This document shows positions 1 to 64,000 of a DNA stretch of 64,000 bases, in pieces. Each line of letters starts with the position of its first letter. Positions within the stretch are counted from its first letter, which is position 1. Under the pieces are notes generated by a model, which was not told the DNA's origin, did not search any database, and saw only the letters and a list, made by a program, of their open reading frames with translations. The DNA is from Flavobacteriia bacterium 40-80 (GTDB taxonomy: Bacteria; Bacteroidota; Bacteroidia; Flavobacteriales_D; Crocinitomicaceae). Both the position numbers and the translations under genes were made by a program. The stretch is from contig MKVF01000018.1 of the NCBI GenBank assembly GCA_001899145.1, positions 434,001-498,000 of the forward strand, in the 5' to 3' direction.

Positions 1-37
1 TTCAGCATTTAATATTCCCAATTCAACATTCATTATT
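1..37. repeat. ATTCA-type intergenic repeat text
   Basis: An AT-rich stretch made of ATTCAACATTCATTATT-like words runs into the stop codon of the leftward dps gene. The same vocabulary recurs at 8134-8188, 30775-30802, 31728-31789, 45654-45685 and 50764-50817, so it is treated as a dispersed degenerate repeat. No coding signal is visible. Confidence 0.5.
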
Positions 38-485
38 TCCCCAGCCACGCCGAGAACATCCAGGTGGATTTTTCTTTCTCACGGATCAGGTCACTCATAA
101 AAGCACTGGTTCCTTCGTCGTCTGCTTCTCCCGCTGCCGCTAAAATTTCCCGTTCGGTCTTCAATAAGGATTTTTGGGCTTCCACGATGTATTTCATACC
201 TTCTTTTCCATCGGAAATATAGGCATTTTCCTTTATCAGGCTTGTTTTTACATAATCGGCGAAAGTGTGAAGCGGTACGGCCTCATACGTAAGGATACGC
301 TCTGCCAGATCATCAATGATCACCTGGGTGCGTGTATAAAGTTCCTCGTATTTCAAATGAAGCTCGAAAAAATGAGGGCCTTTGATATTCCAGTGCAAAG
401 AACGAAGATTTTGGTAGTGAATCTGGTAAGTGGCGAGTAATTCATTTAGCCGGCTTACGATGTTGTTTTTTTCTTTCTTTCCCAT
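33..485 (-). CDS. dps: Dps/ferritin-like DNA-binding protein from starved cells
   Basis: A 150-residue Dps-family miniferritin. Dps dodecamers oxidise and store iron using hydrogen peroxide and protect DNA in the cytoplasm. The ferroxidase ligands can be read directly: H31, H43, E47, D58 and E62. Their spacing (12, 4, 11, 4) equals that of the E. coli Dps set H51, H63, D67, D78, E82. Length and the four-helix pattern fit the family. The N-terminal stretch is lysine-rich (GKKEKNN), as in Dps proteins that bind DNA through a flexible tail. The gene is monocistronic in this window and has a near-perfect Bacteroidota promoter just upstream (504-534). Expression in stationary phase or oxidative stress is inferred from the family. 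Confidence 0.95.
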   Translation of the reverse strand: MGKKEKNNIVSRLNELLATYQIHYQNLRSLHWNIKGPHFFELHLKYEELYTRTQVIIDDLAERILTYEAVPLHTFADYVKTSLIKENAYISDGKEGMKYIVEAQKSLLKTEREILAAAGEADDEGTSAFMSDLIREKEKSTWMFSAWLGK

Positions 486-503
486 AATCAGTGATTTTAA
501 TTA

Positions 504-534
504 CAAATATAAGTGTTTAAAACCTATAAACAAA
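504..534 (-). promoter_or_regulatory. Bacteroidota-type promoter of dps
   Basis: On the minus strand a TTTG (complement of 531-534), a 19-base spacer and TATATTTG (complement of 504-511) match the known Bacteroidota primary-sigma consensus TTTG-N19-TAnnTTTG. The dps ATG lies 18 bases further downstream. Confidence 0.75.
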
Positions 535-664
535 ATAGATTGTTTTGATGTTATTATTGATTTTGTGAATAGTAATCAGATTTTGTAAGTTTGCCTGAAT
601 ATAGTATTTGATTATTAACAACGTAGTCTTGAAAGAAATCTCCGGGCAGAGCAGCCGGATTCCT

Positions 665-672
665 TATATTTG
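665..672 (+). promoter_or_regulatory. Candidate -7 element for the HYR protein/PorP operon
   Basis: TATATTTG matches the Bacteroidota -7 box TAnnTTTG and lies about 40 bases before the ATG at 714. No TTTG is found at the expected upstream spacing. Instead there is a short hairpin (TCCGG at 641-645, CCGGA at 655-659). The -33 part is therefore unresolved. Confidence 0.4.
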
Positions 673-713
673 CGCTTGATAACAATTTTTTCAATATTTA
701 ATTTCACTAAAAT

Positions 714-3332
714 ATGAAGTTACGTTACATGCTAATGTTCTTTGTAGGTTGTTTTGCCCAGACTGCTTTCAGTCAGTATTACGATCTGTATAAGGACGAT
801 TTTGAAGCAAATCAGGGTTGGACATTTCAGAATGGAAGCGGCCTTAATCACTTTATTCTTGGAGAATGTGCGGGAAATTCTGCACCCGCTTCCGGAACTA
901 CAGCGCTTTATGTTGCACCAATGACAGGAACAGGTTCTGACTGCTCTGTCGGTTCTCAGCTTTCGTATGCTTATCAGCCGACAGCGAGCGGAGTAGATAC
1001 TGTTTGGGCATTTCAGGCTTTGACCTATAATAACTGTGCTCAGAACTTGGTGGTTGATTTTGATTATAAGCTGGAAACCAATGACGCCAATGATAAAGGT
1101 GCAATTGTTTATCGCCTGAACGCTTCTTCCCAGTGGCAGGTGCTGGCAGTTTTGGCTACTTCTACCAATTCATGGCTGAATGCGAGCTACAGCTTGCCAG
1201 CCTCATTAAACGGCCAGAATTTTGAAATAGGATTTTTGTTTACATTCGATAACAGTACTGTGAGCGGAATCCCGTTCGCGATTGATAATTTTACCGTAAA
1301 AGGCCTGGATATTATTGATCCGGTGATTTCCTGCCCGACAGCCCATTCGTTGATCGGAGATGCGAATTGCTCCGTTGTCCTGCCTGATCTGACAGGACTG
1401 GTTACCGCCAGTGACAATTGCTCACTGACAGCCGACCTGTCTTATTCCCAGTCTCCGAATATGGGAGAAACAGCGATAGGAACGTCAACAATTACATTTA
1501 CGGTATATGATGAGTCAAATAACTCGGCAAGCTGTACCATGACGCTGAACATGATTGATACGATCCGGCCTGTGATCGTGTGTAATCAGTTTGTCAATAT
1601 CAGTAACAATAACACGGCTTGTAATTATCTCGTTCCTGATCTGACAGGAGAAGTTGTTTCCATAACAGACAATTGTTCTTCTTCTAATTTTATTATTTCT
1701 CAGACACCTACTGTCGGAACCTCTGTTTCCGGAATTTTTAATGCTGTGGTAACTGTTGAAGATGAGCAGGGGAACGCAACTACCTGTTTTGTCCGTTTAC
1801 TTCCTGTTGACACGATCGCTCCGGTAATTACCTGTCCGAATGATGTAGTGGTGAACAACGGCACAAGCTGTACTTTTGTCGTTCCTGATTACACTCCGCA
1901 AGCCGTTGTGACTGATAACTGCGTGCTGTTATCTACCGTTCAGGTTCCGGCGGCAGGAGCAACTATTAATTCGGGAATCCATACGTTTAAGATCCGTGCG
2001 ACGGACGAGCTGGGGAACTATTCTGAATGTTCCTTCCAGGTAAGTGCGATCGAATCACAGGCCCCTCAGATCGTTGCCTGTCCTTCTGATATCTCTACAT
2101 GCGACTCTGTGATCAACTTCCAGAACATTACTGCAACTGATAACTGTCTGGTCGGGGTTTTTAAAGCAGATAATACCGGATTGAACTCAGGAGATGTGTT
2201 TCCTGTGGGAGTCACAAACTTAGAATATATAGCGAGAGATTCCTCCGGAAATACGGCGACATGCGCTTTTTCAGTAACACGCCTTGCTTTGCCTGAAGTA
2301 CCTTCATTCATAGAAGATACGATTAATCTGTGTAACCAGAATTCAACAGCGATTGCAGCGGTACCGGTAACACAGGGAACAGGATACTGGTCTGTTCCTT
2401 CTGGCTCATCTGTTACTATAGCAGATGTGAATCAGGCTTCCACAACAGCCTCAGGATTGGCGCCGGGAAGTAATGTGGTGATTTGGAACACGACTTCACA
2501 AAACTGCGGAAGCACATTTAAGAATTTAATTATTAATAATTATTCATTGTCCTCTCCTTCAGTTGTGTTGAAAGACACAACTTATAATTGTGGTACAGGA
2601 AATGTGCTGCTGACTGCACAACCTCCTCAGTCAGGAACAGGAATCTGGACCTCCGATGTTCAGAGTACCATTACAAATGCGAATTATCATAATGCTTTGG
2701 CAACTAACTTACAGGGAGGCTGGAATACGTTTTATTATACCGTTACTAACGGAGTCTGCCCTTCAAATGTGGACTCCATGAAAGTATTTAAGATGGTAAA
2801 ACCTCAGATCTTGAATATTTCTGATACGTCCGTGTGTGAGAAAACAGTACTGGAGCTGGTAGGTACGACTCCTCCGTCATATACGCAGGCTATTTGGTAT
2901 TTTGAAGAAGGAAACGGATCTTTTTCCAATGAATTCAGTCCTGTGACACAACTGACGGATTATAAAATGGGAACCAGCGTGATTGTTTATTCGTTCAATC
3001 ACAGTTACTGCGGCCTGGCGAATGATACGCTGATCCTGACATACAATAATTGTGACGGAAATGAATTTGTGATTCCGACGCTTATTACACCGAATCAGGA
3101 TGGTAAGAACGATTCTTTTGTGATTGACGGACTAAATGCGAAATATCCGAAATGTAAGATGACAATTGTCAACCGTTGGGGAAGCATTGTATTTGAGTCA
3201 GACGGTTATCCTGTAGCCTGGGACGGGACTTTCAAAGGAGATCCGCTCCCTGTGGGAACTTACTATTATGTCATTGAGCTAAATGACGGTAATAAAAAAT
3301 CACTTACAGGACCAATTAGTATCATTCGTTAA
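714..3332 (+). CDS. HYR-repeat cell-surface protein with T9SS type B (CHU_C) sorting domain
   Basis: A large secreted protein of 872 residues. A signal peptide (about 1-20, ending near AFSQ) is followed by a jelly-roll-like region (25-195). Four HYR-type Ig-like domains follow (about 200-530), each with the pattern DxxxPxIxCP and a DNCS or DNC core. A cysteine-containing beta-rich stretch comes next. The last 90 residues, from about VIPTLITPNQDGKNDSF to the end, are a gliding-motility C-terminal domain with NRWGxxVFE and GTYYYVIE, which marks type B T9SS cargo. HYR domains are usually adhesive. The gene directly precedes a PorP/SprF gene by 11 bases, an arrangement typical of type B cargo that needs a dedicated SprF-like partner. 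The ligand is unknown. Confidence 0.88.
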   Translation: MKLRYMLMFFVGCFAQTAFSQYYDLYKDDFEANQGWTFQNGSGLNHFILGECAGNSAPASGTTALYVAPMTGTGSDCSVGSQLSYAYQPTASGVDTVWAFQALTYNNCAQNLVVDFDYKLETNDANDKGAIVYRLNASSQWQVLAVLATSTNSWLNASYSLPASLNGQNFEIGFLFTFDNSTVSGIPFAIDNFTVKGLDIIDPVISCPTAHSLIGDANCSVVLPDLTGLVTASDNCSLTADLSYSQSPNMGETAIGTSTITFTVYDESNNSASCTMTLNMIDTIRPVIVCNQFVNISNNNTACNYLVPDLTGEVVSITDNCSSSNFIISQTPTVGTSVSGIFNAVVTVEDEQGNATTCFVRLLPVDTIAPVITCPNDVVVNNGTSCTFVVPDYTPQAVVTDNCVLLSTVQVPAAGATINSGIHTFKIRATDELGNYSECSFQVSAIESQAPQIVACPSDISTCDSVINFQNITATDNCLVGVFKADNTGLNSGDVFPVGVTNLEYIARDSSGNTATCAFSVTRLALPEVPSFIEDTINLCNQNSTAIAAVPVTQGTGYWSVPSGSSVTIADVNQASTTASGLAPGSNVVIWNTTSQNCGSTFKNLIINNYSLSSPSVVLKDTTYNCGTGNVLLTAQPPQSGTGIWTSDVQSTITNANYHNALATNLQGGWNTFYYTVTNGVCPSNVDSMKVFKMVKPQILNISDTSVCEKTVLELVGTTPPSYTQAIWYFEEGNGSFSNEFSPVTQLTDYKMGTSVIVYSFNHSYCGLANDTLILTYNNCDGNEFVIPTLITPNQDGKNDSFVIDGLNAKYPKCKMTIVNRWGSIVFESDGYPVAWDGTFKGDPLPVGTYYYVIELNDGNKKSLTGPISIIR

Positions 3333-3343
3333 TCTGTTTAGTC

Positions 3344-4384
3344 ATGAAGAAATTTAGAATAATCATATTAAGTGCATTAACGTTTGGTGTGACATCCGTT
3401 TTTGCACAACAGGAGTTTCAGTTCGGAAACTACACACATAATCCTTATCTTTTCAATCCTGCTGCAGGCGGATTGACGGATTTCACCCAGATTGATCTGG
3501 GATACCGCAATCAGCATATCAGCTCCGATGGAAATCCGGTAACGATGTATTTGTCAGGACATACGCAGCTATACCTGAAAAAGAATAAGGGAGCTGCCAA
3601 GGTATTTAATCCGGATGGTGTTTCCATGTACACACCGCCTTTGAACAGTGTAGGGAAATTTAAGCAGATTGTTGGGGGAAGAGTAATTAATGATGGAATC
3701 GGGCCATTCCAGAAGACAGGAATTATGGCAACTTATGCCGTTCATCTTCCTTTGACTAAAAAGCTTAGTTTCGGAGCAGGACTGGGCTTAGGATGGAACA
3801 ACATCGGTATCAACCCTTCCAAAGTAGTGGTTCAGTCGGAAGCAGATGATATCCTGCAGGGATTCGGAGCAAGATGGAACCAGAACAACCTGGATCTTCA
3901 GGCAGGCTTAGTGGTTTATACGGATAGATTTACGTTCAGCTTTAGCGGGACACAGTTATTAGGCAGCAAGTTTAACTTTAGTGATGCTTATTTTATAAGT
4001 AAGCTGAACAGTCACTGGCTGATTTATTCGTCCTATAAAATAAAAGCGGGAGAAAACTTTACCGTTGAGCCGTTCATGATGGCAAGAGCCGTGAAAAATT
4101 CACCGTTCAGCGCAGATTTGGGAGCGAAAGTCCATTACAATTACTTATGGCTGGGAGCACAATACAGAACATCTCAGTCCTTTGTGATCTCACTGGGATT
4201 GAACTTCCTGAAAAATCTGTACCTGAGCTATGCTTTCGAATACAGCGCCAAAGCAACAAGAGTTTCGACAGCAGGAACACATGAAATACAGCTGGGAATC
4301 TATCTGGGAAAATCCAGAAAAGCCGCAGCTAAAACGATTCCGCCGGTTGAAAATACAGAAGAACCCGAAACTTCAGGAGAGTAA
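3344..4384 (+). CDS. PorP/SprF family type IX secretion system membrane protein
   Basis: 346 residues with a signal peptide (about 1-21, ending SVFAQ) and the family opening QFGNYTHNPYLFNPAAGG. Amphipathic beta-strand repeats typical of an outer-membrane barrel follow. Known SprF/PorP proteins sit in the outer membrane and help export or anchor type B T9SS cargo. The gene starts 11 bases after the upstream CHU_C protein and ends at a strong terminator (4406-4433), so the two form a cargo-partner operon. The last 25 residues are acidic and unstructured. Specificity for the upstream protein is inferred from linkage. Confidence 0.88.
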   Translation: MKKFRIIILSALTFGVTSVFAQQEFQFGNYTHNPYLFNPAAGGLTDFTQIDLGYRNQHISSDGNPVTMYLSGHTQLYLKKNKGAAKVFNPDGVSMYTPPLNSVGKFKQIVGGRVINDGIGPFQKTGIMATYAVHLPLTKKLSFGAGLGLGWNNIGINPSKVVVQSEADDILQGFGARWNQNNLDLQAGLVVYTDRFTFSFSGTQLLGSKFNFSDAYFISKLNSHWLIYSSYKIKAGENFTVEPFMMARAVKNSPFSADLGAKVHYNYLWLGAQYRTSQSFVISLGLNFLKNLYLSYAFEYSAKATRVSTAGTHEIQLGIYLGKSRKAAAKTIPPVENTEEPETSGE

Positions 4385-4405
4385 GATCTTTTGGAATAAA
4401 TTCAG

Positions 4406-4433
4406 AGTCCGTTCATTTCGAACGGACTTTTTT
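4406..4433 (+). terminator. Rho-independent terminator
   Basis: AGTCCGTTC (4406-4414) and GAACGGACT (4420-4428) form a 9-bp perfect stem with a 5-base loop, followed by a T run to 4433. It ends the HYR protein/PorP operon and separates it from the Rrf2 gene. Confidence 0.9.
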
Positions 4434-4462
4434 GTAATATTGAAGGAGATTTCCGCCAGATT

Positions 4463-4918
4463 ATGATCCCAAGAAAGTCAAAATATGCAATTCAGGCATT
4501 AAAAAGCCTGGCAAAAGTTTATCCTGAAAAGGGGCGGCTTGCTATTGCTTTTATTGCAGATCAGGAACGGATTCCGAAAAAATTTCTGGAAGCAATTCTG
4601 CTGCAGCTTAGAAATGTAGGAATTGTCGGAAGTAAAATGGGACCGGCCGGAGGATATTATCTTTTGAAATCACCTGATGATATTGCATTGAGTGATATTA
4701 TAAGAGCGACAGGAGGGCCCATCGCTTTGTTGCCTTGCGTGAGCCTGAATTTCTATGAAGCCTGTGAAGATTGCCCCAGTGAAGAATTGTGCGGATTGCA
4801 TGAAGTTTTGGAAGAAGTCCGTGAAGCATCTGTACGGATTCTTGCGAAAACAAGCCTGACTGATTTAATTAAAAGAGAATCGAAGCTTTTGAAGTTAAGT
4901 CAAAGTACTGATAATTAA
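4463..4918 (+). CDS. Rrf2 family transcriptional regulator, four-cysteine type
   Basis: 151 residues with the Rrf2 winged helix: an N-terminal helix starting MIPRKSKYAIQAL, a recognition region around QERIPKKFLEAIL, and the wing GPAGGYYL (60-67). Cys92, Cys101, Cys104 and Cys110 form a cluster where IscR-type proteins bind an Fe-S cluster (C92, C98, C104 in IscR). The extra cysteine makes metal or Fe-S sensing plausible but unproven. The gene stands directly before sulfate assimilation genes. A CymR/IscR-like role in sulfur control is therefore likely by context. A purine-rich AAGGAGA lies upstream of the start. A 131-base gap with a candidate dyad separates it from the transporter fusion. 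Confidence 0.85.
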   Translation: MIPRKSKYAIQALKSLAKVYPEKGRLAIAFIADQERIPKKFLEAILLQLRNVGIVGSKMGPAGGYYLLKSPDDIALSDIIRATGGPIALLPCVSLNFYEACEDCPSEELCGLHEVLEEVREASVRILAKTSLTDLIKRESKLLKLSQSTDN

Positions 4919-4958
4919 TATTTTATTTTCCCATATATTCTACTTATACGATAGGATA

Positions 4959-4974
4959 ACAATAAAATAATTGT
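4959..4974. promoter_or_regulatory. Candidate operator (imperfect dyad) before the sulfate operon
   Basis: ACAATAAAATAATTGT is an imperfect palindrome (12 of 16 positions symmetric, outer 5 bp perfect). It lies in the gap between the Rrf2 gene and the TauE fusion, next to ATACGATAGGATAAC. It could be the Rrf2 binding site, but the region is AT-rich and this is only a positional guess. Confidence 0.3.
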
Positions 4975-5049
4975 CTGAATTCTTGGAGATTATAATATTG
5001 CTTTTTTTCTTTGCCGGGTCATAAAAGGAAATCAGCCTGAATAAATTCA

Positions 5050-6519
5050 ATGGGAAGAACTAAAAAACTTTTACCAATTTTCGTTAGAGAACAAGAAGTT
5101 CATTTAATTATTTCGGATGTACAGGATGCTGATTTAGAAAACGTTCGTGCCCTTATTTCCGGTTTCAGACAAACTTCCATTTATTTAATCAACGCAAAGG
5201 TTTCGGAAGCAGCTCTCACAGAGTTTACTCTGTTTGGCAATGTTATCGTTAAGCAGCAGACAGATGATAATATCATTTCAGCTGCACGATTTGTTTTTTC
5301 ATTTTCCAGGGAGAAGACAGCAGCTGAATCTTTGATGAATCATGCTCACACGAACGGAATATTAGTGACTTTTGCTTTTTTTCCGGAGCTGAGTAATTTC
5401 TTTTTTGGAAAATCCGTTGATAAAGGGTCTGTTCATTTGGCTGTTACGGTTCAGGGAGAATCGCCGGTATTGGAGAACAGGATCCGGCAAACATTGGAAG
5501 ACCATTTTCCCGGTTCTGTATCGAAAAGCGCGGATCAATTGACCCGGTTAGAGTCGTTTCTCAGCAAAGACTTTAAAAAGAGGGTACATCAGCTGAATAA
5601 ACAAACGGCTGTTCTTGTCAGTAAGAAATCAAAGCCATGGTATGATTTTTCCTATAAGAAAACAGCAGTTTACCTGGTGAGCATTCTGGGAACAATGATT
5701 GCCGGGCATATCTTATTTTCCATGGTTCCTCCCGCTGCCGTATGGGAAAAATTCAACGCACTTGTTGATACGCTTGATGTAACATTCCTGTATTTTATTC
5801 TGGGCGGCTTTATCGCGCAGATGATCGATGGCGCATTGGGAATGGCGTATGGTGTTTCTGCGACGACCTTTTTGCTCTCCTTTGGCGTGAGCCCTGCTGT
5901 AGCGAGCATGTCTGTCCATGCTTCTGAAATATTTACCAGCGGTGTTTCGGGCATCATGCACCTGAAGTTCGGAAACGTGAACAGCCGCTTATTTAAAAAT
6001 ATTGTTGTTCCGGGAGTAATAGGAGCAATTATCGGCGCATATATCTTATCGGAATTTGAATCCTACAGCGCATATATAAAACCTATTGTGAGCTCCTATA
6101 CGCTGTTCTTGGGAGCGTTGATCATTTATAAAGTGGTACGAAAACGACAGAACCGTAAAAAAGTAACCAGAGTAGGCTGGCTGGCAACTTTAGGAGGTTT
6201 TCTGGACTCGATCGGAGGTGGTGGCTGGGGACCTGTTGTTTCTTCAACACTGATTTCCAGAGGTAAAAATCCCAGGATGATTGTTGGGTCAGTAAACCTG
6301 GCGGAGTTTTTTGTATCGCTGGCAAGCTCCATCACTTTTTTTAGTTTCATTGGCGCAGATGCGTGGCAGCCGATCCTGGGATTAATTCTCGGAGGAATCT
6401 GTGCTGCTCCTATTGCTGCTTATATGGCTTCCCGCTTAAATGTAAAAGCGATGATGCTTTTTGTTGGCATTGTTGTGATTATAGCCAGTCTGAAAAATGT
6501 TTTATCTATATTTTTTTAA
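5050..6519 (+). CDS. TauE/SafE family transporter fused to a degenerate Met8/CysG-N-like domain
   Basis: 489 residues in two parts. Residues 1-190 resemble the NAD-binding and dimerisation domains of precorrin-2 dehydrogenase (Met8, CysG N-terminus). The opening LLPIFV and the segment FFPELSNFFFGKSVDKGS...GESPVLENRIRQTLE (110-150) match that family. The glycine-rich NAD motif is replaced by ISDVQDADLENV (21-32), and the usual catalytic VVD-x-PEL is AFFPEL (109-114). The domain therefore looks catalytically dead. Residues 205-489 form a polytopic TSUP/TauE transporter with GGFIAQMIDGALGMAYG and GGFLDSIGGGGWGPV repeats, a family that moves sulfite, sulfate or organosulfonates across the inner membrane. 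Linkage to cysH-cysD-cysN supports a sulfate or sulfite role. The cysH ATG follows 2 bases after the stop. Confidence 0.85.
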   Translation: MGRTKKLLPIFVREQEVHLIISDVQDADLENVRALISGFRQTSIYLINAKVSEAALTEFTLFGNVIVKQQTDDNIISAARFVFSFSREKTAAESLMNHAHTNGILVTFAFFPELSNFFFGKSVDKGSVHLAVTVQGESPVLENRIRQTLEDHFPGSVSKSADQLTRLESFLSKDFKKRVHQLNKQTAVLVSKKSKPWYDFSYKKTAVYLVSILGTMIAGHILFSMVPPAAVWEKFNALVDTLDVTFLYFILGGFIAQMIDGALGMAYGVSATTFLLSFGVSPAVASMSVHASEIFTSGVSGIMHLKFGNVNSRLFKNIVVPGVIGAIIGAYILSEFESYSAYIKPIVSSYTLFLGALIIYKVVRKRQNRKKVTRVGWLATLGGFLDSIGGGGWGPVVSSTLISRGKNPRMIVGSVNLAEFFVSLASSITFFSFIGADAWQPILGLILGGICAAPIAAYMASRLNVKAMMLFVGIVVIIASLKNVLSIFF

Positions 6520-6521
6520 AT

Positions 6522-7211
6522 ATGAATCCATCTGCATTTGAACATATTAATACGAATGATCTGACAGAGCTGCTGACAGCGATTACGCAAGTAGAAGGTG
6601 TGAATGCCGCTTTTTCAACAAGCTTGAGCATTGAGGACCAGGTTATCACAGATGTTATTTTTAAAAATAATCTTCCTATTCGTGTTTTTACGCTGGATAC
6701 AGGACGTTTGTTTCCCGAAACGTATAGCCTGATGTCTTCCACAAGGGAGCGTTATAAGAAGGATTTGGAAACGTATTATGGAAAGGCGGAGGAATTACAA
6801 AAGCTGGTAACAGAAAAAGGGCCGAATTTATTTTACGAATCGGTAGAAAACAGAAAAGCGTGCTGTCATGTACGTAAAGTCGAACCGTTGAACCGTGCTC
6901 TGGAAGGTGTAAATGTATGGATCACAGGGTTAAGAGCGGAACATTCTGAAAACAGGCACGATATGCACGTATTTGAATGGGATCAGAGCCGTGAAATAAC
7001 CAAAGTAAATCCGTTGATCAGCTGGACGACAGAAGAGGTATGGAAATATATCCGTTCGTATAATGTTCCCTACAATGTTCTGCAGGATCGCGGATTCATC
7101 AGCTTGGGATGCCAGCCTTGTACAAGAGCGGTTAAAGAAGGAGAAGCCTTTCGTGCAGGACGCTGGTGGTGGGAAGATAATTCTAAAAAAGAATGCGGCT
7201 TGCATTCATAA
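6522..7211 (+). CDS. cysH: Assimilatory adenylyl-sulfate (APS) reductase, 4Fe-4S type
   Basis: 229 residues from the ATG at 6522; a longer open frame reaches into the transporter gene, but this start sits 2 bases after the transporter stop and gives the normal family length. The protein reduces activated sulfate to sulfite with thioredoxin. Visible motifs are SLSIEDQ (34-40), the nucleotide-binding segment LDTGRLFPET (58-67), the cysteine pairs C114-C115 and C197-C200, and the C-terminal catalytic ECGLH with Cys225. The CC plus CxxC set ligates a 4Fe-4S cluster in APS reductases and is absent from PAPS reductases of the E. coli type, so APS is the expected substrate. No APS kinase gene is present nearby, which agrees. 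Confidence 0.93.
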   Translation: MNPSAFEHINTNDLTELLTAITQVEGVNAAFSTSLSIEDQVITDVIFKNNLPIRVFTLDTGRLFPETYSLMSSTRERYKKDLETYYGKAEELQKLVTEKGPNLFYESVENRKACCHVRKVEPLNRALEGVNVWITGLRAEHSENRHDMHVFEWDQSREITKVNPLISWTTEEVWKYIRSYNVPYNVLQDRGFISLGCQPCTRAVKEGEAFRAGRWWWEDNSKKECGLHS

Positions 7212-7232
7212 ACTGATAATTTATTTGGAGAT

Positions 7233-8132
7233 ATGAGTGATTATTTAGACCGGTTAGAAGCAGAAGCAATTCACGTGCTGCGTGAAACTGCGGGACAATT
7301 TGAACGTCCCGCGTTGCTTTTCAGTGGAGGAAAAGACAGTATTTGTCTGGTGCATCTCGCGTTAAAAGCGTTCAGCCCGGGAAAATTTCCTTTTCCGTTG
7401 GTTCATGTGGATACGGGACATAATTTCCCAGAAGCACTGGCTTTCAGAGATAACCTGGCAGAAAAGCTGGGTGAGAAGCTGATTGTAAGAAGGGTGGAAG
7501 ATACTTTAAAGCGAAAAGGAATTCCGGATGCAAAAGGAAAATTCCCAAGTAGAAATGCTCTGCAGACGCATACATTATTGGAAACTATCGAAGAATTTGA
7601 ATTTGATGCGTGTATCGGAGGTGCAAGGCGTGATGAGGAAAAAGCCCGCGCAAAAGAACGCTTCTTTTCCGTAAGAGATGAGTTTGGACAATGGGATCCG
7701 AAATTGCAGCGCCCTGAACTCTGGAATATCTACAATGGTAAGATTCATAAAGGAGAAAACGTGCGCGTATTCCCGATTTCCAACTGGACAGAATTAGATG
7801 TGTGGAATTATATTCTGCGTGAGAATATTGAGTTACCTTCCATCTATTTCACACACGAGCGGGAATGTGTTGTAACAGAATCCGGCCAATTAATGACCAC
7901 AAATGAATTTGTGACGTTGGACGGAGCAGATGTTGTGGAGACGAGATTGGTACGCTATCGTACCGTAGGAGACATGACGTGTACAGCAGCTGTAGAAAGC
8001 CGGGCGGTGAATGTAGCCGATATTATCGACGAGCTGAAAAATGCAACTGTTTCTGAAAGAGGTGCAACAAGAATGGATGACAGAATCTCTGAAGCGGCGA
8101 TGGAAGACAGAAAAAAAGGAGGATATTTTTGA
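7233..8132 (+). CDS. cysD: Sulfate adenylyltransferase subunit 2
   Basis: 299 residues. CysD is the catalytic subunit of ATP sulfurylase and makes APS and pyrophosphate from sulfate and ATP, driven by GTP hydrolysis in CysN. The PP-loop FSGGKDSI lies at about 30-37. The family blocks HVDTGHNFPE, GGARRDEEKARAKER and the C-terminal DRxSEAAMEDRKKGGYF are all present, and the length is normal. It follows cysH by 21 bases and precedes cysN by 64 bases. That gap contains an ATTCA-type repeat able to fold into a hairpin. Confidence 0.97.
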   Translation: MSDYLDRLEAEAIHVLRETAGQFERPALLFSGGKDSICLVHLALKAFSPGKFPFPLVHVDTGHNFPEALAFRDNLAEKLGEKLIVRRVEDTLKRKGIPDAKGKFPSRNALQTHTLLETIEEFEFDACIGGARRDEEKARAKERFFSVRDEFGQWDPKLQRPELWNIYNGKIHKGENVRVFPISNWTELDVWNYILRENIELPSIYFTHERECVVTESGQLMTTNEFVTLDGADVVETRLVRYRTVGDMTCTAAVESRAVNVADIIDELKNATVSERGATRMDDRISEAAMEDRKKGGYF

Positions 8133-8133
8133 G

Positions 8134-8188
8134 AATTATGAATAATGAAATATCTCACCTGATAATTCAATATTCAACATTCATAATT
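8134..8188. repeat. ATTCA-type repeat forming an inverted repeat between cysD and cysN
   Basis: AATTATGAATAATGAA (8134-8149) and TTCAACATTCATAATT (8173-8188) are reverse complements at 14 of 16 positions. The element occupies nearly the whole gap between cysD and cysN and uses the same vocabulary as the other ATTCA repeats in the window. A hairpin here could change cysD to cysN expression, but no T run follows, so it is not a standard terminator. Confidence 0.6.
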
Positions 8189-8196
8189 AAAAACAC

Positions 8197-9462
8197 ATGG
8201 AATTATTACGATTTTTTACAGCAGGAAATGTAGATGACGGAAAGAGTACGCTGATCGGGCGCCTGTTACTGGACAGCGGTTCTATCTCTACCGATATTAT
8301 TGAGACGCTCACCCGGCAAAGTAAAACTGCCGGAGAGAATACAACGATAGATTTAGCGTTGCTTACAGACGGATTAAGAGCAGAACGCGAACAGGGAATT
8401 ACAATTGATGTTGCGTATAAATATTTTTCAACTCCGAACCGAAAATTTATCATAGCAGATACTCCCGGACATGCGCAATACACCCGGAATATGTTTACAG
8501 GAGCATCAACAGCAGATTTGGCAATTATCCTGATTGATGCACGAAACGGAGTGACCGAACAAACAAAAAGACATACGATTATTTCTTCTGTTTTGGGAAT
8601 TCCTCATATTTTGGTATGCATCAATAAAATGGACCTGGTAGCTTATAGTCAGGAACGTTACGAGGAAATTAAAGCAGATTTTGAGAAAACGACGAAAAGC
8701 CTGAACTTAAATAAAGTATCTTTTATTCCGGCTTCTGCTTTATCCGGAGAGAACGTAGTGACTGCTTCGGATAAATTAAGCTGGCATCAGGGACCTTCTT
8801 TGCTGGAATTTCTGGAAACAATTCCGGTAGAAGCTGTAAAAATGAACAACGCTGCACGTTTCCAGGTACAATATGTCATCCGTCCCCAAACTACTGAATT
8901 ACATGATTATCGCGGATATGCAGGCACCTTGTGGAGTGGAGAGCTAGCTGCAGGCGATGAGGTAAAAGTATTGCCCGGGGATTTTGTGACCAGGATTACT
9001 AAAATAGAACATAATTTACAGGAAGTACCAACAGCGAAAGCAGGCCAGCCTGTAGTACTTCAGTTAGAAGATGATATCGATATCAGTCGTGGCGCATGGA
9101 TCGTTCCCTTAGCGAAAACGCCATTTGTTTCAAACCAGGTAAAAGCGACTCTTTGCTGGATGGATAATCAGGCTTTTCGGACGGGTATAGTGAAGCTGGT
9201 TTTACAGCAGGGAAGCGCGAGAATAAAAGCGGCAATAAAAGAGATTGATTATAAGATAGACATTGAGAGCTTTGACAAACTGCCATCGGATGAAGAATTA
9301 AGATTAAATGAGCTCGCTTCCGTTAAGATCCGTCTGGCTTCTCCACTGATTTATGATGGCTACGACCAGAATCGTTATTCCGGGTCATTTATTTTAATCA
9401 ATGAATATACGAATCAAACTGTTGCGGCGGGAGTATTGAACAATGAGCTTGTTTTGGATTGA
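8197..9462 (+). CDS. cysN: Sulfate adenylyltransferase subunit 1 (GTPase)
   Basis: 421 residues. CysN is the regulatory GTPase of ATP sulfurylase, related to EF-Tu. Motifs: P-loop GNVDDGKS (10-17), DTPGH (88-92) and NKMD (143-146), then two beta-barrel domains. It stops at the ATP sulfurylase domains and has no C-terminal APS kinase extension, unlike fused CysNC proteins. That fits an APS-reducing pathway. The start at 8197 gives MELLRFFTAGNVDDGKS, close to the usual distance between start and P-loop. It is last in the sulfate cluster, with tpx 33 bases downstream. Confidence 0.97.
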   Translation: MELLRFFTAGNVDDGKSTLIGRLLLDSGSISTDIIETLTRQSKTAGENTTIDLALLTDGLRAEREQGITIDVAYKYFSTPNRKFIIADTPGHAQYTRNMFTGASTADLAIILIDARNGVTEQTKRHTIISSVLGIPHILVCINKMDLVAYSQERYEEIKADFEKTTKSLNLNKVSFIPASALSGENVVTASDKLSWHQGPSLLEFLETIPVEAVKMNNAARFQVQYVIRPQTTELHDYRGYAGTLWSGELAAGDEVKVLPGDFVTRITKIEHNLQEVPTAKAGQPVVLQLEDDIDISRGAWIVPLAKTPFVSNQVKATLCWMDNQAFRTGIVKLVLQQGSARIKAAIKEIDYKIDIESFDKLPSDEELRLNELASVKIRLASPLIYDGYDQNRYSGSFILINEYTNQTVAAGVLNNELVLD

Positions 9463-9495
9463 AAAGATTATTAACTTTCGAAAAAAAGAATAGAT

Positions 9496-9996
9496 ATGGC
9501 AGATTTAAAGTTTAAAGGAAATCCGATACATACAAAAGGTCATTTGCCCGAAGTAGGAGAGAAAGCTCCTGATTTTACACTGGTAAAAAATGATTTGTCT
9601 CGTATTTCATTGAAAGATTATTTGGGAACAAATGTGATTTTAAATATTTTTCCGAGCATTGATACAGGTGTTTGCGCGACATCTGTCCGGACATTTAATC
9701 AGAAAGCGGCGGATCTGGAGAATACCAAAGTATTGTGTATTTCCAAAGATTTGCCGTTTGCACAGGGACGTTTTTGCGGAGCGGAAGGGATCACGAATGT
9801 AGAAACCCTTTCGGATTTTGACGGCGGAGCTTTTAGTGACGCATACGGCATTACGATGATTGACGGCCCGTTGAAAGGACTTACCGCACGATCTGTTGTT
9901 GCACTGGATAAAGAAGGAAAAGTAGTTTACACCGAGCTGGTAGATGATATTGTTCACGAACCCGATTACGATAAGGTTCTGGAGAAATTGAAGTAG
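9496..9996 (+). CDS. tpx: Thiol peroxidase, atypical 2-Cys peroxiredoxin
   Basis: 166 residues. Tpx reduces peroxides using thioredoxin. The peroxidatic Cys60 lies in [13 protein letters not shown] and the resolving Cys94 in GRFCGAEGI, the Tpx spacing. The segment [10 protein letters not shown] (21-30) is the standard peroxiredoxin opening. It lies 33 bases after cysN, on the same strand, and is followed by a clear terminator, so it may be co-transcribed with the sulfate genes. Shared dependence on thioredoxin with APS reductase makes this sensible, but co-transcription is inference. Confidence 0.95.
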
Positions 9997-10008
9997 AACC
10001 AAACTGAA

Positions 10009-10040
10009 AAGCTGTCAGAAATACATTGGCAGCTTTTTTT
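10009..10040 (+). terminator. Rho-independent terminator after tpx
   Basis: AAGCTGTCA (10009-10017) pairs with TGGCAGCTT (10027-10035) with one G-T wobble, followed by seven T residues to 10040. Confidence 0.88.
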
Positions 10041-10115
10041 AGATAAAATATGAGCAACATTCAGATGAGATAGATCTGCAAATAGTTTTTATAGCCATAT
10101 TTGTTTATAAGTAAC

Positions 10116-10249
10116 GAAATTTTATGGATGTCGCATAAATTTTAGGTCGGTACCAAAACAGTTAAATTGCCGTGACAAAAATAATTGTTTGAGCACAGCG
10201 AGTTTTATTTTTGTAGGTGATGAACGCATTTTGGTGAACATAAAATTTC
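10116..10249. repeat. Large nested inverted-repeat element
   Basis: Three pairs of exact complementary arms nest inside each other. The outer pair is GAAATTTTATG (10116-10126) with CATAAAATTTC (10239-10249). The middle pair is ACCAAAA (10152-10158) with TTTTGGT (10229-10235). The inner pair is ACAAAAATAA (10175-10184) with TTATTTTTGT (10205-10214). The element could fold as a long stem with internal loops. It is non-coding and lies between a rightward terminator and the 3' end of a leftward gene. Confidence 0.7.
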
Positions 10250-10266
10250 TGGCGACTAGCTTTTTT

Positions 10267-10303
10267 TGTTTCTTTTTTTTAGCAATGTAAAAAAAGAAAA
10301 ACA
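10267..10303. terminator. T-rich/A-rich hairpin, probable terminator of the leftward hydrolase gene
   Basis: TGTTTC plus a T8 run (10267-10280), an 8-base loop, then A7-G-A5-CA (10289-10303) form a long A-T stem. On the minus strand the stem is followed by more T residues. It lies 55 bases past the stop of the leftward hydrolase and directly beside the nested inverted repeat. Confidence 0.45.
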
Positions 10304-10358
10304 GATTCTTAATCGAAGACCTTCTATCCGTAAATGATTAAAAAATCTTCCAATTTTC

Positions 10359-11036
10359 TCACTTATGCTGCTTAAATAACCATTCGTAAATTTCTTCGCT
10401 TCTGAAGAAACGCTCCATGGCGCCGTGATTCAATCCCCGGTCAATTGTGAAAATCAGGTTTTCTGCCGAATATTTTTTGATGGAATTGACAATTTTTTGA
10501 GACTCGCTGATCGGAACAGCATAATCTTTATCTCCGTGGCGAATCCATAAAGGAACTTTAGATAAGTTTTCACCCAACCGTATATCTCCGCCACCACACA
10601 TAGCAACAGCTCCGGCAACTAAATCCGGGTAGGTTCCTGTGAAGTTGATCGTTCCGTAACCGCCCATGCTCATACCGATTACATAGATACGGGTACTGTC
10701 CGAAGGATATTTTGCCCTTACCAGGTCAAGAACGCCTTTTATGGAAGAAGGATTCCATCCGTTAGTTGTCTGCGGTGCAATTACGATTGCCGGAAAGTGC
10801 CTTCCTTTAATAATTTCACTGATAACTCCGTATTTTTTCAGGCTCTCCAGACTGGAACCGGATAAGCTTTTTCCGTGAAGGAAAACCATAACCGGAGGCT
10901 GATTTTTCAAAATACTGTCGTGAGGGAGGTATAAATAATAAGGATAGGCAGCCTCGTTAAAATGGCGTTCGATTTTTTGTCCGAAAATACTGGTGAAACC
11001 TAAAGAAAATAAAACTGTCAATAAGAAAATACGCAT
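10359..11036 (-). CDS. Secreted alpha/beta hydrolase (carboxylesterase/predicted peptidase type)
   Basis: 225 residues with a signal peptide (about 1-20, ending SIFGQ). The alpha/beta-hydrolase fold is visible in VFLHGKSLSG (oxyanion region, 51-60), nucleophile Ser123 in GMSMGGYG, acid Asp169 or Asp171 in HGDKDYAVP, and His204 in GLNHGAME. This resembles the esterase/dienelactone hydrolase branch often annotated as predicted peptidase. The substrate cannot be read. It is a single leftward gene. CAAATATA at 11060-11067 gives a TATATTTG -7 box on the minus strand about 23 bases before the ATG. Confidence 0.8.
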   Translation of the reverse strand: MRIFLLTVLFSLGFTSIFGQKIERHFNEAAYPYYLYLPHDSILKNQPPVMVFLHGKSLSGSSLESLKKYGVISEIIKGRHFPAIVIAPQTTNGWNPSSIKGVLDLVRAKYPSDSTRIYVIGMSMGGYGTINFTGTYPDLVAGAVAMCGGGDIRLGENLSKVPLWIRHGDKDYAVPISESQKIVNSIKKYSAENLIFTIDRGLNHGAMERFFRSEEIYEWLFKQHK

Positions 11037-11230
11037 GCTTTTACCGGTTTAGAGAAGAACAAATATAAGAGATTTCTTCCGCATGAAGTTTAAATAATCG
11101 TTAGTTTGCTCTATTTTAATACTTTACTTAAAAGAGAAAACTACTGTTATTTGTTAATTGGAAGTAGTAATATATGTTAAATCTTAGCTTAATTTAAGAA
11201 ATATCAACTTTTTAATCGTTCTAATTTACA

Positions 11231-11238
11231 TACATTTG
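11231..11238 (+). promoter_or_regulatory. Candidate -7 element for the DUF3078 gene
   Basis: TACATTTG matches TAnnTTTG 19 bases before the ATG at 11258. No good -33 TTTG is visible upstream. Confidence 0.4.
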
Positions 11239-11257
11239 CCAAAAATTTTAAAAAGAA

Positions 11258-12223
11258 ATGAGAAAAATTTATTTTGCATTCGTACTGATTTTGATAAACT
11301 GTCAGTTTGCTGCTGCTCAGGAGACGCTGAACGGAGCATTAACAGATTCTTCGTATTGGACAACAAAACTATTATTCGGGGTGAACGGAACCCAGACAAG
11401 TTTTGTGAACTGGGCTGCCGGTGGTAGAAGCAACATTTCTGTTCTTGGATTTATCGACGGAACAGCGAGATACAGAAAAGAAAACTGGAAATGGGACAAT
11501 GATCTGAAGCTGGCGCTTGGTGGTGTACGTTTCCTGGATAAAACACCCGGGAAAAAGTATCAGAAAACAGATGACCGTATTGATATTCAATCTACTTTGG
11601 GTTATGAATTTAAAAAGAAATGGTTCTATACGCTAACAACCGGATTTAAAACCCAGATGATGGATGGTTATATTTACCCGAATGATTCTGTCAGAACTTC
11701 CCGTTTTATGGCTCCGGGGTATTTCTCTGCGGCTCTCGGTATTGAATATGCCCCAAGTGCTAATATGAATATGTTTATCTCTCCGATTGCACTGAAATAT
11801 ACTTTTGTAAGAGATCAGACATTAGCGGATCGGGGAGCATTTGGCGTAGATCCTGCTGTTTACAGTTTAGGGGGAACTTTGATTACTTCAGGGAAAAGAT
11901 TCAGACAGGAATACGGTGCTTATTTCCGTTTTATCTTCAACAAAGAGCTTATTAAAAACGTAGAGATGAAGTCTCGTCTGGAGCTATTCTCTAATTATCT
12001 GCACAATCCGCAAAATATAGATGTGAATGCAGAGGTAATTTTCACCTTCAAGGTAAATAGTTGGCTGTCTGCTTCCCTTCAGTGGAATCTGATTTATGAT
12101 GATGATATCAAAATAACAGATGCAAAAGGAGGATACGGGCCGAGAACACAGTTTAAATCAGTTATAGGTTTGGGTGTTTCTTATGCCTTGAAAAACAGAA
12201 ATGCAATAGTTCAGAAATTATAA
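11258..12223 (+). CDS. DUF3078 domain-containing outer-membrane-type protein
   Basis: 321 residues with a signal peptide ending near FAAAQ (20). The body has the DUF3078 pattern: an early WxxxxxFGVNGTQTSFVNWAAGG-like block, then alternating amphipathic strands with many aromatic ends (YRKENWKWDNDLKLALGG, RLELFSNYLHNPQNIDVN). The last strands give a barrel-like C-terminus. The family is widespread in Bacteroidota and its function is not established. It is monocistronic, with a terminator-like structure about 155 bases downstream. Confidence 0.82.
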   Translation: MRKIYFAFVLILINCQFAAAQETLNGALTDSSYWTTKLLFGVNGTQTSFVNWAAGGRSNISVLGFIDGTARYRKENWKWDNDLKLALGGVRFLDKTPGKKYQKTDDRIDIQSTLGYEFKKKWFYTLTTGFKTQMMDGYIYPNDSVRTSRFMAPGYFSAALGIEYAPSANMNMFISPIALKYTFVRDQTLADRGAFGVDPAVYSLGGTLITSGKRFRQEYGAYFRFIFNKELIKNVEMKSRLELFSNYLHNPQNIDVNAEVIFTFKVNSWLSASLQWNLIYDDDIKITDAKGGYGPRTQFKSVIGLGVSYALKNRNAIVQKL

Positions 12224-12253
12224 TTTCTGAACTGAATAATACTACCACTTAAA

Positions 12254-12292
12254 AAATGTTAATAGGGAGCATTACATAAATTATTAACATTT
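12254..12292. repeat. Inverted repeat downstream of the DUF3078 gene
   Basis: AAATGTTAAT (12254-12263) and ATTAACATTT (12283-12292) are perfect 10-base complements around a 19-base loop. No T run follows. It may be an mRNA 3' structure or a regulatory dyad for the possible small transcript starting near 12335. Confidence 0.5.
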
Positions 12293-12320
12293 CGGTAATA
12301 GAAAGCTTAAACATTCGAAT

Positions 12321-12412
12321 TATCTTTGTGGTAAGTAAATTCATAGTTTCGTTTTAGGTTTTAGATTATTAACAGGAAGAGGAGTGAAATCAATTGTTTT
12401 TCTCCTCTTTTT
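12321..12412 (+). ncRNA. Possible small RNA or long 3' UTR with its own -7 box and terminator
   Basis: TATCTTTG (12321-12328) matches the Bacteroidota -7 box. A strong terminator follows about 50 bases later, with no open reading frame between, so a transcript of about 75-80 bases is possible. No convincing -33 box is present. The alternative is that the terminator simply ends the DUF3078 transcript. Confidence 0.3.
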
Positions 12413-12415
12413 GTT
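12377..12415 (+). terminator. Rho-independent terminator
   Basis: AAGAGGAG (12377-12384) and CTCCTCTT (12402-12409) form a perfect 8-bp stem, followed by a T-rich run. The A-rich 5' flank is limited, so the rightward direction is favoured. Confidence 0.8.
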
Positions 12416-13057
12416 TTAATAGATTCCCAATGCTCTTTTTATTATTTCTTTCAGTTCGTTCAGCATAATGGCGGTAGCTCCCCAGATTTCTTTTTGATTG
12501 ATCCTGAAACAGGGAACTTTCATCTTGAAGTTATTCCCGACAATAATATCCATTACAGAAATGGACGATTTAGCTAATAAATCAGTTATTGAGATGCTGA
12601 ATGTTTCGCTTACTTCATAGTTATTTGTAAATACAGGGTCTTTGTCATAGAAGAAAACATACGGATGCACCAGGAAGGAGCTGACGGGGATAAAAACGTC
12701 CGTTAGTTTTCCGATCAGTAGATCGGAACGGAGCTGGATTCCTATTTCTTCATATGTTTCCCGGATGGCTGTATCTGAAAAGTCCTTGTCTTCTTCTTCT
12801 TTTCTTCCTCCCGGAAAGCTTATCTGACCTCCGTGAGTCCCTTCATAAGCGACTCGCTGTGTTAAAATAATCCGGTATTCCTCCTGTGATTTAAAGAGAA
12901 TGATCGCAACTGCAGATTGTCTGTAATCTGTTGCATTTGCTAAAGCTTCACTGGATTTTCCCCGTCCGACGGGACTCATGGGAAGATGAGCGTCTTCGCC
13001 GGGCAGATGATGTGTAATAATATATTTTAATTGCTCTGTTAAATTCGGGCTGTTCAT
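12416..13057 (-). CDS. Nudix hydrolase, CoA pyrophosphatase type
   Basis: 213 residues. The Nudix box is in PGGRKEEEDKDF...RETYEEIGI, with the extended spacing seen in CoA diphosphatases (NudL/YeaB group), and the companion region AVAIILFKSQEEYRIILTQR precedes it. Such enzymes cleave CoA or dephospho-CoA at the pyrophosphate. The C-terminal IWGATAIMLNELKEII matches the family ending. It is the last leftward gene before the DUF3078 terminator region. A terminator at 13086-13119 separates it from the epimerase gene upstream, so it probably has its own promoter. Confidence 0.88.
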   Translation of the reverse strand: MNSPNLTEQLKYIITHHLPGEDAHLPMSPVGRGKSSEALANATDYRQSAVAIILFKSQEEYRIILTQRVAYEGTHGGQISFPGGRKEEEDKDFSDTAIRETYEEIGIQLRSDLLIGKLTDVFIPVSSFLVHPYVFFYDKDPVFTNNYEVSETFSISITDLLAKSSISVMDIIVGNNFKMKVPCFRINQKEIWGATAIMLNELKEIIKRALGIY

Positions 13058-13085
13058 CTGATAACTCTATGGTGATGGAGTCAAA

Positions 13086-13119
13086 AATAAAAAAAGCCTG
13101 ACATTAAAAACATCAGACC
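13086..13119 (-). terminator. Rho-independent terminator of the epimerase gene
   Basis: On the minus strand GGTCTGA (complement of 13113-13119) pairs with TCAGGCT (complement of 13095-13101) with wobbles. A run of T residues (complement of 13088-13095) follows. It lies about 110 bases past the epimerase stop. Confidence 0.65.
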
Positions 13120-13230
13120 GGGTTATATTTTTTTAGCAATTTTTTCTGACAGATGCTGGTCTTTTGAATATCGGTATTGGAAAATTCTCTTTTTATAATA
13201 AGAAATATCGCCCCTTAACAGCTTCCGGAG

Positions 13231-14199
13231 TTAATGATGAGCTACCTTGGCCTCAATCCCGTTTAATTTATAGAAAATCTCGGATTGAATTACAGTGTGG
13301 ATTCCATCTTCCAGCAAGGTCAGATTACGGTTCAGCAACGTTTTCATATTGGTTATATCCGGCTGCCTTCTGGTCATATCACCTTCTTTTAAGGGTGGTA
13401 AATGAATGATTTCAGAAGAGGAGCCTGTTTTTTCAATGATCATTTGAGCTAATTCTAAAACACTGGTTTCACGGTCGTTTCCGATGTTGATAACGTCATT
13501 GACAAACCTTCCCTGTTCGAAGGCATTCACACACGCCTCGATATTATCCTCAAAGAAACAGAAAGTTCTTGTCTGGGAACCATCGCCGAAAATAGTGATA
13601 GGTTCATTTTTCAGAGCAGACCGGATGAATTTGCTCATCACAAAATCAGGACTCTGTTTAGGGCCGTAAGTATTGAAAAAGCGGAAAATGGTATATTCCA
13701 GCCCGTGAACCTGGTGATAGGAACGACAAAATGCTTCTCCTAAATTTTTGACGATTGCATAGGGCAGACGAGAGTTGAGAGGAGTTGTTAACTCGCGTTG
13801 CGGCATTTCCACCGGTTCTCCGTAAACTTCCGAGGAAGAAGAATAAAAAATACGTTTTACTTTATGCTTGACAGCCAAGTCCAGAATGTTCCGGATTCCA
13901 TCGATATCTTCTAAAACCAGTAATGGATTTTCTGTTGTGCGTTTTACGCCGACTACGGCAGCATAGTGGAAAATGTAATCAAACTGATAATCTGAAAATA
14001 GCTGCTCCAGAAACAGGTGGTTATTAACATCTCCCTCAATAAATGTATAATTATTGTGTACGGAATTACTGATCTTCAGCGAATGACCGGTTAAAAAATT
14101 ATCTACAGCGACTACATGGTAATTTGGATTTTGCAGCAGCTTATCTGCTAAACAACTTGGTATAAAACCTGCGCCCCCGGTGATTAAGATATAAGTCAT
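13231..14199 (-). CDS. NAD-dependent nucleotide-sugar epimerase/dehydratase (extended SDR)
   Basis: 322 residues. Extended short-chain dehydrogenase with a Rossmann N-terminus TGGAGFIPSCL (7-17), an active-site serine region YSSSSEVYG (119-127) and the YxxxK pair Tyr147-Lys151. The fold and the TYGPKQ, FIRSALKNEPITIFGDGSQTRTFCFFEDN blocks place it with UDP-glucose/UDP-glucuronate-type epimerases and decarboxylases. The third glycine of TGxxGxxG is proline here (Pro14), which is uncommon. It probably serves the surface-polysaccharide pathway encoded further right, though two T9SS-type genes intervene. A TACATTTG -7 box lies on the minus strand at 14221-14228. Confidence 0.85.
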   Translation of the reverse strand: MTYILITGGAGFIPSCLADKLLQNPNYHVVAVDNFLTGHSLKISNSVHNNYTFIEGDVNNHLFLEQLFSDYQFDYIFHYAAVVGVKRTTENPLLVLEDIDGIRNILDLAVKHKVKRIFYSSSSEVYGEPVEMPQRELTTPLNSRLPYAIVKNLGEAFCRSYHQVHGLEYTIFRFFNTYGPKQSPDFVMSKFIRSALKNEPITIFGDGSQTRTFCFFEDNIEACVNAFEQGRFVNDVINIGNDRETSVLELAQMIIEKTGSSSEIIHLPPLKEGDMTRRQPDITNMKTLLNRNLTLLEDGIHTVIQSEIFYKLNGIEAKVAHH

Positions 14200-14220
14200 T
14201 GATTTCTAACTTTCAGAGTA

Positions 14221-14228
14221 CAAATGTA
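14221..14228 (-). promoter_or_regulatory. Candidate -7 element for the epimerase gene
   Basis: The complement of CAAATGTA is TACATTTG, matching TAnnTTTG, 21 bases before the ATG. A -33 TTTG is not evident. Confidence 0.4.
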
Positions 14229-14262
14229 AGATAATTGACCGAGTTATTATATTATTTGATTA

Positions 14263-16980
14263 TTATTCTTTTATGATTTTGTATAAATTGTGAAGGTCTC
14301 CTTTTTTCAGCTTCAGAATATAAGTTCCTGCCGCATACTCTTCAAGACTTATTCTTGTCTTTATTTCGTTCATGGTCAGAGTGTTTAGAAGACGCCCCTG
14401 GATGTCCGTGATTTTTATCTCTATACCGTTGAAGTCATCTGTTTCCACATATACCAAGCCGTTGTTCGGATTGGGATATACTTTTACTTTTCCGAATGCC
14501 TGCTGGCTGCTTATTTTCAGATTATTTACTTCAAAGCAGTTGCTGGTAATGCTGACGTCAGGGCAGTCCAGAGACGTCAGGCGAACGGCATATACTCCGT
14601 TTTTCATCAGGTGGAATTGCTTATTCGTTGCTCCGGAAATTGGTAAAAGGTCATTTTCGCAATCCAGCCATTGATAGCTGACATTTGCTGCTTCAGCTAT
14701 TAATAAGCTGTCGATAAATGTAATTTGTGTGCTGATCACCGGATTACCAATGGAAAGATGAGTGGTCACTACGCTGTCACAGCCTTTGGTGTCTGTTAAG
14801 GTATCGATATAAGTACCATTAGTGGTATAAATGTGCCCGCCGATGGAGTAAGCCTCTCCCGCGCATAGCTGAATCACCTGATCTTTTTTATTTTCAGGAA
14901 GAACATTGAGTGAAGTGCTGATAATGCTGTCACATCCTTTCGTGGTCTGTAAAGTTGTGGTATAGAATCCGGCGGAAGTATAGTGATTATTGCCTATTGT
15001 CAGCGTATCTCCATGGCAGAGTGTTACTTGCTGGTAATTGTTGAAAGATGGATTCACAACTACGTTTACCGCGATGGAATTTGTGTCGCAGTGATATCCT
15101 CCCTCGCTGACCACATGGAAACGGTATTCGCCGGACATCGCCGGAGTGGCGTTATTTCTCACTAATACCAAACTCTGAAGTCTATAACCATTAGGTCCTG
15201 TCCAAAATACAGAGCTGATATTGTTAACGGGAATTCCGGTAATGTTGATCTGATTCCCCTGGCAAAAGACAGTTGTTCCCGTATAGCTCGGATTTCCGAT
15301 CAGGTCTCCGCATATATAGAAATTCCTTGTTTCATAATGAGACCATTTTCTGTTTTCATCCTGCAGCCGGATATGGATACGATGATCTCCGTCACTTAAG
15401 GAGGAAACGTCAAGGGCCAGCGGCAGATTACTGATACTGGTTTGTGCCGGAACAGCAAATGCAATACCGTTTCCTGCCCCCGGATCCGAATCGAAGAAAT
15501 ATTCTCCTTTCAGAAAATTTGTGGAAGTAGTGCCTTGTGATGCGGACAGGATAAAGAATGCTGCACTTTCGTAGTGGCTCCAGCGCCCCTGGTCCTCTTT
15601 GACACGAGCGTATAAAAGGTGAAATCCTTCCGAAAGAGTAGTGGTTGGAACGGAAATCATTCCTGAGAAGTTTGTTCCCGGTATTAATGAAAAGGAAGTT
15701 CCGTTTTCTATTCCCGGATCTGAATCGATAAACCATTCTCCTGAAATCAGGTTGGTTGTTGTTGAATTGCCGGGATTTTCCAATATATAGAACAGCGCGC
15801 TTTCATAATGACTCCAACGCCCCAGATTATCCTTTACACGGATGAATAAATTATGAAATCCGGTATTTAATCCTGTTGTCGGGACGCTGATTATTCCTGA
15901 AAATCCGGTTCCTGCAGTTAAAGTAAAAGGCATCGCGTTTCCAATACCCGGATCGTTCTCCAGGAACCATTCTCCCGTAACTAAATCTGCTGTTACCTGG
16001 CTTCCCGGGTCACTCAAAACATAAAACTGCTGGTTTTCATAATGACTCCAGCTTCCAAGGTTATCTTTTACCCTGATGAATAAGCTGTGAAATCCTGCAT
16101 TTAGCCCTGTAGTTGATAAATCAATGATTCCCGAAAAGCTGGTCCCCGCAGTTAATGTAAAAGGCGTTGCGTTTCCAATACCCGGATCGTTCTCCAGGAA
16201 CCATTCTCCCGCAACCAGATCTGCTGCTGCCTGACTCCCTGAATTATCCAATACATAGAATGATTTGCTTTCATAATGGCTCCAGTGTCCGAGATTATCT
16301 TTTACCCGGATGAACATATTATGAAAACCTCCGCTTAATCCCGTGATTGATAAATCGATGATGCCGGAAAAGCTGGTTCCTGCAGTTAATGTAAAAGGCG
16401 TTCCGTTTCCGGTTCCCGGATCTGTTTCTAAGAACCATTCTCCGGCAACTACATCTGCTGCTGCCTGGCCTCCTGAACTATCCAATACATAAAACGATTT
16501 GCTTTCATAATGGCTCCAGCGTCCCAGGTTGTCTTTTACCCGGATGAACAAGTTATGAAAACCTTTGTTGACAGAGGTTATAGGTAAATTAATAGTTCCT
16601 GAGAAATTAGTCCCCGGAGTCAATGTAAAAGGCATTCCGTTTCCGATTCCCGGATCTGTGTCCAGAAAATATTCTCCGGCAACCACATTCGTCAGGGGCG
16701 AACCAACGGGGATCACTAAAACATAAAATGACTTATTTTCATAATGGCTCCAGCGCCCGAGATTATTTTTTACACGAATGGACAGACTATGAAATCCGGC
16801 TGACAGGCTGGCTGTTGAAATATTGATGGATTCCGATATAGTTGCTGTATTACTTAACATGAAAGTGTTCCCGTTGCCAATTCCGGGATCATGGTCAAAA
16901 AAATATTCTCCTCTCGTAAGTTGTTGTGAAAAACCGCTTCCGATAAGAAAAGTAAAAAGCAAGGCTATATACGTCCGCAT
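14263..16980 (-). CDS. T9SS type A cargo protein with seven 78-residue WSHYE repeats
   Basis: 905 residues. A signal peptide (about 1-19) is followed by seven tandem repeats of about 78 residues (roughly 20-550). Each runs GEWFLxxDPGIGN - PFTLTAGTxFSGxI - GFHxLFIRVKDNLGxWSHYE - FYVL. An Ig-like segment with cysteines (550-640) and two copies of a C-x27-GCDS module (about 645-735) follow. The C-terminus VYPNPNNGLVYVET to YKIIKE is a T9SS type A (Por secretion tail) domain. The repeats are strongly alike and the DNA copies are in 234-base register, so the array has expanded recently. It is secreted to the cell surface. Ligand or role unknown; adhesion or surface-layer structure is plausible. 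It follows the beta-helix gene by 44 bases. Confidence 0.88.
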   Translation of the reverse strand: MRTYIALLFTFLIGSGFSQQLTRGEYFFDHDPGIGNGNTFMLSNTATISESINISTASLSAGFHSLSIRVKNNLGRWSHYENKSFYVLVIPVGSPLTNVVAGEYFLDTDPGIGNGMPFTLTPGTNFSGTINLPITSVNKGFHNLFIRVKDNLGRWSHYESKSFYVLDSSGGQAAADVVAGEWFLETDPGTGNGTPFTLTAGTSFSGIIDLSITGLSGGFHNMFIRVKDNLGHWSHYESKSFYVLDNSGSQAAADLVAGEWFLENDPGIGNATPFTLTAGTSFSGIIDLSTTGLNAGFHSLFIRVKDNLGSWSHYENQQFYVLSDPGSQVTADLVTGEWFLENDPGIGNAMPFTLTAGTGFSGIISVPTTGLNTGFHNLFIRVKDNLGRWSHYESALFYILENPGNSTTTNLISGEWFIDSDPGIENGTSFSLIPGTNFSGMISVPTTTLSEGFHLLYARVKEDQGRWSHYESAAFFILSASQGTTSTNFLKGEYFFDSDPGAGNGIAFAVPAQTSISNLPLALDVSSLSDGDHRIHIRLQDENRKWSHYETRNFYICGDLIGNPSYTGTTVFCQGNQINITGIPVNNISSVFWTGPNGYRLQSLVLVRNNATPAMSGEYRFHVVSEGGYHCDTNSIAVNVVVNPSFNNYQQVTLCHGDTLTIGNNHYTSAGFYTTTLQTTKGCDSIISTSLNVLPENKKDQVIQLCAGEAYSIGGHIYTTNGTYIDTLTDTKGCDSVVTTHLSIGNPVISTQITFIDSLLIAEAANVSYQWLDCENDLLPISGATNKQFHLMKNGVYAVRLTSLDCPDVSITSNCFEVNNLKISSQQAFGKVKVYPNPNNGLVYVETDDFNGIEIKITDIQGRLLNTLTMNEIKTRISLEEYAAGTYILKLKKGDLHNLYKIIKE
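15480..16940 (-). repeat. Array of 234-bp tandem coding repeats
   Basis: The seven protein repeats correspond to 234-base DNA units. Units beginning near 15907, 16141 and 16375 align with exact 234-base spacing. The two middle copies share a stretch of more than 40 identical bases around 15933-15975 and 16167-16209. The near-identity suggests duplication or gene conversion. Confidence 0.8.
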
Positions 16981-17024
16981 TTTAATTAAGTTGAAAATGA
17001 ATTACATTTTCTATTCCCGCTAAC

Positions 17025-18131
17025 TCATGGCTGAGTAGTGGCGTTCAGTTGGATTTGTAACGTTCCTCCGGAGTTGACTACAGGATTGTTAATGGTCATT
17101 CCTGTAATAACGGGTATTGCGTTAGGCAATGGAAAATAGCGATAACGAGAATCCGTGGAGCTTCCATCTCTCCAAGGTTTCGGACCGTTATAGACTCCTA
17201 AATCAGTACCGTCTGTTCCCGCATTTTTAGCAGGTGATCCTGCCTGGAGATGAAAATCAGCGAAAGGACCTGAAGCAGGTACTGTGTGGGTATAAGCAAA
17301 TAAAGCAGTGAAAGTAATCGGACTGACAAACAACGGGTCTACATTAAAAAGGTTATTAATCGATGTATTTCCATTCAGTGAAAAACCAGAAGTACTGATT
17401 GTTGAAGATGATGCATAGAAAAGATTATTTGAATAAATCACATTTTTACAGCTCACATCAGTCGCAAATGTTGTATTATTATAAACAATATTATTCGCAA
17501 CGACACCTCCGTTTAAGACAAGCCTTACCGCAAAAATATTTCCGATAACTAAGTTGTTGCTACCGGCTGAAGAAGAAGCGCTTAACGAAAAGAACATATT
17601 TTGTTTTATTTCACTTCCGTAAAGATTCCCGTTAGTTAAGTTATTAATAATGGAATTGTTAATTTTCAGGCCATATACATTATTTTTTAGTGTCATGGTA
17701 TTGATTTTACAATAGCTGACCTCTACAGTATCTACTGAATTTGTTAGTGTTGCATTTTTTTCATATACATTTAGATTGCCTATTAATAAGCCGATCAGTT
17801 TGGTTTTTGAGGCGTGCTCTAATGTTGTTGTATTATACGTTAAAGTTACAGTACCTAAAGTTGATGTACTTAATGGTGCTTTATTGGGCATCGCTCCTTC
17901 GCCTATTATAACTAAACGCTTTGTAACAACGGCATTTCCGTAAGAAGTGGACGAACGATGAATCAATAGTGTATCTCCTGCCACTGCTGCATCTATAGCT
18001 GTTTGTAAATCAGTGTATTGCCCGGGAGAAGGATTGCTGTTATTCACGGTAAGAATAGCAGAATATAGCTCCTGGCTGGTAATTAACAAGAAGATATATA
18101 AAACAATATTTTGTATTTTTTTCATATTCAA
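17025..18131 (-). CDS. Secreted parallel beta-helix protein
   Basis: 368 residues with a signal peptide (about 1-24) and an opening ILTVNNSNPSPGQYTDLQTAIDAAVAGDTLLIHRSS, the usual start of right-handed beta-helix repeat proteins. Many short N/V/I-rich coils follow (NNVYGLKINNSIINNLTNGNLYGSEI). A closing block SPAKNAGTDGTDLGVYNGPKPWRDG resembles choice-of-anchor and polysaccharide-lyase-like proteins. No Por tail or CHU_C domain is present; the protein ends at NATTQP, so the route of display is unclear. Carbohydrate binding or cleavage is possible by fold only. It lies between a glycosyltransferase gene and the WSHYE-repeat gene. An 18-bp perfect palindrome overlaps its candidate promoter. Confidence 0.72.
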   Translation of the reverse strand: MNMKKIQNIVLYIFLLITSQELYSAILTVNNSNPSPGQYTDLQTAIDAAVAGDTLLIHRSSTSYGNAVVTKRLVIIGEGAMPNKAPLSTSTLGTVTLTYNTTTLEHASKTKLIGLLIGNLNVYEKNATLTNSVDTVEVSYCKINTMTLKNNVYGLKINNSIINNLTNGNLYGSEIKQNMFFSLSASSSAGSNNLVIGNIFAVRLVLNGGVVANNIVYNNTTFATDVSCKNVIYSNNLFYASSSTISTSGFSLNGNTSINNLFNVDPLFVSPITFTALFAYTHTVPASGPFADFHLQAGSPAKNAGTDGTDLGVYNGPKPWRDGSSTDSRYRYFPLPNAIPVITGMTINNPVVNSGGTLQIQLNATTQP

Positions 18132-18147
18132 TTAATTATTGCTCCAA

Positions 18148-18171
18148 CAAATGTATGTAAATATTTACATA
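18148..18171 (-). promoter_or_regulatory. Candidate promoter with an 18-bp perfect palindromic operator
   Basis: CAAATGTA (18148-18155) gives TACATTTG, a -7 box, on the minus strand 16 bases before the ATG of the beta-helix gene. TATGTAAATATTTACATA (18154-18171) is a perfect 18-bp palindrome. It overlaps the upstream edge of the box and the spacer, the position expected of a repressor operator. Confidence 0.5.
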
Positions 18172-18199
18172 AACGAAAAAGGAATAAGATTCGTTTAGT

Positions 18200-19522
18200 T
18201 TAGTCGTAATTTTTTATCAAAAAAGCCAATTGCTTCGTCTGTATTTTACGTGAGTATTTCTCTGCATTTGTTGTAGAACTTTCTATTTGCCGTGTTTTTT
18301 CAAATTCAGAAAAAAGCTCATTTAGAACCTGTTCAAGATGAGCAGCGTTTTCTACTACAATTCCGCTATTTGTCTCTCTGATAAGATCAGCCTGCAGATG
18401 TTCGCTGACTCCGCTGATGCTTTTGGCGTCGTAATAGTCATTCTTTAATTTGTTTGCTTCGGGGTCATTTTCAAAGCAGAGTAATATTTTCCGGTTTAAC
18501 GCCAGGCACTCGTAAATCTTGGTGCCCATATAGGAATAATAGTTAAATAAAAGCAGGGCATTACTATGTGAAATGCGTTCCAGTAATTGTCGGTTGGGCA
18601 TTTTAGGAAAGAAAAAAACAGTTTGCTTCAGCAACGGATATTGCAGCAATAATTGTTCTATTTCAGGTTGCTTATTTATACCGTAAAATTCGATACGGAG
18701 CTTTTTTGACGGATTTTTTGTCAGGTAGGAGTGTATTGTGCGTATAAAAGAAAGGTAAGGATGCCAGTCATATATTGTTCCTGCCATCGAGATCGTCAGG
18801 ATTTCATTGTTTTGTTTGAATGTGCCCAGATTATTGAAAGCCGACTCATCGTAACCGTTTGTGATAATGTGGATTTTGTCGTTATTTAATTGTTGCTGTA
18901 TTTTTACTTTGCAAAACTCGGAAACGGTAGTGATAAATGCAGCATTTTTCAGATATTTCTTCTGTTCCCGTTTATCAAATAAATATTTTATTCCCGAAAC
19001 GTTTTTATCCTTAACCCAGGTGTCCCGATAATCGGCTATCCAGGGTAATTGATATTTTCTGGATAGCCTGGACGCATATCTGAATAAAATAAATGGTTCT
19101 CCTGTTGCGATAATTATATCAACTTCATTGTTTCTGAGATATTCGTCGGCTGCTTTATAAAGAGAAAATTTCGTTCCTATTGGGAAAAAATGCTGTCCTA
19201 TTTCATAAAATCCGGTGCTCAGCTTTTTTAAAACAGACCATATAAAACCGCTCTTCCCTTTTAATGTCAGGCGATTTGAAAGAGTAGCCCTGTAAGGGGC
19301 TTTTATAATCGTTCCCCTTTCATTTGTGATTGTAATTGTATCTTTTGTTTCGCTTGGTTCGATATAATCAAGAGGACTTCCATGTTTAGGATTCCAGTTG
19401 CGGGTGATAACTACCGGATATAATCCCATTTCAAAAAAATGTTCATACCAATAATGAGGACGTAATGCTCCTACAGAGACATAAGGTGGAAAATCATACG
19501 CCAGAATCAGTACTTTTTTCAT
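18200..19522 (-). CDS. Glycosyltransferase, GT4-like (GT-B fold)
   Basis: 440 residues from the ATG at 19522, whose first bases overlap the TGA of the upstream gene (ATGA), the coupling seen at other junctions in this operon; an ATG 12 bases upstream is possible. The opening MKKVLILAYDFPPYVSVGALRPHYW is typical of GT4-family enzymes that act on surface glycans. A middle DYRDTWVKDK block and a C-terminal Rossmann region with ITNGYDESAFNN follow. The usual C-terminal EX7E is weak. It is the last gene of the leftward polysaccharide cluster. Donor and acceptor sugars cannot be read. Confidence 0.8.
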   Translation of the reverse strand: MKKVLILAYDFPPYVSVGALRPHYWYEHFFEMGLYPVVITRNWNPKHGSPLDYIEPSETKDTITITNERGTIIKAPYRATLSNRLTLKGKSGFIWSVLKKLSTGFYEIGQHFFPIGTKFSLYKAADEYLRNNEVDIIIATGEPFILFRYASRLSRKYQLPWIADYRDTWVKDKNVSGIKYLFDKREQKKYLKNAAFITTVSEFCKVKIQQQLNNDKIHIITNGYDESAFNNLGTFKQNNEILTISMAGTIYDWHPYLSFIRTIHSYLTKNPSKKLRIEFYGINKQPEIEQLLLQYPLLKQTVFFFPKMPNRQLLERISHSNALLLFNYYSYMGTKIYECLALNRKILLCFENDPEANKLKNDYYDAKSISGVSEHLQADLIRETNSGIVVENAAHLEQVLNELFSEFEKTRQIESSTTNAEKYSRKIQTKQLAFLIKNYD

Positions 19523-20673
19523 TTTTGCAGGCATTTGTTATACGTCTTTATTAATTGGGAATATATAGGGTGCTCAGAGAATTTCTGTTGACATCGCATT
19601 CTGATAATATCGGGATGATCATGATGTCCTTCTAAAAGAGCTACTATCTTTTCAACGAATAGATCTGCGTTATTTTGTTCTATAATAAAACCATCTCCTT
19701 CTTCCACAATATCTCTGGGGCCTCCGGAATCCGTTACCAATACAGGTGTTCCTAAAGCCAGCGCTTCTGCGATTGTCAAGCCGAATGTTTCTAATCTGGA
19801 TGCAGAGATCAGTAATTTTGATTCTGCAATGAATTTCAGGGTCTCATCCCGGTTCAATCTGGGATATGTTATGAGGTTAGATATACCTTTTGATTGATGT
19901 GAAAACGAATCGGTATCAAAACCTTTTCCGGCAAGAAACAGATGGATTAGCATTTCAGGATGGGCAGTCAGAAAGCGCTTCCATGCATCTAATAAAAACA
20001 CCTGATTTTTTCGGGGAGAAAAATCTCCGATAGCAATGATTTGATTCTTTTTTGTTGTGAATGGATAAGTAAAGAACGTTTCATCCACGATGTTGTGCAT
20101 AACACTTATATTACTGTTTCGGGAATCCTTGTAAACAATAGAATGCTCTTTAGCATAATTGCTCACAAACAATATTTTTTTGGCGTGATCAATCAGCTTA
20201 TGAATAGCCGCTCTGTCAATAGCATCAAATTGTTCCGGAGCAAAAATCAATCCCGAAGTGTGTTCAGTGTGAATTAATGGTTTTTGGATCGCATTTGATA
20301 ATTCCGTTGCTACAATTCCTCCGGAAAGCAGTGCATGTGAATGGATAATGTCCGGTTGGATCATCTTTTGACCTACTAACCGGATTACTTTCTTTGATAA
20401 TTTTTTGTAATAGAATTTTTTCTGTTTAGGGATCCATATATCCACTCCAACCTCAAAAACAGTTACATCATTAAATTGATACTCCCGATTTTTTACCCTT
20501 CTCCCTTTCAGCGTTTCTGTAAAGGTACCTCCCAGATTTGGTTTTATTACTGTTACTTTGTGCCCGTTTTTCTGCAACATTTTGACCTGCTCATGAACGA
20601 AGGAGCCTTCCGTCGGATTTTCATCAGAAGGATACCAGGAAGTGATAATCAGTATTTCAGGCTTATTTTTCAT
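19519..20673 (-). CDS. Glycosyltransferase family 4
   Basis: 384 residues. N-terminal ILIITSWYPSDENPTEGSFVHEQVKMLQKNGHKVTVIKP and C-terminal SASRLETFGLTIAEALALGTPVLVTDSGGPRDIVEEG are classic GT4 blocks; the latter contains the E-x7-E motif that contacts the nucleotide sugar. It is a cytoplasmic enzyme that would extend the exported glycan. It overlaps the upstream GT2 gene by 11 bases and the downstream gene by 4 bases, showing translational coupling in the operon. Confidence 0.92.
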   Translation of the reverse strand: MKNKPEILIITSWYPSDENPTEGSFVHEQVKMLQKNGHKVTVIKPNLGGTFTETLKGRRVKNREYQFNDVTVFEVGVDIWIPKQKKFYYKKLSKKVIRLVGQKMIQPDIIHSHALLSGGIVATELSNAIQKPLIHTEHTSGLIFAPEQFDAIDRAAIHKLIDHAKKILFVSNYAKEHSIVYKDSRNSNISVMHNIVDETFFTYPFTTKKNQIIAIGDFSPRKNQVFLLDAWKRFLTAHPEMLIHLFLAGKGFDTDSFSHQSKGISNLITYPRLNRDETLKFIAESKLLISASRLETFGLTIAEALALGTPVLVTDSGGPRDIVEEGDGFIIEQNNADLFVEKIVALLEGHHDHPDIIRMRCQQKFSEHPIYSQLIKTYNKCLQK

Positions 20674-21577
20674 GAATTCCGATGTTTAATTGATTGATGA
20701 AAATCTTTGGAAATTCCTTTATTAAATATACCGAAGGTTGATGAAGAAATGCTTTCAGCCATATTTTCAGGGCAACGATTAATTGTTTGTTTTGACGTGC
20801 CTGATAAAGATACATTTGATATTTCGAAGAAATATAAGTGTCAAAATCTTTTGTGTCCGCTTTTCCTGAAAACAAATCGTGATAATTTATTTTTAAGTCA
20901 TTTATGGCGGTAATGTACTGTGTTACTTCTTTGATTTTCACTTTCTGATAACCTTGCTGAACACTGCTTTCGCTTGTGATATTCTGTCTGCAGGTATAGG
21001 ACTGAATTTGTATTACCGGATATTGTACCGCGATTCTCAACCATAAATGCGTGTCTTCCCAAATCCTGTAATTTATATTAAATCGATTTTTTTCTAAGAT
21101 TGAATGATGGACACATACAGAATTAATCAGAATAAATTTGCTCCAGATTTCTTTAACTACGTTTACTGTTGTATCTAAGAACGGATGTTTTCTGATAGTA
21201 CCGTTTGATTGGATTAAATGTCCTGTAATATATAATCCCGGTTGATTATTTCTGTTCTCAATCTCTGTCTTTAATATTGCTAGATGATGTTCCAGGTATT
21301 CATCATCACTATCCAAAAAACAAATCCACTCTCCTTTTGCGTGTTGTATCCCATTATTGCGGGCTGCGCTGCGTTCTGCATTTTTCTGATGGACATACCG
21401 GATCCGTCGATCCGGGTAATTTAAAACGACCTCTTTTGTGTTGTCTGTTGAACCATCATCAATAATAAGCAGTTCCCAGTCACTACAAGTTTGATTTAAC
21501 ACACTTTCAATTGCGCCGGAAAGAAAATGTGCACGGTTATATGTGGGAATGATAATGGAGAACAAAGGCGGACGCAT
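20663..21577 (-). CDS. Glycosyltransferase family 2
   Basis: 304 residues. GT-A fold with the opening FSIIIPTYNRAHFLSGAIESVLNQT, the nucleotide-binding IIDDGSTDNT and the metal-binding DSDDEYLEHH. The C-terminal third is basic and lacks clear membrane helices. It acts in cytoplasmic glycan assembly. It is part of the leftward operon, 4 bases after the preceding GT2 gene. Confidence 0.92.
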   Translation of the reverse strand: MRPPLFSIIIPTYNRAHFLSGAIESVLNQTCSDWELLIIDDGSTDNTKEVVLNYPDRRIRYVHQKNAERSAARNNGIQHAKGEWICFLDSDDEYLEHHLAILKTEIENRNNQPGLYITGHLIQSNGTIRKHPFLDTTVNVVKEIWSKFILINSVCVHHSILEKNRFNINYRIWEDTHLWLRIAVQYPVIQIQSYTCRQNITSESSVQQGYQKVKIKEVTQYITAINDLKINYHDLFSGKADTKDFDTYISSKYQMYLYQARQNKQLIVALKIWLKAFLHQPSVYLIKEFPKIFINQLNIGIHEK

Positions 21578-21581
21578 TTTA

Positions 21582-22379
21582 TTAATACTTTGACAACAGG
21601 ATTACGATTTTTGAAAAAAATGTTTGTACTTTCCTGATATATATATTTTTGCTTCTTTTTGCGGAGATGTAATAAGTTGGATTCAATTTGATGTAATCAT
21701 CATAGTACTGACTGAATTCATTCTTCAAAATGCTTTCTCGTTCTTTATCAACGATATTTCTGTATGCAGGCAAGCTGCTGACACCGTCAAGCATGAACCT
21801 GGAAAGAGAATAGTTAACGGATTTGTAAGAAGCGTTGTGTTTAAACATGGCAAGTATATTGAACTTCCAGTCAGACATTATCTTAAGTGTCTCGTCATAT
21901 AATCCGATTGATTCAAATAATGAATGCTTAATCAAAAGTGACTGGTGTGCAATATTGGAATTGAACAAGTAATAAAAATTAAGCAGTTGCGGATGAGTTT
22001 TTAATCGTTCCGTTTTATCAGGAGCAATTAACCTGATGTCAAAAACAATGAAATCGGTATCATCAATATGTTTAACAGCTTCGGACAATGAATGTTCATT
22101 ATCCAGTTCATCTCCGCTGTTTAAAAATAATACATAATCACCTTTTGCTTTACGGATCCCTTTGTTCATGGCATTATAAATACCTTTATCAGCTTCGCTT
22201 ACCCAATAAGTGATAGTGTCCGCATAGCTATCGATTACCTCTTTGCTGCCGTCATTGCTTCCACCATCGATAATGATGTATTCATAATCATTATAATTTT
22301 GTGCTGCGACACTTTGTATGGTGTTCGCAAGTCCTTCCCGGTTATTATAATTTATGGTAATAACACTAATTCGAGGCAT
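21582..22379 (-). CDS. Glycosyltransferase family 2
   Basis: 265 residues. The GT-A opening [42 protein letters not shown], the block [33 protein letters not shown] and the later [19 protein letters not shown] place it with WcaA/PgaC-like GT2 enzymes of surface-polysaccharide loci. It overlaps the end of gmd by 14 bases. Confidence 0.92.
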
Positions 22380-23439
22380 TTTTTACAAGTTTAAGATCGT
22401 TTTCAACCATCTCTTTTATTAATGAATCTAAAGAATATTTCCGGATCCATCCTAATTCGGTAACGGCTTTATCCGCGTTACCTATCAGCAGGTCAACTTC
22501 TGTCGGACGATAGTATCCCGGATCTACCCGTATAACGATTTCATTGATTTTAAGCTGGTAATCCGGATGATTACATTTGACAATTCTGCCAACCTCATTT
22601 TCATTCTCTCCTTCAAATGATAATTCAATCCCGATTTCCTGGAAAGAACGTTTAACGAAATCACGCACAGTAGTTGTGATCCCGGTGGCAACTACATAAT
22701 CATCCGCTTTTTCCTGCTGTAGCATCAGCCACATCGCCTCTACATAATCTTTTGCATGTCCCCAGTCTCTCTGGGCATTCAGATTTCCCAGGTATAAGCA
22801 GCTTTGCCTTCCCAAAGCAATGTTTGCAACTCCCATGGTAATTTTTCTTGTTACAAATGTTTCCCCTCTGCGTGGTGATTCATGATTAAACAAGATTCCG
22901 TTACAGATAAACATATCATAAGCTTCTCTGTAATTTTTTGAGATCCAGAAAGCATATAGCTTAGCTACTCCGTAAGGTGAACGCGGATAGAATGGTGTTG
23001 TTTCACTTTGCGGTGTTTCCTGTACCAGTCCATATAATTCTGAGGTAGAAGCCTGATAGATTTTTACTTTATCCTTCAATCCTAATATCCTGACAGCTTC
23101 CAGAATTCTGAGCGTACCTACGCCGTCAACATTAGCAACATATTCCGGTGAATCAAAGCTGACCTTCACATGGCTCATCGCTCCGAGATTGTAGATCTCA
23201 TCCGGTTGAACTTCCTGGATAATCCGGATAATGTTGGTAGAATCTGTTAAATCACCATAATGTAATTTGAACCGGATGTTATTTTCGTGCTGGTCGATAT
23301 ACAGATGATCTATTCTTTGCGTATTAAAAGAGGATGCTCTCCGTTTTATTCCATGAACCTCATATCCTTTTTCCAAGAGGAGCTCTGCCAGATAAGAACC
23401 ATCCTGTCCTGTTATTCCTGTTATTAGTGCTTTCTTCAT
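22366..23439 (-). CDS. gmd: GDP-mannose 4,6-dehydratase
   Basis: 357 residues, normal for Gmd. It converts GDP-D-mannose to GDP-4-keto-6-deoxy-D-mannose. Visible features: [27 protein letters not shown] (NADP-binding, 8-34), the active-site segment [33 protein letters not shown] with Tyr and Lys of YxxxK, and [15 protein letters not shown]. The adjacent fcl gene (9-base gap) completes GDP-L-fucose synthesis. No manC or manB is seen in the window, so GDP-mannose comes from elsewhere. Confidence 0.97.
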
Positions 23440-23448
23440 ACTTACAAA

Positions 23449-24369
23449 TTAGTGTAAAAATTTACTGGAATATACTCCCTTGATCCCATCTTCAAGGGAA
23501 ATGGCTGCATTCCAGCCCATCTGATTGATTTTGGATACATCCATTAATTTTCTTGGAGTACCGTTCGGTCTGCTGGTATCCCAGGTAATTTCGCCCTTGA
23601 AACCTACTATATTACTGATAATTTCAGCCAGCTGTTTTATTGTGATGTCTTTACCTGTCCCGATATTGACATGATTCAATCCGTTATAGTGCTCCATGAG
23701 GAAGAGGCAGGCTTCTGCTAAATCATCCACATGGAGGAACTCTCTCATGGGGCTTCCGTCTCCCCACAATACCACATTTTCATTGGTATTCTTTGCATCG
23801 TGAAATTTTTTCAGCATTGCAGGAAGAACGTGAGACGAATTCAGATCATAATTATCATTAGGGCCGTAAAGATTGGTAGGCATAGCCGATATAAAATTAC
23901 ATCCATATTGTTGTCGGTATGTTTCGCACAGCTTTATCCCTGCAATTTTTGCTATTGCATAAGGCTCATTTGTGGGTTCCAGCTCTCCTGTCAGTAGATA
24001 TTCTTCTTTTAGTGGCTGCGGTGCAAGTTTTGGATAAATACAACTTGAACCCAGAAATAACAGCTTCTTTACCCCGTGAATAAATGATTGGTGTATGATG
24101 TTCGATTCGATCATTAAATTATCGTACAGAAAATCGGCTCTATAGGTATCATTAGCGAGAATTCCTCCTACTTTTGCGGCTGCAACAAATACATAATCCG
24201 GTTTGTTTTGCATAAAGAAATCAGCTACGTCCTGCTGATTTCTCAAGTCCAGCTCTTTTGAGGTTTTCTTTAAAATATTGGTGAACCCGTTTTTCGATAA
24301 TAAACGCTCAATGGCGCTCCCAACCATTCCTGTGTGTCCTGCAATATATATTTTATCTGATTTATTCAT
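23449..24369 (-). CDS. fcl: GDP-L-fucose synthase
   Basis: 306 residues. This dual epimerase-reductase turns the Gmd product into GDP-L-fucose. The NADP motif is GHTGMVGSAI (11-20). The catalytic region shows GSSCIYPKLAPQPLKEE and YAIAKIAGIKLCETYR. The segment PTNLYGPNDNYDLNSSHVLPAMLKKFH is diagnostic of the family. It pairs with gmd downstream and lies 9 bases after the acyltransferase gene. Confidence 0.97.
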   Translation of the reverse strand: MNKSDKIYIAGHTGMVGSAIERLLSKNGFTNILKKTSKELDLRNQQDVADFFMQNKPDYVFVAAAKVGGILANDTYRADFLYDNLMIESNIIHQSFIHGVKKLLFLGSSCIYPKLAPQPLKEEYLLTGELEPTNEPYAIAKIAGIKLCETYRQQYGCNFISAMPTNLYGPNDNYDLNSSHVLPAMLKKFHDAKNTNENVVLWGDGSPMREFLHVDDLAEACLFLMEHYNGLNHVNIGTGKDITIKQLAEIISNIVGFKGEITWDTSRPNGTPRKLMDVSKINQMGWNAAISLEDGIKGVYSSKFLH

Positions 24370-24378
24370 CTCAATTTT

Positions 24379-25020
24379 TTAATTTATCCGTTCTCTCTTC
24401 CAGGTAATTTTTTCTCTAACGACACATGCCGGAGAGCCGACAGACAATGAATTGCTTGTTTCTATATTTTTTGTCACTATACTGCCTGCTCCTATAATAG
24501 TATTATCAGCTATTTTAACTCCTTTTAGTACCATTGTACGGGAACCCAGCCACACATTGTTTCCAATCGAAACATCAGCGGCTTTGTTAATTCGTATCCC
24601 GTTCTCATCTAAAATAGAGTGGGAATCACTCGTTCTGATTTCCACATTGTGTGCAAACATACATTCTTTACCAATACTGATTTTTGAATTATTTTCACAT
24701 ACAGCTATATGTGCGCTTTCTATAGTGGTTTTTTCTCCTAGGTGGATTTCCGTATTATTATCTTCCAGCCATATTTCTCCTCCTTTCACAAAAGCGCTTT
24801 CGTGTAGAATTACTCTGCAATGATTCCCTTTTATAAAAATCCGGGTATTCATAATCTTCGCATTTCGGGCAATCATTATCTGATTATCATTTCCATAGAT
24901 TTCCAATACACACCCAATGAGCTTTTTTTTATCCACTATATTATTTGATCCCTTGATTAAAAAGCGATTGAGTTTATTGATCCTGTAGCTGATGCTGAAG
25001 AGAATTCTGTTGAAAATCAT
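24379..25020 (-). CDS. Hexapeptide-repeat acyltransferase (LbH superfamily)
   Basis: 213 residues from the ATG at 25020, which overlaps the TGA of the DUF5672 gene; an ATG 15 bases further upstream is possible. A basic N-terminal helix is followed by left-handed beta-helix hexapeptides. The end has the acetyltransferase signature VSIGNNVWLGSRTMVLKGVKIADNTIIGAGSIVTKNI. This matches the WcaF/NodL group of sugar O-acetyltransferases. It probably acetylates a sugar of the exported glycan. The acceptor is unknown. Confidence 0.88.
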   Translation of the reverse strand: MIFNRILFSISYRINKLNRFLIKGSNNIVDKKKLIGCVLEIYGNDNQIMIARNAKIMNTRIFIKGNHCRVILHESAFVKGGEIWLEDNNTEIHLGEKTTIESAHIAVCENNSKISIGKECMFAHNVEIRTSDSHSILDENGIRINKAADVSIGNNVWLGSRTMVLKGVKIADNTIIGAGSIVTKNIETSNSLSVGSPACVVREKITWKRERIN

Positions 25021-25805
25021 ATGTATTTTTCCCAAAAGTTACTATTTTTATCAAATGCATGACAACCAAACGGCAGTTTTTCACCTGTGAGTTCAAATGT
25101 TTTCTCAGGATCATTGTCAATACTGAAAAAACAGGATACTTCTGCCGGCGGCACTTTAAAATCGCTGTTCAACCGGGGAACTAAAACCGCCCAGAAAAAA
25201 TCCTCATTTCGATCAAATTTATTAAAAAGGTGATACGTATTATTGCAAAAGATATAGTTATACAGAGCTTTTAAAAATCCGGAGATATAACCTGAACTTG
25301 TGACGTTATTTTTTAACAGGACAGAAAATGGATAAATTATTTTAAAGTTATTCAGAACGTTAAGGTGAGCACGAACTTTTCTTAAAGATAATCCGCCATT
25401 TAGAGTTACCAGGCTTATCGGTGGTTCAAAACTATTTAAACGGACATTATGGGCCGGTGCACCAATGTAGTCGTAGTTTTTTTCGCACCAGTATTTTAAT
25501 TCATTTTTAAATACGTATGCATCTAATTGATAAATAAGGATATAATCTGTATCAATAAATGATTTATAGAATGCGTTGGATAACATCAGCCGGTTATATC
25601 CATTAATGTTTTCAAAATAATCATCAGGAAACCGAAGAACAGAACCGTTTAATAATTTGAGATAATTAGCAGCATTTAAGCTTTCAGGTGCAACATATAC
25701 AACAGGATAATCTCCCAGAATTTTTGCGCACTGATTGAGTGAAAGAATTTCTGTTTCAAGCAATTCTTCCTTATAAATAGGAATAATTATTTTCACAGGA
25801 ATCAT
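25017..25805 (-). CDS. DUF5672 domain-containing protein
   Basis: 262 residues. The sequence matches the DUF5672 pattern: KIIIPIYKEELLETEILSLNQC at the start, FENINGYNRLMLSNAFYKSF, then DYILIYQLDAYVFKNELKYWCEKNYDYIGAP, and the closing PFGCHAFDK. DUF5672 proteins occur in glycan loci and resemble GT-A glycosyltransferases (the YQLDAYVF segment sits where a DxD motif would be). Activity is not established. It overlaps the WavE-like gene by 4 bases (ATGA) and the acyltransferase by a few bases. Confidence 0.85.
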   Translation of the reverse strand: MIPVKIIIPIYKEELLETEILSLNQCAKILGDYPVVYVAPESLNAANYLKLLNGSVLRFPDDYFENINGYNRLMLSNAFYKSFIDTDYILIYQLDAYVFKNELKYWCEKNYDYIGAPAHNVRLNSFEPPISLVTLNGGLSLRKVRAHLNVLNNFKIIYPFSVLLKNNVTSSGYISGFLKALYNYIFCNNTYHLFNKFDRNEDFFWAVLVPRLNSDFKVPPAEVSCFFSIDNDPEKTFELTGEKLPFGCHAFDKNSNFWEKYI

Positions 25806-26848
25806 AGCTCGCCTCCTTCAGGTTGATTTAAATCCGATTCTTTTGGGATTTTATATTCATTATTTGCTATTCCATGGAAAGAAATCGTATTTAAAAGGGA
25901 ATAAGTGTGGCTTTTCGAGTAGTCAAATCGTGATTCATTCCGCCAGTTATATTTGTACCAGAATAGATTTATCATTTCAAAATCAATGATCTGAAAATAG
26001 TTGGAATAGACGTTCCAGCTATCCTGTAATGTGAAATCATACGGATATCCGATTTTATCCAGGAAGTTAGTGCATAAATAGGTTTCAGCTAATTTTAGCC
26101 GGGCAGTTTCAGAAACAGAGAGCTTGGGAATATCATTTCTGTTTAAATCTCTTTGATCTAACACCGAATCCCAATATAATAACATGTCACCAACGGAACC
26201 AAACATAAACATGTCTCCGACACCGTAAGGGCGGTATTTCAGGGTTGTCATACTTGCAGTGACTAATTTGTACTTGACCTGTGTATCGGTATTCCTTTGA
26301 TTGCTGATCATCGAAATCAGGTAGGAAGTCAGGTTAATAGCATAAAATCGCTGATCAGTCCTTGTTTTATAGACAAAATCACAGCCTGCTTCTTTTGCTT
26401 TTAAAATCCCGTTTTTACTGGATGTAATCTGGAGATTTATATTTAAGGAACCGTTTTTTTCCGGTTTTTCATTAAGAATCAATTCAACCTCTAATTCTTC
26501 TAATTTACTTTTAGTGATGGAATCAAGATCATTCCATGTAGAAATAATAATCAGGTGATCAGGATAATGCTTCTTATAAATTTTTACAGTTTCAACGGTA
26601 AAATTATCCTCATGGACAACAGGGCCCTGAAGGACAATAGCGGTACGTTTGTTTGCTGGTATTATTTCTTTGTTTCTGTCCAGCTGCTCAGCATATTTTG
26701 GCCGTGTGATTATCGAGTTGAAAGCATTATTATAGGAATCGATTTTTGATAAAAACAATTCTTTATTTTCATTGACCACAGCCGGCGGCGCAATCTTAAT
26801 GAGTCGCTTCAGTATAAAAGAAAAAAAATTCAACAGTAATTTTTTCAT
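25802..26848 (-). CDS. WavE-family lipopolysaccharide synthesis protein
   Basis: 348 residues. WavE hallmarks are TAIVLQGPVVHEDNFTVETVKIYKKHYPDHLIIISTWND near residue 70 and GCDFVYKTRTDQRFYA near 155. The family is named from the Vibrio cholerae LPS core locus and is a presumed glycosyltransferase. A hydrophobic N-terminal stretch (MKKLLLNFFSFILKRLIKIAP) could peripherally anchor it to the membrane. It directly follows the nucleotidyltransferase gene (3-base gap) and overlaps the DUF5672 gene. Confidence 0.85.
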   Translation of the reverse strand: MKKLLLNFFSFILKRLIKIAPPAVVNENKELFLSKIDSYNNAFNSIITRPKYAEQLDRNKEIIPANKRTAIVLQGPVVHEDNFTVETVKIYKKHYPDHLIIISTWNDLDSITKSKLEELEVELILNEKPEKNGSLNINLQITSSKNGILKAKEAGCDFVYKTRTDQRFYAINLTSYLISMISNQRNTDTQVKYKLVTASMTTLKYRPYGVGDMFMFGSVGDMLLYWDSVLDQRDLNRNDIPKLSVSETARLKLAETYLCTNFLDKIGYPYDFTLQDSWNVYSNYFQIIDFEMINLFWYKYNWRNESRFDYSKSHTYSLLNTISFHGIANNEYKIPKESDLNQPEGGEL

Positions 26849-26851
26849 CTT

Positions 26852-27568
26852 CTACGCATTTTTAAAAGAGATTAATTCTTCAGGTGTTCCCAGTACATCT
26901 ATTGACTGACAGATATCAATAACGAAATTTTTACCTTTTTCAAGCAATTGATTATAAATCGGCGCAACATAGTATTCACCCTTTACGGTATTGTTGTTCT
27001 GAATATTCATTTCAGCTAAGCTGATGAAATCCTCAGGATTAGTAAAGTGATAAAACCCGGTAAGGGCAAAATCAGAAATCTTTACTTTTTCAACGACTTC
27101 GGTTACATTGGATTCCCCGTCTAATTTAGCATAGCTATACTTGCTTGAATCAGAAAGATCCACAAACGCGCCGATAACACCGTCTTTTTTGTTATTTATC
27201 AGTGTATTGTGAAGCGTAACGGAATTAAATGCAGTATCAATATTGTAAATCACCAGATCAACTGACATATCCAGAAGATGCTTTGCTTTCAAAACTGTTT
27301 CTGCTTGTCCTCTTGTTACCTCGTCTAAATACACAAATTTTGGATTGTACTTTTTGTACTTGAGAGTAACAAAGCTATCCAATTTATGATTTTCAGCATG
27401 TTCTTTTAACAGGACAAAGATCAGATTGGTGCATAATTCCAATGGAAGAGAGTCTATACTCCATTCAAGTAAAGATTTCCCCTTGGCTTCGATAAGCATC
27501 TTGGGAGTTTTAAATCCGGCATCGACAAATCGCTGCCCTCTGCCCGCCATTGGAATTACAAAGTTCAT
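26852..27568 (-). CDS. Small nucleotidyltransferase of a glycan locus
   Basis: 238 residues. The opening MNFVIPMAGRGQRFVDAGFKTPKMLIEAKGKSLLEWSIDSL carries the nucleotidyltransferase signature GxGxRF...PK, with NTP-binding glycines and a lysine for the substrate. YNIDTAFN occupies the place of the usual metal-binding Asp motif. Similar short proteins occur in capsule loci and are thought to activate a phosphorylated headgroup or sugar with CTP or UTP. The ATG overlaps the stop of the HAD gene by 4 bases, which supports a joint job. Confidence 0.8.
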   Translation of the reverse strand: MNFVIPMAGRGQRFVDAGFKTPKMLIEAKGKSLLEWSIDSLPLELCTNLIFVLLKEHAENHKLDSFVTLKYKKYNPKFVYLDEVTRGQAETVLKAKHLLDMSVDLVIYNIDTAFNSVTLHNTLINNKKDGVIGAFVDLSDSSKYSYAKLDGESNVTEVVEKVKISDFALTGFYHFTNPEDFISLAEMNIQNNNTVKGEYYVAPIYNQLLEKGKNFVIDICQSIDVLGTPEELISFKNA

Positions 27569-27954
27569 TTGCTTGCCTGTTTCAGTTCGTTATGTTCCGG
27601 AAGGTTGGAACCGTCATCTTCGATGCTGTTCCAGTTCCGGAAGCGGAATGCATTGTCATCAATGTATAAATGTGCCCACGGCTTTCCAAAATAAATTTCA
27701 TCATACGGAATGTTATGTTTTTCCAGCCAGTCCAGCGTAATCTTAGTTATTCTGGCATTTACTTTTCCGAGATTTCCTTCACACGTTTTCATGTGACGTG
27801 CTGTTTGAATGATAATGTAATGTCCATTCCGTTTTAAGGCTTCCAGTTTCTCCTGTGCACCTTCCACAGGAAGAATATCCGAATAAGTTTCACCGTTCTT
27901 TTTTAAGTTGGCAATAACCCCGTCTAAGTCAATACAGATTCGTTTATTACTCAT
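27565..27954 (-). CDS. HAD-family phosphatase of capsule-locus type
   Basis: 129 residues. The DxD nucleophile motif is ICIDLDGVIANL (6-17). Motif II lies around IIIQTARHMKT, and the C-terminal GKPWAHLYIDDNAFR holds the acidic metal-binding pair. This small HAD type is characteristic of capsule and LPS loci, where it travels with nucleotidyltransferases. It probably removes phosphate from a headgroup precursor. It overlaps the fusion gene upstream by 8 bases and the nucleotidyltransferase downstream by 4. Confidence 0.88.
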   Translation of the reverse strand: MSNKRICIDLDGVIANLKKNGETYSDILPVEGAQEKLEALKRNGHYIIIQTARHMKTCEGNLGKVNARITKITLDWLEKHNIPYDEIYFGKPWAHLYIDDNAFRFRNWNSIEDDGSNLPEHNELKQASK

Positions 27955-29566
27955 AATTTACTTCGTTAAGTATTTGTATCCCGTTTAAATACATTGCAAT
28001 TTGTCTTGTTTCAGAATCATTGTGCAAAGGTGTCATTGATAAAAACAATAAGCCAACAATTAATTTTATATCATCATGGGAATAACCAAATGATCGGATC
28101 ATTTTTTGAGTATTAGCAACTAACAATTCATGATTATCTCTGAGATTAAAATTTAACGTGTACCCTTCTTCCTGAGAATATTTTAACCGAAAAAGATCGG
28201 AAACAATATAGTCATAATAAAAACAGGTTGAATGCGCTAATTTTGCAATATCATATTTTAGATCTCCGTAAATAGTGTGGCTGTCATTATTAAATGAACC
28301 TCTGGGATCAATTAGCTTAACAGAGAAATCTTTTGTATCAACTAAGATATTATTGAAACAAAAGTCACCGTGCATAATACTAAAATCAGAGCGGAGATAC
28401 ATCGTCTTCAGCTTTTCAGAAATCCGAACCTTAAGCTTGTTGAAATTTAAGTAAGATCGGCCGTTGATCATTAATTCTTCACTGTTTAATAATCTTCTGA
28501 AATTTTCATCTTCTGATTTAGAGCTTTCTAAAGTATTTAAGCGCTTTATTGTTTTATTGATATAGAATTGCAAATATTCTTCAAGAGAGAATATTGTTGT
28601 GTATTTTTCAAATTGTAACAATATGCTCTTCAGATTCTCAAACAATTTTTCATATTCTGACGGGTTAATATCCCAGTATAATGATAGTTCCGATAAATTA
28701 GGAAATTGATAATAAGCCATTATGTATTGAGCGTCATTTTCTTCTGTATGATAGTTTAAAAGTTTTGGGAAAAATGACTTCAATTCATCCGGCAACGTAT
28801 TGTAATAGCCGATTTCGGACAGAATTTTAGCTTTATTTGAAGATCTTTTAATGATTTGATCTTTATCTACTTTCAGCTTATTAAAATTTCGACTGTTGAT
28901 TAGTTCACTTTTTGTATTGAAATAATTCTGCTCATGACCGCAATCTAACCATTTATCAGTCACAAATTCAGGCTTCCAGCCCAATGATATCAGCTCGTCG
29001 ATTAAATCGATCAGATCGCTTGAAAGCGTTGTACTTTTTGCAAGGAGCTTTTTTTCAACGCTGAAAACTCCCTGAAAAGCATTCATAAGCTGTTTCTCAC
29101 CTGATTTACGGTTGATGAGAACCTGCTCATTATTCAGGTTAAACCCTGACCAGGAATAATTAAGTTTTTCCTCTTTATCGATTAAAATCTGGTCTTTTTG
29201 AATGTTGATCTGAGGTATTGTTGTAACAATATTTACTGTTACGATATCTTCATCTTGTATTTCCGGACGGGATGTGATTGCCTTTTTTATCGATTCATTT
29301 ACATTATTAGAACCTTCTACACTGATTAATATCGTATTTGTTTTTCTTAATGTTTCAAATAATTCATTTGATACGAGCAACTCAGAAGATTTATCAATAA
29401 CCAGATAAATTGAATCATATCCAAATGAGTGATAGAACTCAATAATATACTGAGAGAGAGCTTTATTGTTAATTGGTAATAAGGCGGGGGAATCAAATTT
29501 GGTATGCAGAACATTAAATTTGTAATTAATATTTCCGCCAGCCATAATTAACACACTCCTTTTCAT
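27947..29566 (-). CDS. Nucleotidyltransferase-kinase (APH/choline kinase-like) fusion protein
   Basis: 539 residues from the ATG at 29566, which overlaps the TGA of wzt as ATGA; a start 15 bases upstream is also possible. Residues 1-230 are a nucleotidyltransferase-like domain (SVLIMAGGNINYKF, then PALLPINNKALSQYIIEFY). The signature lysine/arginine loop is altered. Residues 245-539 form a protein-kinase-like small-molecule phosphotransferase with Brenner motif MHGDFCFNNIL and the metal site KLIDPRGSF...YGDLKYDIAKLAHS. Together with the HAD phosphatase and the second nucleotidyltransferase, this suggests synthesis of a nucleotide-activated headgroup. The substrate is not known. Confidence 0.8.
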   Translation of the reverse strand: MKRSVLIMAGGNINYKFNVLHTKFDSPALLPINNKALSQYIIEFYHSFGYDSIYLVIDKSSELLVSNELFETLRKTNTILISVEGSNNVNESIKKAITSRPEIQDEDIVTVNIVTTIPQINIQKDQILIDKEEKLNYSWSGFNLNNEQVLINRKSGEKQLMNAFQGVFSVEKKLLAKSTTLSSDLIDLIDELISLGWKPEFVTDKWLDCGHEQNYFNTKSELINSRNFNKLKVDKDQIIKRSSNKAKILSEIGYYNTLPDELKSFFPKLLNYHTEENDAQYIMAYYQFPNLSELSLYWDINPSEYEKLFENLKSILLQFEKYTTIFSLEEYLQFYINKTIKRLNTLESSKSEDENFRRLLNSEELMINGRSYLNFNKLKVRISEKLKTMYLRSDFSIMHGDFCFNNILVDTKDFSVKLIDPRGSFNNDSHTIYGDLKYDIAKLAHSTCFYYDYIVSDLFRLKYSQEEGYTLNFNLRDNHELLVANTQKMIRSFGYSHDDIKLIVGLLFLSMTPLHNDSETRQIAMYLNGIQILNEVNYE

Positions 29567-30762
29567 GCTTTGTGCTCCCAATTAGGTCTGAAAATACCTG
29601 TGTATGAATGAACATCACTTACAGGGTAAACACATCCGATATTATCTCTTATGATCACATTGAAGGACAGGTTTCCTATATCTTTAGTAATGAATCGTAA
29701 ATCATGGATTCCTAAATCGATCTTGACAAAATAATTTCCTTTTGTAAGTGTATATCCGGGAATTCTGAACTTTATAATATTTGAGCCAAGTGAATAACTT
29801 CTTTTTTCATAATCGCCGGCTACCGTGTAGGCAATAGGCTCATCAAAATCGTTGAATAAATGAAAACCAACAACAAGATTCTTTACTTCATTCAGAATAT
29901 TTATTTCTATCTCAATATCAATGTCCTGATCATTAAAGAAGTAATCGGTTTCATTATTGATACATGTTCTGATCAATCTCACATCTTCATCTCCCTCATT
30001 ACCGGTCCATGAATTTTGCAATTGTTGATGCAGGTTATTGTACTTATTGATTGCTTCAATACAATCCCCGTTAAATATTACTTCTCCCGCGGATAAAACA
30101 ATTCCTCTGTTACAAAGCAGGTTTACAGCTTGCATATTATGGCTTACAAACAGCACTGTTCTGCCTTCTCCCGCGACATCTTTCATCTTCCCGAGGCACT
30201 TTTTTTGAAATTCGGCGTCTCCTACGGCTAATACTTCATCAATAATGAGTATTTCAGGCTCAAGATGTGCTGCTACGGCAAATGCCAGGCGTACATACAT
30301 TCCTGAAGAATAGTGCTTTACCGGTGTATCTATGAACTTTTCAATACCGGAAAAAGCAACAATCTCATCAAATTTAGCAGCAACTTCTTTGCGGGACATT
30401 CCGAGTATTGTTCCGTTCAGAAATATATTTTCACGCCCTGTCAGCTCCGGATGGAAGCCTGTTCCTACTTCCAGTAGCGAAGCAATACGCCCATTGATCT
30501 CAATTTTCCCTTCCGTTGGTCGTGTGATCTGAGAAAGAATTTTTAATAACGTGGATTTACCGGCACCATTACGGCCGATAATTCCTACTACATCACCTTT
30601 TTCTATTTCAAAAGAAACATTTTTTAAAGCCCAGAAATCTTCACTTTTTGAAGAGTTTTTGGAAAACAGGCCAGATACCGTTCCTCGCAGACTGCTGTCT
30701 TTTTCTTTTCCAATAGTATATTTTTTAGCGACTCTTTCGAGTTTAATAGCTACTTCTTTCAT
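29563..30762 (-). CDS. wzt: Polysaccharide ABC transporter ATP-binding protein with Wzt_C domain
   Basis: 399 residues. The ATPase domain (1-240) shows Walker A GRNGAGKST, signature YSSGMYVRLAFA and Walker B EILIIDEVLAVGD. Residues about 250-399 are an extra beta-rich Wzt_C domain, which in O-antigen exporters binds the modified end of the chain. Its presence therefore suggests that chain export depends on a terminal modification. Wzm is encoded just upstream. The complement of 30768-30775, TACATTTG, is a -7 box only 5 bases before the ATG, so a near-leaderless secondary transcript is possible. Confidence 0.93.
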   Translation of the reverse strand: MKEVAIKLERVAKKYTIGKEKDSSLRGTVSGLFSKNSSKSEDFWALKNVSFEIEKGDVVGIIGRNGAGKSTLLKILSQITRPTEGKIEINGRIASLLEVGTGFHPELTGRENIFLNGTILGMSRKEVAAKFDEIVAFSGIEKFIDTPVKHYSSGMYVRLAFAVAAHLEPEILIIDEVLAVGDAEFQKKCLGKMKDVAGEGRTVLFVSHNMQAVNLLCNRGIVLSAGEVIFNGDCIEAINKYNNLHQQLQNSWTGNEGDEDVRLIRTCINNETDYFFNDQDIDIEIEINILNEVKNLVVGFHLFNDFDEPIAYTVAGDYEKRSYSLGSNIIKFRIPGYTLTKGNYFVKIDLGIHDLRFITKDIGNLSFNVIIRDNIGCVYPVSDVHSYTGIFRPNWEHKA

Positions 30763-30774
30763 TAGCGCAAATGT

Positions 30775-30802
30775 AATGAATTATGAATTTAAAATTATGA
30801 AT
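30775..30802. repeat. ATTATGAAT-type repeat text
   Basis: AATGAATTATGAATTT and AAAATTATGAATC occur in tandem between wzm and wzt, using the same words as the other dispersed ATTCA/ATGAAT repeats. Confidence 0.5.
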
Positions 30803-30816
30803 CTGAGCTCATTATT

Positions 30817-31641
30817 TTATACGTAATCCGCCATTTCATCTTCCACCTTTCTGAAATAAAAAAGGCTTGAAATAAAGATGACGAAAACCATTATAACGGA
30901 CGTCCAGAAATAGCTGTCAGGTGCTGTCCCGCCGAATAAACTCCATCGGAATCCCTGAATGATCCCTGCCATCGGATTGAGATAATAGAGTTGTGCAGCC
31001 CAGGAAGGCAGTGATTTTGCTGCAAATTCAGCTGGATAAGCAATAGGAGTAATATATAGACCGATTTGAACTATAAAAGGTATAATGTGCTGAAAATCAC
31101 GAAAACGAACGGTTAATGCGCTTAACCAGATTCCGGCTCCTAATGAAGCGATCATCGCAAGTAACACAAAAAATGGAGCTGTCCATATATTTGAAGAAGG
31201 CGTGACTTTGTAATAAATCATTAGTGCGATTAAGATAACAAATACGATAGCCAGGTCAATCAGGCCTACAACTGCTTTTGAAAGAGGGATGATCAGACGG
31301 GGAAAATAGATTTTCTTTACCATCCCCTGAGCAGCGATGATGGAGTTTCCTGAATTAGAAAGGACAAATGAAAAATAAGTCCATATAGACATACCCGATA
31401 CGGTATAAAGTAAATAAGGAACCTCTGTTTTTACTCCTACAAAGCGACCAAAGACAACTGCCAGGATCGCAATCGTTACAATTGGTTGTAAAACAGCCCA
31501 TAATAACCCAATAGTTGTTTGTGCGTAGCGAACTTTAAAATCTCTCCATGATAAAGTCCAGAATAAATCTTTGTAACGGATAAGTTCTTTAATATTCGGA
31601 ATAATCGACCTTTTAGACGCGTCGATGATTAATTTCTCCAT
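30817..31641 (-). CDS. wzm: Polysaccharide ABC transporter permease
   Basis: 274 residues with six predicted membrane helices (ABC-2 type). The N-terminal region LIRYKDLFWTLSWRDFKVRYAQTTIGLLWAVLQP is diagnostic for Wzm/KpsM/TagG-like exporters. It forms the inner-membrane channel with Wzt for export of completed O-antigen or capsule chains to the periplasm. It is the first gene of the tight leftward operon. A TAAATTTG -7 box lies on the minus strand at 31667-31674. Confidence 0.95.
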   Translation of the reverse strand: MEKLIIDASKRSIIPNIKELIRYKDLFWTLSWRDFKVRYAQTTIGLLWAVLQPIVTIAILAVVFGRFVGVKTEVPYLLYTVSGMSIWTYFSFVLSNSGNSIIAAQGMVKKIYFPRLIIPLSKAVVGLIDLAIVFVILIALMIYYKVTPSSNIWTAPFFVLLAMIASLGAGIWLSALTVRFRDFQHIIPFIVQIGLYITPIAYPAEFAAKSLPSWAAQLYYLNPMAGIIQGFRWSLFGGTAPDSYFWTSVIMVFVIFISSLFYFRKVEDEMADYV

Positions 31642-31666
31642 TTTCTTTCTTTGTCTAATAATCAGG

Positions 31667-31674
31667 CAAATTTA
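31667..31674 (-). promoter_or_regulatory. Candidate -7 element for the wzm-wzt operon
   Basis: The complement of CAAATTTA is TAAATTTG, 25 bases before the wzm ATG. The -33 element is not clear, and the segment further upstream is repeat text (31728-31789). Confidence 0.4.
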
Positions 31675-31727
31675 ATTCAATTAGTGGAATGTGGGAAAAT
31701 TGATAGCTGAAAATATGCAATTCTTGG

Positions 31728-31789
31728 TTATGAATACTGAATATAGAATGTTGAATATAAAATACGGAATATGGAATATTGGGATATTT
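31728..31789. repeat. ATGAAT/GAATAT repeat text
   Basis: Successive words TATGAATACTGAATATAGAA and TGTTGAATATAAAATACGGA, then GAATATGGAATATTGG, fill half of the gap between the 458-residue membrane protein gene and wzm. No reading frame or hairpin stands out. Confidence 0.5.
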
Positions 31790-31798
31790 GGCGTGTAT

Positions 31799-33175
31799 TT
31801 AATCAGTCGCTTTGCTTTCGGAATTTAACACTCTAAAATCTTTCCAGTATAATACAATCACAAAAAACAAAAGAAGCGGGGCTCTCAAACGAACCAAAAC
31901 ACCAAAAAGTACAGATGTAAGACCCGTTGAAAACGCGAATAAGATTACAAAAATGAGAGAGAATAAAACCAGCTTATTTTTCATTAATTGAGAAAAATAG
32001 CTTCTCCATTTCAGGACTATTTTTTTCCAGAATAAGTAGAATAAGACAAGCCCTTCAATACCGTTTAACAATAATGTAGGGGAAAGTGCTTCCCACAGAA
32101 AGGGCCGTAAAACTCCGGTTATAATTGCAAGTGGACTCGCTATGATTAAACTGCTAATGCTGAAATCATTTATTCCTATATTGTACTTTGCTCCGGTATA
32201 AAGTGCATTATTGGCAAAATCCTGCTGGATGACAGCAGCATCATTAAGGTAGTTGTTCAAAACTTCATTTGCTCCTGTAAATATCAGGCTGCCAGCGATT
32301 CCTGCTAACCCGATTATGAAAATCACTGTTCGAAGCGAGAAACGTAAGGCTTTGTTTTCGACAATATTAGCAAGTGTAAATAAATACATCAAAACAAAGC
32401 TTCCCATGGTAATGATAAAAGTGATATTCCGGGTTTTGATTAAAAGCCAGGCATAAAATATCATCCAAAGTAAGTTGAGTGTTTTTCGTTCTTTTAATAC
32501 AAACCATTTCAGTAAAAATCGTGACAGGCCGAGAATTCCGATCAATACTAATGTGTCCTTCGCTACTCCTGAGCACCAAAAAGCCACAGAAGGAAGAAAC
32601 AGAAAAAGTATAGAGAATTTAGAGGTTCTTTCTTTTAGAAAAGAGGCCATTAAAAAACGGTAGAATCTCCATTGTGCCAAAAAGGAGAATAAAGTAAAAT
32701 AGAGGGACGTAAGTATCAGGTTTTTCCCGGATATAAGATTAAAGAACCAGGCTGTTTTGGAGACGAAATATCCTTCCGGTTCTTTGAAGATCCAACCGGG
32801 ATAACGAATTCCATGCACTATGAATTCATTAGAAAAACCGATATTTTCATTATTGCCGAATACTTCTTTTAAAAATGCCCCGAAATCACTTAAGCTTAAA
32901 TCTACCAGACTATTTGCTCCTGACCAGTAAGCAATTCCATCCCCTCCTCCGTAATAAAAAACATATAGTGCTATGAATGCTGATACCAGGATTATCTTAA
33001 AAAAGAAAAAAGGAAGAAAGTATTTATATTCTTCTTCTTTGCGCGTGCTTCGGTATAGAAAGAGGGCAAATACAGTTAGCAGCATCCAGACGGAGGATAA
33101 AGAAAGGTCAAGAAAACTCAGCTCACTTAAAGTACCGGGAGCGTCATAAGAATATGTAAATGTGAAAAAACCCAT
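31799..33175 (-). CDS. Polytopic membrane protein of unknown function
   Basis: 458 residues with about ten to twelve hydrophobic helices. No firm family could be named. The stretch FYYGGGDGIAYWSGANSLVDLSLSDFGAFLKEVFGNNENIG, facing the non-cytoplasmic side, and later FLFLPSVAFWCSGVAKDTLVLIGILGLSRF recall Bacteroidota membrane proteins annotated near polysaccharide loci and O-antigen ligase/polymerase-like folds. Its position next to wzm-wzt suggests a role in glycan handling. It begins 1 base after the stop of yaaA, so it also belongs to the smr-yaaA transcript. Confidence 0.6.
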   Translation of the reverse strand: MGFFTFTYSYDAPGTLSELSFLDLSLSSVWMLLTVFALFLYRSTRKEEEYKYFLPFFFFKIILVSAFIALYVFYYGGGDGIAYWSGANSLVDLSLSDFGAFLKEVFGNNENIGFSNEFIVHGIRYPGWIFKEPEGYFVSKTAWFFNLISGKNLILTSLYFTLFSFLAQWRFYRFLMASFLKERTSKFSILFLFLPSVAFWCSGVAKDTLVLIGILGLSRFLLKWFVLKERKTLNLLWMIFYAWLLIKTRNITFIITMGSFVLMYLFTLANIVENKALRFSLRTVIFIIGLAGIAGSLIFTGANEVLNNYLNDAAVIQQDFANNALYTGAKYNIGINDFSISSLIIASPLAIITGVLRPFLWEALSPTLLLNGIEGLVLFYLFWKKIVLKWRSYFSQLMKNKLVLFSLIFVILFAFSTGLTSVLFGVLVRLRAPLLLFFVIVLYWKDFRVLNSESKATD

Positions 33176-33176
33176 G

Positions 33177-33932
33177 CTATCTTACAAAACACCACTCATT
33201 TTCAGAGGATAGCTCCTCCTGATAAATATATCCGTCTTCTTTATATAATTTGTATTCTTCTGTCGATAAATCAGGGTTTTCGATTATAAAACGGGCAAAT
33301 TGTCCGCGTTGGTGTTTGGCGTACATCATGATGGTGGTGAGCTTTCCGTTTTTGTAATCTTTAAAAACCGGAGTGATCACTCTTGCTTTTGCTTCTTTCA
33401 GCCGGGCAGCTTTAAAATATTCTTCCGATGCAAGATTGAAGATCAAGTCCTTTTCTACCTTGTTAAGATGTTGAATAATAGATTTTTCCCAGAAATCATA
33501 AAGATTTTTGTTGCCGTTGAAGTCCGTTTTCGTTCCCATTTCCAGGCGATAAGGGAACATCCAGTCAAACGGGCGTAATATTCCATATAACCCGGAAAGA
33601 ATGCACACGGTTTTGTTTAATGTAGTGTAATGTTCTTCGGAAAGTGTTGAAATGTTCAGTCCTTTATATACTTCTCCGGTAAAAGAAAAAATCGCGGGGC
33701 GGCGGTACCTGCTCGCCTTGTCCGGACTGGTCCAGTTCTGGTAGCGTTCGTAGTTCAGCTCAGCCAGTGTATCTGATAATTTCATGATCCGTGAAAAGTC
33801 CTTCACATTCCATGATTTTAAAATGCGTGCTAATTGATTGGTTTTCTTTAAAAACTGAGGAGTTGTATAGCTCAGATCGGGATAGACCGACTGTTCGTCC
33901 AGTGATTTTGCGGGAGAGAGTAGTATTTTCAT
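33177..33932 (-). CDS. yaaA: Peroxide stress protein YaaA (UPF0246)
   Basis: 251 residues. The opening MKILLSPAKSLDEQ, the LNYERYQNW block, the AIFSFTGEVYKGLN and LSGLYGILRPFDWMFPYRLEMGTK blocks, and the closing RGQFARFIIENP are diagnostic of YaaA/DUF328. In E. coli YaaA limits DNA damage by lowering free iron during peroxide stress. It overlaps the Smr gene by 4 bases and is followed within 1 base by the membrane protein gene. Confidence 0.95.
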   Translation of the reverse strand: MKILLSPAKSLDEQSVYPDLSYTTPQFLKKTNQLARILKSWNVKDFSRIMKLSDTLAELNYERYQNWTSPDKASRYRRPAIFSFTGEVYKGLNISTLSEEHYTTLNKTVCILSGLYGILRPFDWMFPYRLEMGTKTDFNGNKNLYDFWEKSIIQHLNKVEKDLIFNLASEEYFKAARLKEAKARVITPVFKDYKNGKLTTIMMYAKHQRGQFARFIIENPDLSTEEYKLYKEDGYIYQEELSSENEWCFVR

Positions 33933-34501
33933 GTGTGCTGATCAAATAGAGTTTGCGCTAAACGAATTTCAGTGGCGCCTTTCCCATATTCCTGATAGGA
34001 AGCATCAAAATATTCAATATGCTCTTTTTTGGAAAGAAAAAGCCGTATTTCATCTTTCAGAACACCTTCACCAACGCCATGAATGACAATCAGCTTAGGA
34101 ATCCGGTGTTTAATGGCCTTCCGGAAAAAAGCGCGGAATTCGCCCAGTTGTTTCTGCAATATTTCCGCATTCGACATTCCCCTGTGAGAATCGGTAAGCT
34201 CTTCGATATGAAGGTCTATCTCCCAAAACTTAGAAGCTTTGGCATTGCCGTAAATTAATTCTTCCTTTTCATAGATTTCTGAAGTATTCATTTCCGGCTC
34301 TCCTGAGATCAGAAGCGGATTTGAGAAATCGATCTCAAAGTCAGTGGAATGAATCTTAATGATCTCTTCCAATGGATAAAAACGCTCAAATCCCGTTTCA
34401 TCTTCAACGATCAATTCATTTTTCGAGCGAAAACCCTTTACGATTCCCGTTCCCCGTTCATGAAGAAAGCCAACTTTTTCACCGATTTGAAAATTTTTCA
34501 C
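33929..34501 (-). CDS. Smr-domain protein with DUF2027-like N-terminus
   Basis: 190 residues. The N-terminal 60 residues (IGEKVGFLHERGTGIVKGFRSKNELIVEDE) look like a small beta-barrel of the DUF2027/KOW-like kind. Residues about 85-190 form an Smr domain with EIDLHIEEL and the signature IVIHGVGEGVLKDEI. Smr domains are nucleases or ribosome-associated quality-control factors (as in MutS2). The TTTG-N18-TATTTTTG promoter at 34520-34549 starts this gene and probably the yaaA transcript. Confidence 0.85.
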   Translation of the reverse strand: MKNFQIGEKVGFLHERGTGIVKGFRSKNELIVEDETGFERFYPLEEIIKIHSTDFEIDFSNPLLISGEPEMNTSEIYEKEELIYGNAKASKFWEIDLHIEELTDSHRGMSNAEILQKQLGEFRAFFRKAIKHRIPKLIVIHGVGEGVLKDEIRLFLSKKEHIEYFDASYQEYGKGATEIRLAQTLFDQHT

Positions 34502-34519
34502 CGTTCAATTGATTTTCAA

Positions 34520-34549
34520 CAAAAATAGTTTTTTTAGGTGAAAGACAAA
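34520..34549 (-). promoter_or_regulatory. Bacteroidota-type promoter of the smr-yaaA operon
   Basis: On the minus strand TTTG (complement of 34546-34549), an 18-base spacer and TATTTTTG (complement of 34520-34527) match the consensus. The ATG lies 18 bases downstream. Confidence 0.65.
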
Positions 34550-34789
34550 AGATGTGAGATGTAAGATAAAAAGACTTTAGATATTAATATTGGGACTTTA
34601 GGCGTTATAATTTTATGCTGTTGAGAGAAACCGGCCTGAATTGAAGATTCCGGATATAAGTTTAGAATTTGAAATTTAGAGTATTCCCTCTTATTCATGA
34701 GATCTGATTTGTAATTCTTAACCAATGCTTTACCGGCTTTCTCCTTCAATCTTCCAATCTGGAATCATCAAATATTCCGATTAAATGTT

Positions 34790-34797
34790 TAAATTTG
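34790..34797 (+). promoter_or_regulatory. Candidate -7 element for trhO
   Basis: TAAATTTG matches TAnnTTTG 26 bases before the ATG at 34824. The -33 position holds no clear TTTG. Confidence 0.45.
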
Positions 34798-34823
34798 GCT
34801 CATTAATTTAAAATTTTCATAGC

Positions 34824-35879
34824 ATGCAACTGTGGAATAAGTACAGTAAAGAAGAATTAGTGATGAAGCTGCGGGAGGCAGGACATCAGTTTGTAACCGT
34901 ATCTTTTTATCAATACGCAAAAATTGCGGATCCCCAGCTGTTCAGAGATCATTTATATCTGAACTGGTCAAAGCTGGATATTGTAGGACGTACTTACGTC
35001 GCTAAAGAAGGAATTAACGCGCAGATTTCCGTTCCTGTGGAACATTTTGAGCAATTCCGTGATGAATTGTATCAGATCGAATTCCTCAACGGGATCCGGC
35101 TGAATATTGCCGTAGAAGAAAGCACGGAGTTTCCTTTCTTAAAGCTAAAAGTAAAAGTCAGAAGCAAAATATTGGCAGACGGTTTAAATGACGAAACGTT
35201 TGATGTAACAAACAAGGGAAAACATTTAACGGCCGAAGAATTTAACCAGCTGACAGATGATCCGGAAACCATTTTAATTGATTTCAGAAATCATTATGAA
35301 TCGGAAGTGGGGCATTTTAAAGGTGCGATCCTTCCTGACGTGGATACTTTCCGGGATTCATTACCTTATATTGAAGAAAAATTCCTGAAAGGGAATGAAG
35401 ATAAAAATGTGGTCATGTATTGCACCGGGGGAATCCGTTGTGAAAAAGCGTCCGCGTGGTTTAAGCACAGAGGTTTCAGAAATGTGCATCAGCTGGAAGG
35501 CGGAATCATTAAATATGCTAATGACATTCGCGAAAAAGATCTGGAAAATAAATTCATCGGAACTAATTTCGTATTTGATGAGCGAAGAGGTGAGCGTATT
35601 TCTGATGATGTGATTGCCTGTTGCCACCAATGCGGCGAACCTTTTGACAAGCACACGAATTGCGTGAATGACGCGTGCCATTTGCTGTTTATCCAGTGTG
35701 ATAACTGCCATGAAAAGTACGAGGGCTGCTGTTCTGAAAATTGTCAGCATACCATTCATTTACCATTGGAGGAGCAGATGCAACTGAGAAAAGGCCTGAA
35801 TAACAGCAACAGGATCTTCAGGAAAGGAAGATCTGAAAGTCTTGTTTACAAGAAAAATACAGAAGATATTAACGCTTAA
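34824..35879 (+). CDS. trhO: tRNA uridine(34) hydroxylase, rhodanese family
   Basis: 351 residues. TrhO (YceA) hydroxylates uridine 34 of certain tRNAs. An N-terminal ferredoxin-like acylphosphatase-type domain (about 15-110: VTVSFYQYAKI, GRTYVAKEGINAQISVP) is followed by a rhodanese domain with the catalytic loop YCTGGIRCEKA near 200. A C-terminal cysteine-rich region (CCHQCGEPFDKHTNC, CDNCHEKYEGCCSENC) probably binds zinc. It is 2 bases upstream of lgt, so trhO-lgt-lnt form an operon. Confidence 0.95.
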   Translation: MQLWNKYSKEELVMKLREAGHQFVTVSFYQYAKIADPQLFRDHLYLNWSKLDIVGRTYVAKEGINAQISVPVEHFEQFRDELYQIEFLNGIRLNIAVEESTEFPFLKLKVKVRSKILADGLNDETFDVTNKGKHLTAEEFNQLTDDPETILIDFRNHYESEVGHFKGAILPDVDTFRDSLPYIEEKFLKGNEDKNVVMYCTGGIRCEKASAWFKHRGFRNVHQLEGGIIKYANDIREKDLENKFIGTNFVFDERRGERISDDVIACCHQCGEPFDKHTNCVNDACHLLFIQCDNCHEKYEGCCSENCQHTIHLPLEEQMQLRKGLNNSNRIFRKGRSESLVYKKNTEDINA

Positions 35880-35881
35880 TT

Positions 35882-36709
35882 ATGCTGAAACAACTTTACA
35901 TCAACTGGACGGTTACTCCCGAATTAATTGACGGCTGGAGTACACCGAACAAATACGGACTTTTGTTTGTCACAGGAATTATCATCGGCTATTTTGTCAT
36001 CAAAAGAATGTTCCGGGAGGATAAAATTGACGAATCATATCTGGATAAACTGTTGATGTTTGTTGTGATCGCGACAATTGTCGGCGCACGATTAGGACAC
36101 GTATTTTTCTACGACTGGGAATATTACAGTAAAAATCCGCAGGATATTGTAAAGGTGTGGGAAGGTGGATTAGCATCACACGGTGCTGCCATTGCTATTC
36201 TTCTTGCACTGTATTTTTATTCGAAATATATCATTAAGAAACCGATGTTGTGGATTCTGGATAGAGTAGTAGCACCGATTGCCATTGCCGGGTGCTTTAT
36301 TCGTCTGGGGAATCTGGTGAACCATGAGATTATAGGTAAGGTGACAACCTTGCCGTGGGGATTTATATTTAACAATTCGCCGGAGGCGATCAATCCCGAA
36401 ACAGGTGAAATTCTCCCAAGGCATCCTGCCCAGCTTTATGAAGCCGTTTATTATCTGTTTACCTTCCTCTTGCTGATGTATCTGTATTGGAAAAAGAACT
36501 GGAGAAAGAGAACCGGCGCCATTTTCGGAGTGTTTATGATCGTTCTATGGACCGGGCGGTTTTTAATTGAGTTCGTGAAAGATGCGCAGACAGACCGGGA
36601 TATTCATGCAGCTATCTCCACAGGTCAGTGGCTGAGTATTCCTTTTATTATTGCAGGGATTGTAATTTTATATATAAGTTTAAAGCGACAAGAAGCAGCA
36701 AAACAATAA
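35882..36709 (+). CDS. lgt: Prolipoprotein diacylglyceryl transferase
   Basis: 275 residues with seven predicted membrane helices. Lgt transfers diacylglyceryl from phosphatidylglycerol to the lipobox cysteine. The family signature reads IRLGNLVNHEIIGKVTTLPWGF, and the essential RHPAQLYEAVYYL block and the C-terminal TGRFLIEFVKD block are present. It is encoded 5 bases before lnt. Having two lipoprotein maturation genes in one operon is consistent with the lipoprotein (54488-55372) found elsewhere in the window. Confidence 0.96.
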   Translation: MLKQLYINWTVTPELIDGWSTPNKYGLLFVTGIIIGYFVIKRMFREDKIDESYLDKLLMFVVIATIVGARLGHVFFYDWEYYSKNPQDIVKVWEGGLASHGAAIAILLALYFYSKYIIKKPMLWILDRVVAPIAIAGCFIRLGNLVNHEIIGKVTTLPWGFIFNNSPEAINPETGEILPRHPAQLYEAVYYLFTFLLLMYLYWKKNWRKRTGAIFGVFMIVLWTGRFLIEFVKDAQTDRDIHAAISTGQWLSIPFIIAGIVILYISLKRQEAAKQ

Positions 36710-36714
36710 TAATT

Positions 36715-38316
36715 ATGATTATCACCCGAAGCGTCCGTTATCTTTTAAGTGCACTCAGTGGAATACTGCTGGTGCTATCTTTTCCGAATACAGGAAGTTT
36801 GTTTCCGCTCTCGTTTATTGCTTTAGTTCCGCTCTTGCTGACCGAACATTCTATTTACAAGAAGAGGCTTAGAGCGGGAAAAGTATATATCCATGCCTTT
36901 TTAACTTTCCTGATCTACAATGTGGGTACAACGTGGTGGATATGGAATTCATCAGAAGGAGGAGCGCTCATGGCGTTCATTGCAAATACGTTTTTGATGT
37001 CTTTTGTATTTTATCTTTTTCACCTGACAAAACGGAATCTGGGCAGAAACATGGGATTTGTCTGCCTGTTTATGTATTGGATTGGTTTTGAATACCTGCA
37101 CACTTTCTGGGAGCTGGCCTGGCCATGGCTGAATTTTGGAAATATTTATGCATCCGCACCTCAGCTGATCCAGTGGTATTCTGTCACAGGAGCTTCCGGA
37201 GGAACATTGTGGATGCTGCTGACTAATTTCTTATTGTTCAGATTTATTTATGCTCGTTTTGTTCAGGAAAAGCCGTTGGAGCAAACCAAAAAATGGGTAG
37301 TGCGTTTTTCGCTGGTGCTACTGCTGCCAATGCTCCTCTCGCTGGTGATGTATTATACCTATGAAGAAAAAGGAGTGGCCTCGGAAATAGTTGTAGTACA
37401 GCCGAATATAGATCCTTATGTAGATAAATTCTCCGGGCAGATTTTACCGCAGATCAACGCGATTTGTGACCTGGCGGATAGCCTGGTAACCCCGAAAACA
37501 GAATTTGTTATTGCTCCTGAAACGGCATTGCCTTATCTTTTTGTAGAAGAAGAAGTCAAACGGGTGATCTATTATCATTACCTGGTGGAACGTAAAGCAA
37601 AATGGCCGAATGCAGCTTTGCTGATCGGTGCGAATACAAAAAAATATTATTACAACAAACGGTCAGTTGCTTCGCTTCCTACGCCGGATGGTCCCGGTTA
37701 CGAAGAATATTACAATACGGCTATGCTGATCGATCATATTGACCGTCCTTCATTCCTTCATAAATCTAAATTAGTATTAGGCGTTGAGAAAATCCCTTTT
37801 GTCTCTGTTTTTCCTTTCTTGCAGCAATTTGCATTGCAAAACGGAGGTACATCTGTTACTTTAGGAACAGAATTCGCCCCTCGTGTTTTTGAAACGAATA
37901 AAGTGAAGCTTGCCCCGGTGATTTGTTATGAATCGATTTTCGGGGAATTTATCTCTAAGCAGTGTAAGCAGGGAGCGGAATTTATCGCTGTGATTACTAA
38001 TGACGGCTGGTGGAAAGACACACCCGGATACAAACAGCACCTGGCTTTTGCGCGTTTAAGAGCGATAGAGAACAGGAAATGGGTTGCACGATCTGCTAAT
38101 ACAGGAACATCAGCATTTATAAACCAACGCGGAGATATTGTTCAGTCAACCGGATGGTGGGCGAGAGCAGCTTTGCGTCAGGTGATTAACAGAAATGCAG
38201 AACTGACGTTCTATTCGAGAGTGGGTGATTATATCGGTAAGACAAGCTTGCTTGTTGCAACGCTGGCATTTATTCTGACACTATTTTACAGAAGAAGGCC
38301 AAAGAAATCAGTATGA
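36715..38316 (+). CDS. lnt: Apolipoprotein N-acyltransferase
   Basis: 533 residues from the ATG at 36715; a longer frame reaches into lgt, but this start follows lgt by 5 bases and gives the usual N-terminal helix. The membrane half (1-215) precedes a nitrilase-like periplasmic domain with the catalytic triad Glu269 (APETALPY), Lys352 (HKSKLVLGVE) and Cys404 (PVICYESIFGE). Lnt adds the third acyl chain to lipoproteins. The gene ends 2 bases before the convergent ZIP gene. Confidence 0.95.
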   Translation: MIITRSVRYLLSALSGILLVLSFPNTGSLFPLSFIALVPLLLTEHSIYKKRLRAGKVYIHAFLTFLIYNVGTTWWIWNSSEGGALMAFIANTFLMSFVFYLFHLTKRNLGRNMGFVCLFMYWIGFEYLHTFWELAWPWLNFGNIYASAPQLIQWYSVTGASGGTLWMLLTNFLLFRFIYARFVQEKPLEQTKKWVVRFSLVLLLPMLLSLVMYYTYEEKGVASEIVVVQPNIDPYVDKFSGQILPQINAICDLADSLVTPKTEFVIAPETALPYLFVEEEVKRVIYYHYLVERKAKWPNAALLIGANTKKYYYNKRSVASLPTPDGPGYEEYYNTAMLIDHIDRPSFLHKSKLVLGVEKIPFVSVFPFLQQFALQNGGTSVTLGTEFAPRVFETNKVKLAPVICYESIFGEFISKQCKQGAEFIAVITNDGWWKDTPGYKQHLAFARLRAIENRKWVARSANTGTSAFINQRGDIVQSTGWWARAALRQVINRNAELTFYSRVGDYIGKTSLLVATLAFILTLFYRRRPKKSV

Positions 38317-38318
38317 TT

Positions 38319-39134
38319 TTACCCTAAAGCAACGTCTAATATCATCATCACCAGGAAACCACCGATAAATCCTAAAACGGCAATATCTGTATATTTGTCC
38401 TGCTGGGTTTCCGGAATGACTTCCTCCACTACTACATAAATCATTGCTCCCGCAGCGAAAGCCAATGCGTAAGGTAAAACCGGCTGCATGTAAATCACCA
38501 ATGCTGCGCCCAAAACTCCGGCAATAGGCTCTACAATAGCGGAGAGCTGACCAAACATGAAGCTTTTGGACCGGCTTAAACCGGCTCGTTTTAGAGGCAT
38601 CGCGACAGCAAAACCTTCCGGAAAATTCTGTATTCCTATACCGATAGCCAAAGCAATAGCTCCGGTAATCGTCGCACCGTCAATCCCTAATCCGGCAGCG
38701 CCGAACAAGACCCCTACTGCCAGCCCTTCCGGAATATTATGAAGGGTGATTGCCAATACAAGCAAAGTTGATTTATGAAATTGATTTTTCACACCTTCTT
38801 TTTGGTCCTCTCCGAAATTGATATGGAGGTGAGGCATTGTTTTATCCAGCGCGAACAGAAATAGCGCACCGATTAAAAAGCCTACCGCGGCTGGCATCCA
38901 TGGCATAGTCGGATACTGTTTTTCAGAAAGCTCAATCGCAGGGCTGAGCAATGACCAAAAGCTGGCAGCAACCATTACACCACCCGTAAATCCGAGCATT
39001 CCGTCAAGAGCAGCACGCTTCGGCTTTTTGAAAAGAAAAACTAAACCGGCACCTGCTGCGGTCATCAACCAGGTAAAGATAGTGGCGATCAGAGCAGCCG
39101 TTATAGGATGAATACTTTTGAAAAACTCAATCAT
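38319..39134 (-). CDS. ZIP family metal transporter
   Basis: 271 residues from the ATG at 39134 (MIEFFKSIHP); a longer frame adds 17 polar residues and reads into the promoter. Eight membrane helices and the metal-site motifs LHNIPEGLAVGVLFG and IQNFPEGFAVAMPL identify a ZIP (Zn/Fe-regulated) transporter of the GufA-like type. It imports divalent metals, most often zinc. CAAAAATA at 39151-39158 gives a TATTTTTG -7 box 16 bases before the ATG on the minus strand. Confidence 0.92.
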   Translation of the reverse strand: MIEFFKSIHPITAALIATIFTWLMTAAGAGLVFLFKKPKRAALDGMLGFTGGVMVAASFWSLLSPAIELSEKQYPTMPWMPAAVGFLIGALFLFALDKTMPHLHINFGEDQKEGVKNQFHKSTLLVLAITLHNIPEGLAVGVLFGAAGLGIDGATITGAIALAIGIGIQNFPEGFAVAMPLKRAGLSRSKSFMFGQLSAIVEPIAGVLGAALVIYMQPVLPYALAFAAGAMIYVVVEEVIPETQQDKYTDIAVLGFIGGFLVMMILDVALG

Positions 39135-39289
39135 GAAGTGATTTTTTATGCAAAAATAATGATTTAATTGAGAAATGTAATTCAAAAGTTAGATTAGTCT
39201 AATTTTTTTAACGATTCTATCAAAAATGTTTACGGGAATTTTGCTGATGGTTTTTAAGGTTTAAACAGATTGAATATAAGATATTTATA

Positions 39290-39410
39290 ATTGAATTAGA
39301 TATTATTTCTTATTAAAATAATATATTGTTTGATATTAAACTATAATATTGTTGTTTAATAGAATGTAATAATATTTGATAGTAAAAAATAATATTGTAT
39401 TTTTGTATCA
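39290..39410 (+). promoter_or_regulatory. AT-rich regulatory region with promoter of the AAA/DUF4143 gene
   Basis: TTTG (39375-39378), a 19-base spacer and TATTTTTG (39398-39405) form a perfect Bacteroidota promoter 16 bases before the ATG. Upstream, ATATTG-like words recur at 39323, 39346, 39372 and 39392 (spacing 23, 26, 20). GTTTGATATTAAAC is a near-palindrome. The layout resembles a phased repressor-binding region, but no binding protein is known. Confidence 0.6.
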
Positions 39411-39421
39411 AATGAATTAAG

Positions 39422-40639
39422 ATGATCAGTCAGGAATTAATAGCGGAAGTTATCGATGCCCAGCGGGAAATATTTTTAAAAAAACAGACCGGTGTGGACA
39501 GAGAGATTCTTCATAATGTCCATGTACATGAGAATTTTGTAAATGTCATAACAGGAGTAAGACGTTGTGGTAAAAGTACTTTGCTACTTCAGCTTTTGCG
39601 GAAACATTTTGATAACGCATTATTTTTAAATTTCGAAGATATACGTTTAGCAGGATTTGCGACAGATGATTTCCGGCGTTTGGATGCCGAAATAAAGAAC
39701 AGTAATCAGACGGTTTTATTTTTCGATGAAATCCAGATGCTCGAAAACTGGGAGCTATATGTACGGCAAAAAGTAGATGAAGGCTTTCAGGTAATTGTGA
39801 CGGGATCTAATGCTACCTTACTGAGTACTGAATTAGGTACGAAGCTGACAGGCAGGCATTTGTCAACAGAACTATTTCCGTTTTCATATAATGAATTTCT
39901 TGCGCTGAAAGGTTTGGAAAGCTCTGAGAAAAGTGCACAATTATATTTTGAAAAAGGAGGTTTTCCTGAATACCTGAAAACAGATAATTCTTTGATCTTA
40001 AATCAGCTGCTGGATGATATCCTCTACCGCGATATAGCTGTCCGTTATGGTGTAAGAGATATTGTTTCGCTTAGAAAATTAGCGGTGTATCTGATATCTA
40101 ATATCGGGAAACCTGTTTCTGCGACCAACCTGACTAAAATGTTTGATATAAAGGCAGTCAGCACGATGCTGGAATACTTTTCTCATCTGGAGAATACGTA
40201 TGTTGTACAATTTGTTCCGAAGTTCAGCTATTCTATAAAGAAACAAATCAGAAATCCTAAAAAAGTATATACAATTGATTTAGGGTTGTTCGCGCATAAT
40301 TCAATCACATTTACCGAAGAGCAGGGCAGAAGGCTGGAAAATCTGGTGTTCCTTCATCTGAGAAGATCCTTTAAAGAAATCTATTATTTCAGCGAGGAAC
40401 AAGAATGTGATTTTGTTGTTATGGAACGGGAGCAGCCGAAATTGTTGATACAGGTCTGCTACCATCTGAATGAAGACAATTTAAAACGTGAGCTGGGAGG
40501 AGCATTTGAAGCGTTGCGCTACTTTGATAAGAAAAAGGCATTGTTGGTTACGATGAATCAAAAAGACCGCTTTGAAAAGGAAGGAATGATGGTAGAAGTG
40601 CTGCCGTTACATGAATTCCTGACGAACAGCGCTTTTTAA
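39422..40639 (+). CDS. AAA ATPase with DUF4143 C-terminal domain
   Basis: 405 residues. The AAA_14 ATPase half shows Walker A GVRRCGKST (about 46-54), Walker B TVLFFDEIQ and sensor VIVTGSNATLLS. The DUF4143 half (about 200-405) is an archaeal-ATPase-type domain related to PD-(D/E)xK nucleases. The expected DF...IEVK core here reads CDFVVMEREQPKLLIQVCY, so Glu and Lys are replaced by Gln and Cys, and nuclease activity is doubtful. The role of the family is unclear. The gene stands alone, and its promoter region is more AT-rich than its neighbours. It overlaps xerD tail to tail by 4 bases. Confidence 0.85.
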   Translation: MISQELIAEVIDAQREIFLKKQTGVDREILHNVHVHENFVNVITGVRRCGKSTLLLQLLRKHFDNALFLNFEDIRLAGFATDDFRRLDAEIKNSNQTVLFFDEIQMLENWELYVRQKVDEGFQVIVTGSNATLLSTELGTKLTGRHLSTELFPFSYNEFLALKGLESSEKSAQLYFEKGGFPEYLKTDNSLILNQLLDDILYRDIAVRYGVRDIVSLRKLAVYLISNIGKPVSATNLTKMFDIKAVSTMLEYFSHLENTYVVQFVPKFSYSIKKQIRNPKKVYTIDLGLFAHNSITFTEEQGRRLENLVFLHLRRSFKEIYYFSEEQECDFVVMEREQPKLLIQVCYHLNEDNLKRELGGAFEALRYFDKKKALLVTMNQKDRFEKEGMMVEVLPLHEFLTNSAF

Positions 40640-41538
40640 GATTTTTTATTTCTCGGATGGAAGCTCATGATCGTATCTTTCAGATAGGATTGATCAAGAT
40701 GGGTGTAGATTTCTGTCGTTGAAATGGATTCATGGCCGAGAAGCTCCTGGATCGCGCGCAGATTAGCTCCGCCTTCCAGTAAATGGGTGGCAAACGAATG
40801 CCGTAAAGTATGCGGACTCACATTTTTTGTAATTCCCGCATCTTCCGCCAGCTGTTTTATAATGGTGAAGATCATTACACGTGTTAAAGCGCTTCCTCTC
40901 CGGTTCAGAAATACATAAGCCTCATTCCCCGGCTTGATGTTCTGGTGATTGCGGGTGGCGGTCAGATAAGTATTGATTTCATCGGCTACATACTGATTCA
41001 TAGGTACCAGACGCTCTTTGTTTCCCTTTCCAATGACACGTAGAAAACCCTCCTGAGGAAATAAATGTTCAAATTTCAGGTTGATCAGCTCGGAAACACG
41101 TAACCCACAGCTGTAAAGTGTTTCCATAATGGCTCTGTTTCTCTGCCCTTCATTTTTTGATAAATCGATAGCATACATCATTGCGTTGATTTCGTCCAGC
41201 TCCAGTACATCCGGTAATTTCCGGCCGATCGAAGGTGACTCGACTAATGAAGTAGGTAAATCCTGGAGATAGTCGTTATAATGTAAAAACTGGAAGAATT
41301 GCCGGACACCGGAAAGAATACGTGCCTGGCTTCTGGCTCCGATTCCCAGATCATACAGTTCTGTCATGAAGGCCAGCAGGTCTTCATACCGGAGCTGTTC
41401 CACGTTGAGTTTTCTCTGTATCGCAAATTCATACAATTTCAGGACATCCCGCTGATAAGCTTCTACCGTATTTTCAGATAAACCTTTTTCAACTTTCAAA
41501 AATCCCAGAAATTCCTTAATATAGCGTTCCCAAGTCAT
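40636..41538 (-). CDS. xerD: Site-specific tyrosine recombinase XerD
   Basis: 300 residues. XerD with XerC resolves chromosome dimers at dif. N-terminal SAM-like domain (1-100), catalytic domain (105-300) with Arg147, Lys171, His243, Arg246, His269 and Tyr278. HTLRHSFATHLLEGGANLRAIQELLGHESISTTEIYTH is the standard block. Length and lack of an adjacent mobile element favour the housekeeping enzyme over an integrase. The start is 14 bases from that of the divergent aroQ gene. Confidence 0.93.
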   Translation of the reverse strand: MTWERYIKEFLGFLKVEKGLSENTVEAYQRDVLKLYEFAIQRKLNVEQLRYEDLLAFMTELYDLGIGARSQARILSGVRQFFQFLHYNDYLQDLPTSLVESPSIGRKLPDVLELDEINAMMYAIDLSKNEGQRNRAIMETLYSCGLRVSELINLKFEHLFPQEGFLRVIGKGNKERLVPMNQYVADEINTYLTATRNHQNIKPGNEAYVFLNRRGSALTRVMIFTIIKQLAEDAGITKNVSPHTLRHSFATHLLEGGANLRAIQELLGHESISTTEIYTHLDQSYLKDTIMSFHPRNKKS

Positions 41539-41542
41539 GATT

Positions 41543-41550
41543 CAAAGATA
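41543..41550 (-). promoter_or_regulatory. -7 element very close to the xerD start
   Basis: The complement of CAAAGATA is TATCTTTG, only 4 bases before the xerD ATG. A transcript from here would be leaderless or nearly so. The -33 box is weak and would lie inside aroQ. Confidence 0.4.
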
Positions 41551-41552
41551 AT

Positions 41553-41966
41553 ATGAAACTGCTAATTGTAAACGGACCGAACTTAAATTTACTCGGAAAG
41601 AGAGAGCCTTCCGTCTATGGAAATGAAACATTTGAATCTTATTTTGAAAAATTGAAAATTAACTACCCGAAACTGGAACTGGAATATTTTCAGTCGAATG
41701 TAGAAGGAAAGATCATTGATAAGCTGCAGGAAACTGATGCTGCAGGCGTGATTTTAAACGCGGGTGGTTATACACATACTTCTGTTGCGATCAGAGATTG
41801 CATTTCTGCTGTTTCTGTCCCGGTTGTAGAGGTACATATATCGAATGTGGCAGCAAGAGAAGAATTCCGACACACTTCACTGATTGCTCCCGTAGCGGCA
41901 GGATGTATATTCGGATTCGGCTTAATGTCTTATGATCTGGCAATCGAATTCTTTATCAAAAGCTGA
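41553..41966 (+). CDS. aroQ: 3-Dehydroquinate dehydratase, type II
   Basis: 137 residues. The third step of the shikimate pathway, dehydrating 3-dehydroquinate. Type II motifs: IVNGPNLNLLGKREPSVYG with catalytic Tyr22, NAGGYTHTSVAIRD, and VEVHISN with the catalytic histidine. Length is normal for the dodecameric enzyme. It is divergent from xerD, so its promoter must overlap the xerD coding region. It ends 6 bases before the convergent PlsC-like gene. Confidence 0.96.
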   Translation: MKLLIVNGPNLNLLGKREPSVYGNETFESYFEKLKINYPKLELEYFQSNVEGKIIDKLQETDAAGVILNAGGYTHTSVAIRDCISAVSVPVVEVHISNVAAREEFRHTSLIAPVAAGCIFGFGLMSYDLAIEFFIKS

Positions 41967-41972
41967 GACTGT

Positions 41973-43292
41973 TTATTTTTCAAATACAAGCTCCCGCAGA
42001 TAATCGCGGTGTTTTTTTATTTGCTCCAGGTAATTTTTATTTCTGAACAGGTAGAAAACAAAGTTTGTTTTGAAGTTGATGTGTGAAATATATTTCCAGA
42101 AATTGTAGGCGAATAATCCTGTTGCCGGCATTGAAATAAAATACAGAATGTCCGCATATACGGGTAAATTGTAATATTGATTCACAGCGATCAGGAAAAG
42201 GATGTAAACCAAAGGATAAAGAACCATGCTTAGCAGAATGGACAACGGAGCATAATATTCAATGTCTTTCGTCAATCGTGGAACGAGAGTATCCACACAT
42301 TTATAAATCACGAGGTTGTGGATAATCCCGAAAATGAAAACCGGAAAACCAAGAATAATAAAGATAAAAGAAAACAACAGCTGCCGGATAAACATTCTGA
42401 GCTTGATCCGCCGGTCCAGGAAAGAAGGCTTTAATTCTATCTCGTTCAGCTTCTGGAGCAGATTTTCGGTGCTGATTTCAATCTCTTCGTACTTTTCAGG
42501 TGTTTCGTTTTCTATTTTATTCAGCTGCTGCTGAATTTTTCTTAATAATTCCACTTCTTTTTCCACTCCGTTCTTATCGTTTTTGATATAGGAGCTGGTA
42601 AAAATATGATAAAGCTTCAATGCCAGCTTTTCCTGTGTTTTCTCCCTGAAAGAAATCAGTAAAGAAGAAAGCTCATCATGAAATTTCTGTGTCAGCTGGC
42701 GGGCTGCAAGCGAATGATTGTCCGCATAAATCTTAATTTCTTCTGAATAATCAACAGGATTCCCGATATTGACCAACAACGAGCTTCTGAATTTATATCC
42801 TTCCGTATAATTGATTCCGACAGGAATAACGCTTACTTTGAGATTTCCGTTGTTGCGCTGGACAGTTTCCAGAATAACCCGTGCCGCGCCTGTTTTTAAT
42901 TCCCGCAGATGATGCTCAAGAAACGAAGTTCCTTCCGGAAAAATAGCAATGACTTTTCCTTGTTCCAGCGTTTCATAACAGCGATTAAAAGAATCATTAT
43001 TGTCTATTCCTGAAGTTTTTCCGTCGGATACACGGTTAATGGGAACAATATTCAATCGGCTGAGCAGCTTTCTTTTCAGCGAAGTATTGAAAAAAGTAGC
43101 TTTGGCAAGAAAATGAATCGGCCGCGGGCATAAATATCCGACTACAAACGCATCTACTAACGTATTCGGATGATTGCTGATAATTAACAAAGGGCCATCT
43201 TTCGGGAGTGCTTTTTTATTCTTTATTTTAATCTCTTTGTAATAGAGATTTAAACAAAAGCTGATGATATTTCGAAGTACCTGGTAAATCAT
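41973..43292 (-). CDS. PlsC-type lysophospholipid/glycerol-phosphate acyltransferase
   Basis: 439 residues. The acyltransferase domain (about 20-220) has ISNHPNTLVDAF with His41 and Asp47 (an NHX5D variant common in Bacteroidota), PINR near residue 80 and FPEGTS near 118-123. Glycerophospholipid acylation is the expected reaction. The C-terminal half holds a coiled-coil-like stretch and three to four membrane helices, longer than classical PlsC (about 240). It lies 3 bases after the 730-residue unknown gene and shares its promoter. Confidence 0.85.
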   Translation of the reverse strand: MIYQVLRNIISFCLNLYYKEIKIKNKKALPKDGPLLIISNHPNTLVDAFVVGYLCPRPIHFLAKATFFNTSLKRKLLSRLNIVPINRVSDGKTSGIDNNDSFNRCYETLEQGKVIAIFPEGTSFLEHHLRELKTGAARVILETVQRNNGNLKVSVIPVGINYTEGYKFRSSLLVNIGNPVDYSEEIKIYADNHSLAARQLTQKFHDELSSLLISFREKTQEKLALKLYHIFTSSYIKNDKNGVEKEVELLRKIQQQLNKIENETPEKYEEIEISTENLLQKLNEIELKPSFLDRRIKLRMFIRQLLFSFIFIILGFPVFIFGIIHNLVIYKCVDTLVPRLTKDIEYYAPLSILLSMVLYPLVYILFLIAVNQYYNLPVYADILYFISMPATGLFAYNFWKYISHINFKTNFVFYLFRNKNYLEQIKKHRDYLRELVFEK

Positions 43293-43295
43293 GCT

Positions 43296-45488
43296 TTAAG
43301 GTTGCAGTACATTGTAATATTGTACAGCATATCCGTTTCCTTCGCTTAACAAATTCAATGTATTCCCTTTTACTGACATAAAGATATAATTTTTTCCTTC
43401 CAGATTATCCTTCAACACCTTTCCTTCTCCGTCAGTGACACTGATCTTATTCTCCAATCCGTCAAGAAATGCGGCATACAGCTTATTGTTGATGAAGCAG
43501 ATATCATAGCTTTGCAGATCGCTTACCGGCACGTCAATTTTCCGGATGAGGTTGCCATTTTCATTGTAAATATGCAGCTTATGATAGCTGATAAAGGTTA
43601 CAAATGTCTGCGTATTGACCGGAATGCTTTTCAGCTGCTTTATATCCGGGAAATTATCAATGACTGTTTTTGAGGAAGTGTAATCTGATCTTATCAGCTT
43701 ACCATCCTGAAAGTCAAAGAAATTAATACTGCCTCCAGCCTTCAGGCGAAGTGCGTCGGAAGGAATAACAGGATGATTTTTAATGCTTCTATTTTTGGAC
43801 AGATCAATTGTCTGGGTTGCTTTTTCTCCTGTAAGTAATCCTATGATCCGTCCGTTCTGAGCAAAAATTTCAATCTTTTTTGTGGTGTTTCCTGCCGTTA
43901 CAGGAATTGATTTTACGGATTTTCCGTCAGCAGAGCAGTGCTTTATCTGCGCGGCTTCATCAATATAGATCAGATTCGTCTGGTTTTTCCAGCGGTAAAG
44001 ATTGGCTTCGTTAGCGAATTCCTTTTTCGGAGCGAACATATTATCCAAAATATTCGTTCCCTGTTCCGTCAGCAGGAAGAGCTTTTTAGCGGTATTGAAT
44101 AAAAGATATACTTTTCCGTTTCCTTCATAATCGACAATTTTTATATCCCCGATGATTTTGTCAGGAATGGATTTCTGCCAGGTAATTTTTCCACTATTAA
44201 TAGCGATGAGCTGGTTGCTAGAAGTAAGCAGGTATTGCTGATTTCCTTTTCCTGTTGCATACGAAACTGTTCCGTTTACAGGAATAATAAAATGCTGTGA
44301 AGGATCATTTTCTTTTTGATTTTCATTGGAAGCAATAGTAGGAGCAGAAACCTGGATCAAATGCTTGGTAGAAATATTGGCATACGTTGAAACAGCATAC
44401 ATATCCGAAGGAGAAACCAGTCTTTCAACCACTTTATAAGGAAGCTTACCATATATCTTTTCTGCTTTCTCATCATTCAACAGCAAGGTATTTCCCAATT
44501 CATAGTCGGCAACTATTTTTTTGTTTAAGTTCAGGCTCTCGGAGAAAATAACCTTATCCCCGATTCTGGTCAGATAAAATCCGCTTTTCGTATTCGAAGG
44601 AAACGTTTCCGTCAGCTTAATCTCTTTTATCGAGATATCTTCCCTGAAGGTCAGAGTATCTTTTGCGAATTTTGTATTGAGCGTATTTAAAGGATCCTCT
44701 CCGATCTTTGAGTCGGTCATGATCACAGAAACGCCATTGTAATCAAAGAGAACAAATCCATATTGCAGCCATTCATTCATCGGGCTGCTTTTCGTAAGAA
44801 TATGATTGTTTAGCGCGAATTTTTTCTCGTAAAAATGATAGGAAGTTATTCCTGCGGGAAGATAGGGTGCAAATAAATTTTTGTCATCTACTTTCTCCGA
44901 ATCCAGCTGATTGTCATAAGTTGTCTGGTAAATAATCTGCCCGTCTGTTTGTAAGTAAATTTCTGTCAGATAAGCGCTGTTTTTAAGCTGGTGAACGATC
45001 ACAGCAGTTGCTTTTTTATCCCATTCCGGAAGTGTGAAATCACCGTGGTTTTTCCGTAATCCCTTTGGAGCGATCAGTAAAAAATGATATTTAAATTGCA
45101 GTTGAAAATCTCCGATCAGCAGGGATTCATCGTTTTGTTGATAGGGAATGTTTTTTCGATTAAGGTAAGTGATAACGGAGTTTTTGTTCCAGTAATTAGG
45201 ACTTTCTATGAGAATAACCGGCCGCGTTTTTGATAGGAAGATCCGCTCGTTTCTTGGCGTTTCAATGAACTGTCTGACTAAGTCGCTAATTTCAGGATGA
45301 ATCTGAAAAGGAATGTTTACTGAAAAAAATTCATCTGTCCGGTTAATTATTAACAATTCCTGGTCTTCCTTAGAGAAAATCAATTCCGGATCCAGACGGT
45401 CTGTTTTGTAAAAAACATCATAACCGACATAAAAAATCCATCCGAGAGACAAAATGCAGATTAAAATCAGAAAAATTCGATTGAACAT
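43296..45488 (-). CDS. Large membrane-anchored protein of unknown function
   Basis: 730 residues, not recognised. An N-terminal membrane anchor (about 4-26) is followed by a long, mostly beta-rich exported or periplasmic region. In the second half, short repeated strands such as GTVSYATGKGNQQYLLTSSNQLIAINSGKITWQKSIPD and KIVDYEGNGKVYLLF suggest a beta-propeller. No cysteine-rich or T9SS tail is present. It is transcribed with the downstream PlsC-type acyltransferase (3-base gap), so an envelope-lipid-related role is possible. The start is well defined by a promoter 22 bases upstream. Confidence 0.65.
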   Translation of the reverse strand: MFNRIFLILICILSLGWIFYVGYDVFYKTDRLDPELIFSKEDQELLIINRTDEFFSVNIPFQIHPEISDLVRQFIETPRNERIFLSKTRPVILIESPNYWNKNSVITYLNRKNIPYQQNDESLLIGDFQLQFKYHFLLIAPKGLRKNHGDFTLPEWDKKATAVIVHQLKNSAYLTEIYLQTDGQIIYQTTYDNQLDSEKVDDKNLFAPYLPAGITSYHFYEKKFALNNHILTKSSPMNEWLQYGFVLFDYNGVSVIMTDSKIGEDPLNTLNTKFAKDTLTFREDISIKEIKLTETFPSNTKSGFYLTRIGDKVIFSESLNLNKKIVADYELGNTLLLNDEKAEKIYGKLPYKVVERLVSPSDMYAVSTYANISTKHLIQVSAPTIASNENQKENDPSQHFIIPVNGTVSYATGKGNQQYLLTSSNQLIAINSGKITWQKSIPDKIIGDIKIVDYEGNGKVYLLFNTAKKLFLLTEQGTNILDNMFAPKKEFANEANLYRWKNQTNLIYIDEAAQIKHCSADGKSVKSIPVTAGNTTKKIEIFAQNGRIIGLLTGEKATQTIDLSKNRSIKNHPVIPSDALRLKAGGSINFFDFQDGKLIRSDYTSSKTVIDNFPDIKQLKSIPVNTQTFVTFISYHKLHIYNENGNLIRKIDVPVSDLQSYDICFINNKLYAAFLDGLENKISVTDGEGKVLKDNLEGKNYIFMSVKGNTLNLLSEGNGYAVQYYNVLQP

Positions 45489-45510
45489 AAAGAACCCAAA
45501 TTAATTCTTT

Positions 45511-45541
45511 CAAAAATACTTAAAGTGTTTGTTCGATTCAA
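45511..45541 (-). promoter_or_regulatory. Bacteroidota-type promoter of the unknown gene/acyltransferase operon
   Basis: On the minus strand TTG (complement of 45539-45541), a 20-base spacer and TATTTTTG (complement of 45511-45518) match the consensus, 22 bases before the ATG. Confidence 0.55.
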
Positions 45542-45585
45542 TAAGTGAAATTTTAAAAGCTAACAGCAGAATGTTTATTCAAAAA

Positions 45586-45685
45586 GATGTTAGATATTAG
45601 ACTTTAGATGTCAGACTTTATAAGAATGTTCCGATTAATAAAATAAACCATCTAAATTCATCATTCACTATTCAAAATTCAACAC
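45586..45685. repeat. Intergenic repeat text of two kinds
   Basis: 45586-45621 is built of TTAGATATTAGACTTTAGA-like words, as at 34541-34604. 45654-45685 is built of ATTCATCATTCACTATTCAA-like words, as in the ATTCA family, and runs into the stop codon of rnhB. No coding or hairpin structure seen. Confidence 0.5.
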
Positions 45686-46273
45686 AATCTGATTCTTCCT
45701 GTAATTAAATGTTTTTCGTTGATAAGGGGATTCTCCATGTTCAATAATCAGCTGTTTGTGTCTTGGAGTAGAATATCCTTTGTTCTTTTCCCATTCGTAT
45801 TGAGGAAATTCCAGCGCAAGCTTGCGGACATACTCATCCCGGTGTGTTTTTGCCAGGATAGAGGCTGCCGCAATGCTTTTATATTTGGCATCTCCTCCAA
45901 CGATGCACTGATGCGGAATTCCGAAAGGCTTAAAGCGATTCCCGTCAATCAGCAGTAATTCCGGCTGCGTTTTTAATTGTTCCACAGCCTGCCGCATAGC
46001 GAGAAAGCTGGCGTTCAGGATATTGATCTCGTCAATTTTTTCATGATCGACAGCGCTGACTGCCCATCCAAGTGCTTTTTCTTCGATAATAAGCCGCAAT
46101 TCTTCTCTTTTCTTATCTGTGATTTTTTTTGAATCATTCAGAAAAGGATGGTCGAAGTCCGGAGGTAAAATTACCGCCGCCGCATAAACGGGGCCTATAA
46201 GACATCCTCTCCCGGCTTCGTCACAACCAGCTTCCGTAAGGTCTTGTGTATAAGAATTAGCTAAATTTGACAT
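45668..46273 (-). CDS. rnhB: Ribonuclease HII
   Basis: 201 residues from the ATG at 46273; an upstream TTG in frame lies inside the -7 box and cannot be the start. RNase HII removes RNA from RNA-DNA hybrids and excises single ribonucleotides. The catalytic opening is [20 protein letters not shown] with Asp19 and Glu20, followed by [23 protein letters not shown] and [15 protein letters not shown] with the remaining acidic residues. Normal length for the family. Confidence 0.95.
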
Positions 46274-46291
46274 TTTATTAGACTCAGAGTT

Positions 46292-46320
46292 CAAATATAT
46301 TTATTTTATTTGTAGTGCAA
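46292..46320 (-). promoter_or_regulatory. Promoter of rnhB
   Basis: On the minus strand TTG (complement of 46318-46320), an 18-base spacer and TATATTTG (complement of 46292-46299) precede the ATG by 18 bases. Confidence 0.6.
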
Positions 46321-46365
46321 TTACTGGCACGGTTTTATCGTCTTAATAATTAAAATGTAAACAAT

Positions 46366-46749
46366 ATGAAAAATATATTTCTTTTGATACTGATATTTGC
46401 GGGAGCGCAATTTACATTTGCCCAGCAGATTGCTAAAGTAAATTCTTTGGAAAAATACAACAAAGAGAAATTCAGTGATGTTTTTACATTTGAGCTGACA
46501 GAGAAAGTTTCTAAAGAAAAGGTGCTGGAAACGGCGAAATATTATACGAAGTATTTTTCAGCTTCGTTTGACGAGAGATCCAATACGGTAACGTTGAAAA
46601 TGAATAGCCAGGACTGGCAGAACAGGCATATTATGAGAAGGTTTTTTGCCGGAATGGGAATCGAGGAAGTGAATATGGAAGGCACGCCGGTCAAGACGGA
46701 TGACTTTTTTAAAGAATACGTTTTAACGACGGACCAGCAGCCGAAATAA
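46366..46749 (+). CDS. Small secreted protein of unknown function
   Basis: 127 residues, not recognised. A signal peptide (MKNIFLLILIFAGAQFTFAQ, about 1-20) is followed by about 105 residues of mixed alpha/beta character. Codon use resembles the neighbours, and a strong terminator follows directly, so the gene is probably real. It is divergent from rnhB and separate from pyrH. Related families could not be named. Confidence 0.7.
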   Translation: MKNIFLLILIFAGAQFTFAQQIAKVNSLEKYNKEKFSDVFTFELTEKVSKEKVLETAKYYTKYFSASFDERSNTVTLKMNSQDWQNRHIMRRFFAGMGIEEVNMEGTPVKTDDFFKEYVLTTDQQPK

Positions 46750-46764
46750 CTGAAAATTTCAGAG

Positions 46765-46798
46765 ATGCAATTAGACTTAGTTTAATTGCATTTTTTTT
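46765..46798 (+). terminator. Rho-independent terminator merging with the pyrH -33 box
   Basis: ATGCAATTA (46765-46773) and TAATTGCAT (46783-46791) form a perfect 9-bp stem followed by a T8 run (46791-46798). The last T residues and the following G form the TTTG -33 box of the pyrH promoter. Confidence 0.88.
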
Positions 46799-46826
46799 GC
46801 TCGGAAAAATGGATATTATATATTTG
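46796..46826 (+). promoter_or_regulatory. Promoter of pyrH-frr
   Basis: TTTG (46796-46799), a 19-base spacer and TATATTTG (46819-46826) match the Bacteroidota consensus exactly, 20 bases before the pyrH ATG. Confidence 0.75.
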
Positions 46827-46846
46827 CAGACGAATTAAATAAATAC

Positions 46847-47554
46847 ATGAAATACAAAAGGATTCTTTTAAAATTAAGCGGGGAGTCGTTGATGGGAGCT
46901 AAACAATTCGGGATTGACAATGACCGTTTGGACTCTTACGCTCAACAGATTAAACAGATTTGTGATTCAGGTGTTGAAGTGGCGATTGTGATTGGAGGAG
47001 GAAACATCTTCCGGGGTGTTCAGGCAGAAGAAGGCGGTATGGACAGGACGCACGGAGATTATATGGGAATGCTGGCAACGATGATTAATAGTATGGCATT
47101 GCAGGCGGCCTTGGAAAAAGTAGGATTGAATACCCGGCTGCAGTCTGCTATCGAGATGAAGGAAATAGCGGAGCCTTATGTAAGAAGGAGAGCTGTCCGC
47201 CACCTGGAAAAAGGAAGAGTGGTGATTTTTGGCGCAGGGACAGGAAATCCTTATTTCACAACAGATTCAGCCGCTTCATTAAGAGCGATTGAGATTGATG
47301 CGGATGTTATTTTGAAAGGAACACGTGTGGATGGTATTTATACGGCAGATCCGTTAAAAGACCCGGCTGCGGAAAAATATGATTCAATTACGTTTGACGA
47401 AGCTTATGCCAGAGGATTGCAGGTGATGGACATGACCGCATTTACTTTATGTAAAGAAAATGACCTGCCGATCATCGTTTTTGATATGGATACTCCCGGC
47501 AATTTATTGAAGCTGCTGAGCGGCGAAAAAGTAGGAACAATTGTTAAAAATTAA
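46847..47554 (+). CDS. pyrH: UMP kinase
   Basis: 235 residues. Bacterial hexameric UMP kinase (amino-acid kinase fold) converts UMP to UDP. Motifs: [12 protein letters not shown] (5-16), [33 protein letters not shown], and [13 protein letters not shown] near 160-172. The pyrH-frr pair is conserved across many bacteria. Frr begins 13 bases downstream. Confidence 0.97.
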
Positions 47555-47567
47555 TACGTTATAATTT

Positions 47568-48131
47568 ATGACTGAAGAATTTACACTGATTTATGACGAG
47601 TTTAAATCAGCTAATTCAAAATCTGTCCAACATTTAGAAAATGAATTAGTAAAAGTAAGAGCCGGAAAAGCTACTCCAAGTATGCTGAACGGTGTAATGG
47701 TGGAATATTACGGTTCTCCGACACCATTGGCACAAGTAGCAAATGTCGGTACACTGGACGCACGGACAATTACTGTTCAGCCTTGGGAAAAAAGCATTAT
47801 TAATGATATAATGAAGGGCATTATTAATTCAAATCTTGGTTTTGCTCCTCAGAATAATGGAGAAACAGTGATCATTACCGTACCGCCATTGACGGAAGAG
47901 CGCCGACGCGAGCTGGCCAAAAAAGCGAAAGCAGAAGGAGAAAACGCAAAAGTGGCTGTCCGTAATAACAGAAAGGATGCTTTAGATATGGTAAAAATAT
48001 TAAAAGATGACGGTTTTCCGGAAGATATGGTGAAAGGTGCGGAAACTGAAATACAGAATATCACCAACTCCTTTATCAAGAAAATTGATGATATCATAGA
48101 AGAGAAAGAGAAGGAAATATTAACCGTATAA
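47568..48131 (+). CDS. frr: Ribosome recycling factor
   Basis: 187 residues, normal for RRF, which splits post-termination ribosomes with EF-G. The blocks LVKVRAGKATPSMLNGVMVEYYGSPTPL, ARTITVQPWEK, NLGFAPQNNGETVIITVPPLTEERRRELAKKAK and VAVRNNRKDALD are diagnostic. It ends at a terminator (48144-48170). Confidence 0.98.
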   Translation: MTEEFTLIYDEFKSANSKSVQHLENELVKVRAGKATPSMLNGVMVEYYGSPTPLAQVANVGTLDARTITVQPWEKSIINDIMKGIINSNLGFAPQNNGETVIITVPPLTEERRRELAKKAKAEGENAKVAVRNNRKDALDMVKILKDDGFPEDMVKGAETEIQNITNSFIKKIDDIIEEKEKEILTV

Positions 48132-48143
48132 TAAATAAAATGC

Positions 48144-48170
48144 AAAAAGAGGTCACAGGCCTCTTTTTTT
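48144..48170 (+). terminator. Rho-independent terminator of pyrH-frr
   Basis: AAAAAGAGG (48144-48152) pairs with CCTCTTTTT (48160-48168) around a 7-base loop, with the T run continuing to 48170. Confidence 0.9.
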
Positions 48171-48182
48171 GTTAACCTTTTA

Positions 48183-48190
48183 TACTTTTG
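48183..48190 (+). promoter_or_regulatory. Candidate -7 element for the lectin-like T9SS protein
   Basis: TACTTTTG matches TAnnTTTG 33 bases before the ATG at 48224. It also contains the TTG that opens a longer in-frame reading, which argues against that TTG as a start. The -33 box is not at standard spacing. Confidence 0.45.
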
Positions 48191-48223
48191 TTACGTCATT
48201 ATGATGCTAACAACTCAAAAATT

Positions 48224-50719
48224 ATGCAACGTTTATTTCTAATAGGATTTTTAATATTCACCGGATTATTTACAGATCGTTATTCCATTTATTCACAAAC
48301 TAACCTATTTGCATCTATTCAGGGAACGACTTCATTAGATACGACCAACTGGCATTTTAATGGCGATGCGGCATTAGGTGACACAGGAGGGGATTCCGAT
48401 GCTTATCCGAATGAAGTGGTGCTCACTCCGAATCAGGCGGATAAATTCGGACAGGTATTTTTTAAAACTCCGATCAATCTGGCGACCTGTACAAAATGGA
48501 AAGTGGAATTTGAAATGCGGATGTACGATGGTTCCAGTGCGGACGGAATCGTGTTTTGCGCTATTAATGAGCTTCCTACCTCGTATTTCGGAGGAGGTTC
48601 TATGGGAATTCCGGTAACATCTCACGGACTGAAAGTATGCTTTGATGCTTATGATAATTACGTCAGCGGTGTGCAATGTGGTGGAAATAATCCTGAAATT
48701 CAGGTGGCTTACGGGACGGGCTATTCAGAGTGTGATAATACAATGACGAGAAGAACCAATAATACAAGTGTCTGGGCAACCAATATGAACTATCTCACAG
48801 ATAAAGATTATGATAAGGTGACGATCACTTATAATAACGGGGCCGTGCAGGTTGTGACGTCATCGGGTTCAACAAATCCCTTTCATACAAATCAAACCTT
48901 AAACGCAACGGTCACTCCTTTGAATGGAGCTGTTTACTTTGGGTTTACTGCCAGTACGGGAATGCTTTATCAGACACATTCTATCCGTAATGTAAAAATT
49001 TATGCGGATCTTCCGGCAACGAATAATGCAGGTCTGGATCAGGCTGTTTGCAGCGGACAGACTGTCCAGCTAGGAACAGCAACAACGACGAATCACACTT
49101 ATTTATGGAATCCTGCGACAGCTTTATCATCTGCGGTGATTTCGAATCCTACAGCGACACTTTCCAATACGGGAACAACTCCTGTAGAATATATTTATAC
49201 TGTCAGAACAGAACGTAATAACGCAGAATCCTGTTATATGGTGGACACAGTTACAGTTACTGTAAATCCAGGGCCTTCCATTACAGAGAATATTTCTTTT
49301 TGTCAGGGAAGCAGTGTTACGGTTAGAGGAAATACAATAACGACTGACGGAGCTCATACGTTCTTTATTCCCGCGGTTTCCGGTTGCGATACGACACTCA
49401 TTGTTAATGCGTCTTACCTCTCTGCCCCGGTTTCAACAACAAATGCAACGATCTGTTCGGGAGATACCTATTCATTTAATGGAACAAATTATTCGACCGC
49501 AGGGACTTATAACCACACTATTACGATGCCGACAGGATGTGATTCTGTAGCTACGCTGGTTTTGACGGTTTCTCCTCCTTTGACTGGAACGGAATCCCGT
49601 GAGATCTGTCCCGGAAGCTCTTTTACTTATCACGGTCAGACATACAGTTCTGCAGGAACTTTTAACGTGAATATACAAAATGCGCAAGGCTGTGATTCTA
49701 TTGTGACATTGACGGTAACGCTGTCTTCCTTGCTGAGAGATACAACCTATGCTTCGGTTTGTCCGGGCGGTTCTTATTCGTTTAATGGAACAACCTATAC
49801 AACAGCAGGAAATTATGATGTAAATCTCTCGACTGCTCAAGGGTGTGATTCTGTTCAAACCTTGGTTTTGACGTATTCCAATTCCGTAAATACTTACGAT
49901 ACACTGGAAAAATGCCAGAACGAGATAATTACTTACCAGGGACAAAATATTTCGTCTGCCGGAAACTATTCATTCACATTTACGGCGGTAAGCGGTTGTG
50001 ATTCCATACTTAATTTAACGGTGATCGACAGGCCGGTGGTGACAACAACACTGACCAGCACGCTTTGTCAGGGAGAAAAGATAACTTATAACAACCAGGA
50101 TTATACAACGACCGGCACTTATACGATAAACATAGCTGCTCCGAATGGCTGTGATTCGATCATTATACTTGACCTGATAGTTTTTGATCTTCCGGCAAAA
50201 CCTTTGGTTACGACAAACCTTCCTTTGGCATGCTATGGTGAGGAATTTGCCGGCGAAGTAGCGAATGCTGCTGTTTCGAATGATTATTACTGGTACCTGG
50301 ATATAAATTCAGCTGCGTATCATTCCGGGATCAAAAGCACTTATGTAGTCGATGAGCACACGCAGAATATCTATGTTCAGGCGGATAACGGAACGTGTAA
50401 GTCTGCGTTTGAAGTGATTCCGATTACGGTAAGCCAGCTGTTCAATGACAAATTCGAAATGCCGAATGTGATCACTCCCAATGCGGATGGCCTGAATGAT
50501 AAAATTGATTTTGAAGCAATTTTCGGGGGCTGTGTGGAATATGAAGTGCTGATCTTTAATCGTTGGGGAAATCTTGTCTTTAATCAAAAATCAGGAGGTT
50601 CCTCCGTTTTTGAAGGAAAAGACATGAATGGAGAAGATTTGACCGACGGGACTTATTTCTACAAGATCAATTATGAAAATGGCGAAAAACAAGGATTTGT
50701 GATGATCGTCAGAAAGTAA
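48224..50719 (+). CDS. Lectin-like cell-surface protein with GCDS repeats and T9SS type B sorting domain
   Basis: 831 residues from the ATG at 48224. A signal peptide (about 1-25) is followed by an L-type (legume-like) lectin domain at about 30-260, with FEMRMYDGSSADGIVFCAI and VKVCFDAYDN-like strands. A PKD-like segment comes next. About six tandem 48-residue modules follow (roughly 355-645), each with one Cys near its start, SYSFNGTTYTTAGxYxV and a GCDS close. The last 90 residues (NVITPNADGLNDKIDF to VMIVRK) are a CHU_C type B sorting domain. It probably binds surface glycans. No PorP/SprF gene adjoins it, unlike the first CHU_C gene of the window. Confidence 0.85.
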   Translation: MQRLFLIGFLIFTGLFTDRYSIYSQTNLFASIQGTTSLDTTNWHFNGDAALGDTGGDSDAYPNEVVLTPNQADKFGQVFFKTPINLATCTKWKVEFEMRMYDGSSADGIVFCAINELPTSYFGGGSMGIPVTSHGLKVCFDAYDNYVSGVQCGGNNPEIQVAYGTGYSECDNTMTRRTNNTSVWATNMNYLTDKDYDKVTITYNNGAVQVVTSSGSTNPFHTNQTLNATVTPLNGAVYFGFTASTGMLYQTHSIRNVKIYADLPATNNAGLDQAVCSGQTVQLGTATTTNHTYLWNPATALSSAVISNPTATLSNTGTTPVEYIYTVRTERNNAESCYMVDTVTVTVNPGPSITENISFCQGSSVTVRGNTITTDGAHTFFIPAVSGCDTTLIVNASYLSAPVSTTNATICSGDTYSFNGTNYSTAGTYNHTITMPTGCDSVATLVLTVSPPLTGTESREICPGSSFTYHGQTYSSAGTFNVNIQNAQGCDSIVTLTVTLSSLLRDTTYASVCPGGSYSFNGTTYTTAGNYDVNLSTAQGCDSVQTLVLTYSNSVNTYDTLEKCQNEIITYQGQNISSAGNYSFTFTAVSGCDSILNLTVIDRPVVTTTLTSTLCQGEKITYNNQDYTTTGTYTINIAAPNGCDSIIILDLIVFDLPAKPLVTTNLPLACYGEEFAGEVANAAVSNDYYWYLDINSAAYHSGIKSTYVVDEHTQNIYVQADNGTCKSAFEVIPITVSQLFNDKFEMPNVITPNADGLNDKIDFEAIFGGCVEYEVLIFNRWGNLVFNQKSGGSSVFEGKDMNGEDLTDGTYFYKINYENGEKQGFVMIVRK

Positions 50720-50763
50720 ACGGAGAAAAACAAGAGGAAAGATAAAGGACAGTTTAGGACTAC

Positions 50764-50817
50764 TATATTCATAATTCAGTATTCATCATTCAAAATAAAA
50801 GATTTACATCATTCAAT
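50764..50817. repeat. ATTCA-type intergenic repeat text
   Basis: ATATTCATAATTCAGTATTC and CATCATTCAATC-like words fill the gap between the convergent lectin-like gene and the hldE-C gene and reach into the stop codon of the latter. Confidence 0.5.
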
Positions 50818-51334
50818 CTTTTATTTTGTTGACGATCGACGTCGTAGAAAAGCCCTGCTCCAAAGCAATTGTTTTCACTTGCCCTCCATTGTTCCTTACA
50901 ATATCACTTCCGACAATATATGTTTTTTTGGTGCTGTCTGTTTCATTTTCGTCATAATCCGCGCCTTTGACCAGGATGTCGGGAAGAAGTGTCTTAATTA
51001 AGTGAAGAGGCGTAGCATCATCATAAACGATGATCACATCAGTAAAATCCAAAGCAGCTAACAGAAGCGCCCTGGATTGTTCATCATTGATGGGGCGTTC
51101 CGGCCCTTTTTGCTGCGCTCTTACAGAAGCATCAGAATTTAATCCTATGATCAGGCGTTGTCCCAGGTCTGCGCTTTTTGCAAGATAAACAACATGGCCC
51201 CGGTGAAGAATATCGAAGCAGCCGTTGGTGAAAACAACTTTCTCACCGTTTTTTCTCCATTCTTTCAATAGGTTTTCAGCCTTTTCCGGATCAACTATCT
51301 TGTCCAGAAGCTTGCTCAGATGATTCTTTTCCAT
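50813..51334 (-). CDS. Nucleotidyltransferase, D-glycero-beta-D-manno-heptose 1-phosphate adenylyltransferase type
   Basis: 173 residues. Corresponds to the C-terminal half of HldE (RfaE2): VVFTNGCFDILHRGHVVYL with HxGH at 44-47, IIGLNSDASVRAQQKGPERPINDEQSRALLLAALDFTDVIIVY and ILVKGADY. In HldE this domain joins AMP to heptose 1-phosphate. Stand-alone homologues are common in Bacteroidota, and the true sugar or alcohol substrate here is not certain. It overlaps the flippase-like gene by 44 bases, so translation is coupled. Confidence 0.88.
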   Translation of the reverse strand: MEKNHLSKLLDKIVDPEKAENLLKEWRKNGEKVVFTNGCFDILHRGHVVYLAKSADLGQRLIIGLNSDASVRAQQKGPERPINDEQSRALLLAALDFTDVIIVYDDATPLHLIKTLLPDILVKGADYDENETDSTKKTYIVGSDIVRNNGGQVKTIALEQGFSTTSIVNKIKD

Positions 51335-52313
51335 AAGGCTTGGGTAATAACAGAAGTGATATCACTCCTAAAATGATGACTAATAATGTTTGTGAGCTCC
51401 AGATGATCATCCCTAATGCGTTACCAACTGCTTTGGCGTTTTCGATCCCATTTCCGGCAATACCGATCACAATCCCCACTAACAAAGGGAATGCGCCGAT
51501 TCCTCCGTTCGTGAATGTTACTCCCAGAGAACCGGCGATAAAAGCCAGCATGATTCCGCTGAGAGGAAAATGGGAAGTAGCTTCAATGCTGTAGAAACAA
51601 ATCGCGAAATAGATGATGTATAATAACCAGATTAAAAAGGAATAGAATAAGTATAATCCGGCTCTTTGCATTTTGAAAATAGAAAAAATACCACTGAACA
51701 ATCCTCGAATAAAACTGGAGATTTTGGATTTGAAAGAGGGAACAAAGAAAAAGAGCAGGGTGAAAGCAGCTGCACCGAGCACCAGAAATAAATAAATATA
51801 TATCCGGAGGTTATTTTTTTCTGTGGTTCCGAATGTTTTCTGAATATCTTCGAACAACTGGCTGAAGTTTCCGGTATTTAAAAAATAGGTAAATACTGTA
51901 ATTCCTCCTAAGAAGCATAGGTCAACTACACGTTCGGAAATAATCGTTCCGAATGATTTGGAGAAAGGAACATTTTCGGAGCGGTAAAGCATTGCGGAAC
52001 GGGATGCTTCTCCGGCTCTTGGAATTGTCAGATTCATAATATAACCAATCATCAGTGAATGATAACGGTTCTTTAATTTTGTCTGATAGCCTAACGGTTC
52101 AAGTGCAAGCTTCCAACGTTCTGCACGAATGACAAAGGCAACGATGCTTAGAATCAGGGAAAGGAAGATCCACCGGTAATCCGCCGAATAAATGACCTTG
52201 TAAAACTGTTGCAGCTGGGATTCGTCCATCTGCCTGAAAAAATACCATAACAGATAAATGCCGATCCCTAAAGGGAGAATGGTTTTTAAAAATTTTGAAA
52301 GTAATGACTTCAT
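51291..52313 (-). CDS. Lysylphosphatidylglycerol synthase transmembrane region/UPF0104 flippase-like protein
   Basis: 340 residues with about eight membrane helices. The blocks FRQMDESQLQQFYKVIYSADYRWIFLSLI, NLTIPRAGEASRSAMLYRSENVPFSKSFGTIISERVVDL and GGIGAFPLLVG are diagnostic of the YbhN/UPF0104 (LPG synthase TM) family. Only the membrane part is present; there is no aminoacyl-transferase domain. A lipid-transport role is assumed from the family. It starts at the stop codon of panD, sharing one base with it, and overlaps the nucleotidyltransferase downstream, so three genes form one leftward operon. Confidence 0.88.
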   Translation of the reverse strand: MKSLLSKFLKTILPLGIGIYLLWYFFRQMDESQLQQFYKVIYSADYRWIFLSLILSIVAFVIRAERWKLALEPLGYQTKLKNRYHSLMIGYIMNLTIPRAGEASRSAMLYRSENVPFSKSFGTIISERVVDLCFLGGITVFTYFLNTGNFSQLFEDIQKTFGTTEKNNLRIYIYLFLVLGAAAFTLLFFFVPSFKSKISSFIRGLFSGIFSIFKMQRAGLYLFYSFLIWLLYIIYFAICFYSIEATSHFPLSGIMLAFIAGSLGVTFTNGGIGAFPLLVGIVIGIAGNGIENAKAVGNALGMIIWSSQTLLVIILGVISLLLLPKPYGKESSEQASGQDS

Positions 52314-52663
52314 CAGTCGATAAGACGGTTGTTTTCATCGGGAAAAACCAGCCGGGGCTTGAATGCTTTGGCTTCCTCAAATTCCATGGTAGCATAACTG
52401 ATAATAATGATAATATCATCTACAGCGACTTTTCTTGCTGCCGGTCCATTCAGACAGATAGTTCCTGATTTTCTGTCTCCTTTTATCACATAAGTTTCAA
52501 AACGCTCACCGTTATTAACATTGACGATCTGAACTTTTTCTCCTTCAATGAGATTGGAGGCATCCATTAAATCCTCATCAATCGTGATGCTTCCGATATA
52601 GTTTAAATCTGCCTGCGTTACTTTAGCACGATGAATTTTAGATTTTAAAACTTGTATAAACAT
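52313..52663 (-). CDS. panD: Aspartate 1-decarboxylase
   Basis: 116 residues. Makes beta-alanine for pantothenate and CoA. The pro-enzyme cleaves itself at Gly24-Ser25 (NYIGSITID) to form the pyruvoyl group. [50 protein letters not shown] are the usual blocks. First gene of the panD/flippase-like/nucleotidyltransferase operon, with a good promoter upstream (52694-52725). Confidence 0.97.
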
Positions 52664-52693
52664 TTTATGTTTCTCCGTTTAATTTAAGACATG

Positions 52694-52725
52694 CAAAGTT
52701 ACGTAAAAAAAAATGTCACATCAAA
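52694..52725 (-). promoter_or_regulatory. Promoter of the panD operon
   Basis: On the minus strand TTTG (complement of 52722-52725), a 20-base spacer and TAACTTTG (complement of 52694-52701) match the consensus, about 30 bases before the panD ATG. Confidence 0.65.
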
Positions 52726-52786
52726 GTGGCATTTCAAAAGTTTGTAAATTAAAAGGAATGATCAGTTTCATTTGAATATATAATAA

Positions 52787-52817
52787 AAGGAGCTGTTTTT
52801 CATAAAAACAACTCCTT
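52787..52817. repeat. Isolated hairpin in the panD/UPF0173 gap
   Basis: AAGGAG-C-TGTTTTT (52787-52800) pairs with AAAAACA-A-CTCCTT (52804-52817) with one mismatch around a 3-base loop. No clean T run follows on the plus strand; on the minus strand TTTTATTATAT follows. It may stop stray leftward or rightward transcription or act in a leader. Confidence 0.55.
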
Positions 52818-52954
52818 AAATGGAATAGTGATTTATAATGATAGTAACAGGTCTGGCTGTGAGCTTTGACAGACTATGCAAAATTAGTTTAGTTTCTGTT
52901 GGTATCAAATAGCTATATATGGCTATTTTTTGTATAACATGCTACTAATTCCTT

Positions 52955-52986
52955 TTTGTCTTTTTGGGGTGTAATCCTTATATTTG
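52955..52986 (+). promoter_or_regulatory. Promoter of the UPF0173 gene
   Basis: TTTG (52955-52958), a 20-base spacer and TATATTTG (52979-52986) match the Bacteroidota consensus, 22 bases before the ATG. Confidence 0.7.
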
Positions 52987-53008
52987 ATTTCATCGAATAT
53001 GAAAAAAC

Positions 53009-53686
53009 ATGAAAATAAATTATTACGGACATTCAGCATTACATCTTGAGATCAACGGAAAATCCATCCTGGTGGATCCGTTTATATCCGCAAACCCTAA
53101 GGCATCAAAAATTGATGTGAATGCTTTAAAAGCAGATTATATTTTACTGACGCACGCACATTACGATCACATTATTGATGTGGAAGCAATTGCAAAGCGA
53201 ACAGATGCAGTTATAATCTCCAATCACGAGGTGGTGACACATTATTCAAATGCAGGGTTTAAAGGACATGGAATGAATCAGGGAGGCAGCTGGCAGTTTG
53301 ATTTTGGAAAGGTAAAGCTGGTGAAAGCAGTTCATTCCTCTTCTTTTCCCGATGGAAAGTACGGAGGAAATCCTGTCGGTTTTGTTATCTCTGCGGAAGG
53401 AAAGACAATTTATTTGGCAGGAGATACGGCACTTACCATGGATATGAAGCTGATCCCGATGTTTTTTAAGCTGGATCTGGCAGTTTTGCCTATTGGAGGA
53501 AATTTTACGATGGATGTGGAAGAAGCTGTTGTTGCTGCGGATTTTATAGAATGTGACAAAGTACTGGGAATTCATTATGATACGGCAGAGTTGATCCGGA
53601 TTGATCATGGGGCTTCAAAACAAAAGTTTGCAGCAAAAAATAAAGAGCTGATCCTGTTAGGCATAGGAGAAAGTATTGATATTTAA
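53009..53686 (+). CDS. UPF0173 metal-dependent hydrolase (metallo-beta-lactamase fold)
   Basis: 225 residues. The metallo-beta-lactamase-fold motif THAHYDH gives His49, His51, Asp53 and His54. Further ligands lie in FPDGKYGGNPVGFVI, LAGDTALTMDM and CDKVLGIHYDTAELI. UPF0173 (YtkL-like) proteins are cytoplasmic. Their substrate is not known. The gene is divergent from panD and followed after 30 bases by the PAS-LuxR gene on the same strand. Confidence 0.92.
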   Translation: MKINYYGHSALHLEINGKSILVDPFISANPKASKIDVNALKADYILLTHAHYDHIIDVEAIAKRTDAVIISNHEVVTHYSNAGFKGHGMNQGGSWQFDFGKVKLVKAVHSSSFPDGKYGGNPVGFVISAEGKTIYLAGDTALTMDMKLIPMFFKLDLAVLPIGGNFTMDVEEAVVAADFIECDKVLGIHYDTAELIRIDHGASKQKFAAKNKELILLGIGESIDI

Positions 53687-53716
53687 CCGCCTTTTAGTCT
53701 CTTAGCCTGAAATATA

Positions 53717-54481
53717 ATGAACGAAGAAATTTTAAATGAGGTCAGAAGGAAGTGGTCTGAGATAGGAAAATATAAGAGCCGTGAGGACTTACAGACCGAG
53801 CTTGATTTTTACAAGAAAGTATTTGACATATTTCAGGCAGGAGATTTTTATTATTTCATATTTAACCCTGCCCTGAGCCTGATTGAATTTGTTTCAGATT
53901 CTATGGAGCAGGTACTGGGATATCAAAAAGAAGAATTTGATATTCAGGCGCTGCTGGGAAATATCCATCCGGAAGATCTTCCCCGTTTTGTGGATTTTGA
54001 GTCAACTGTCGTCGATTTTAAGCAGAGATTGCCGCGGGATAAGGTGATGAAGTATAAAAGCAGGTATAATTACCGGCTCCGGAAAAAGAACGGAGAGTAT
54101 ATCCGGATTTTACAGCAATCACTGACTATTCTTATGGATGAAAACGGGGCAGTTGTGAGGAATCTTGTTTTTCATACGGACATTAGCGATATATCCACCA
54201 ATAACAAGATGAAGCTTTCTTTCATTGGCCTGGAAGGAGAACCTTCTTATAGGGACGTTCAGCCGCTGATAAAATTTTCCAAAGCAAAAGAAATCTTTAC
54301 CAAAAGGGAAAAAGAGATCCTGAGATATGTTATCCAGGGCTTTAGTAGTGAAAGAATAGCTGAAATTACCTGTTGCAGCATTCACACCGTACGCAATCAC
54401 AGAAAGAATATCCTGAGAAAATCAGGTTGCCGGAACCTGAATGACTTGCTTGTAAAAGCTACCAGGGAAGAGTGGGGATAA
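53717..54481 (+). CDS. PAS-domain LuxR-family transcriptional regulator
   Basis: 254 residues. A PAS fold (about 35-160: FYYFIFNPALSLIEFVSDSMEQVLGYQKEEFD, then RKKNGEYIRILQQSLTILMDENG) is followed by a LuxR-type helix-turn-helix at about 195-254 (FTKREKEILRYVIQGFSSERIAEITCCSIHTVRNHRKNILRKSGCRNLNDLL). No receiver or kinase domain is present, so it probably senses a small signal directly through PAS. Targets are unknown. It ends 6 bases from a convergent esterase gene. Confidence 0.9.
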   Translation: MNEEILNEVRRKWSEIGKYKSREDLQTELDFYKKVFDIFQAGDFYYFIFNPALSLIEFVSDSMEQVLGYQKEEFDIQALLGNIHPEDLPRFVDFESTVVDFKQRLPRDKVMKYKSRYNYRLRKKNGEYIRILQQSLTILMDENGAVVRNLVFHTDISDISTNNKMKLSFIGLEGEPSYRDVQPLIKFSKAKEIFTKREKEILRYVIQGFSSERIAEITCCSIHTVRNHRKNILRKSGCRNLNDLLVKATREEWG

Positions 54482-54487
54482 TTGCTG

Positions 54488-55372
54488 TTACAGAAAATGA
54501 TTCTGAATGAAATTGATTATTTTATTCTGAGAGTCGTTTGCATTTGTCTGGTTCCAGGTCCCATGCCCTTCCCCTGTATAAAGCGTCCATTCGTTGTAAA
54601 TACCATGAGCATCCAGTTGATCATGTAATAGCGTTACCTGAGTAGAAGGAACCAACGGATCCTGATCTCCGTAAAAGGAAATGGTTGGCGGAGAAGTGCT
54701 GCTGACACGTAAAGCCGGGCTGACTTCCTTATAGAGTAAAGGATTCTGGCTGTAAGTAACGTTCCCGACCAGGCTGGTCAGCGCGTATTCATAAATAATG
54801 TTATTAATGTATGCGGTGTCCGTAAAATCTGCCGGTCCGACGGTATTGATAATTGCTTTTACAGTATGTTCGGTATCAAAAGCGTAACCGTATAACATGG
54901 AGAGATGTCCTCCGGCACTGTTTCCGATCAGGCAATAGTTTTTTGAAATGCTGAAATTAGCATGCTGCATGAATTTTAATGCCGCGTCAATATCATTAAT
55001 CTGCTTCGGATAGCCAGGGCTGTTTGCCGTACCTAACCGGTACGCGATATTTATAATCGCACAATCAGGATACGTCTGTTTCAGCCCGTTATAGAAATGC
55101 TGAAAATCCTCTTTCGATCCGGCAGACCAGCCGCCACCGTGTATCAGGACAAATACTTTTGTGGATGAACCCCTATTGGCAGGCAGATAAGCATCCAGAA
55201 TCTGTTTGCTGTCGGTTCCGTACTTCAGATTTTTTAAGTCATAGCTTTTGGCCGGGTTATAGTGTGATAAGGTATCTGAGGGATTGGGAACAACATCCGT
55301 AGCTACAATTTTTTCTTTTTTGCATGCGGTGAATAAAGCTGCAAGTAATAGTAAAGAATAAACTCGTAACAT
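54488..55372 (-). CDS. Lipoprotein alpha/beta hydrolase (esterase)
   Basis: 294 residues. A lipoprotein signal peptide ends in LFTAC with lipid-modified Cys17, so it is membrane-anchored after Lgt/Lsp/Lnt processing. The hydrolase domain shows HGGGW (78-82), the nucleophile Ser152 in GNSAGGHLSML, an aspartate in YGDQDPLVPSTQ and a histidine in TGEGHGTWN: the hormone-sensitive-lipase/carboxylesterase branch. The substrate is unknown. It is the only gene between the LuxR gene and the tRNA pair on its strand. Confidence 0.85.
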   Translation of the reverse strand: MLRVYSLLLLAALFTACKKEKIVATDVVPNPSDTLSHYNPAKSYDLKNLKYGTDSKQILDAYLPANRGSSTKVFVLIHGGGWSAGSKEDFQHFYNGLKQTYPDCAIINIAYRLGTANSPGYPKQINDIDAALKFMQHANFSISKNYCLIGNSAGGHLSMLYGYAFDTEHTVKAIINTVGPADFTDTAYINNIIYEYALTSLVGNVTYSQNPLLYKEVSPALRVSSTSPPTISFYGDQDPLVPSTQVTLLHDQLDAHGIYNEWTLYTGEGHGTWNQTNANDSQNKIINFIQNHFL

Positions 55373-55549
55373 AAGCGATCTGAATTAAGTTGAAAAATCT
55401 TTGGTTAAAGGTAGAAAAAATTTAATTACGCGGATGAAAACAGAACAGCTTCATGGAAAGATAAAGCTTTATGGAGAGGAATAGATGGAAATAGAACCGG
55501 GAATAAGAAAGAGTGAGTGTGAGAGCGAGAGAAGAGAGTATAAATTAAA

Positions 55550-55582
55550 ACGAGAGTGTACGCTTTCGCTTTACACTCTCGT
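55550..55582 (-). terminator. Terminator of the tRNA-Gln pair
   Basis: ACGAGAGTGTA (55550-55560) and TACACTCTCGT (55572-55582) form a perfect 11-bp stem. On the minus strand it is followed by TTTTAATTTATA. It lies 11 bases past the 3' end of the distal tRNA. Confidence 0.85.
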
Positions 55583-55592
55583 TCCTGTTTTG

Positions 55593-55665
55593 TTGGCCCA
55601 CTAGGGCTCGAACCTAGACTCTTCTGAACCAAAATCAGACGTGTTGCCAGTTACACCATGGGCCA
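55593..55665 (-). tRNA. tRNA-Gln (anticodon TTG), distal copy
   Basis: Reading the minus strand, the cloverleaf has acceptor TGGCCCA/TGGGCCA, anticodon stem TCTGA/TCAGA with loop TTTTGGT (anticodon TTG for CAA), and T-arm CTAGG-TTCGAGC-CCTAG. The discriminator is A and CCA is not encoded. It lies 22 bases after the other copy, in the same transcript. Confidence 0.95.
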
Positions 55666-55687
55666 GTAAAAGGCGCTTTGTATTTTG

Positions 55688-55760
55688 TTGACCCACTAGG
55701 GCTCGAACCTAGACTCTTCTGAACCAAAATCAGACGTGTTGCCAGTTACACCATGGGTCA
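55688..55760 (-). tRNA. tRNA-Gln (anticodon TTG), proximal copy
   Basis: Identical to its neighbour except the third acceptor pair, which is A-T here (TGACCCA/TGGGTCA) and G-C in the other copy, a compensatory change that keeps the stem. CCA is not encoded. It is driven by the promoter at 55772-55801. Confidence 0.95.
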
Positions 55761-55771
55761 ATTTGTGGGTG

Positions 55772-55801
55772 CAAATTTAGTCAATTATTAATTCTATGCA
55801 A
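55772..55801 (-). promoter_or_regulatory. Promoter of the tRNA-Gln pair
   Basis: On the minus strand TTG (complement of 55799-55801), a 19-base spacer and TAAATTTG (complement of 55772-55779) precede the first tRNA by 11 bases. Confidence 0.65.
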
Positions 55802-55873
55802 GCTTTTTGAAATAAATTTTCTTCTTTCCGGTAAGACGATTCAGGGGTTCAGTCTTAGAAATGTATGCAATTT

Positions 55874-56563
55874 TTATTTTTTCAGTTCCCGCATTACTAC
55901 CTTCGCTATTTCTTTTGAACTGAACGGATTTTGTCCTGTAATAAGATTTCCGTCCACAAGCACTTTTGAGGTCATCGGGATAAAAGCCTTTTTGTAATTC
56001 GACCCTCTTTCTTTGAGTGATTTTTCAAGATTAAAAGGAACTTCTTTTTTTCGCCGGGCAAGACTTTCTTCAAACCAGTTAAAGCCGGTTAGGGTCTTGT
56101 TTTTAATTAAATATTCTCCGTCCGACAACTTTACGTTTAACAGCCCGCCGACTCCGTGACATACTGCCGCAACGATTTTGTTGTTTTCGTAGTGTTGTCT
56201 GATAATAGATTGAAGTGTTGCGTTGTCAGGAAAGTCATACATTGTGCCGTGGCCGCCAGCCAGATAAACAGCATCAAACTGTTGTCCTGCAACTTCGTTT
56301 AAACTTTTTGTATGTTTCAATAATTCTCTGAAAGAGCTGTCTGCCCAATATTCTTTGGTCATTTTATCCAGCATCATTGGCTTCAGGCTTTCAGGGTCAA
56401 TGGGTGTATTTCCACCTTTCGGGCTGGCAATCGTTATGTCAAACCCCTGCTCTTTGGCAAGATGATAAATATGCGTTAGCTCGCTCAACCATAAACCGGT
56501 TTCCAGTTTATGGTTTTCATACGTTGCAACGCTTGTAACTATAATTAAAATTTTCATCATCAT
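55874..56563 (-). CDS. DJ-1/PfpI family protein (class I glutamine amidotransferase-like)
   Basis: 229 residues. The family nucleophile is Cys135 in VAAVCHGVGGLLNV, with the acidic partner Glu21 (KLETGLWLSEL). YLAGGHGTMYDFPDN (100-114) is the oxyanion block. This arrangement matches the Hsp31/YedU-like branch, some of which are glyoxalases or deglycase-like enzymes. It lies 13 bases downstream of the DUF1905 gene. Confidence 0.9.
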   Translation of the reverse strand: MMMKILIIVTSVATYENHKLETGLWLSELTHIYHLAKEQGFDITIASPKGGNTPIDPESLKPMMLDKMTKEYWADSSFRELLKHTKSLNEVAGQQFDAVYLAGGHGTMYDFPDNATLQSIIRQHYENNKIVAAVCHGVGGLLNVKLSDGEYLIKNKTLTGFNWFEESLARRKKEVPFNLEKSLKERGSNYKKAFIPMTSKVLVDGNLITGQNPFSSKEIAKVVMRELKK

Positions 56564-56576
56564 TGCTCTTTCAATG

Positions 56577-56882
56577 TTAAATGTAAATAGTTGTGCTGAC
56601 CTCCTGATTGATACTTATATTTTCCTTTTTTCTGACTTCGGCTTTTAGTGGTAACAAATAGGTTTTCTGCTTGGAATCAAACCAAACGGCTGTTTTCCAT
56701 TCACTTTTTCCAATTTGTGCTGTAACTTTTAATCTTCCCCAGCCTTCTTCTTCCGATTTGAAATGCTCCCGAATTTCTTTTGAGATTTCTTCTGGCAGTG
56801 AAACAAAAATCCAAGCTCCTTTTCCTGAATATTCCCAGCACTTGGAAGTAAACTGATATTTTATGCCTTTAAAAATGGTCAT
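56577..56882 (-). CDS. DUF1905 domain-containing protein
   Basis: 101 residues matching DUF1905: YQFTSKCWEYSGKGAWIFVSLPEEISKEI, WGRLKVTAQIGKSEWKTAVWFDSKQKTYLLPLKAEVRKKENI. Function unknown; the family is small and beta-rich, and often fused or linked to YdeI/OmpD-type proteins. It is encoded between the GNAT and DJ-1 genes, on the same strand. Confidence 0.88.
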   Translation of the reverse strand: MTIFKGIKYQFTSKCWEYSGKGAWIFVSLPEEISKEIREHFKSEEEGWGRLKVTAQIGKSEWKTAVWFDSKQKTYLLPLKAEVRKKENISINQEVSTTIYI

Positions 56883-56913
56883 TTTTTATTTTTTTTATTC
56901 CCAATGTGACACG

Positions 56914-57420
56914 CTATTTTGTCAATTTATAAATCACACCTTCCTGTCCGTCAAAATCAAAAGTTTTTTTAAATCTCATTCCTATTTTTTCAAGAACTTT
57001 TATTGAAGCAATATTTTCTTTCATTGCCCGCCCTATAATCGTTTTTAAATTCAAATTATCAAATCCGAATTCAAGACATCTTTTGGCAGTTTCTGTTGCA
57101 AAACCTTTATTCCAATAATCCTGAAAAAATCTAAATCCTATATCATATTCATCATCTTGTGAACTATATTTTAAACCACACCAACCTATAAATTTATCAG
57201 TAGTTTTTTCAATAACTGCGAGTCTCCCTACTCCATATTTTTCATATTGGTCATAGTTTGAAAGAAAATTTTCAGCATCTGCAATTTTTTTAAATGGCTC
57301 ATCTCCTGTAAATTTTAATACTTCGGGATTGAGATTTAAATTGTAAAAATTTTCAGCATCATCAATTGTCAGATTACGCAGATAGGTTCTTTTTGTTTCT
57401 AAAATATTTTGATTTCCCAT
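56914..57420 (-). CDS. GNAT family N-acetyltransferase, RimJ/RimL type
   Basis: 168 residues from the ATG at 57420 (MGNQNILETKRTYLR); a frame 9 residues longer is possible but begins with residues unlike the family. LETKRTYLRNLTIDDAENFYNLNLNPEVLKFTGDEPF is the typical RimJ/L start. The acetyl-CoA site is GFRFFQDYWNKGFATETAKRCLEFGF, and the closing ENIASIKVLEKIGMRF is typical. Acceptor unknown. Confidence 0.9.
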   Translation of the reverse strand: MGNQNILETKRTYLRNLTIDDAENFYNLNLNPEVLKFTGDEPFKKIADAENFLSNYDQYEKYGVGRLAVIEKTTDKFIGWCGLKYSSQDDEYDIGFRFFQDYWNKGFATETAKRCLEFGFDNLNLKTIIGRAMKENIASIKVLEKIGMRFKKTFDFDGQEGVIYKLTK

Positions 57421-57490
57421 TTTTTTTATTGGTTTATGAAATCTCAAAGATTTTATAAAAGTTCGTTATAACCGTCAATATATTTTTGGA

Positions 57491-58444
57491 TTATTTTTTC
57501 CCTTTCTTTATCCATGCTTGTTTTTGTTCGTTCATGATCCCAGTAATTCCTTCCTGATAGCTTGTGAATTTGAATTCAGGAAATCTTTTTTTGAACTTAT
57601 CGGAAATAAAAATATTGTCGTATTTGTAACGCGGTAACAGTTCCTGTAATTCCTTAGCCTGTTTATTGAATAAACCACCCAATTGGAACATCCACATTTT
57701 TATAACGGAGTAGGGAAGGTCTTTCTGATAAATTTCTGAAGCAAGGTTGATCAATTCTTTATAAGTAAGCCTTTGGTCATCGCAGGGCAAATGCCACGTT
57801 TGATCGTATGCGTCGGGTGTATTTCCGATTAATGCCATTGCCCGGCTGGCATCGGGCGTCCAGATCAAGGTTCTTAATGTATTGTCTTTAATCGGGACTT
57901 TTAGTTTTCTATTTTTTTGAATATTATCAAATATTAAGGAGTTCGTAATGCTTTGCGTTTTGCCCGGTCCGTAAAATTCGGGTGCTCTGCAGATAACCGC
58001 TTCTATATTCTTTTTGCTTATCTCCTCCAAAAGCATTGTTGCAATTTTTGCTCTTATGCTTGATTTTTGCCCGGCAGGAACAAAGGGGCTTTCTTCCGTT
58101 TGCGGTTCGCTGGTTTTGGCATACATATAAGTATTGTCAAAGAATACCAGCTTGCATTGATGCTTTTTACAAGCTTCGATTACATTTTTCATCATAACGG
58201 GAAACTGGTCTTCCCACATTTGAGCGTTCATTGGTAAACCTACGGTCAGATAAGCAATGTTGCTCCCTTCAACAGCTTTGTCTGTTGCCTGAGCATCCAA
58301 TAAGCTGGCAGGAAACAACTGATCGGTGTCGTTTATTTTTTTAGGTTTTCTGCTTACCAACCGGATATCAGTTGTGTAATTTCTGTACAATTCCCTTGCT
58401 AATTCTTCGGCTATTTGACCGTTTGCTCCAAGTATTGTCTGCAT
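57491..58444 (-). CDS. NAD(P)-binding epimerase-like protein (atypical SDR)
   Basis: 317 residues. A Rossmann start TILGANGQIAEELARELYRN (GxxGxxA type) is followed by a middle EEISKKNIEAVICRAPEFYGPGKTQS block, as in NmrA-like and NAD-dependent epimerase-like SDRs. The YxxxK pair is not clear, so an enzymatic or a sensor role are both possible. First gene of the accessory leftward group (NmrA-like, GNAT, DUF1905, DJ-1). Confidence 0.85.
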   Translation of the reverse strand: MQTILGANGQIAEELARELYRNYTTDIRLVSRKPKKINDTDQLFPASLLDAQATDKAVEGSNIAYLTVGLPMNAQMWEDQFPVMMKNVIEACKKHQCKLVFFDNTYMYAKTSEPQTEESPFVPAGQKSSIRAKIATMLLEEISKKNIEAVICRAPEFYGPGKTQSITNSLIFDNIQKNRKLKVPIKDNTLRTLIWTPDASRAMALIGNTPDAYDQTWHLPCDDQRLTYKELINLASEIYQKDLPYSVIKMWMFQLGGLFNKQAKELQELLPRYKYDNIFISDKFKKRFPEFKFTSYQEGITGIMNEQKQAWIKKGKK

Positions 58445-58687
58445 ATCGCTTAATGTATGTTATTTAGTTCGCGCTGATTGTAAAGTTAACATGTTACGCA
58501 TTAGCTAAATTACAAAAAAAGCCAATTCAAAATATTGATGATATATGGGAGATGTGCTTTAATTAGCGGTTTAAGAAGGAAACCTCATATTTAACGAAAT
58601 TAAGCAAATTGAAGCACAGATGTTGTTGAAAATAAACCATTAATGAAATATATGCTTAGACAGAAATATTTTCCTCCGAATACCCTG

Positions 58688-58954
58688 TTATAGCTCGCTT
58701 TTCTTTTTGTTGTACAAGATTTCTCCGTTTATCAGATTTTCAATTTTTTGTATTTGGTTAGTGTAAAAAAAGTCAACATCTGCATTTGGAATTTCCGGAC
58801 TTATGTTTGTCGTTATATGTGCAGATTCACTTTCAATGTCATAGCCCCAGGCAATATTCCAAACTGTCAAAATGCTATTATTGTCAAGATAAACCATTTT
58901 CTCTATTTGATCAGTTGCTTTGAAAATGTCAATGATATGCTTATCTTTTATCAT
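58688..58954 (-). CDS. Small protein of unknown function
   Basis: 88 residues, not recognised. It is acidic, with no signal peptide or membrane helix. It overlaps the end of the next gene upstream by 14 bases, which favours a real, coupled gene. Homologues and structure are unknown. Confidence 0.55.
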   Translation of the reverse strand: MIKDKHIIDIFKATDQIEKMVYLDNNSILTVWNIAWGYDIESESAHITTNISPEIPNADVDFFYTNQIQKIENLINGEILYNKKKSEL

Positions 58955-59813
58955 TATTTTTTAGTGTTATTGTATAGCTGAAATCCAGAACCCTTTTATG
59001 CCAAAGTGTTAATGATTGTTCGGCTGAGATGTGGTCACGTCCTTCACCGATAATTAATCGGTCCCGAAAAGAACGGATGAATTTAGACCAGTAATTTCCT
59101 TTCGAATCATTCAATAAAAAGTAAAAACCGGCATCACCAAATTCTTTTCCGGACGAATCTAAGATCAATTCCCCGTTTTTTCCGATACCCGGAGACATTA
59201 TAACAGTCGCATTTCCGTTTGGTAAAGGGAATACAGCTTTGATGCATACTTTTCCCGAAGGTAATTTACATGTCCCGTAAACACCTGAATAAATAACCTG
59301 ACCGTTTGATTTAAGCGTTCTGAGCCATATCGTATATTTTACTTCACCAGACTTAGGATCTGAAAGGGTGATTATTTCACTTTTTATTGATTCAGTGTCT
59401 TTTATGTTTTTAGTCGGAACTTTTAACTGGTTTATTCTGCTGCTGAATAATTTGTTTACCAAAACACCGAAAAATTTAAAAAACGGATTCCATTTTACGT
59501 GGAAGTCTAAATCATACTCAGCGGTGTTTTCGTAGAACCGGATAACATTCCGGGATAAGCTGGATAATTCTGCGCCCGACAGGTTCAGCGCATCGATCGA
59601 AGGAATCAGGCCGTGTGATTTTCTGTCCCTTTCGATAACCAGATTTTCTTTTTCAGCTAACTGATTTATAAAATTATCACCAATTCCGTTTAAGCTTCCA
59701 AACGGGCCCATCAGCCATGGGAAATCTTCTGAGTTGATTTTTGTACCACGAAGAATTACCCATTGTTGAGTAAACCAATCCTGAAATTTTTGCATTGGAT
59801 CCGCTACCCCCAT
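58941..59813 (-). CDS. Protein of unknown function linked to a CrtA-like gene
   Basis: 290 residues from the ATG at 59813, which comes 1 base after the upstream stop; a longer frame would overlap the CrtA-like gene by 56 bases. No family could be named. Blocks such as FQDWFTQQWVILRGTKINSEDFPWLMGPFG, a middle WNPFFKFFGVLVNKLFSSRINQLK and the late ISAEQSLTLWHKRVLDFSYTI are distinctive. It is polar, with no signal peptide and one moderately hydrophobic segment. The two neighbours on each side are tightly spaced with it. Confidence 0.65.
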   Translation of the reverse strand: MGVADPMQKFQDWFTQQWVILRGTKINSEDFPWLMGPFGSLNGIGDNFINQLAEKENLVIERDRKSHGLIPSIDALNLSGAELSSLSRNVIRFYENTAEYDLDFHVKWNPFFKFFGVLVNKLFSSRINQLKVPTKNIKDTESIKSEIITLSDPKSGEVKYTIWLRTLKSNGQVIYSGVYGTCKLPSGKVCIKAVFPLPNGNATVIMSPGIGKNGELILDSSGKEFGDAGFYFLLNDSKGNYWSKFIRSFRDRLIIGEGRDHISAEQSLTLWHKRVLDFSYTITLKNNDKR

Positions 59814-59814
59814 T

Positions 59815-60534
59815 TCAATTATTCTTATTGATGTCAGGTATAATATTCGTTCGTCCGTTCCATTCACCAAATTCTGAAATGGGTTTGAACCTTAATGTTG
59901 TGAATTCAAAATGAAAATCTTTTCTTTCTCTTTCTTTCATCGCGTTCAAATGTCTTTTGGGATGAGGAACAGAACTATGCCCGTGAACCATATCCGTCAT
60001 TTCTTTTTGAGATTTCCAGATTGAGAAGGTCGAAACAGTACGGGGAAGTCTGATCGAAGCTAAAGACAATGCTGTTCCCGGATGATCACGCACCAATTTT
60101 TCTACAGGCCGGCCCCAGCGAATGAATCTTGGAATTTCAGGTAATTTCATGCGGGCGATCGTTACCGCAACAACAGGAGAGTCAGGAGAGTCAAATTCAC
60201 GGTTTTCATCGGGGATTTCAAATTCACTGATTTTCCCCCATTGTCTCATAAAAGTCAACCGTGTATGCCATCCTTTTGCTACTATTTTACCCAGGCTGTT
60301 TTTACTTAAAAAGTGGTCAACAGCCGTTTCGTTTTCCCACTGGGCAAATACGGCAACTTGCCTGATCAGCATACGGGATGGAGAAAAAATAGCAGATCCC
60401 AAAGTCATGCAGGTCATATATTCTGCGTGAATCAAACCCGGAATAGTTTTAGGGTTGGGAGGGAATAGAATCGCTTTTAGAGCTGAAAAGTAAGATGTTT
60501 TTACGAGATGATAAGTAAATACACTCATGCCCAA
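59815..60534 (-). CDS. Spheroidene monooxygenase (CrtA)-like protein
   Basis: 239 residues. The pattern resembles CrtA-like proteins: MTCMTLGSAIFSPSRMLIRQVAVFAQWENETAVDHFL in the N-half, GPVVAVTIARM-type central strand, then STFSIWKSQKEMTDMVHGHSSVPHPKRHLNAMKER and RFKPISEFGEW. In purple bacteria CrtA oxidises carotenoids. In non-carotenoid contexts the reaction is unclear. No other carotenoid genes are in the window. It heads a three-gene leftward run with two unknown proteins. Confidence 0.7.
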   Translation of the reverse strand: MGMSVFTYHLVKTSYFSALKAILFPPNPKTIPGLIHAEYMTCMTLGSAIFSPSRMLIRQVAVFAQWENETAVDHFLSKNSLGKIVAKGWHTRLTFMRQWGKISEFEIPDENREFDSPDSPVVAVTIARMKLPEIPRFIRWGRPVEKLVRDHPGTALSLASIRLPRTVSTFSIWKSQKEMTDMVHGHSSVPHPKRHLNAMKERERKDFHFEFTTLRFKPISEFGEWNGRTNIIPDINKNN

Positions 60535-60672
60535 TAATTTAATAATAAATTCCCTTTTTTCAATTTCTAAATTACATACGACTCCAGATTAACGAATCTA
60601 ACTACTTTTTTCTAATTCCCAAAATATTTTATAAAAACAACAAGATAGTATTATAGGTTTCTGCTTCTGTAT

Positions 60673-62568
60673 TTACTTTTTGATAAATGATCCCTGAACA
60701 ATACTGCTCTTACTTTGAAGTATAATTTTATAATATCCGCTGTTTAGATCATCTAACCTGATCTCATAGTTCCATGCACCGGTTTTGCATAGAAAAGAAT
60801 CCGTTTTTACCGTTTTTCCGTCCAGACTTACGATCCGGAATGATAACTCATCATCCGCCTGGTTTGAAAAATGAAGTGTCAGCTGCTCTTCAACCGGGTT
60901 CGGGTAAATTCCCAAAAGCACAATACTCTGGCTTTTTACGGATAAATTTTCTTCTTCCTCTTCTTCGGGTTCTTCTGTCGGGGTTTCAAATGGTCTCGGG
61001 CATAGCTGTGGCAAATCCGTGAAAAGCGTGTTTCGTGGTAATGTAACAGTATTGGTTTCCGTAAGAGCATTTTGCCCGTCATTGGCGTAATAAGAAGCAG
61101 CCCAGGAATAATTCAGATTGATATCATCTATTGTCTGGATAAAATACCAGTCGGACTGAACACGTGTTTTGTTGAAATCGACAATAATGAATCCTTTGTT
61201 GCTTAAATCGACCCATTGAATATGTGAGTTGGCTGCTTTAATCGCTGCCGCACCGACATAGCTGACCGCGCTGATGGTTTCAAGCGCAGGTGAAGTAACA
61301 CTTGGTGTTACAAACTCTACCCCGACATTGCCGAGTGAATTTTTCAGGTTGGAAGCCCATGAAGTATGGATATCTCCCGTTAATACAACAACATTATTGA
61401 TGTTATTTGTGACGATATGATTAAATAATTGGGTCCTCTCGACCGGATAACCATCCCATTGATCCGCATTTACGGCAACCCCGAAGACTTGTAACGGAGC
61501 GATCATTACCTGCTGTGCGAGCACTTTATATTTAGCGGAAGAATTATTTAATTTGCTTATAAGCCAGTTAAACTGATCGGTTCCGAGTAATTTCCGGTTA
61601 GCGTCATTAATTGCTGAGCTGGTAATTGATACCTGCTGGCTTCTCCCTTGAATCCTTGTATCCAGAAATAACAGATCAACCAGTTTCCCGAAGGAAACGG
61701 CACGGTAAATTTCATACGGATTTGTTACACTTTTTTCACGAACCGGGATCCATTCGAAGTAAGCCTGTTTTGCAACATTTTTCCGAAGCGTCCAGTCTCC
61801 TTCGCTGGAAGAGTGATTTTCGGCTCCTCCTATCCATGCGTCGTTTGCGAATTCATGATCGTCCCAGATACAAAACCACGGATAGTTCTGATGTAGTCTT
61901 CTCAGATCAGGGTCAAGACGGTAAACGGAATGCCGCATGCGGTAATCATCCAGCGTAAGAATTTCCGTTATCGGCTCGAAGAACCGGTTGGTCTGCGCAT
62001 TTGGCGAATAACCGCCTTTTTCATATTCGTAGTAATAATCTCCGAGACAGATAACTGCATCGAAGTCCTGCCGTTGGGCCAAAGCTCCATAGACATTAAA
62101 GTATCCTGCTTCAAGATTCGCACAGGAAACTACCGCAAACCGCACGCTGTCCTTTTCCACCGTTGGCAGAGGTGTCGTTTTGGTTCTTCCCTGGATGCTG
62201 CTCTTTCCTTCTGCATAAAACTCATAATAATACCAGGTATCCGGCTGAAGATTGGTAACATCCACTTTCACTGTGTAATCTCTGGATGCGTTTGTCAGAA
62301 AGCTTCCCGATTGGACAACCTGTGTCATAGCTGTGTCTGTTGCCATCTTCCATGAAACGACAACCGGCTGATTATTTTGAACGGAAGGGGTAACTCTTGT
62401 CCAGATGATTACTCTGTCATGAAGCGGATCTCCGGATGCAACCCCGTGATAGAATGGTTTCATACATTCTTCTGCTGTCAGTGACTTGGGAATCTGGGTG
62501 AATAATATGCTATTCGCCCAGATTGTTCCTATAAAGATGAAGATGGAAAGCAGTTTTTGCATTGTCAA
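60673..62568 (-). CDS. PhoD-like metallophosphatase with T9SS type A sorting domain
   Basis: 631 residues. A signal peptide (about 1-22) and a PhoD N-terminal domain (FYHGVASGDPLHDRVIIWTRVTP) precede the metallophosphatase domain: CLGDYYYEYEKGG, CIWDDHEFANDAWIGGAENH, LTGDIHTSWA, the binuclear metal ligands. Such alkaline phosphatases/phosphodiesterases free phosphate outside the cell. The last 85 residues (GIYPNPVEEQLTLHF to GSFIKK) are a type A Por tail, with an acidic linker (EEPEEEEEEN) before it. It directly follows the glycine-rich T9SS gene with no gap. Confidence 0.93.
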   Translation of the reverse strand: MTMQKLLSIFIFIGTIWANSILFTQIPKSLTAEECMKPFYHGVASGDPLHDRVIIWTRVTPSVQNNQPVVVSWKMATDTAMTQVVQSGSFLTNASRDYTVKVDVTNLQPDTWYYYEFYAEGKSSIQGRTKTTPLPTVEKDSVRFAVVSCANLEAGYFNVYGALAQRQDFDAVICLGDYYYEYEKGGYSPNAQTNRFFEPITEILTLDDYRMRHSVYRLDPDLRRLHQNYPWFCIWDDHEFANDAWIGGAENHSSSEGDWTLRKNVAKQAYFEWIPVREKSVTNPYEIYRAVSFGKLVDLLFLDTRIQGRSQQVSITSSAINDANRKLLGTDQFNWLISKLNNSSAKYKVLAQQVMIAPLQVFGVAVNADQWDGYPVERTQLFNHIVTNNINNVVVLTGDIHTSWASNLKNSLGNVGVEFVTPSVTSPALETISAVSYVGAAAIKAANSHIQWVDLSNKGFIIVDFNKTRVQSDWYFIQTIDDINLNYSWAASYYANDGQNALTETNTVTLPRNTLFTDLPQLCPRPFETPTEEPEEEEEENLSVKSQSIVLLGIYPNPVEEQLTLHFSNQADDELSFRIVSLDGKTVKTDSFLCKTGAWNYEIRLDDLNSGYYKIILQSKSSIVQGSFIKK

Positions 62569-64000
62569 TTATTTTTTGATGAACTTCAGGGATGAAGCCT
62601 GATTGTTGATTTCGATATTGATGAAATATAGCCCGGCGTTAAGATTACGGATGTCAAATGAAATCGGATTGCCGGAAATGAAAAGTTCCTCTGAAATGAT
62701 TCTTCCCAAAGCATCCTGGATCTGTACGCTTCCGTTTTGACCTTCCGGCACGTTGACGAATGTTACAGAAACAATATCTGTGGCAGGGTTCGGATAAACA
62801 GAGAATTTTAAAGTTTCTGTTTCACTTACACTCAGGTTGCTGTTACAGACTTTAGCAAAAGTTCCTTGTTCTGCAGAGCCACCTCCATTCACAATGACAG
62901 TCGCATTTTCGGTTGTTGCAGAGCAGGATTCCACAAACAGCTTTATCCGGCCTCCGCCACCGTCACCACCATTTTCTCCGGTAGCTCCTGTTCCTGTTGA
63001 AATGCTTTGTGAACCACAGAAAGTAGCGGAATAGCTGCATGAAGTCCCTGCACCGGCATTTCCGGAAGTTCCTCCGGTCCCTCCTGTTGCACTCAATGTT
63101 CCCGTAACAGATGCGGTGTTATCTGATTTTAATAGAATACCGCCACCGGAGCCTGCACCAGATCCGGAACCTGCTCCTGCACCGCTTGAAAAAGTAGCTT
63201 CTCCGCAATCATCACAAAGATCCGAGCAGCATTTTGGTGTTGCGCCGCCATTACCTGCATCTCCGCCGTTTTTTCCGTTCTCGCCATTTACGGTAATAGT
63301 ACCGGAAATTGTTAGATTATTTTCTGCGTGAAGAATAACCAGCCCACCGCCGTTACCACCTTTTTTTCCGTTTGTTCCGGTAGCATAGGAACGTCCACCG
63401 CCGCCTGCACCGGCTCCTCCTGATCCGAGAGAAATATCAGCGCCGAATTCTGTTCCGTAGGATGCTCCCGGATTTCCGCCGTTACCTCCAAGACCGGCAA
63501 CAACCGGATATGCCGTAGAAATCGGAGCTCCGGAATTGGAATAAGCAGACGAACCGTTTCCGCCTTTTTTTCCTGCTGTTCCGTTACCTCCGTAGCTGGC
63601 ACCGCCGCCTCCGCCAGCACCGCCTGATCCGGCAATCATTCCGAACGCATCGCTGCTGCTTTGACAGATTTGTTTTGGCCCGCTTCCACTTGTTCCGTCA
63701 GCGCCTTTGAGCCCTCTACCATTTCCCATGCCATCTGTTCCGGATTTTCCTCCTTCCACAGAGACAATTCCTGAATTATCTTTGTTGCTACAGCCGGTCA
63801 GCGCATTCTGATCTCCTGTTAAGCTATTGACAGTGCTACCGCTATACCCGCCGTTTCCGCCGCTGTAGCCTGCATAATCACCGTTTATTGTTCCTTCAAT
63901 AATGATTTTCTTGGCGTGAATTTCTAAGGTGCCACAGCCGTTTGAAGCGTATGGATTTACATATACAGTGATGCCTTCATTGACCTTGAATGTTCCATCA
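62569..64000 (-). CDS. Glycine-rich T9SS type A cargo protein, 5'-truncated by the window edge
   Basis: The reading frame is open to base 64000, so the true start lies outside. A GTG at 63757-63759 is not needed as a start: upstream codons read DGTFKVNEGITVYVNPYAS and run on in frame. The visible 476 residues are mostly glycine-serine-alanine-rich coils with dozens of GGxG and GNGG runs (GSGGAGGGGGASYGGNGTAGKKGGNG). Scattered CxxC and DLCDDC segments also occur. The last 85 residues (VYPNPATDIVSVTFV to LKFIKK) form a type A Por tail. Low-complexity surface protein, possibly adhesive or structural. It is co-directional with the PhoD gene, whose start codon follows its stop at once. Confidence 0.85.
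   Translation of the reverse strand, partial: DGTFKVNEGITVYVNPYASNGCGTLEIHAKKIIIEGTINGDYAGYSGGNGGYSGSTVNSLTGDQNALTGCSNKDNSGIVSVEGGKSGTDGMGNGRGLKGADGTSGSGPKQICQSSSDAFGMIAGSGGAGGGGGASYGGNGTAGKKGGNGSSAYSNSGAPISTAYPVVAGLGGNGGNPGASYGTEFGADISLGSGGAGAGGGGRSYATGTNGKKGGNGGGLVILHAENNLTISGTITVNGENGKNGGDAGNGGATPKCCSDLCDDCGEATFSSGAGAGSGSGAGSGGGILLKSDNTASVTGTLSATGGTGGTSGNAGAGTSCSYSATFCGSQSISTGTGATGENGGDGGGGRIKLFVESCSATTENATVIVNGGGSAEQGTFAKVCNSNLSVSETETLKFSVYPNPATDIVSVTFVNVPEGQNGSVQIQDALGRIISEELFISGNPISFDIRNLNAGLYFINIEINNQASSLKFIKK

Follow-up and report, generated by a model that had tools for sequence, protein, structure and literature searches.

A degenerate siroheme-synthase-like domain fused to a TauE/SafE transporter in a sulfate operon without a detected siroheme-dependent reductase

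Siroheme synthases carry an N-terminal module (CysG-B/Met8p/SirC; TIGR01470) whose activity can be eliminated by a single substitution: in CysG, D104A is reported to abolish both dehydrogenase and chelatase activity (PMC7018833). Among transporters of the TauE/SafE family, growth restoration has been reported for a TauE homologue of Pseudomonas. No published account of a fusion between a Met8-type domain and a TauE transporter, or of the decay of such a fusion, was found among the titles and abstract openings searched. Here we describe a fusion of this kind from Flavobacteriia bacterium 40-80 (genome G000), encoded in a stretch of 64,000 nucleotides that we refer to as the window.

Both domains share one open frame without internal stops inside the window's sulfate-assimilation operon (Table 1). 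Residues 250-482, beyond the N-terminal domain, score 120 bits against PF01925, well over the gathering cut-off of 32.6, in agreement with the original prediction of a TauE/SafE transporter, and we predict this half to be a sulfate or sulfite carrier. Residues 8-167 match the NCBIfam model cysG_Nterm with 42.8 bits and an E-value of 4.6e-11, below the curated cut-off of 62.3; the siroheme synthase CysG model gives 48.9 bits (cut-off 400), and Pfam NAD_binding_7 gives E 0.045, also under its cut-off. A sequence search of the PDB with the window protein returned Salmonella CysG (E 0.00037) and SirC (3dfz, E 0.0073) as top matches. We modeled residues 1-197 with AlphaFold2 (mean pLDDT 71.8, pTM 0.56; full-length 489-aa model, mean pLDDT 72.1), and Foldseek placed CysG at ranks 1-27 (best E 1.1e-8), SirC at ranks 28-29 and Met8p at rank 30. 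In VIA-align, the model overlays CysG (6p7c) with a Z of 12.7 over 173 residues and an rmsd of 6.5. Since most of the input to this model (30 relatives, two of them degenerate) came from intact proteins, the model leans on those relatives; the TIGR01470/CysG and PDB sequence matches are independent of that pull. Together, the profile, PDB, Foldseek and VIA-align matches put the Met8/CysG-N kinship of the N-domain beyond chance, and the fold is the one originally proposed for residues 1-190. In G000, cysG_Nterm matches the fusion protein only; two further frames match NAD_binding_7, neither of which matches cysG_Nterm, and by eye we read them as an adenosylhomocysteinase and an alanine dehydrogenase.

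Table 1. Features of the fusion gene and its operon (window positions).
Feature	Position	Strand	Evidence
Rrf2-family regulator, operon head	4463..4918	+	PF02082, E 1.7e-31
Fusion of degenerate Met8/CysG-N domain and TauE/SafE transporter, 489 aa	5050..6519	+	ORF and profile matches
Degenerate siroheme-synthase (Met8/CysG-N) domain, residues 5-190	5062..5619	+	TIGR01470, 42.8 bits; Foldseek/VIA-align to CysG, SirC, Met8p
Residues 22-31 (SDVQDADLEN), in place of the NAD-binding GG[G/S]xVAxEK motif, glycines lost	5113..5142	+	Alignment
Codon of F110, catalytic Asp position (CysG D104), Asp lost	5377..5379	+	Alignment
TauE/SafE transporter domain, residues 250-482	5797..6495	+	PF01925, E 1.7e-34
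CysH, best fit APS reductase	6507..7211	+	PF01507; TIGR02055 APS_reductase, 254.6 bits (cut-off 235.3)
CysD, ATP sulfurylase subunit	7233..8132	+	PF01507; 81-90% identical to operon CysD of relatives
CysN, ATP sulfurylase GTPase subunit	8197..9462	+	PF00009 and PF22594

The residues on which catalysis would depend are gone. Window residues 23-25 read D-V-Q where relatives have GG[G/S], and residue 110, which the PDB alignment equates with CysG D104, is phenylalanine in the window and aspartate in 53 intact relatives. Both the replaced glycine motif and the altered catalytic Asp region had been pointed out in the original prediction, and both are borne out. More broadly, the window keeps 21 of the 58 columns conserved in at least 90% of 51 intact relatives, and 11 of the 35 conserved columns that hold polar residues, glycine or proline. 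These losses support the view that the Met8-type domain is catalytically dead. We regard it as highly improbable that a rebuilt active site lets the domain work on a tetrapyrrole or other substrate: the fold is kept and P139 is retained at the place of CysG P133, but the Asp and every position of the glycine motif have changed, 24 of the 35 conserved polar/Gly/Pro columns are altered, and no siroheme-dependent reductase (PF01077) was found in G000.

We surveyed genome contigs for relatives of the fusion and retained the best 80 of 183 confirmed candidates as loci. Among these best 80, fusions occur in Fluviicola (a member of the window's family), Pedobacter, Adhaeribacter, Desertivirga, Solitalea, an Ignavibacteria MAG and others, and many of the lower-ranked loci match only the transporter part. 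A class-wide sample contains cysG_Nterm matches in 77 of 295 genomes; frames of at least 450 aa account for 33 of the 78 match rows, and in the nine such frames compared as loci the transporter half aligned as well. Judged from these matches, the Met8-TauE fusion is common in Bacteroidota. We aligned 60 sequences including the window, leaving out 22 exact duplicates. Both sites are covered in 56, and 53 of these keep GG[G/S] together with the Asp; the degenerate three are the window (DVQ/F), L050 (GSD/N) and L061 (GGA/K), all of which still have most of the N-domain. The N-domain is absent from L152 and L153, and contig ends cut L056 and L147 so that the sites are uncovered.

Because 53 of 56 sequences keep both motifs, the Bacteroidota fusion ordinarily carries a siroheme-synthase domain, and the class seems to pair normal siroheme synthesis with sulfate transport. 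We therefore rejected the fusion class as the carrier of a dead domain, since the homologues are intact. The original prediction that a TauE transporter carries a dead domain of the Met8 type stands by sequence for this protein, and the fusion itself is common; for the class it fails by a check of its own choosing, as homologues keep the motif and the Asp that the window copy has lost. The same homologues, and a genome with no NIR_SIR match, argue against the further idea that the dead domain senses a siroheme precursor, NAD or a partner sulfite reductase.

We compared the operon structures of the window and its relatives. The window's operon runs Rrf2, fusion, CysH, CysD, CysN, whereas in L158 and in L039 from Fluviicola chungangensis the order is Rrf2, aldo/keto reductase, NIR_SIR protein, SUMT, fusion, CysH, CysD, CysN. 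The contiguous window operon is thus missing the aldo/keto reductase, NIR_SIR and SUMT genes, which family searches identified in L158 (PF00248; PF01077 with PF03460; TIGR01469 SUMT, 263 bits against a cut-off of 185). An Rrf2 orthologue also heads the operon in L152 and L153. In the window, the region ahead of the operon (714-4384) encodes an 872-aa protein in which a HYR domain is combined with a CHU_C type IX secretion signal; a membrane protein of the PorP/SprF family comes after it. Two genomes of genus g4 (G363 and G377) have the order Rrf2, TauE without an N-domain, CysH, CysD, CysN, with a TauE 78-80% identical to the window's, and L061 (genome G360) carries a degenerate fusion, CysH, CysD and CysN. 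In G162, a third genome of g4, neither the fusion nor CysH gives a match. In the MAG G460, the fusion gene and CysN (L156) are each split into two frames around an intact-looking N-domain, through either sequencing error or a recent break.

The substrate of the missing reductase is best judged from its surroundings. The NIR_SIR protein of L158 (L158:4948-7074, 708 aa) fits NirA-type nitrite-reductase models best (227 bits, cut-off 523); sulfite-reductase models, CysI included, score lower, and no NCBIfam cut-off is passed. As it lies in a CysH-CysD-CysN operon, we take it to be presumably a sulfite reductase. The protein represents a siroheme-reductase subfamily within a sulfate operon that fits no assigned model. 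Window CysH passes the cut-offs of the APS_reductase model (Table 1), the PRK02090 phosphoadenylyl-sulfate reductase model and TIGR00434 cysH, and does not pass that of TIGR02057 PAPS_reductase; APS reductase is therefore its best fit among the reductase-specific models, and CysDN with CysH should yield sulfite. The Pfam table of CysN lists no APS-kinase family. Of the sulfate assimilation operon in the original prediction, then, the sulfate-to-sulfite half is there, and the sulfite reductase is absent from the operon. Elsewhere in G000 (99.7% complete, 32 contigs), NIR_SIR (PF01077) likewise gives no match, so that a complete assimilatory sulfate reduction pathway, with its sulfite reductase, was not found in this genome.

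Spanning the family genomes with a TauE of the window's type, we assigned an N-domain state from sequence in 41 genomes. The state of G449, whose gene starts off its contig, was read from the Asp half alone, and that of G460 from the split fusion; G351 (TauE 41% identical), G244 and G348 (weak matches) and genomes with only a stand-alone Met8 were left out. NIR_SIR is present in 32 of 37 genomes with an intact N-domain and in none of the four with a degenerate or deleted one (G000, G360, G363, G377; Fisher p 0.0012). Restricting the sample to genomes with a completeness of 90% or more and a contamination of 5% or less gives 22 of 24 and 0 of 3 (p 0.0034); the genomes are related and hence not independent, so these p values serve as a guide only. 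The five genomes with an intact fusion and no NIR_SIR match (G414, G428, G449, G482, G494) are all MAGs, in 250-670 contigs and 71-94% complete, two of the five being over 90%. There is only a very slight chance, in our estimate, that assembly gaps hid a siroheme-dependent reductase in G000 and that the domain is a fast-evolving enzyme. Such gaps are conceivable in a genome of 32 contigs, and a NIR_SIR match is also lacking in those five of the 37 intact-fusion genomes; against this, G000 is nearly complete, NIR_SIR and SUMT are gone from the place they occupy in relatives within a contiguous operon, and the three further degenerate or deleted genomes also lack a NIR_SIR match.

L050 lies outside this 41-genome sample and shows a different arrangement. 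Its N-domain is degenerate, yet its MAG, G308, holds both NIR_SIR and a second, intact fusion, L055. The intact copy sits beside NIR_SIR and SUMT without CysH-CysD-CysN, and those three genes adjoin the degenerate copy. This arrangement points either to a duplication of the fusion with relaxed constraint on one copy, or to a MAG that mixes two organisms; duplication before decay is thus possible for L050.

We next consider how fast the N-domain has changed relative to the transporter to which it is fused. In a TauE tree of 54 sequences, with the TauE branch floored at 0.02, the terminal branches for N-domain and TauE are 2.98 and 0.110 in L050, 3.52 and 0.226 in the window, and 0.848 and 0.111 in L061. 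The corresponding ratios are 27.1, 15.6 and 7.6, compared with at most 4.5 in each of the other 51 sequences and 1.84 for the whole tree; L152, L153, L056, L147, L211 and L072, in which a domain or an end is missing or truncated, were left out. L061 and L050 each pair with a relative whose N-domain is intact, at supports of 80 and 91, which makes it probable that the N-domain decayed at least three separate times. The order of the window, g4 and Fluviicola in this tree is unresolved (support 35), and a loss shared by the window and g4 is therefore possible.

The decayed domain nonetheless keeps its interior. The window's N-domain has its full length and is hydrophobic at 46 of 52 core columns, those where 95% or more of intact relatives are hydrophobic, versus 20 of 111 non-core columns. 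Taking three intact relatives as starting points, we simulated neutral codon evolution, allowing no stops and matching either identity or the conserved residues kept, and found that in each of the 12 settings no more than 8 of 500 runs (range 0-8) attain the window's value. In a smaller series, 0-2 of 200 runs reach it in each of three, and none of 200 does so for L061 in each of three runs; the L050 core is not above neutral, with 32-48 of 200 runs reaching its value. A weaker measure, the conserved hydrophobic positions that are still hydrophobic, is reached by 4-11 of 200 runs for the window and 34 of 200 for L061. These simulations use an extant relative as proxy for the ancestor, let all sites mutate alike and, for L061, use a scaled target. 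Within those limits, they disfavor plain decay of the N-domain for the window and L061, though not for L050, and the rarity with which neutral runs meet the window's core argues that its N-domain is not free-drifting DNA. The fold thus seems to be kept and the active site not.

A core kept better than under neutral drift leaves room for a residual structural or regulatory role. The cheapest reason for it may be selection against a misfolded N-terminus, while a structural or regulatory role may be the more interesting one: the dead enzyme could be kept as a cytoplasmic Rossmann part that stabilizes, dimerizes or gates the transporter, by analogy with RCK/TrkA-N domains. We think this role unlikely, if worth weighing. 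Besides the core hydrophobicity of the window and L061, it draws on the retention of most of the domain in three separate degenerate copies and on a VIA-align match of the Rossmann part to the MthK RCK domain (Z 10.3, 95 residues, rmsd 2.9). That Z is slightly over those for SirC and Met8p (10.0 each), but the latter span 161-176 residues, and a Z of about 8 is common for unrelated Rossmann folds in VIA-align. Moreover, the NAD glycine motif is lost, the L050 core does not exceed neutral, and selection against misfolding alone could yield the same core signal. Finally, the two g4 genomes have the same short operon and a closely similar TauE without the domain, suggesting that the transporter can do without it.

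Overall, the account we favor, and hold to be probable, is that of a pseudoenzyme left behind by the loss of its cofactor's consumer, in an operon that now ends at sulfite, with the sulfite perhaps destined for sulfonolipids. The ancestral protein would have been a normal Bacteroidota fusion of a precorrin-2 dehydrogenase/ferrochelatase of the Met8/CysG-N type with a TauE/SafE sulfate/sulfite transporter. An ancestor of the window's bacterium would then have lost the NIR_SIR reductase, taken as a sulfite reductase, along with the neighboring SUMT. With the siroheme-dependent reductase lost, the siroheme-making half would have had no purpose and could shed its NAD-binding glycines and catalytic Asp, its branch growing to about 16 times that of a transporter half that stayed strongly constrained. 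What remains in the window would be a dead pseudoenzyme with its fold kept, in an operon whose other products (transporter, ATP sulfurylase and APS reductase) would still turn sulfate into sulfite. The most plausible destination of that sulfite, in our view, would be cysteate and sulfonolipids and not cysteine.

The fate of the sulfite can be approached through the rest of the genome. Cysteate synthase condenses phosphoserine and sulfite. Outside the window, L198 scores 608 and 583 bits with the cysteate acyltransferases 7u7h and 28eh and 222 bits with serine palmitoyltransferase, and is by these matches clearly a SulA/CFAT cysteate acyltransferase of sulfonolipid synthesis, an enzyme described in PMC9304779. 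For the cysteate route, PMC11211663 gives phosphoserine as the starting compound, in a main text that does not contain the word sulfite. A candidate for the preceding step, L163, scores 464.3 bits over 325 aa against the cysteate-synthase model NF053679 (cut-off 600) and 484.5 bits over 448 aa against the cystathionine beta-synthase model (cut-off 510.25), and may be a cystathionine beta-synthase rather than a cysteate synthase. Across the family, 16 of 49 CysH-bearing genomes lack a NIR_SIR match (11 of 33 good genomes), one of the 16 being G457, whose CysH is just 34% identical; this suggests sulfate reduction that ends at sulfite. Compact Rrf2-CysH-CysD-CysN operons occur in G191, G376, G351 and G432, genomes without a NIR_SIR match. 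Five of seven loci with short CysH operons (L215-L221, leaving out L219 and L220) were annotated for a cysteate-synthase neighbor. No L163 homologue lies beside Rrf2-CysH-CysD-CysN in the stretches from those four genomes (L215, L216, L218, L221), and in L217 (G372) one is separated by about 2.9 kb from a lone CysH. The acyltransferase is found in 15 of the 16 CysH-bearing genomes without NIR_SIR, but also in 177 of 200 family genomes regardless of whether CysH is present. We rejected the idea that it tracks CysH in NIR_SIR-less genomes, as it is nearly universal in the family, and the sulfonolipid link is accordingly not specific and not supported by CysH co-occurrence.

This independence of the acyltransferase from CysH leaves a place for another outcome, which we consider possible, if clearly less probable than the account above: the domain would be dead just the same, and the sulfite would be exported by TauE, pass into another sulfonate or enter a cysteine route of the CysO/CysM type. 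The model for sulfur-carrier cysteine synthesis is the mycobacterial CysO-CysM-Mec route. In keeping with such a route, L169 (window's genome, contig C10, about 154979-155818) comprises a MoaD/ThiS-MoeB fusion with an adjoining JAMM-type (desampylase-like) protease and CysM-like gene, which by analogy may provide a sulfur-carrier cysteine route from reduced sulfur. To our knowledge, however, no step feeds sulfite directly into such a route, and sulfite made just for export looks wasteful. Returning to the pseudoenzyme account, the combination in which the dead domain is kept as an RCK-like transporter regulator while the operon has been cut back to supply sulfite for sulfonolipids, and not sulfide for cysteine, is doubtful indeed; if it were true, both domain and pathway would have been repurposed.

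These loci amount to a natural experiment in which one half of a fusion lost the consumer of its cofactor. That half appears burnt out in the window and L061, is absent in two g4 genomes and was possibly duplicated first in L050, and the transporter half stayed conserved throughout. Should the sulfite indeed end up in sulfonolipids, some of the assimilatory sulfate reduction annotated in Bacteroidota would in fact be lipid biosynthesis.

Compared with the described siroheme-synthase module of CysG-B, Met8p and SirC, the window domain has the same fold, colinear over residues 5-180. It differs in lacking the glycine motif and the catalytic Asp, in scoring under the curated cut-off, and in residing in a genome without a detected siroheme-dependent reductase. 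With the TauE/SafE transporters linked to sulfate assimilation it shares PF01925, whereas no siroheme-synthase fusion is described for them in the sources consulted. The sulfonolipid (capnine) pathway is represented in the window's genome by the SulA orthologue L198 and the cysteate-synthase-like gene L163; these genes lie outside the window operon, and their tie to the shortened sulfate operon is one that we infer. The closest counterparts are the Met8-TauE fusions of Fluviicola chungangensis (L039, 56% identical to the window), Pedobacter (L064, 45%) and Adhaeribacter (L068, 41%), which have the same architecture and similar length, and in Fluviicola chungangensis also CysH-CysD-CysN downstream. 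Unlike the window, all three keep the active-site residues, and their genomes (G297, G320, G324) have NIR_SIR.
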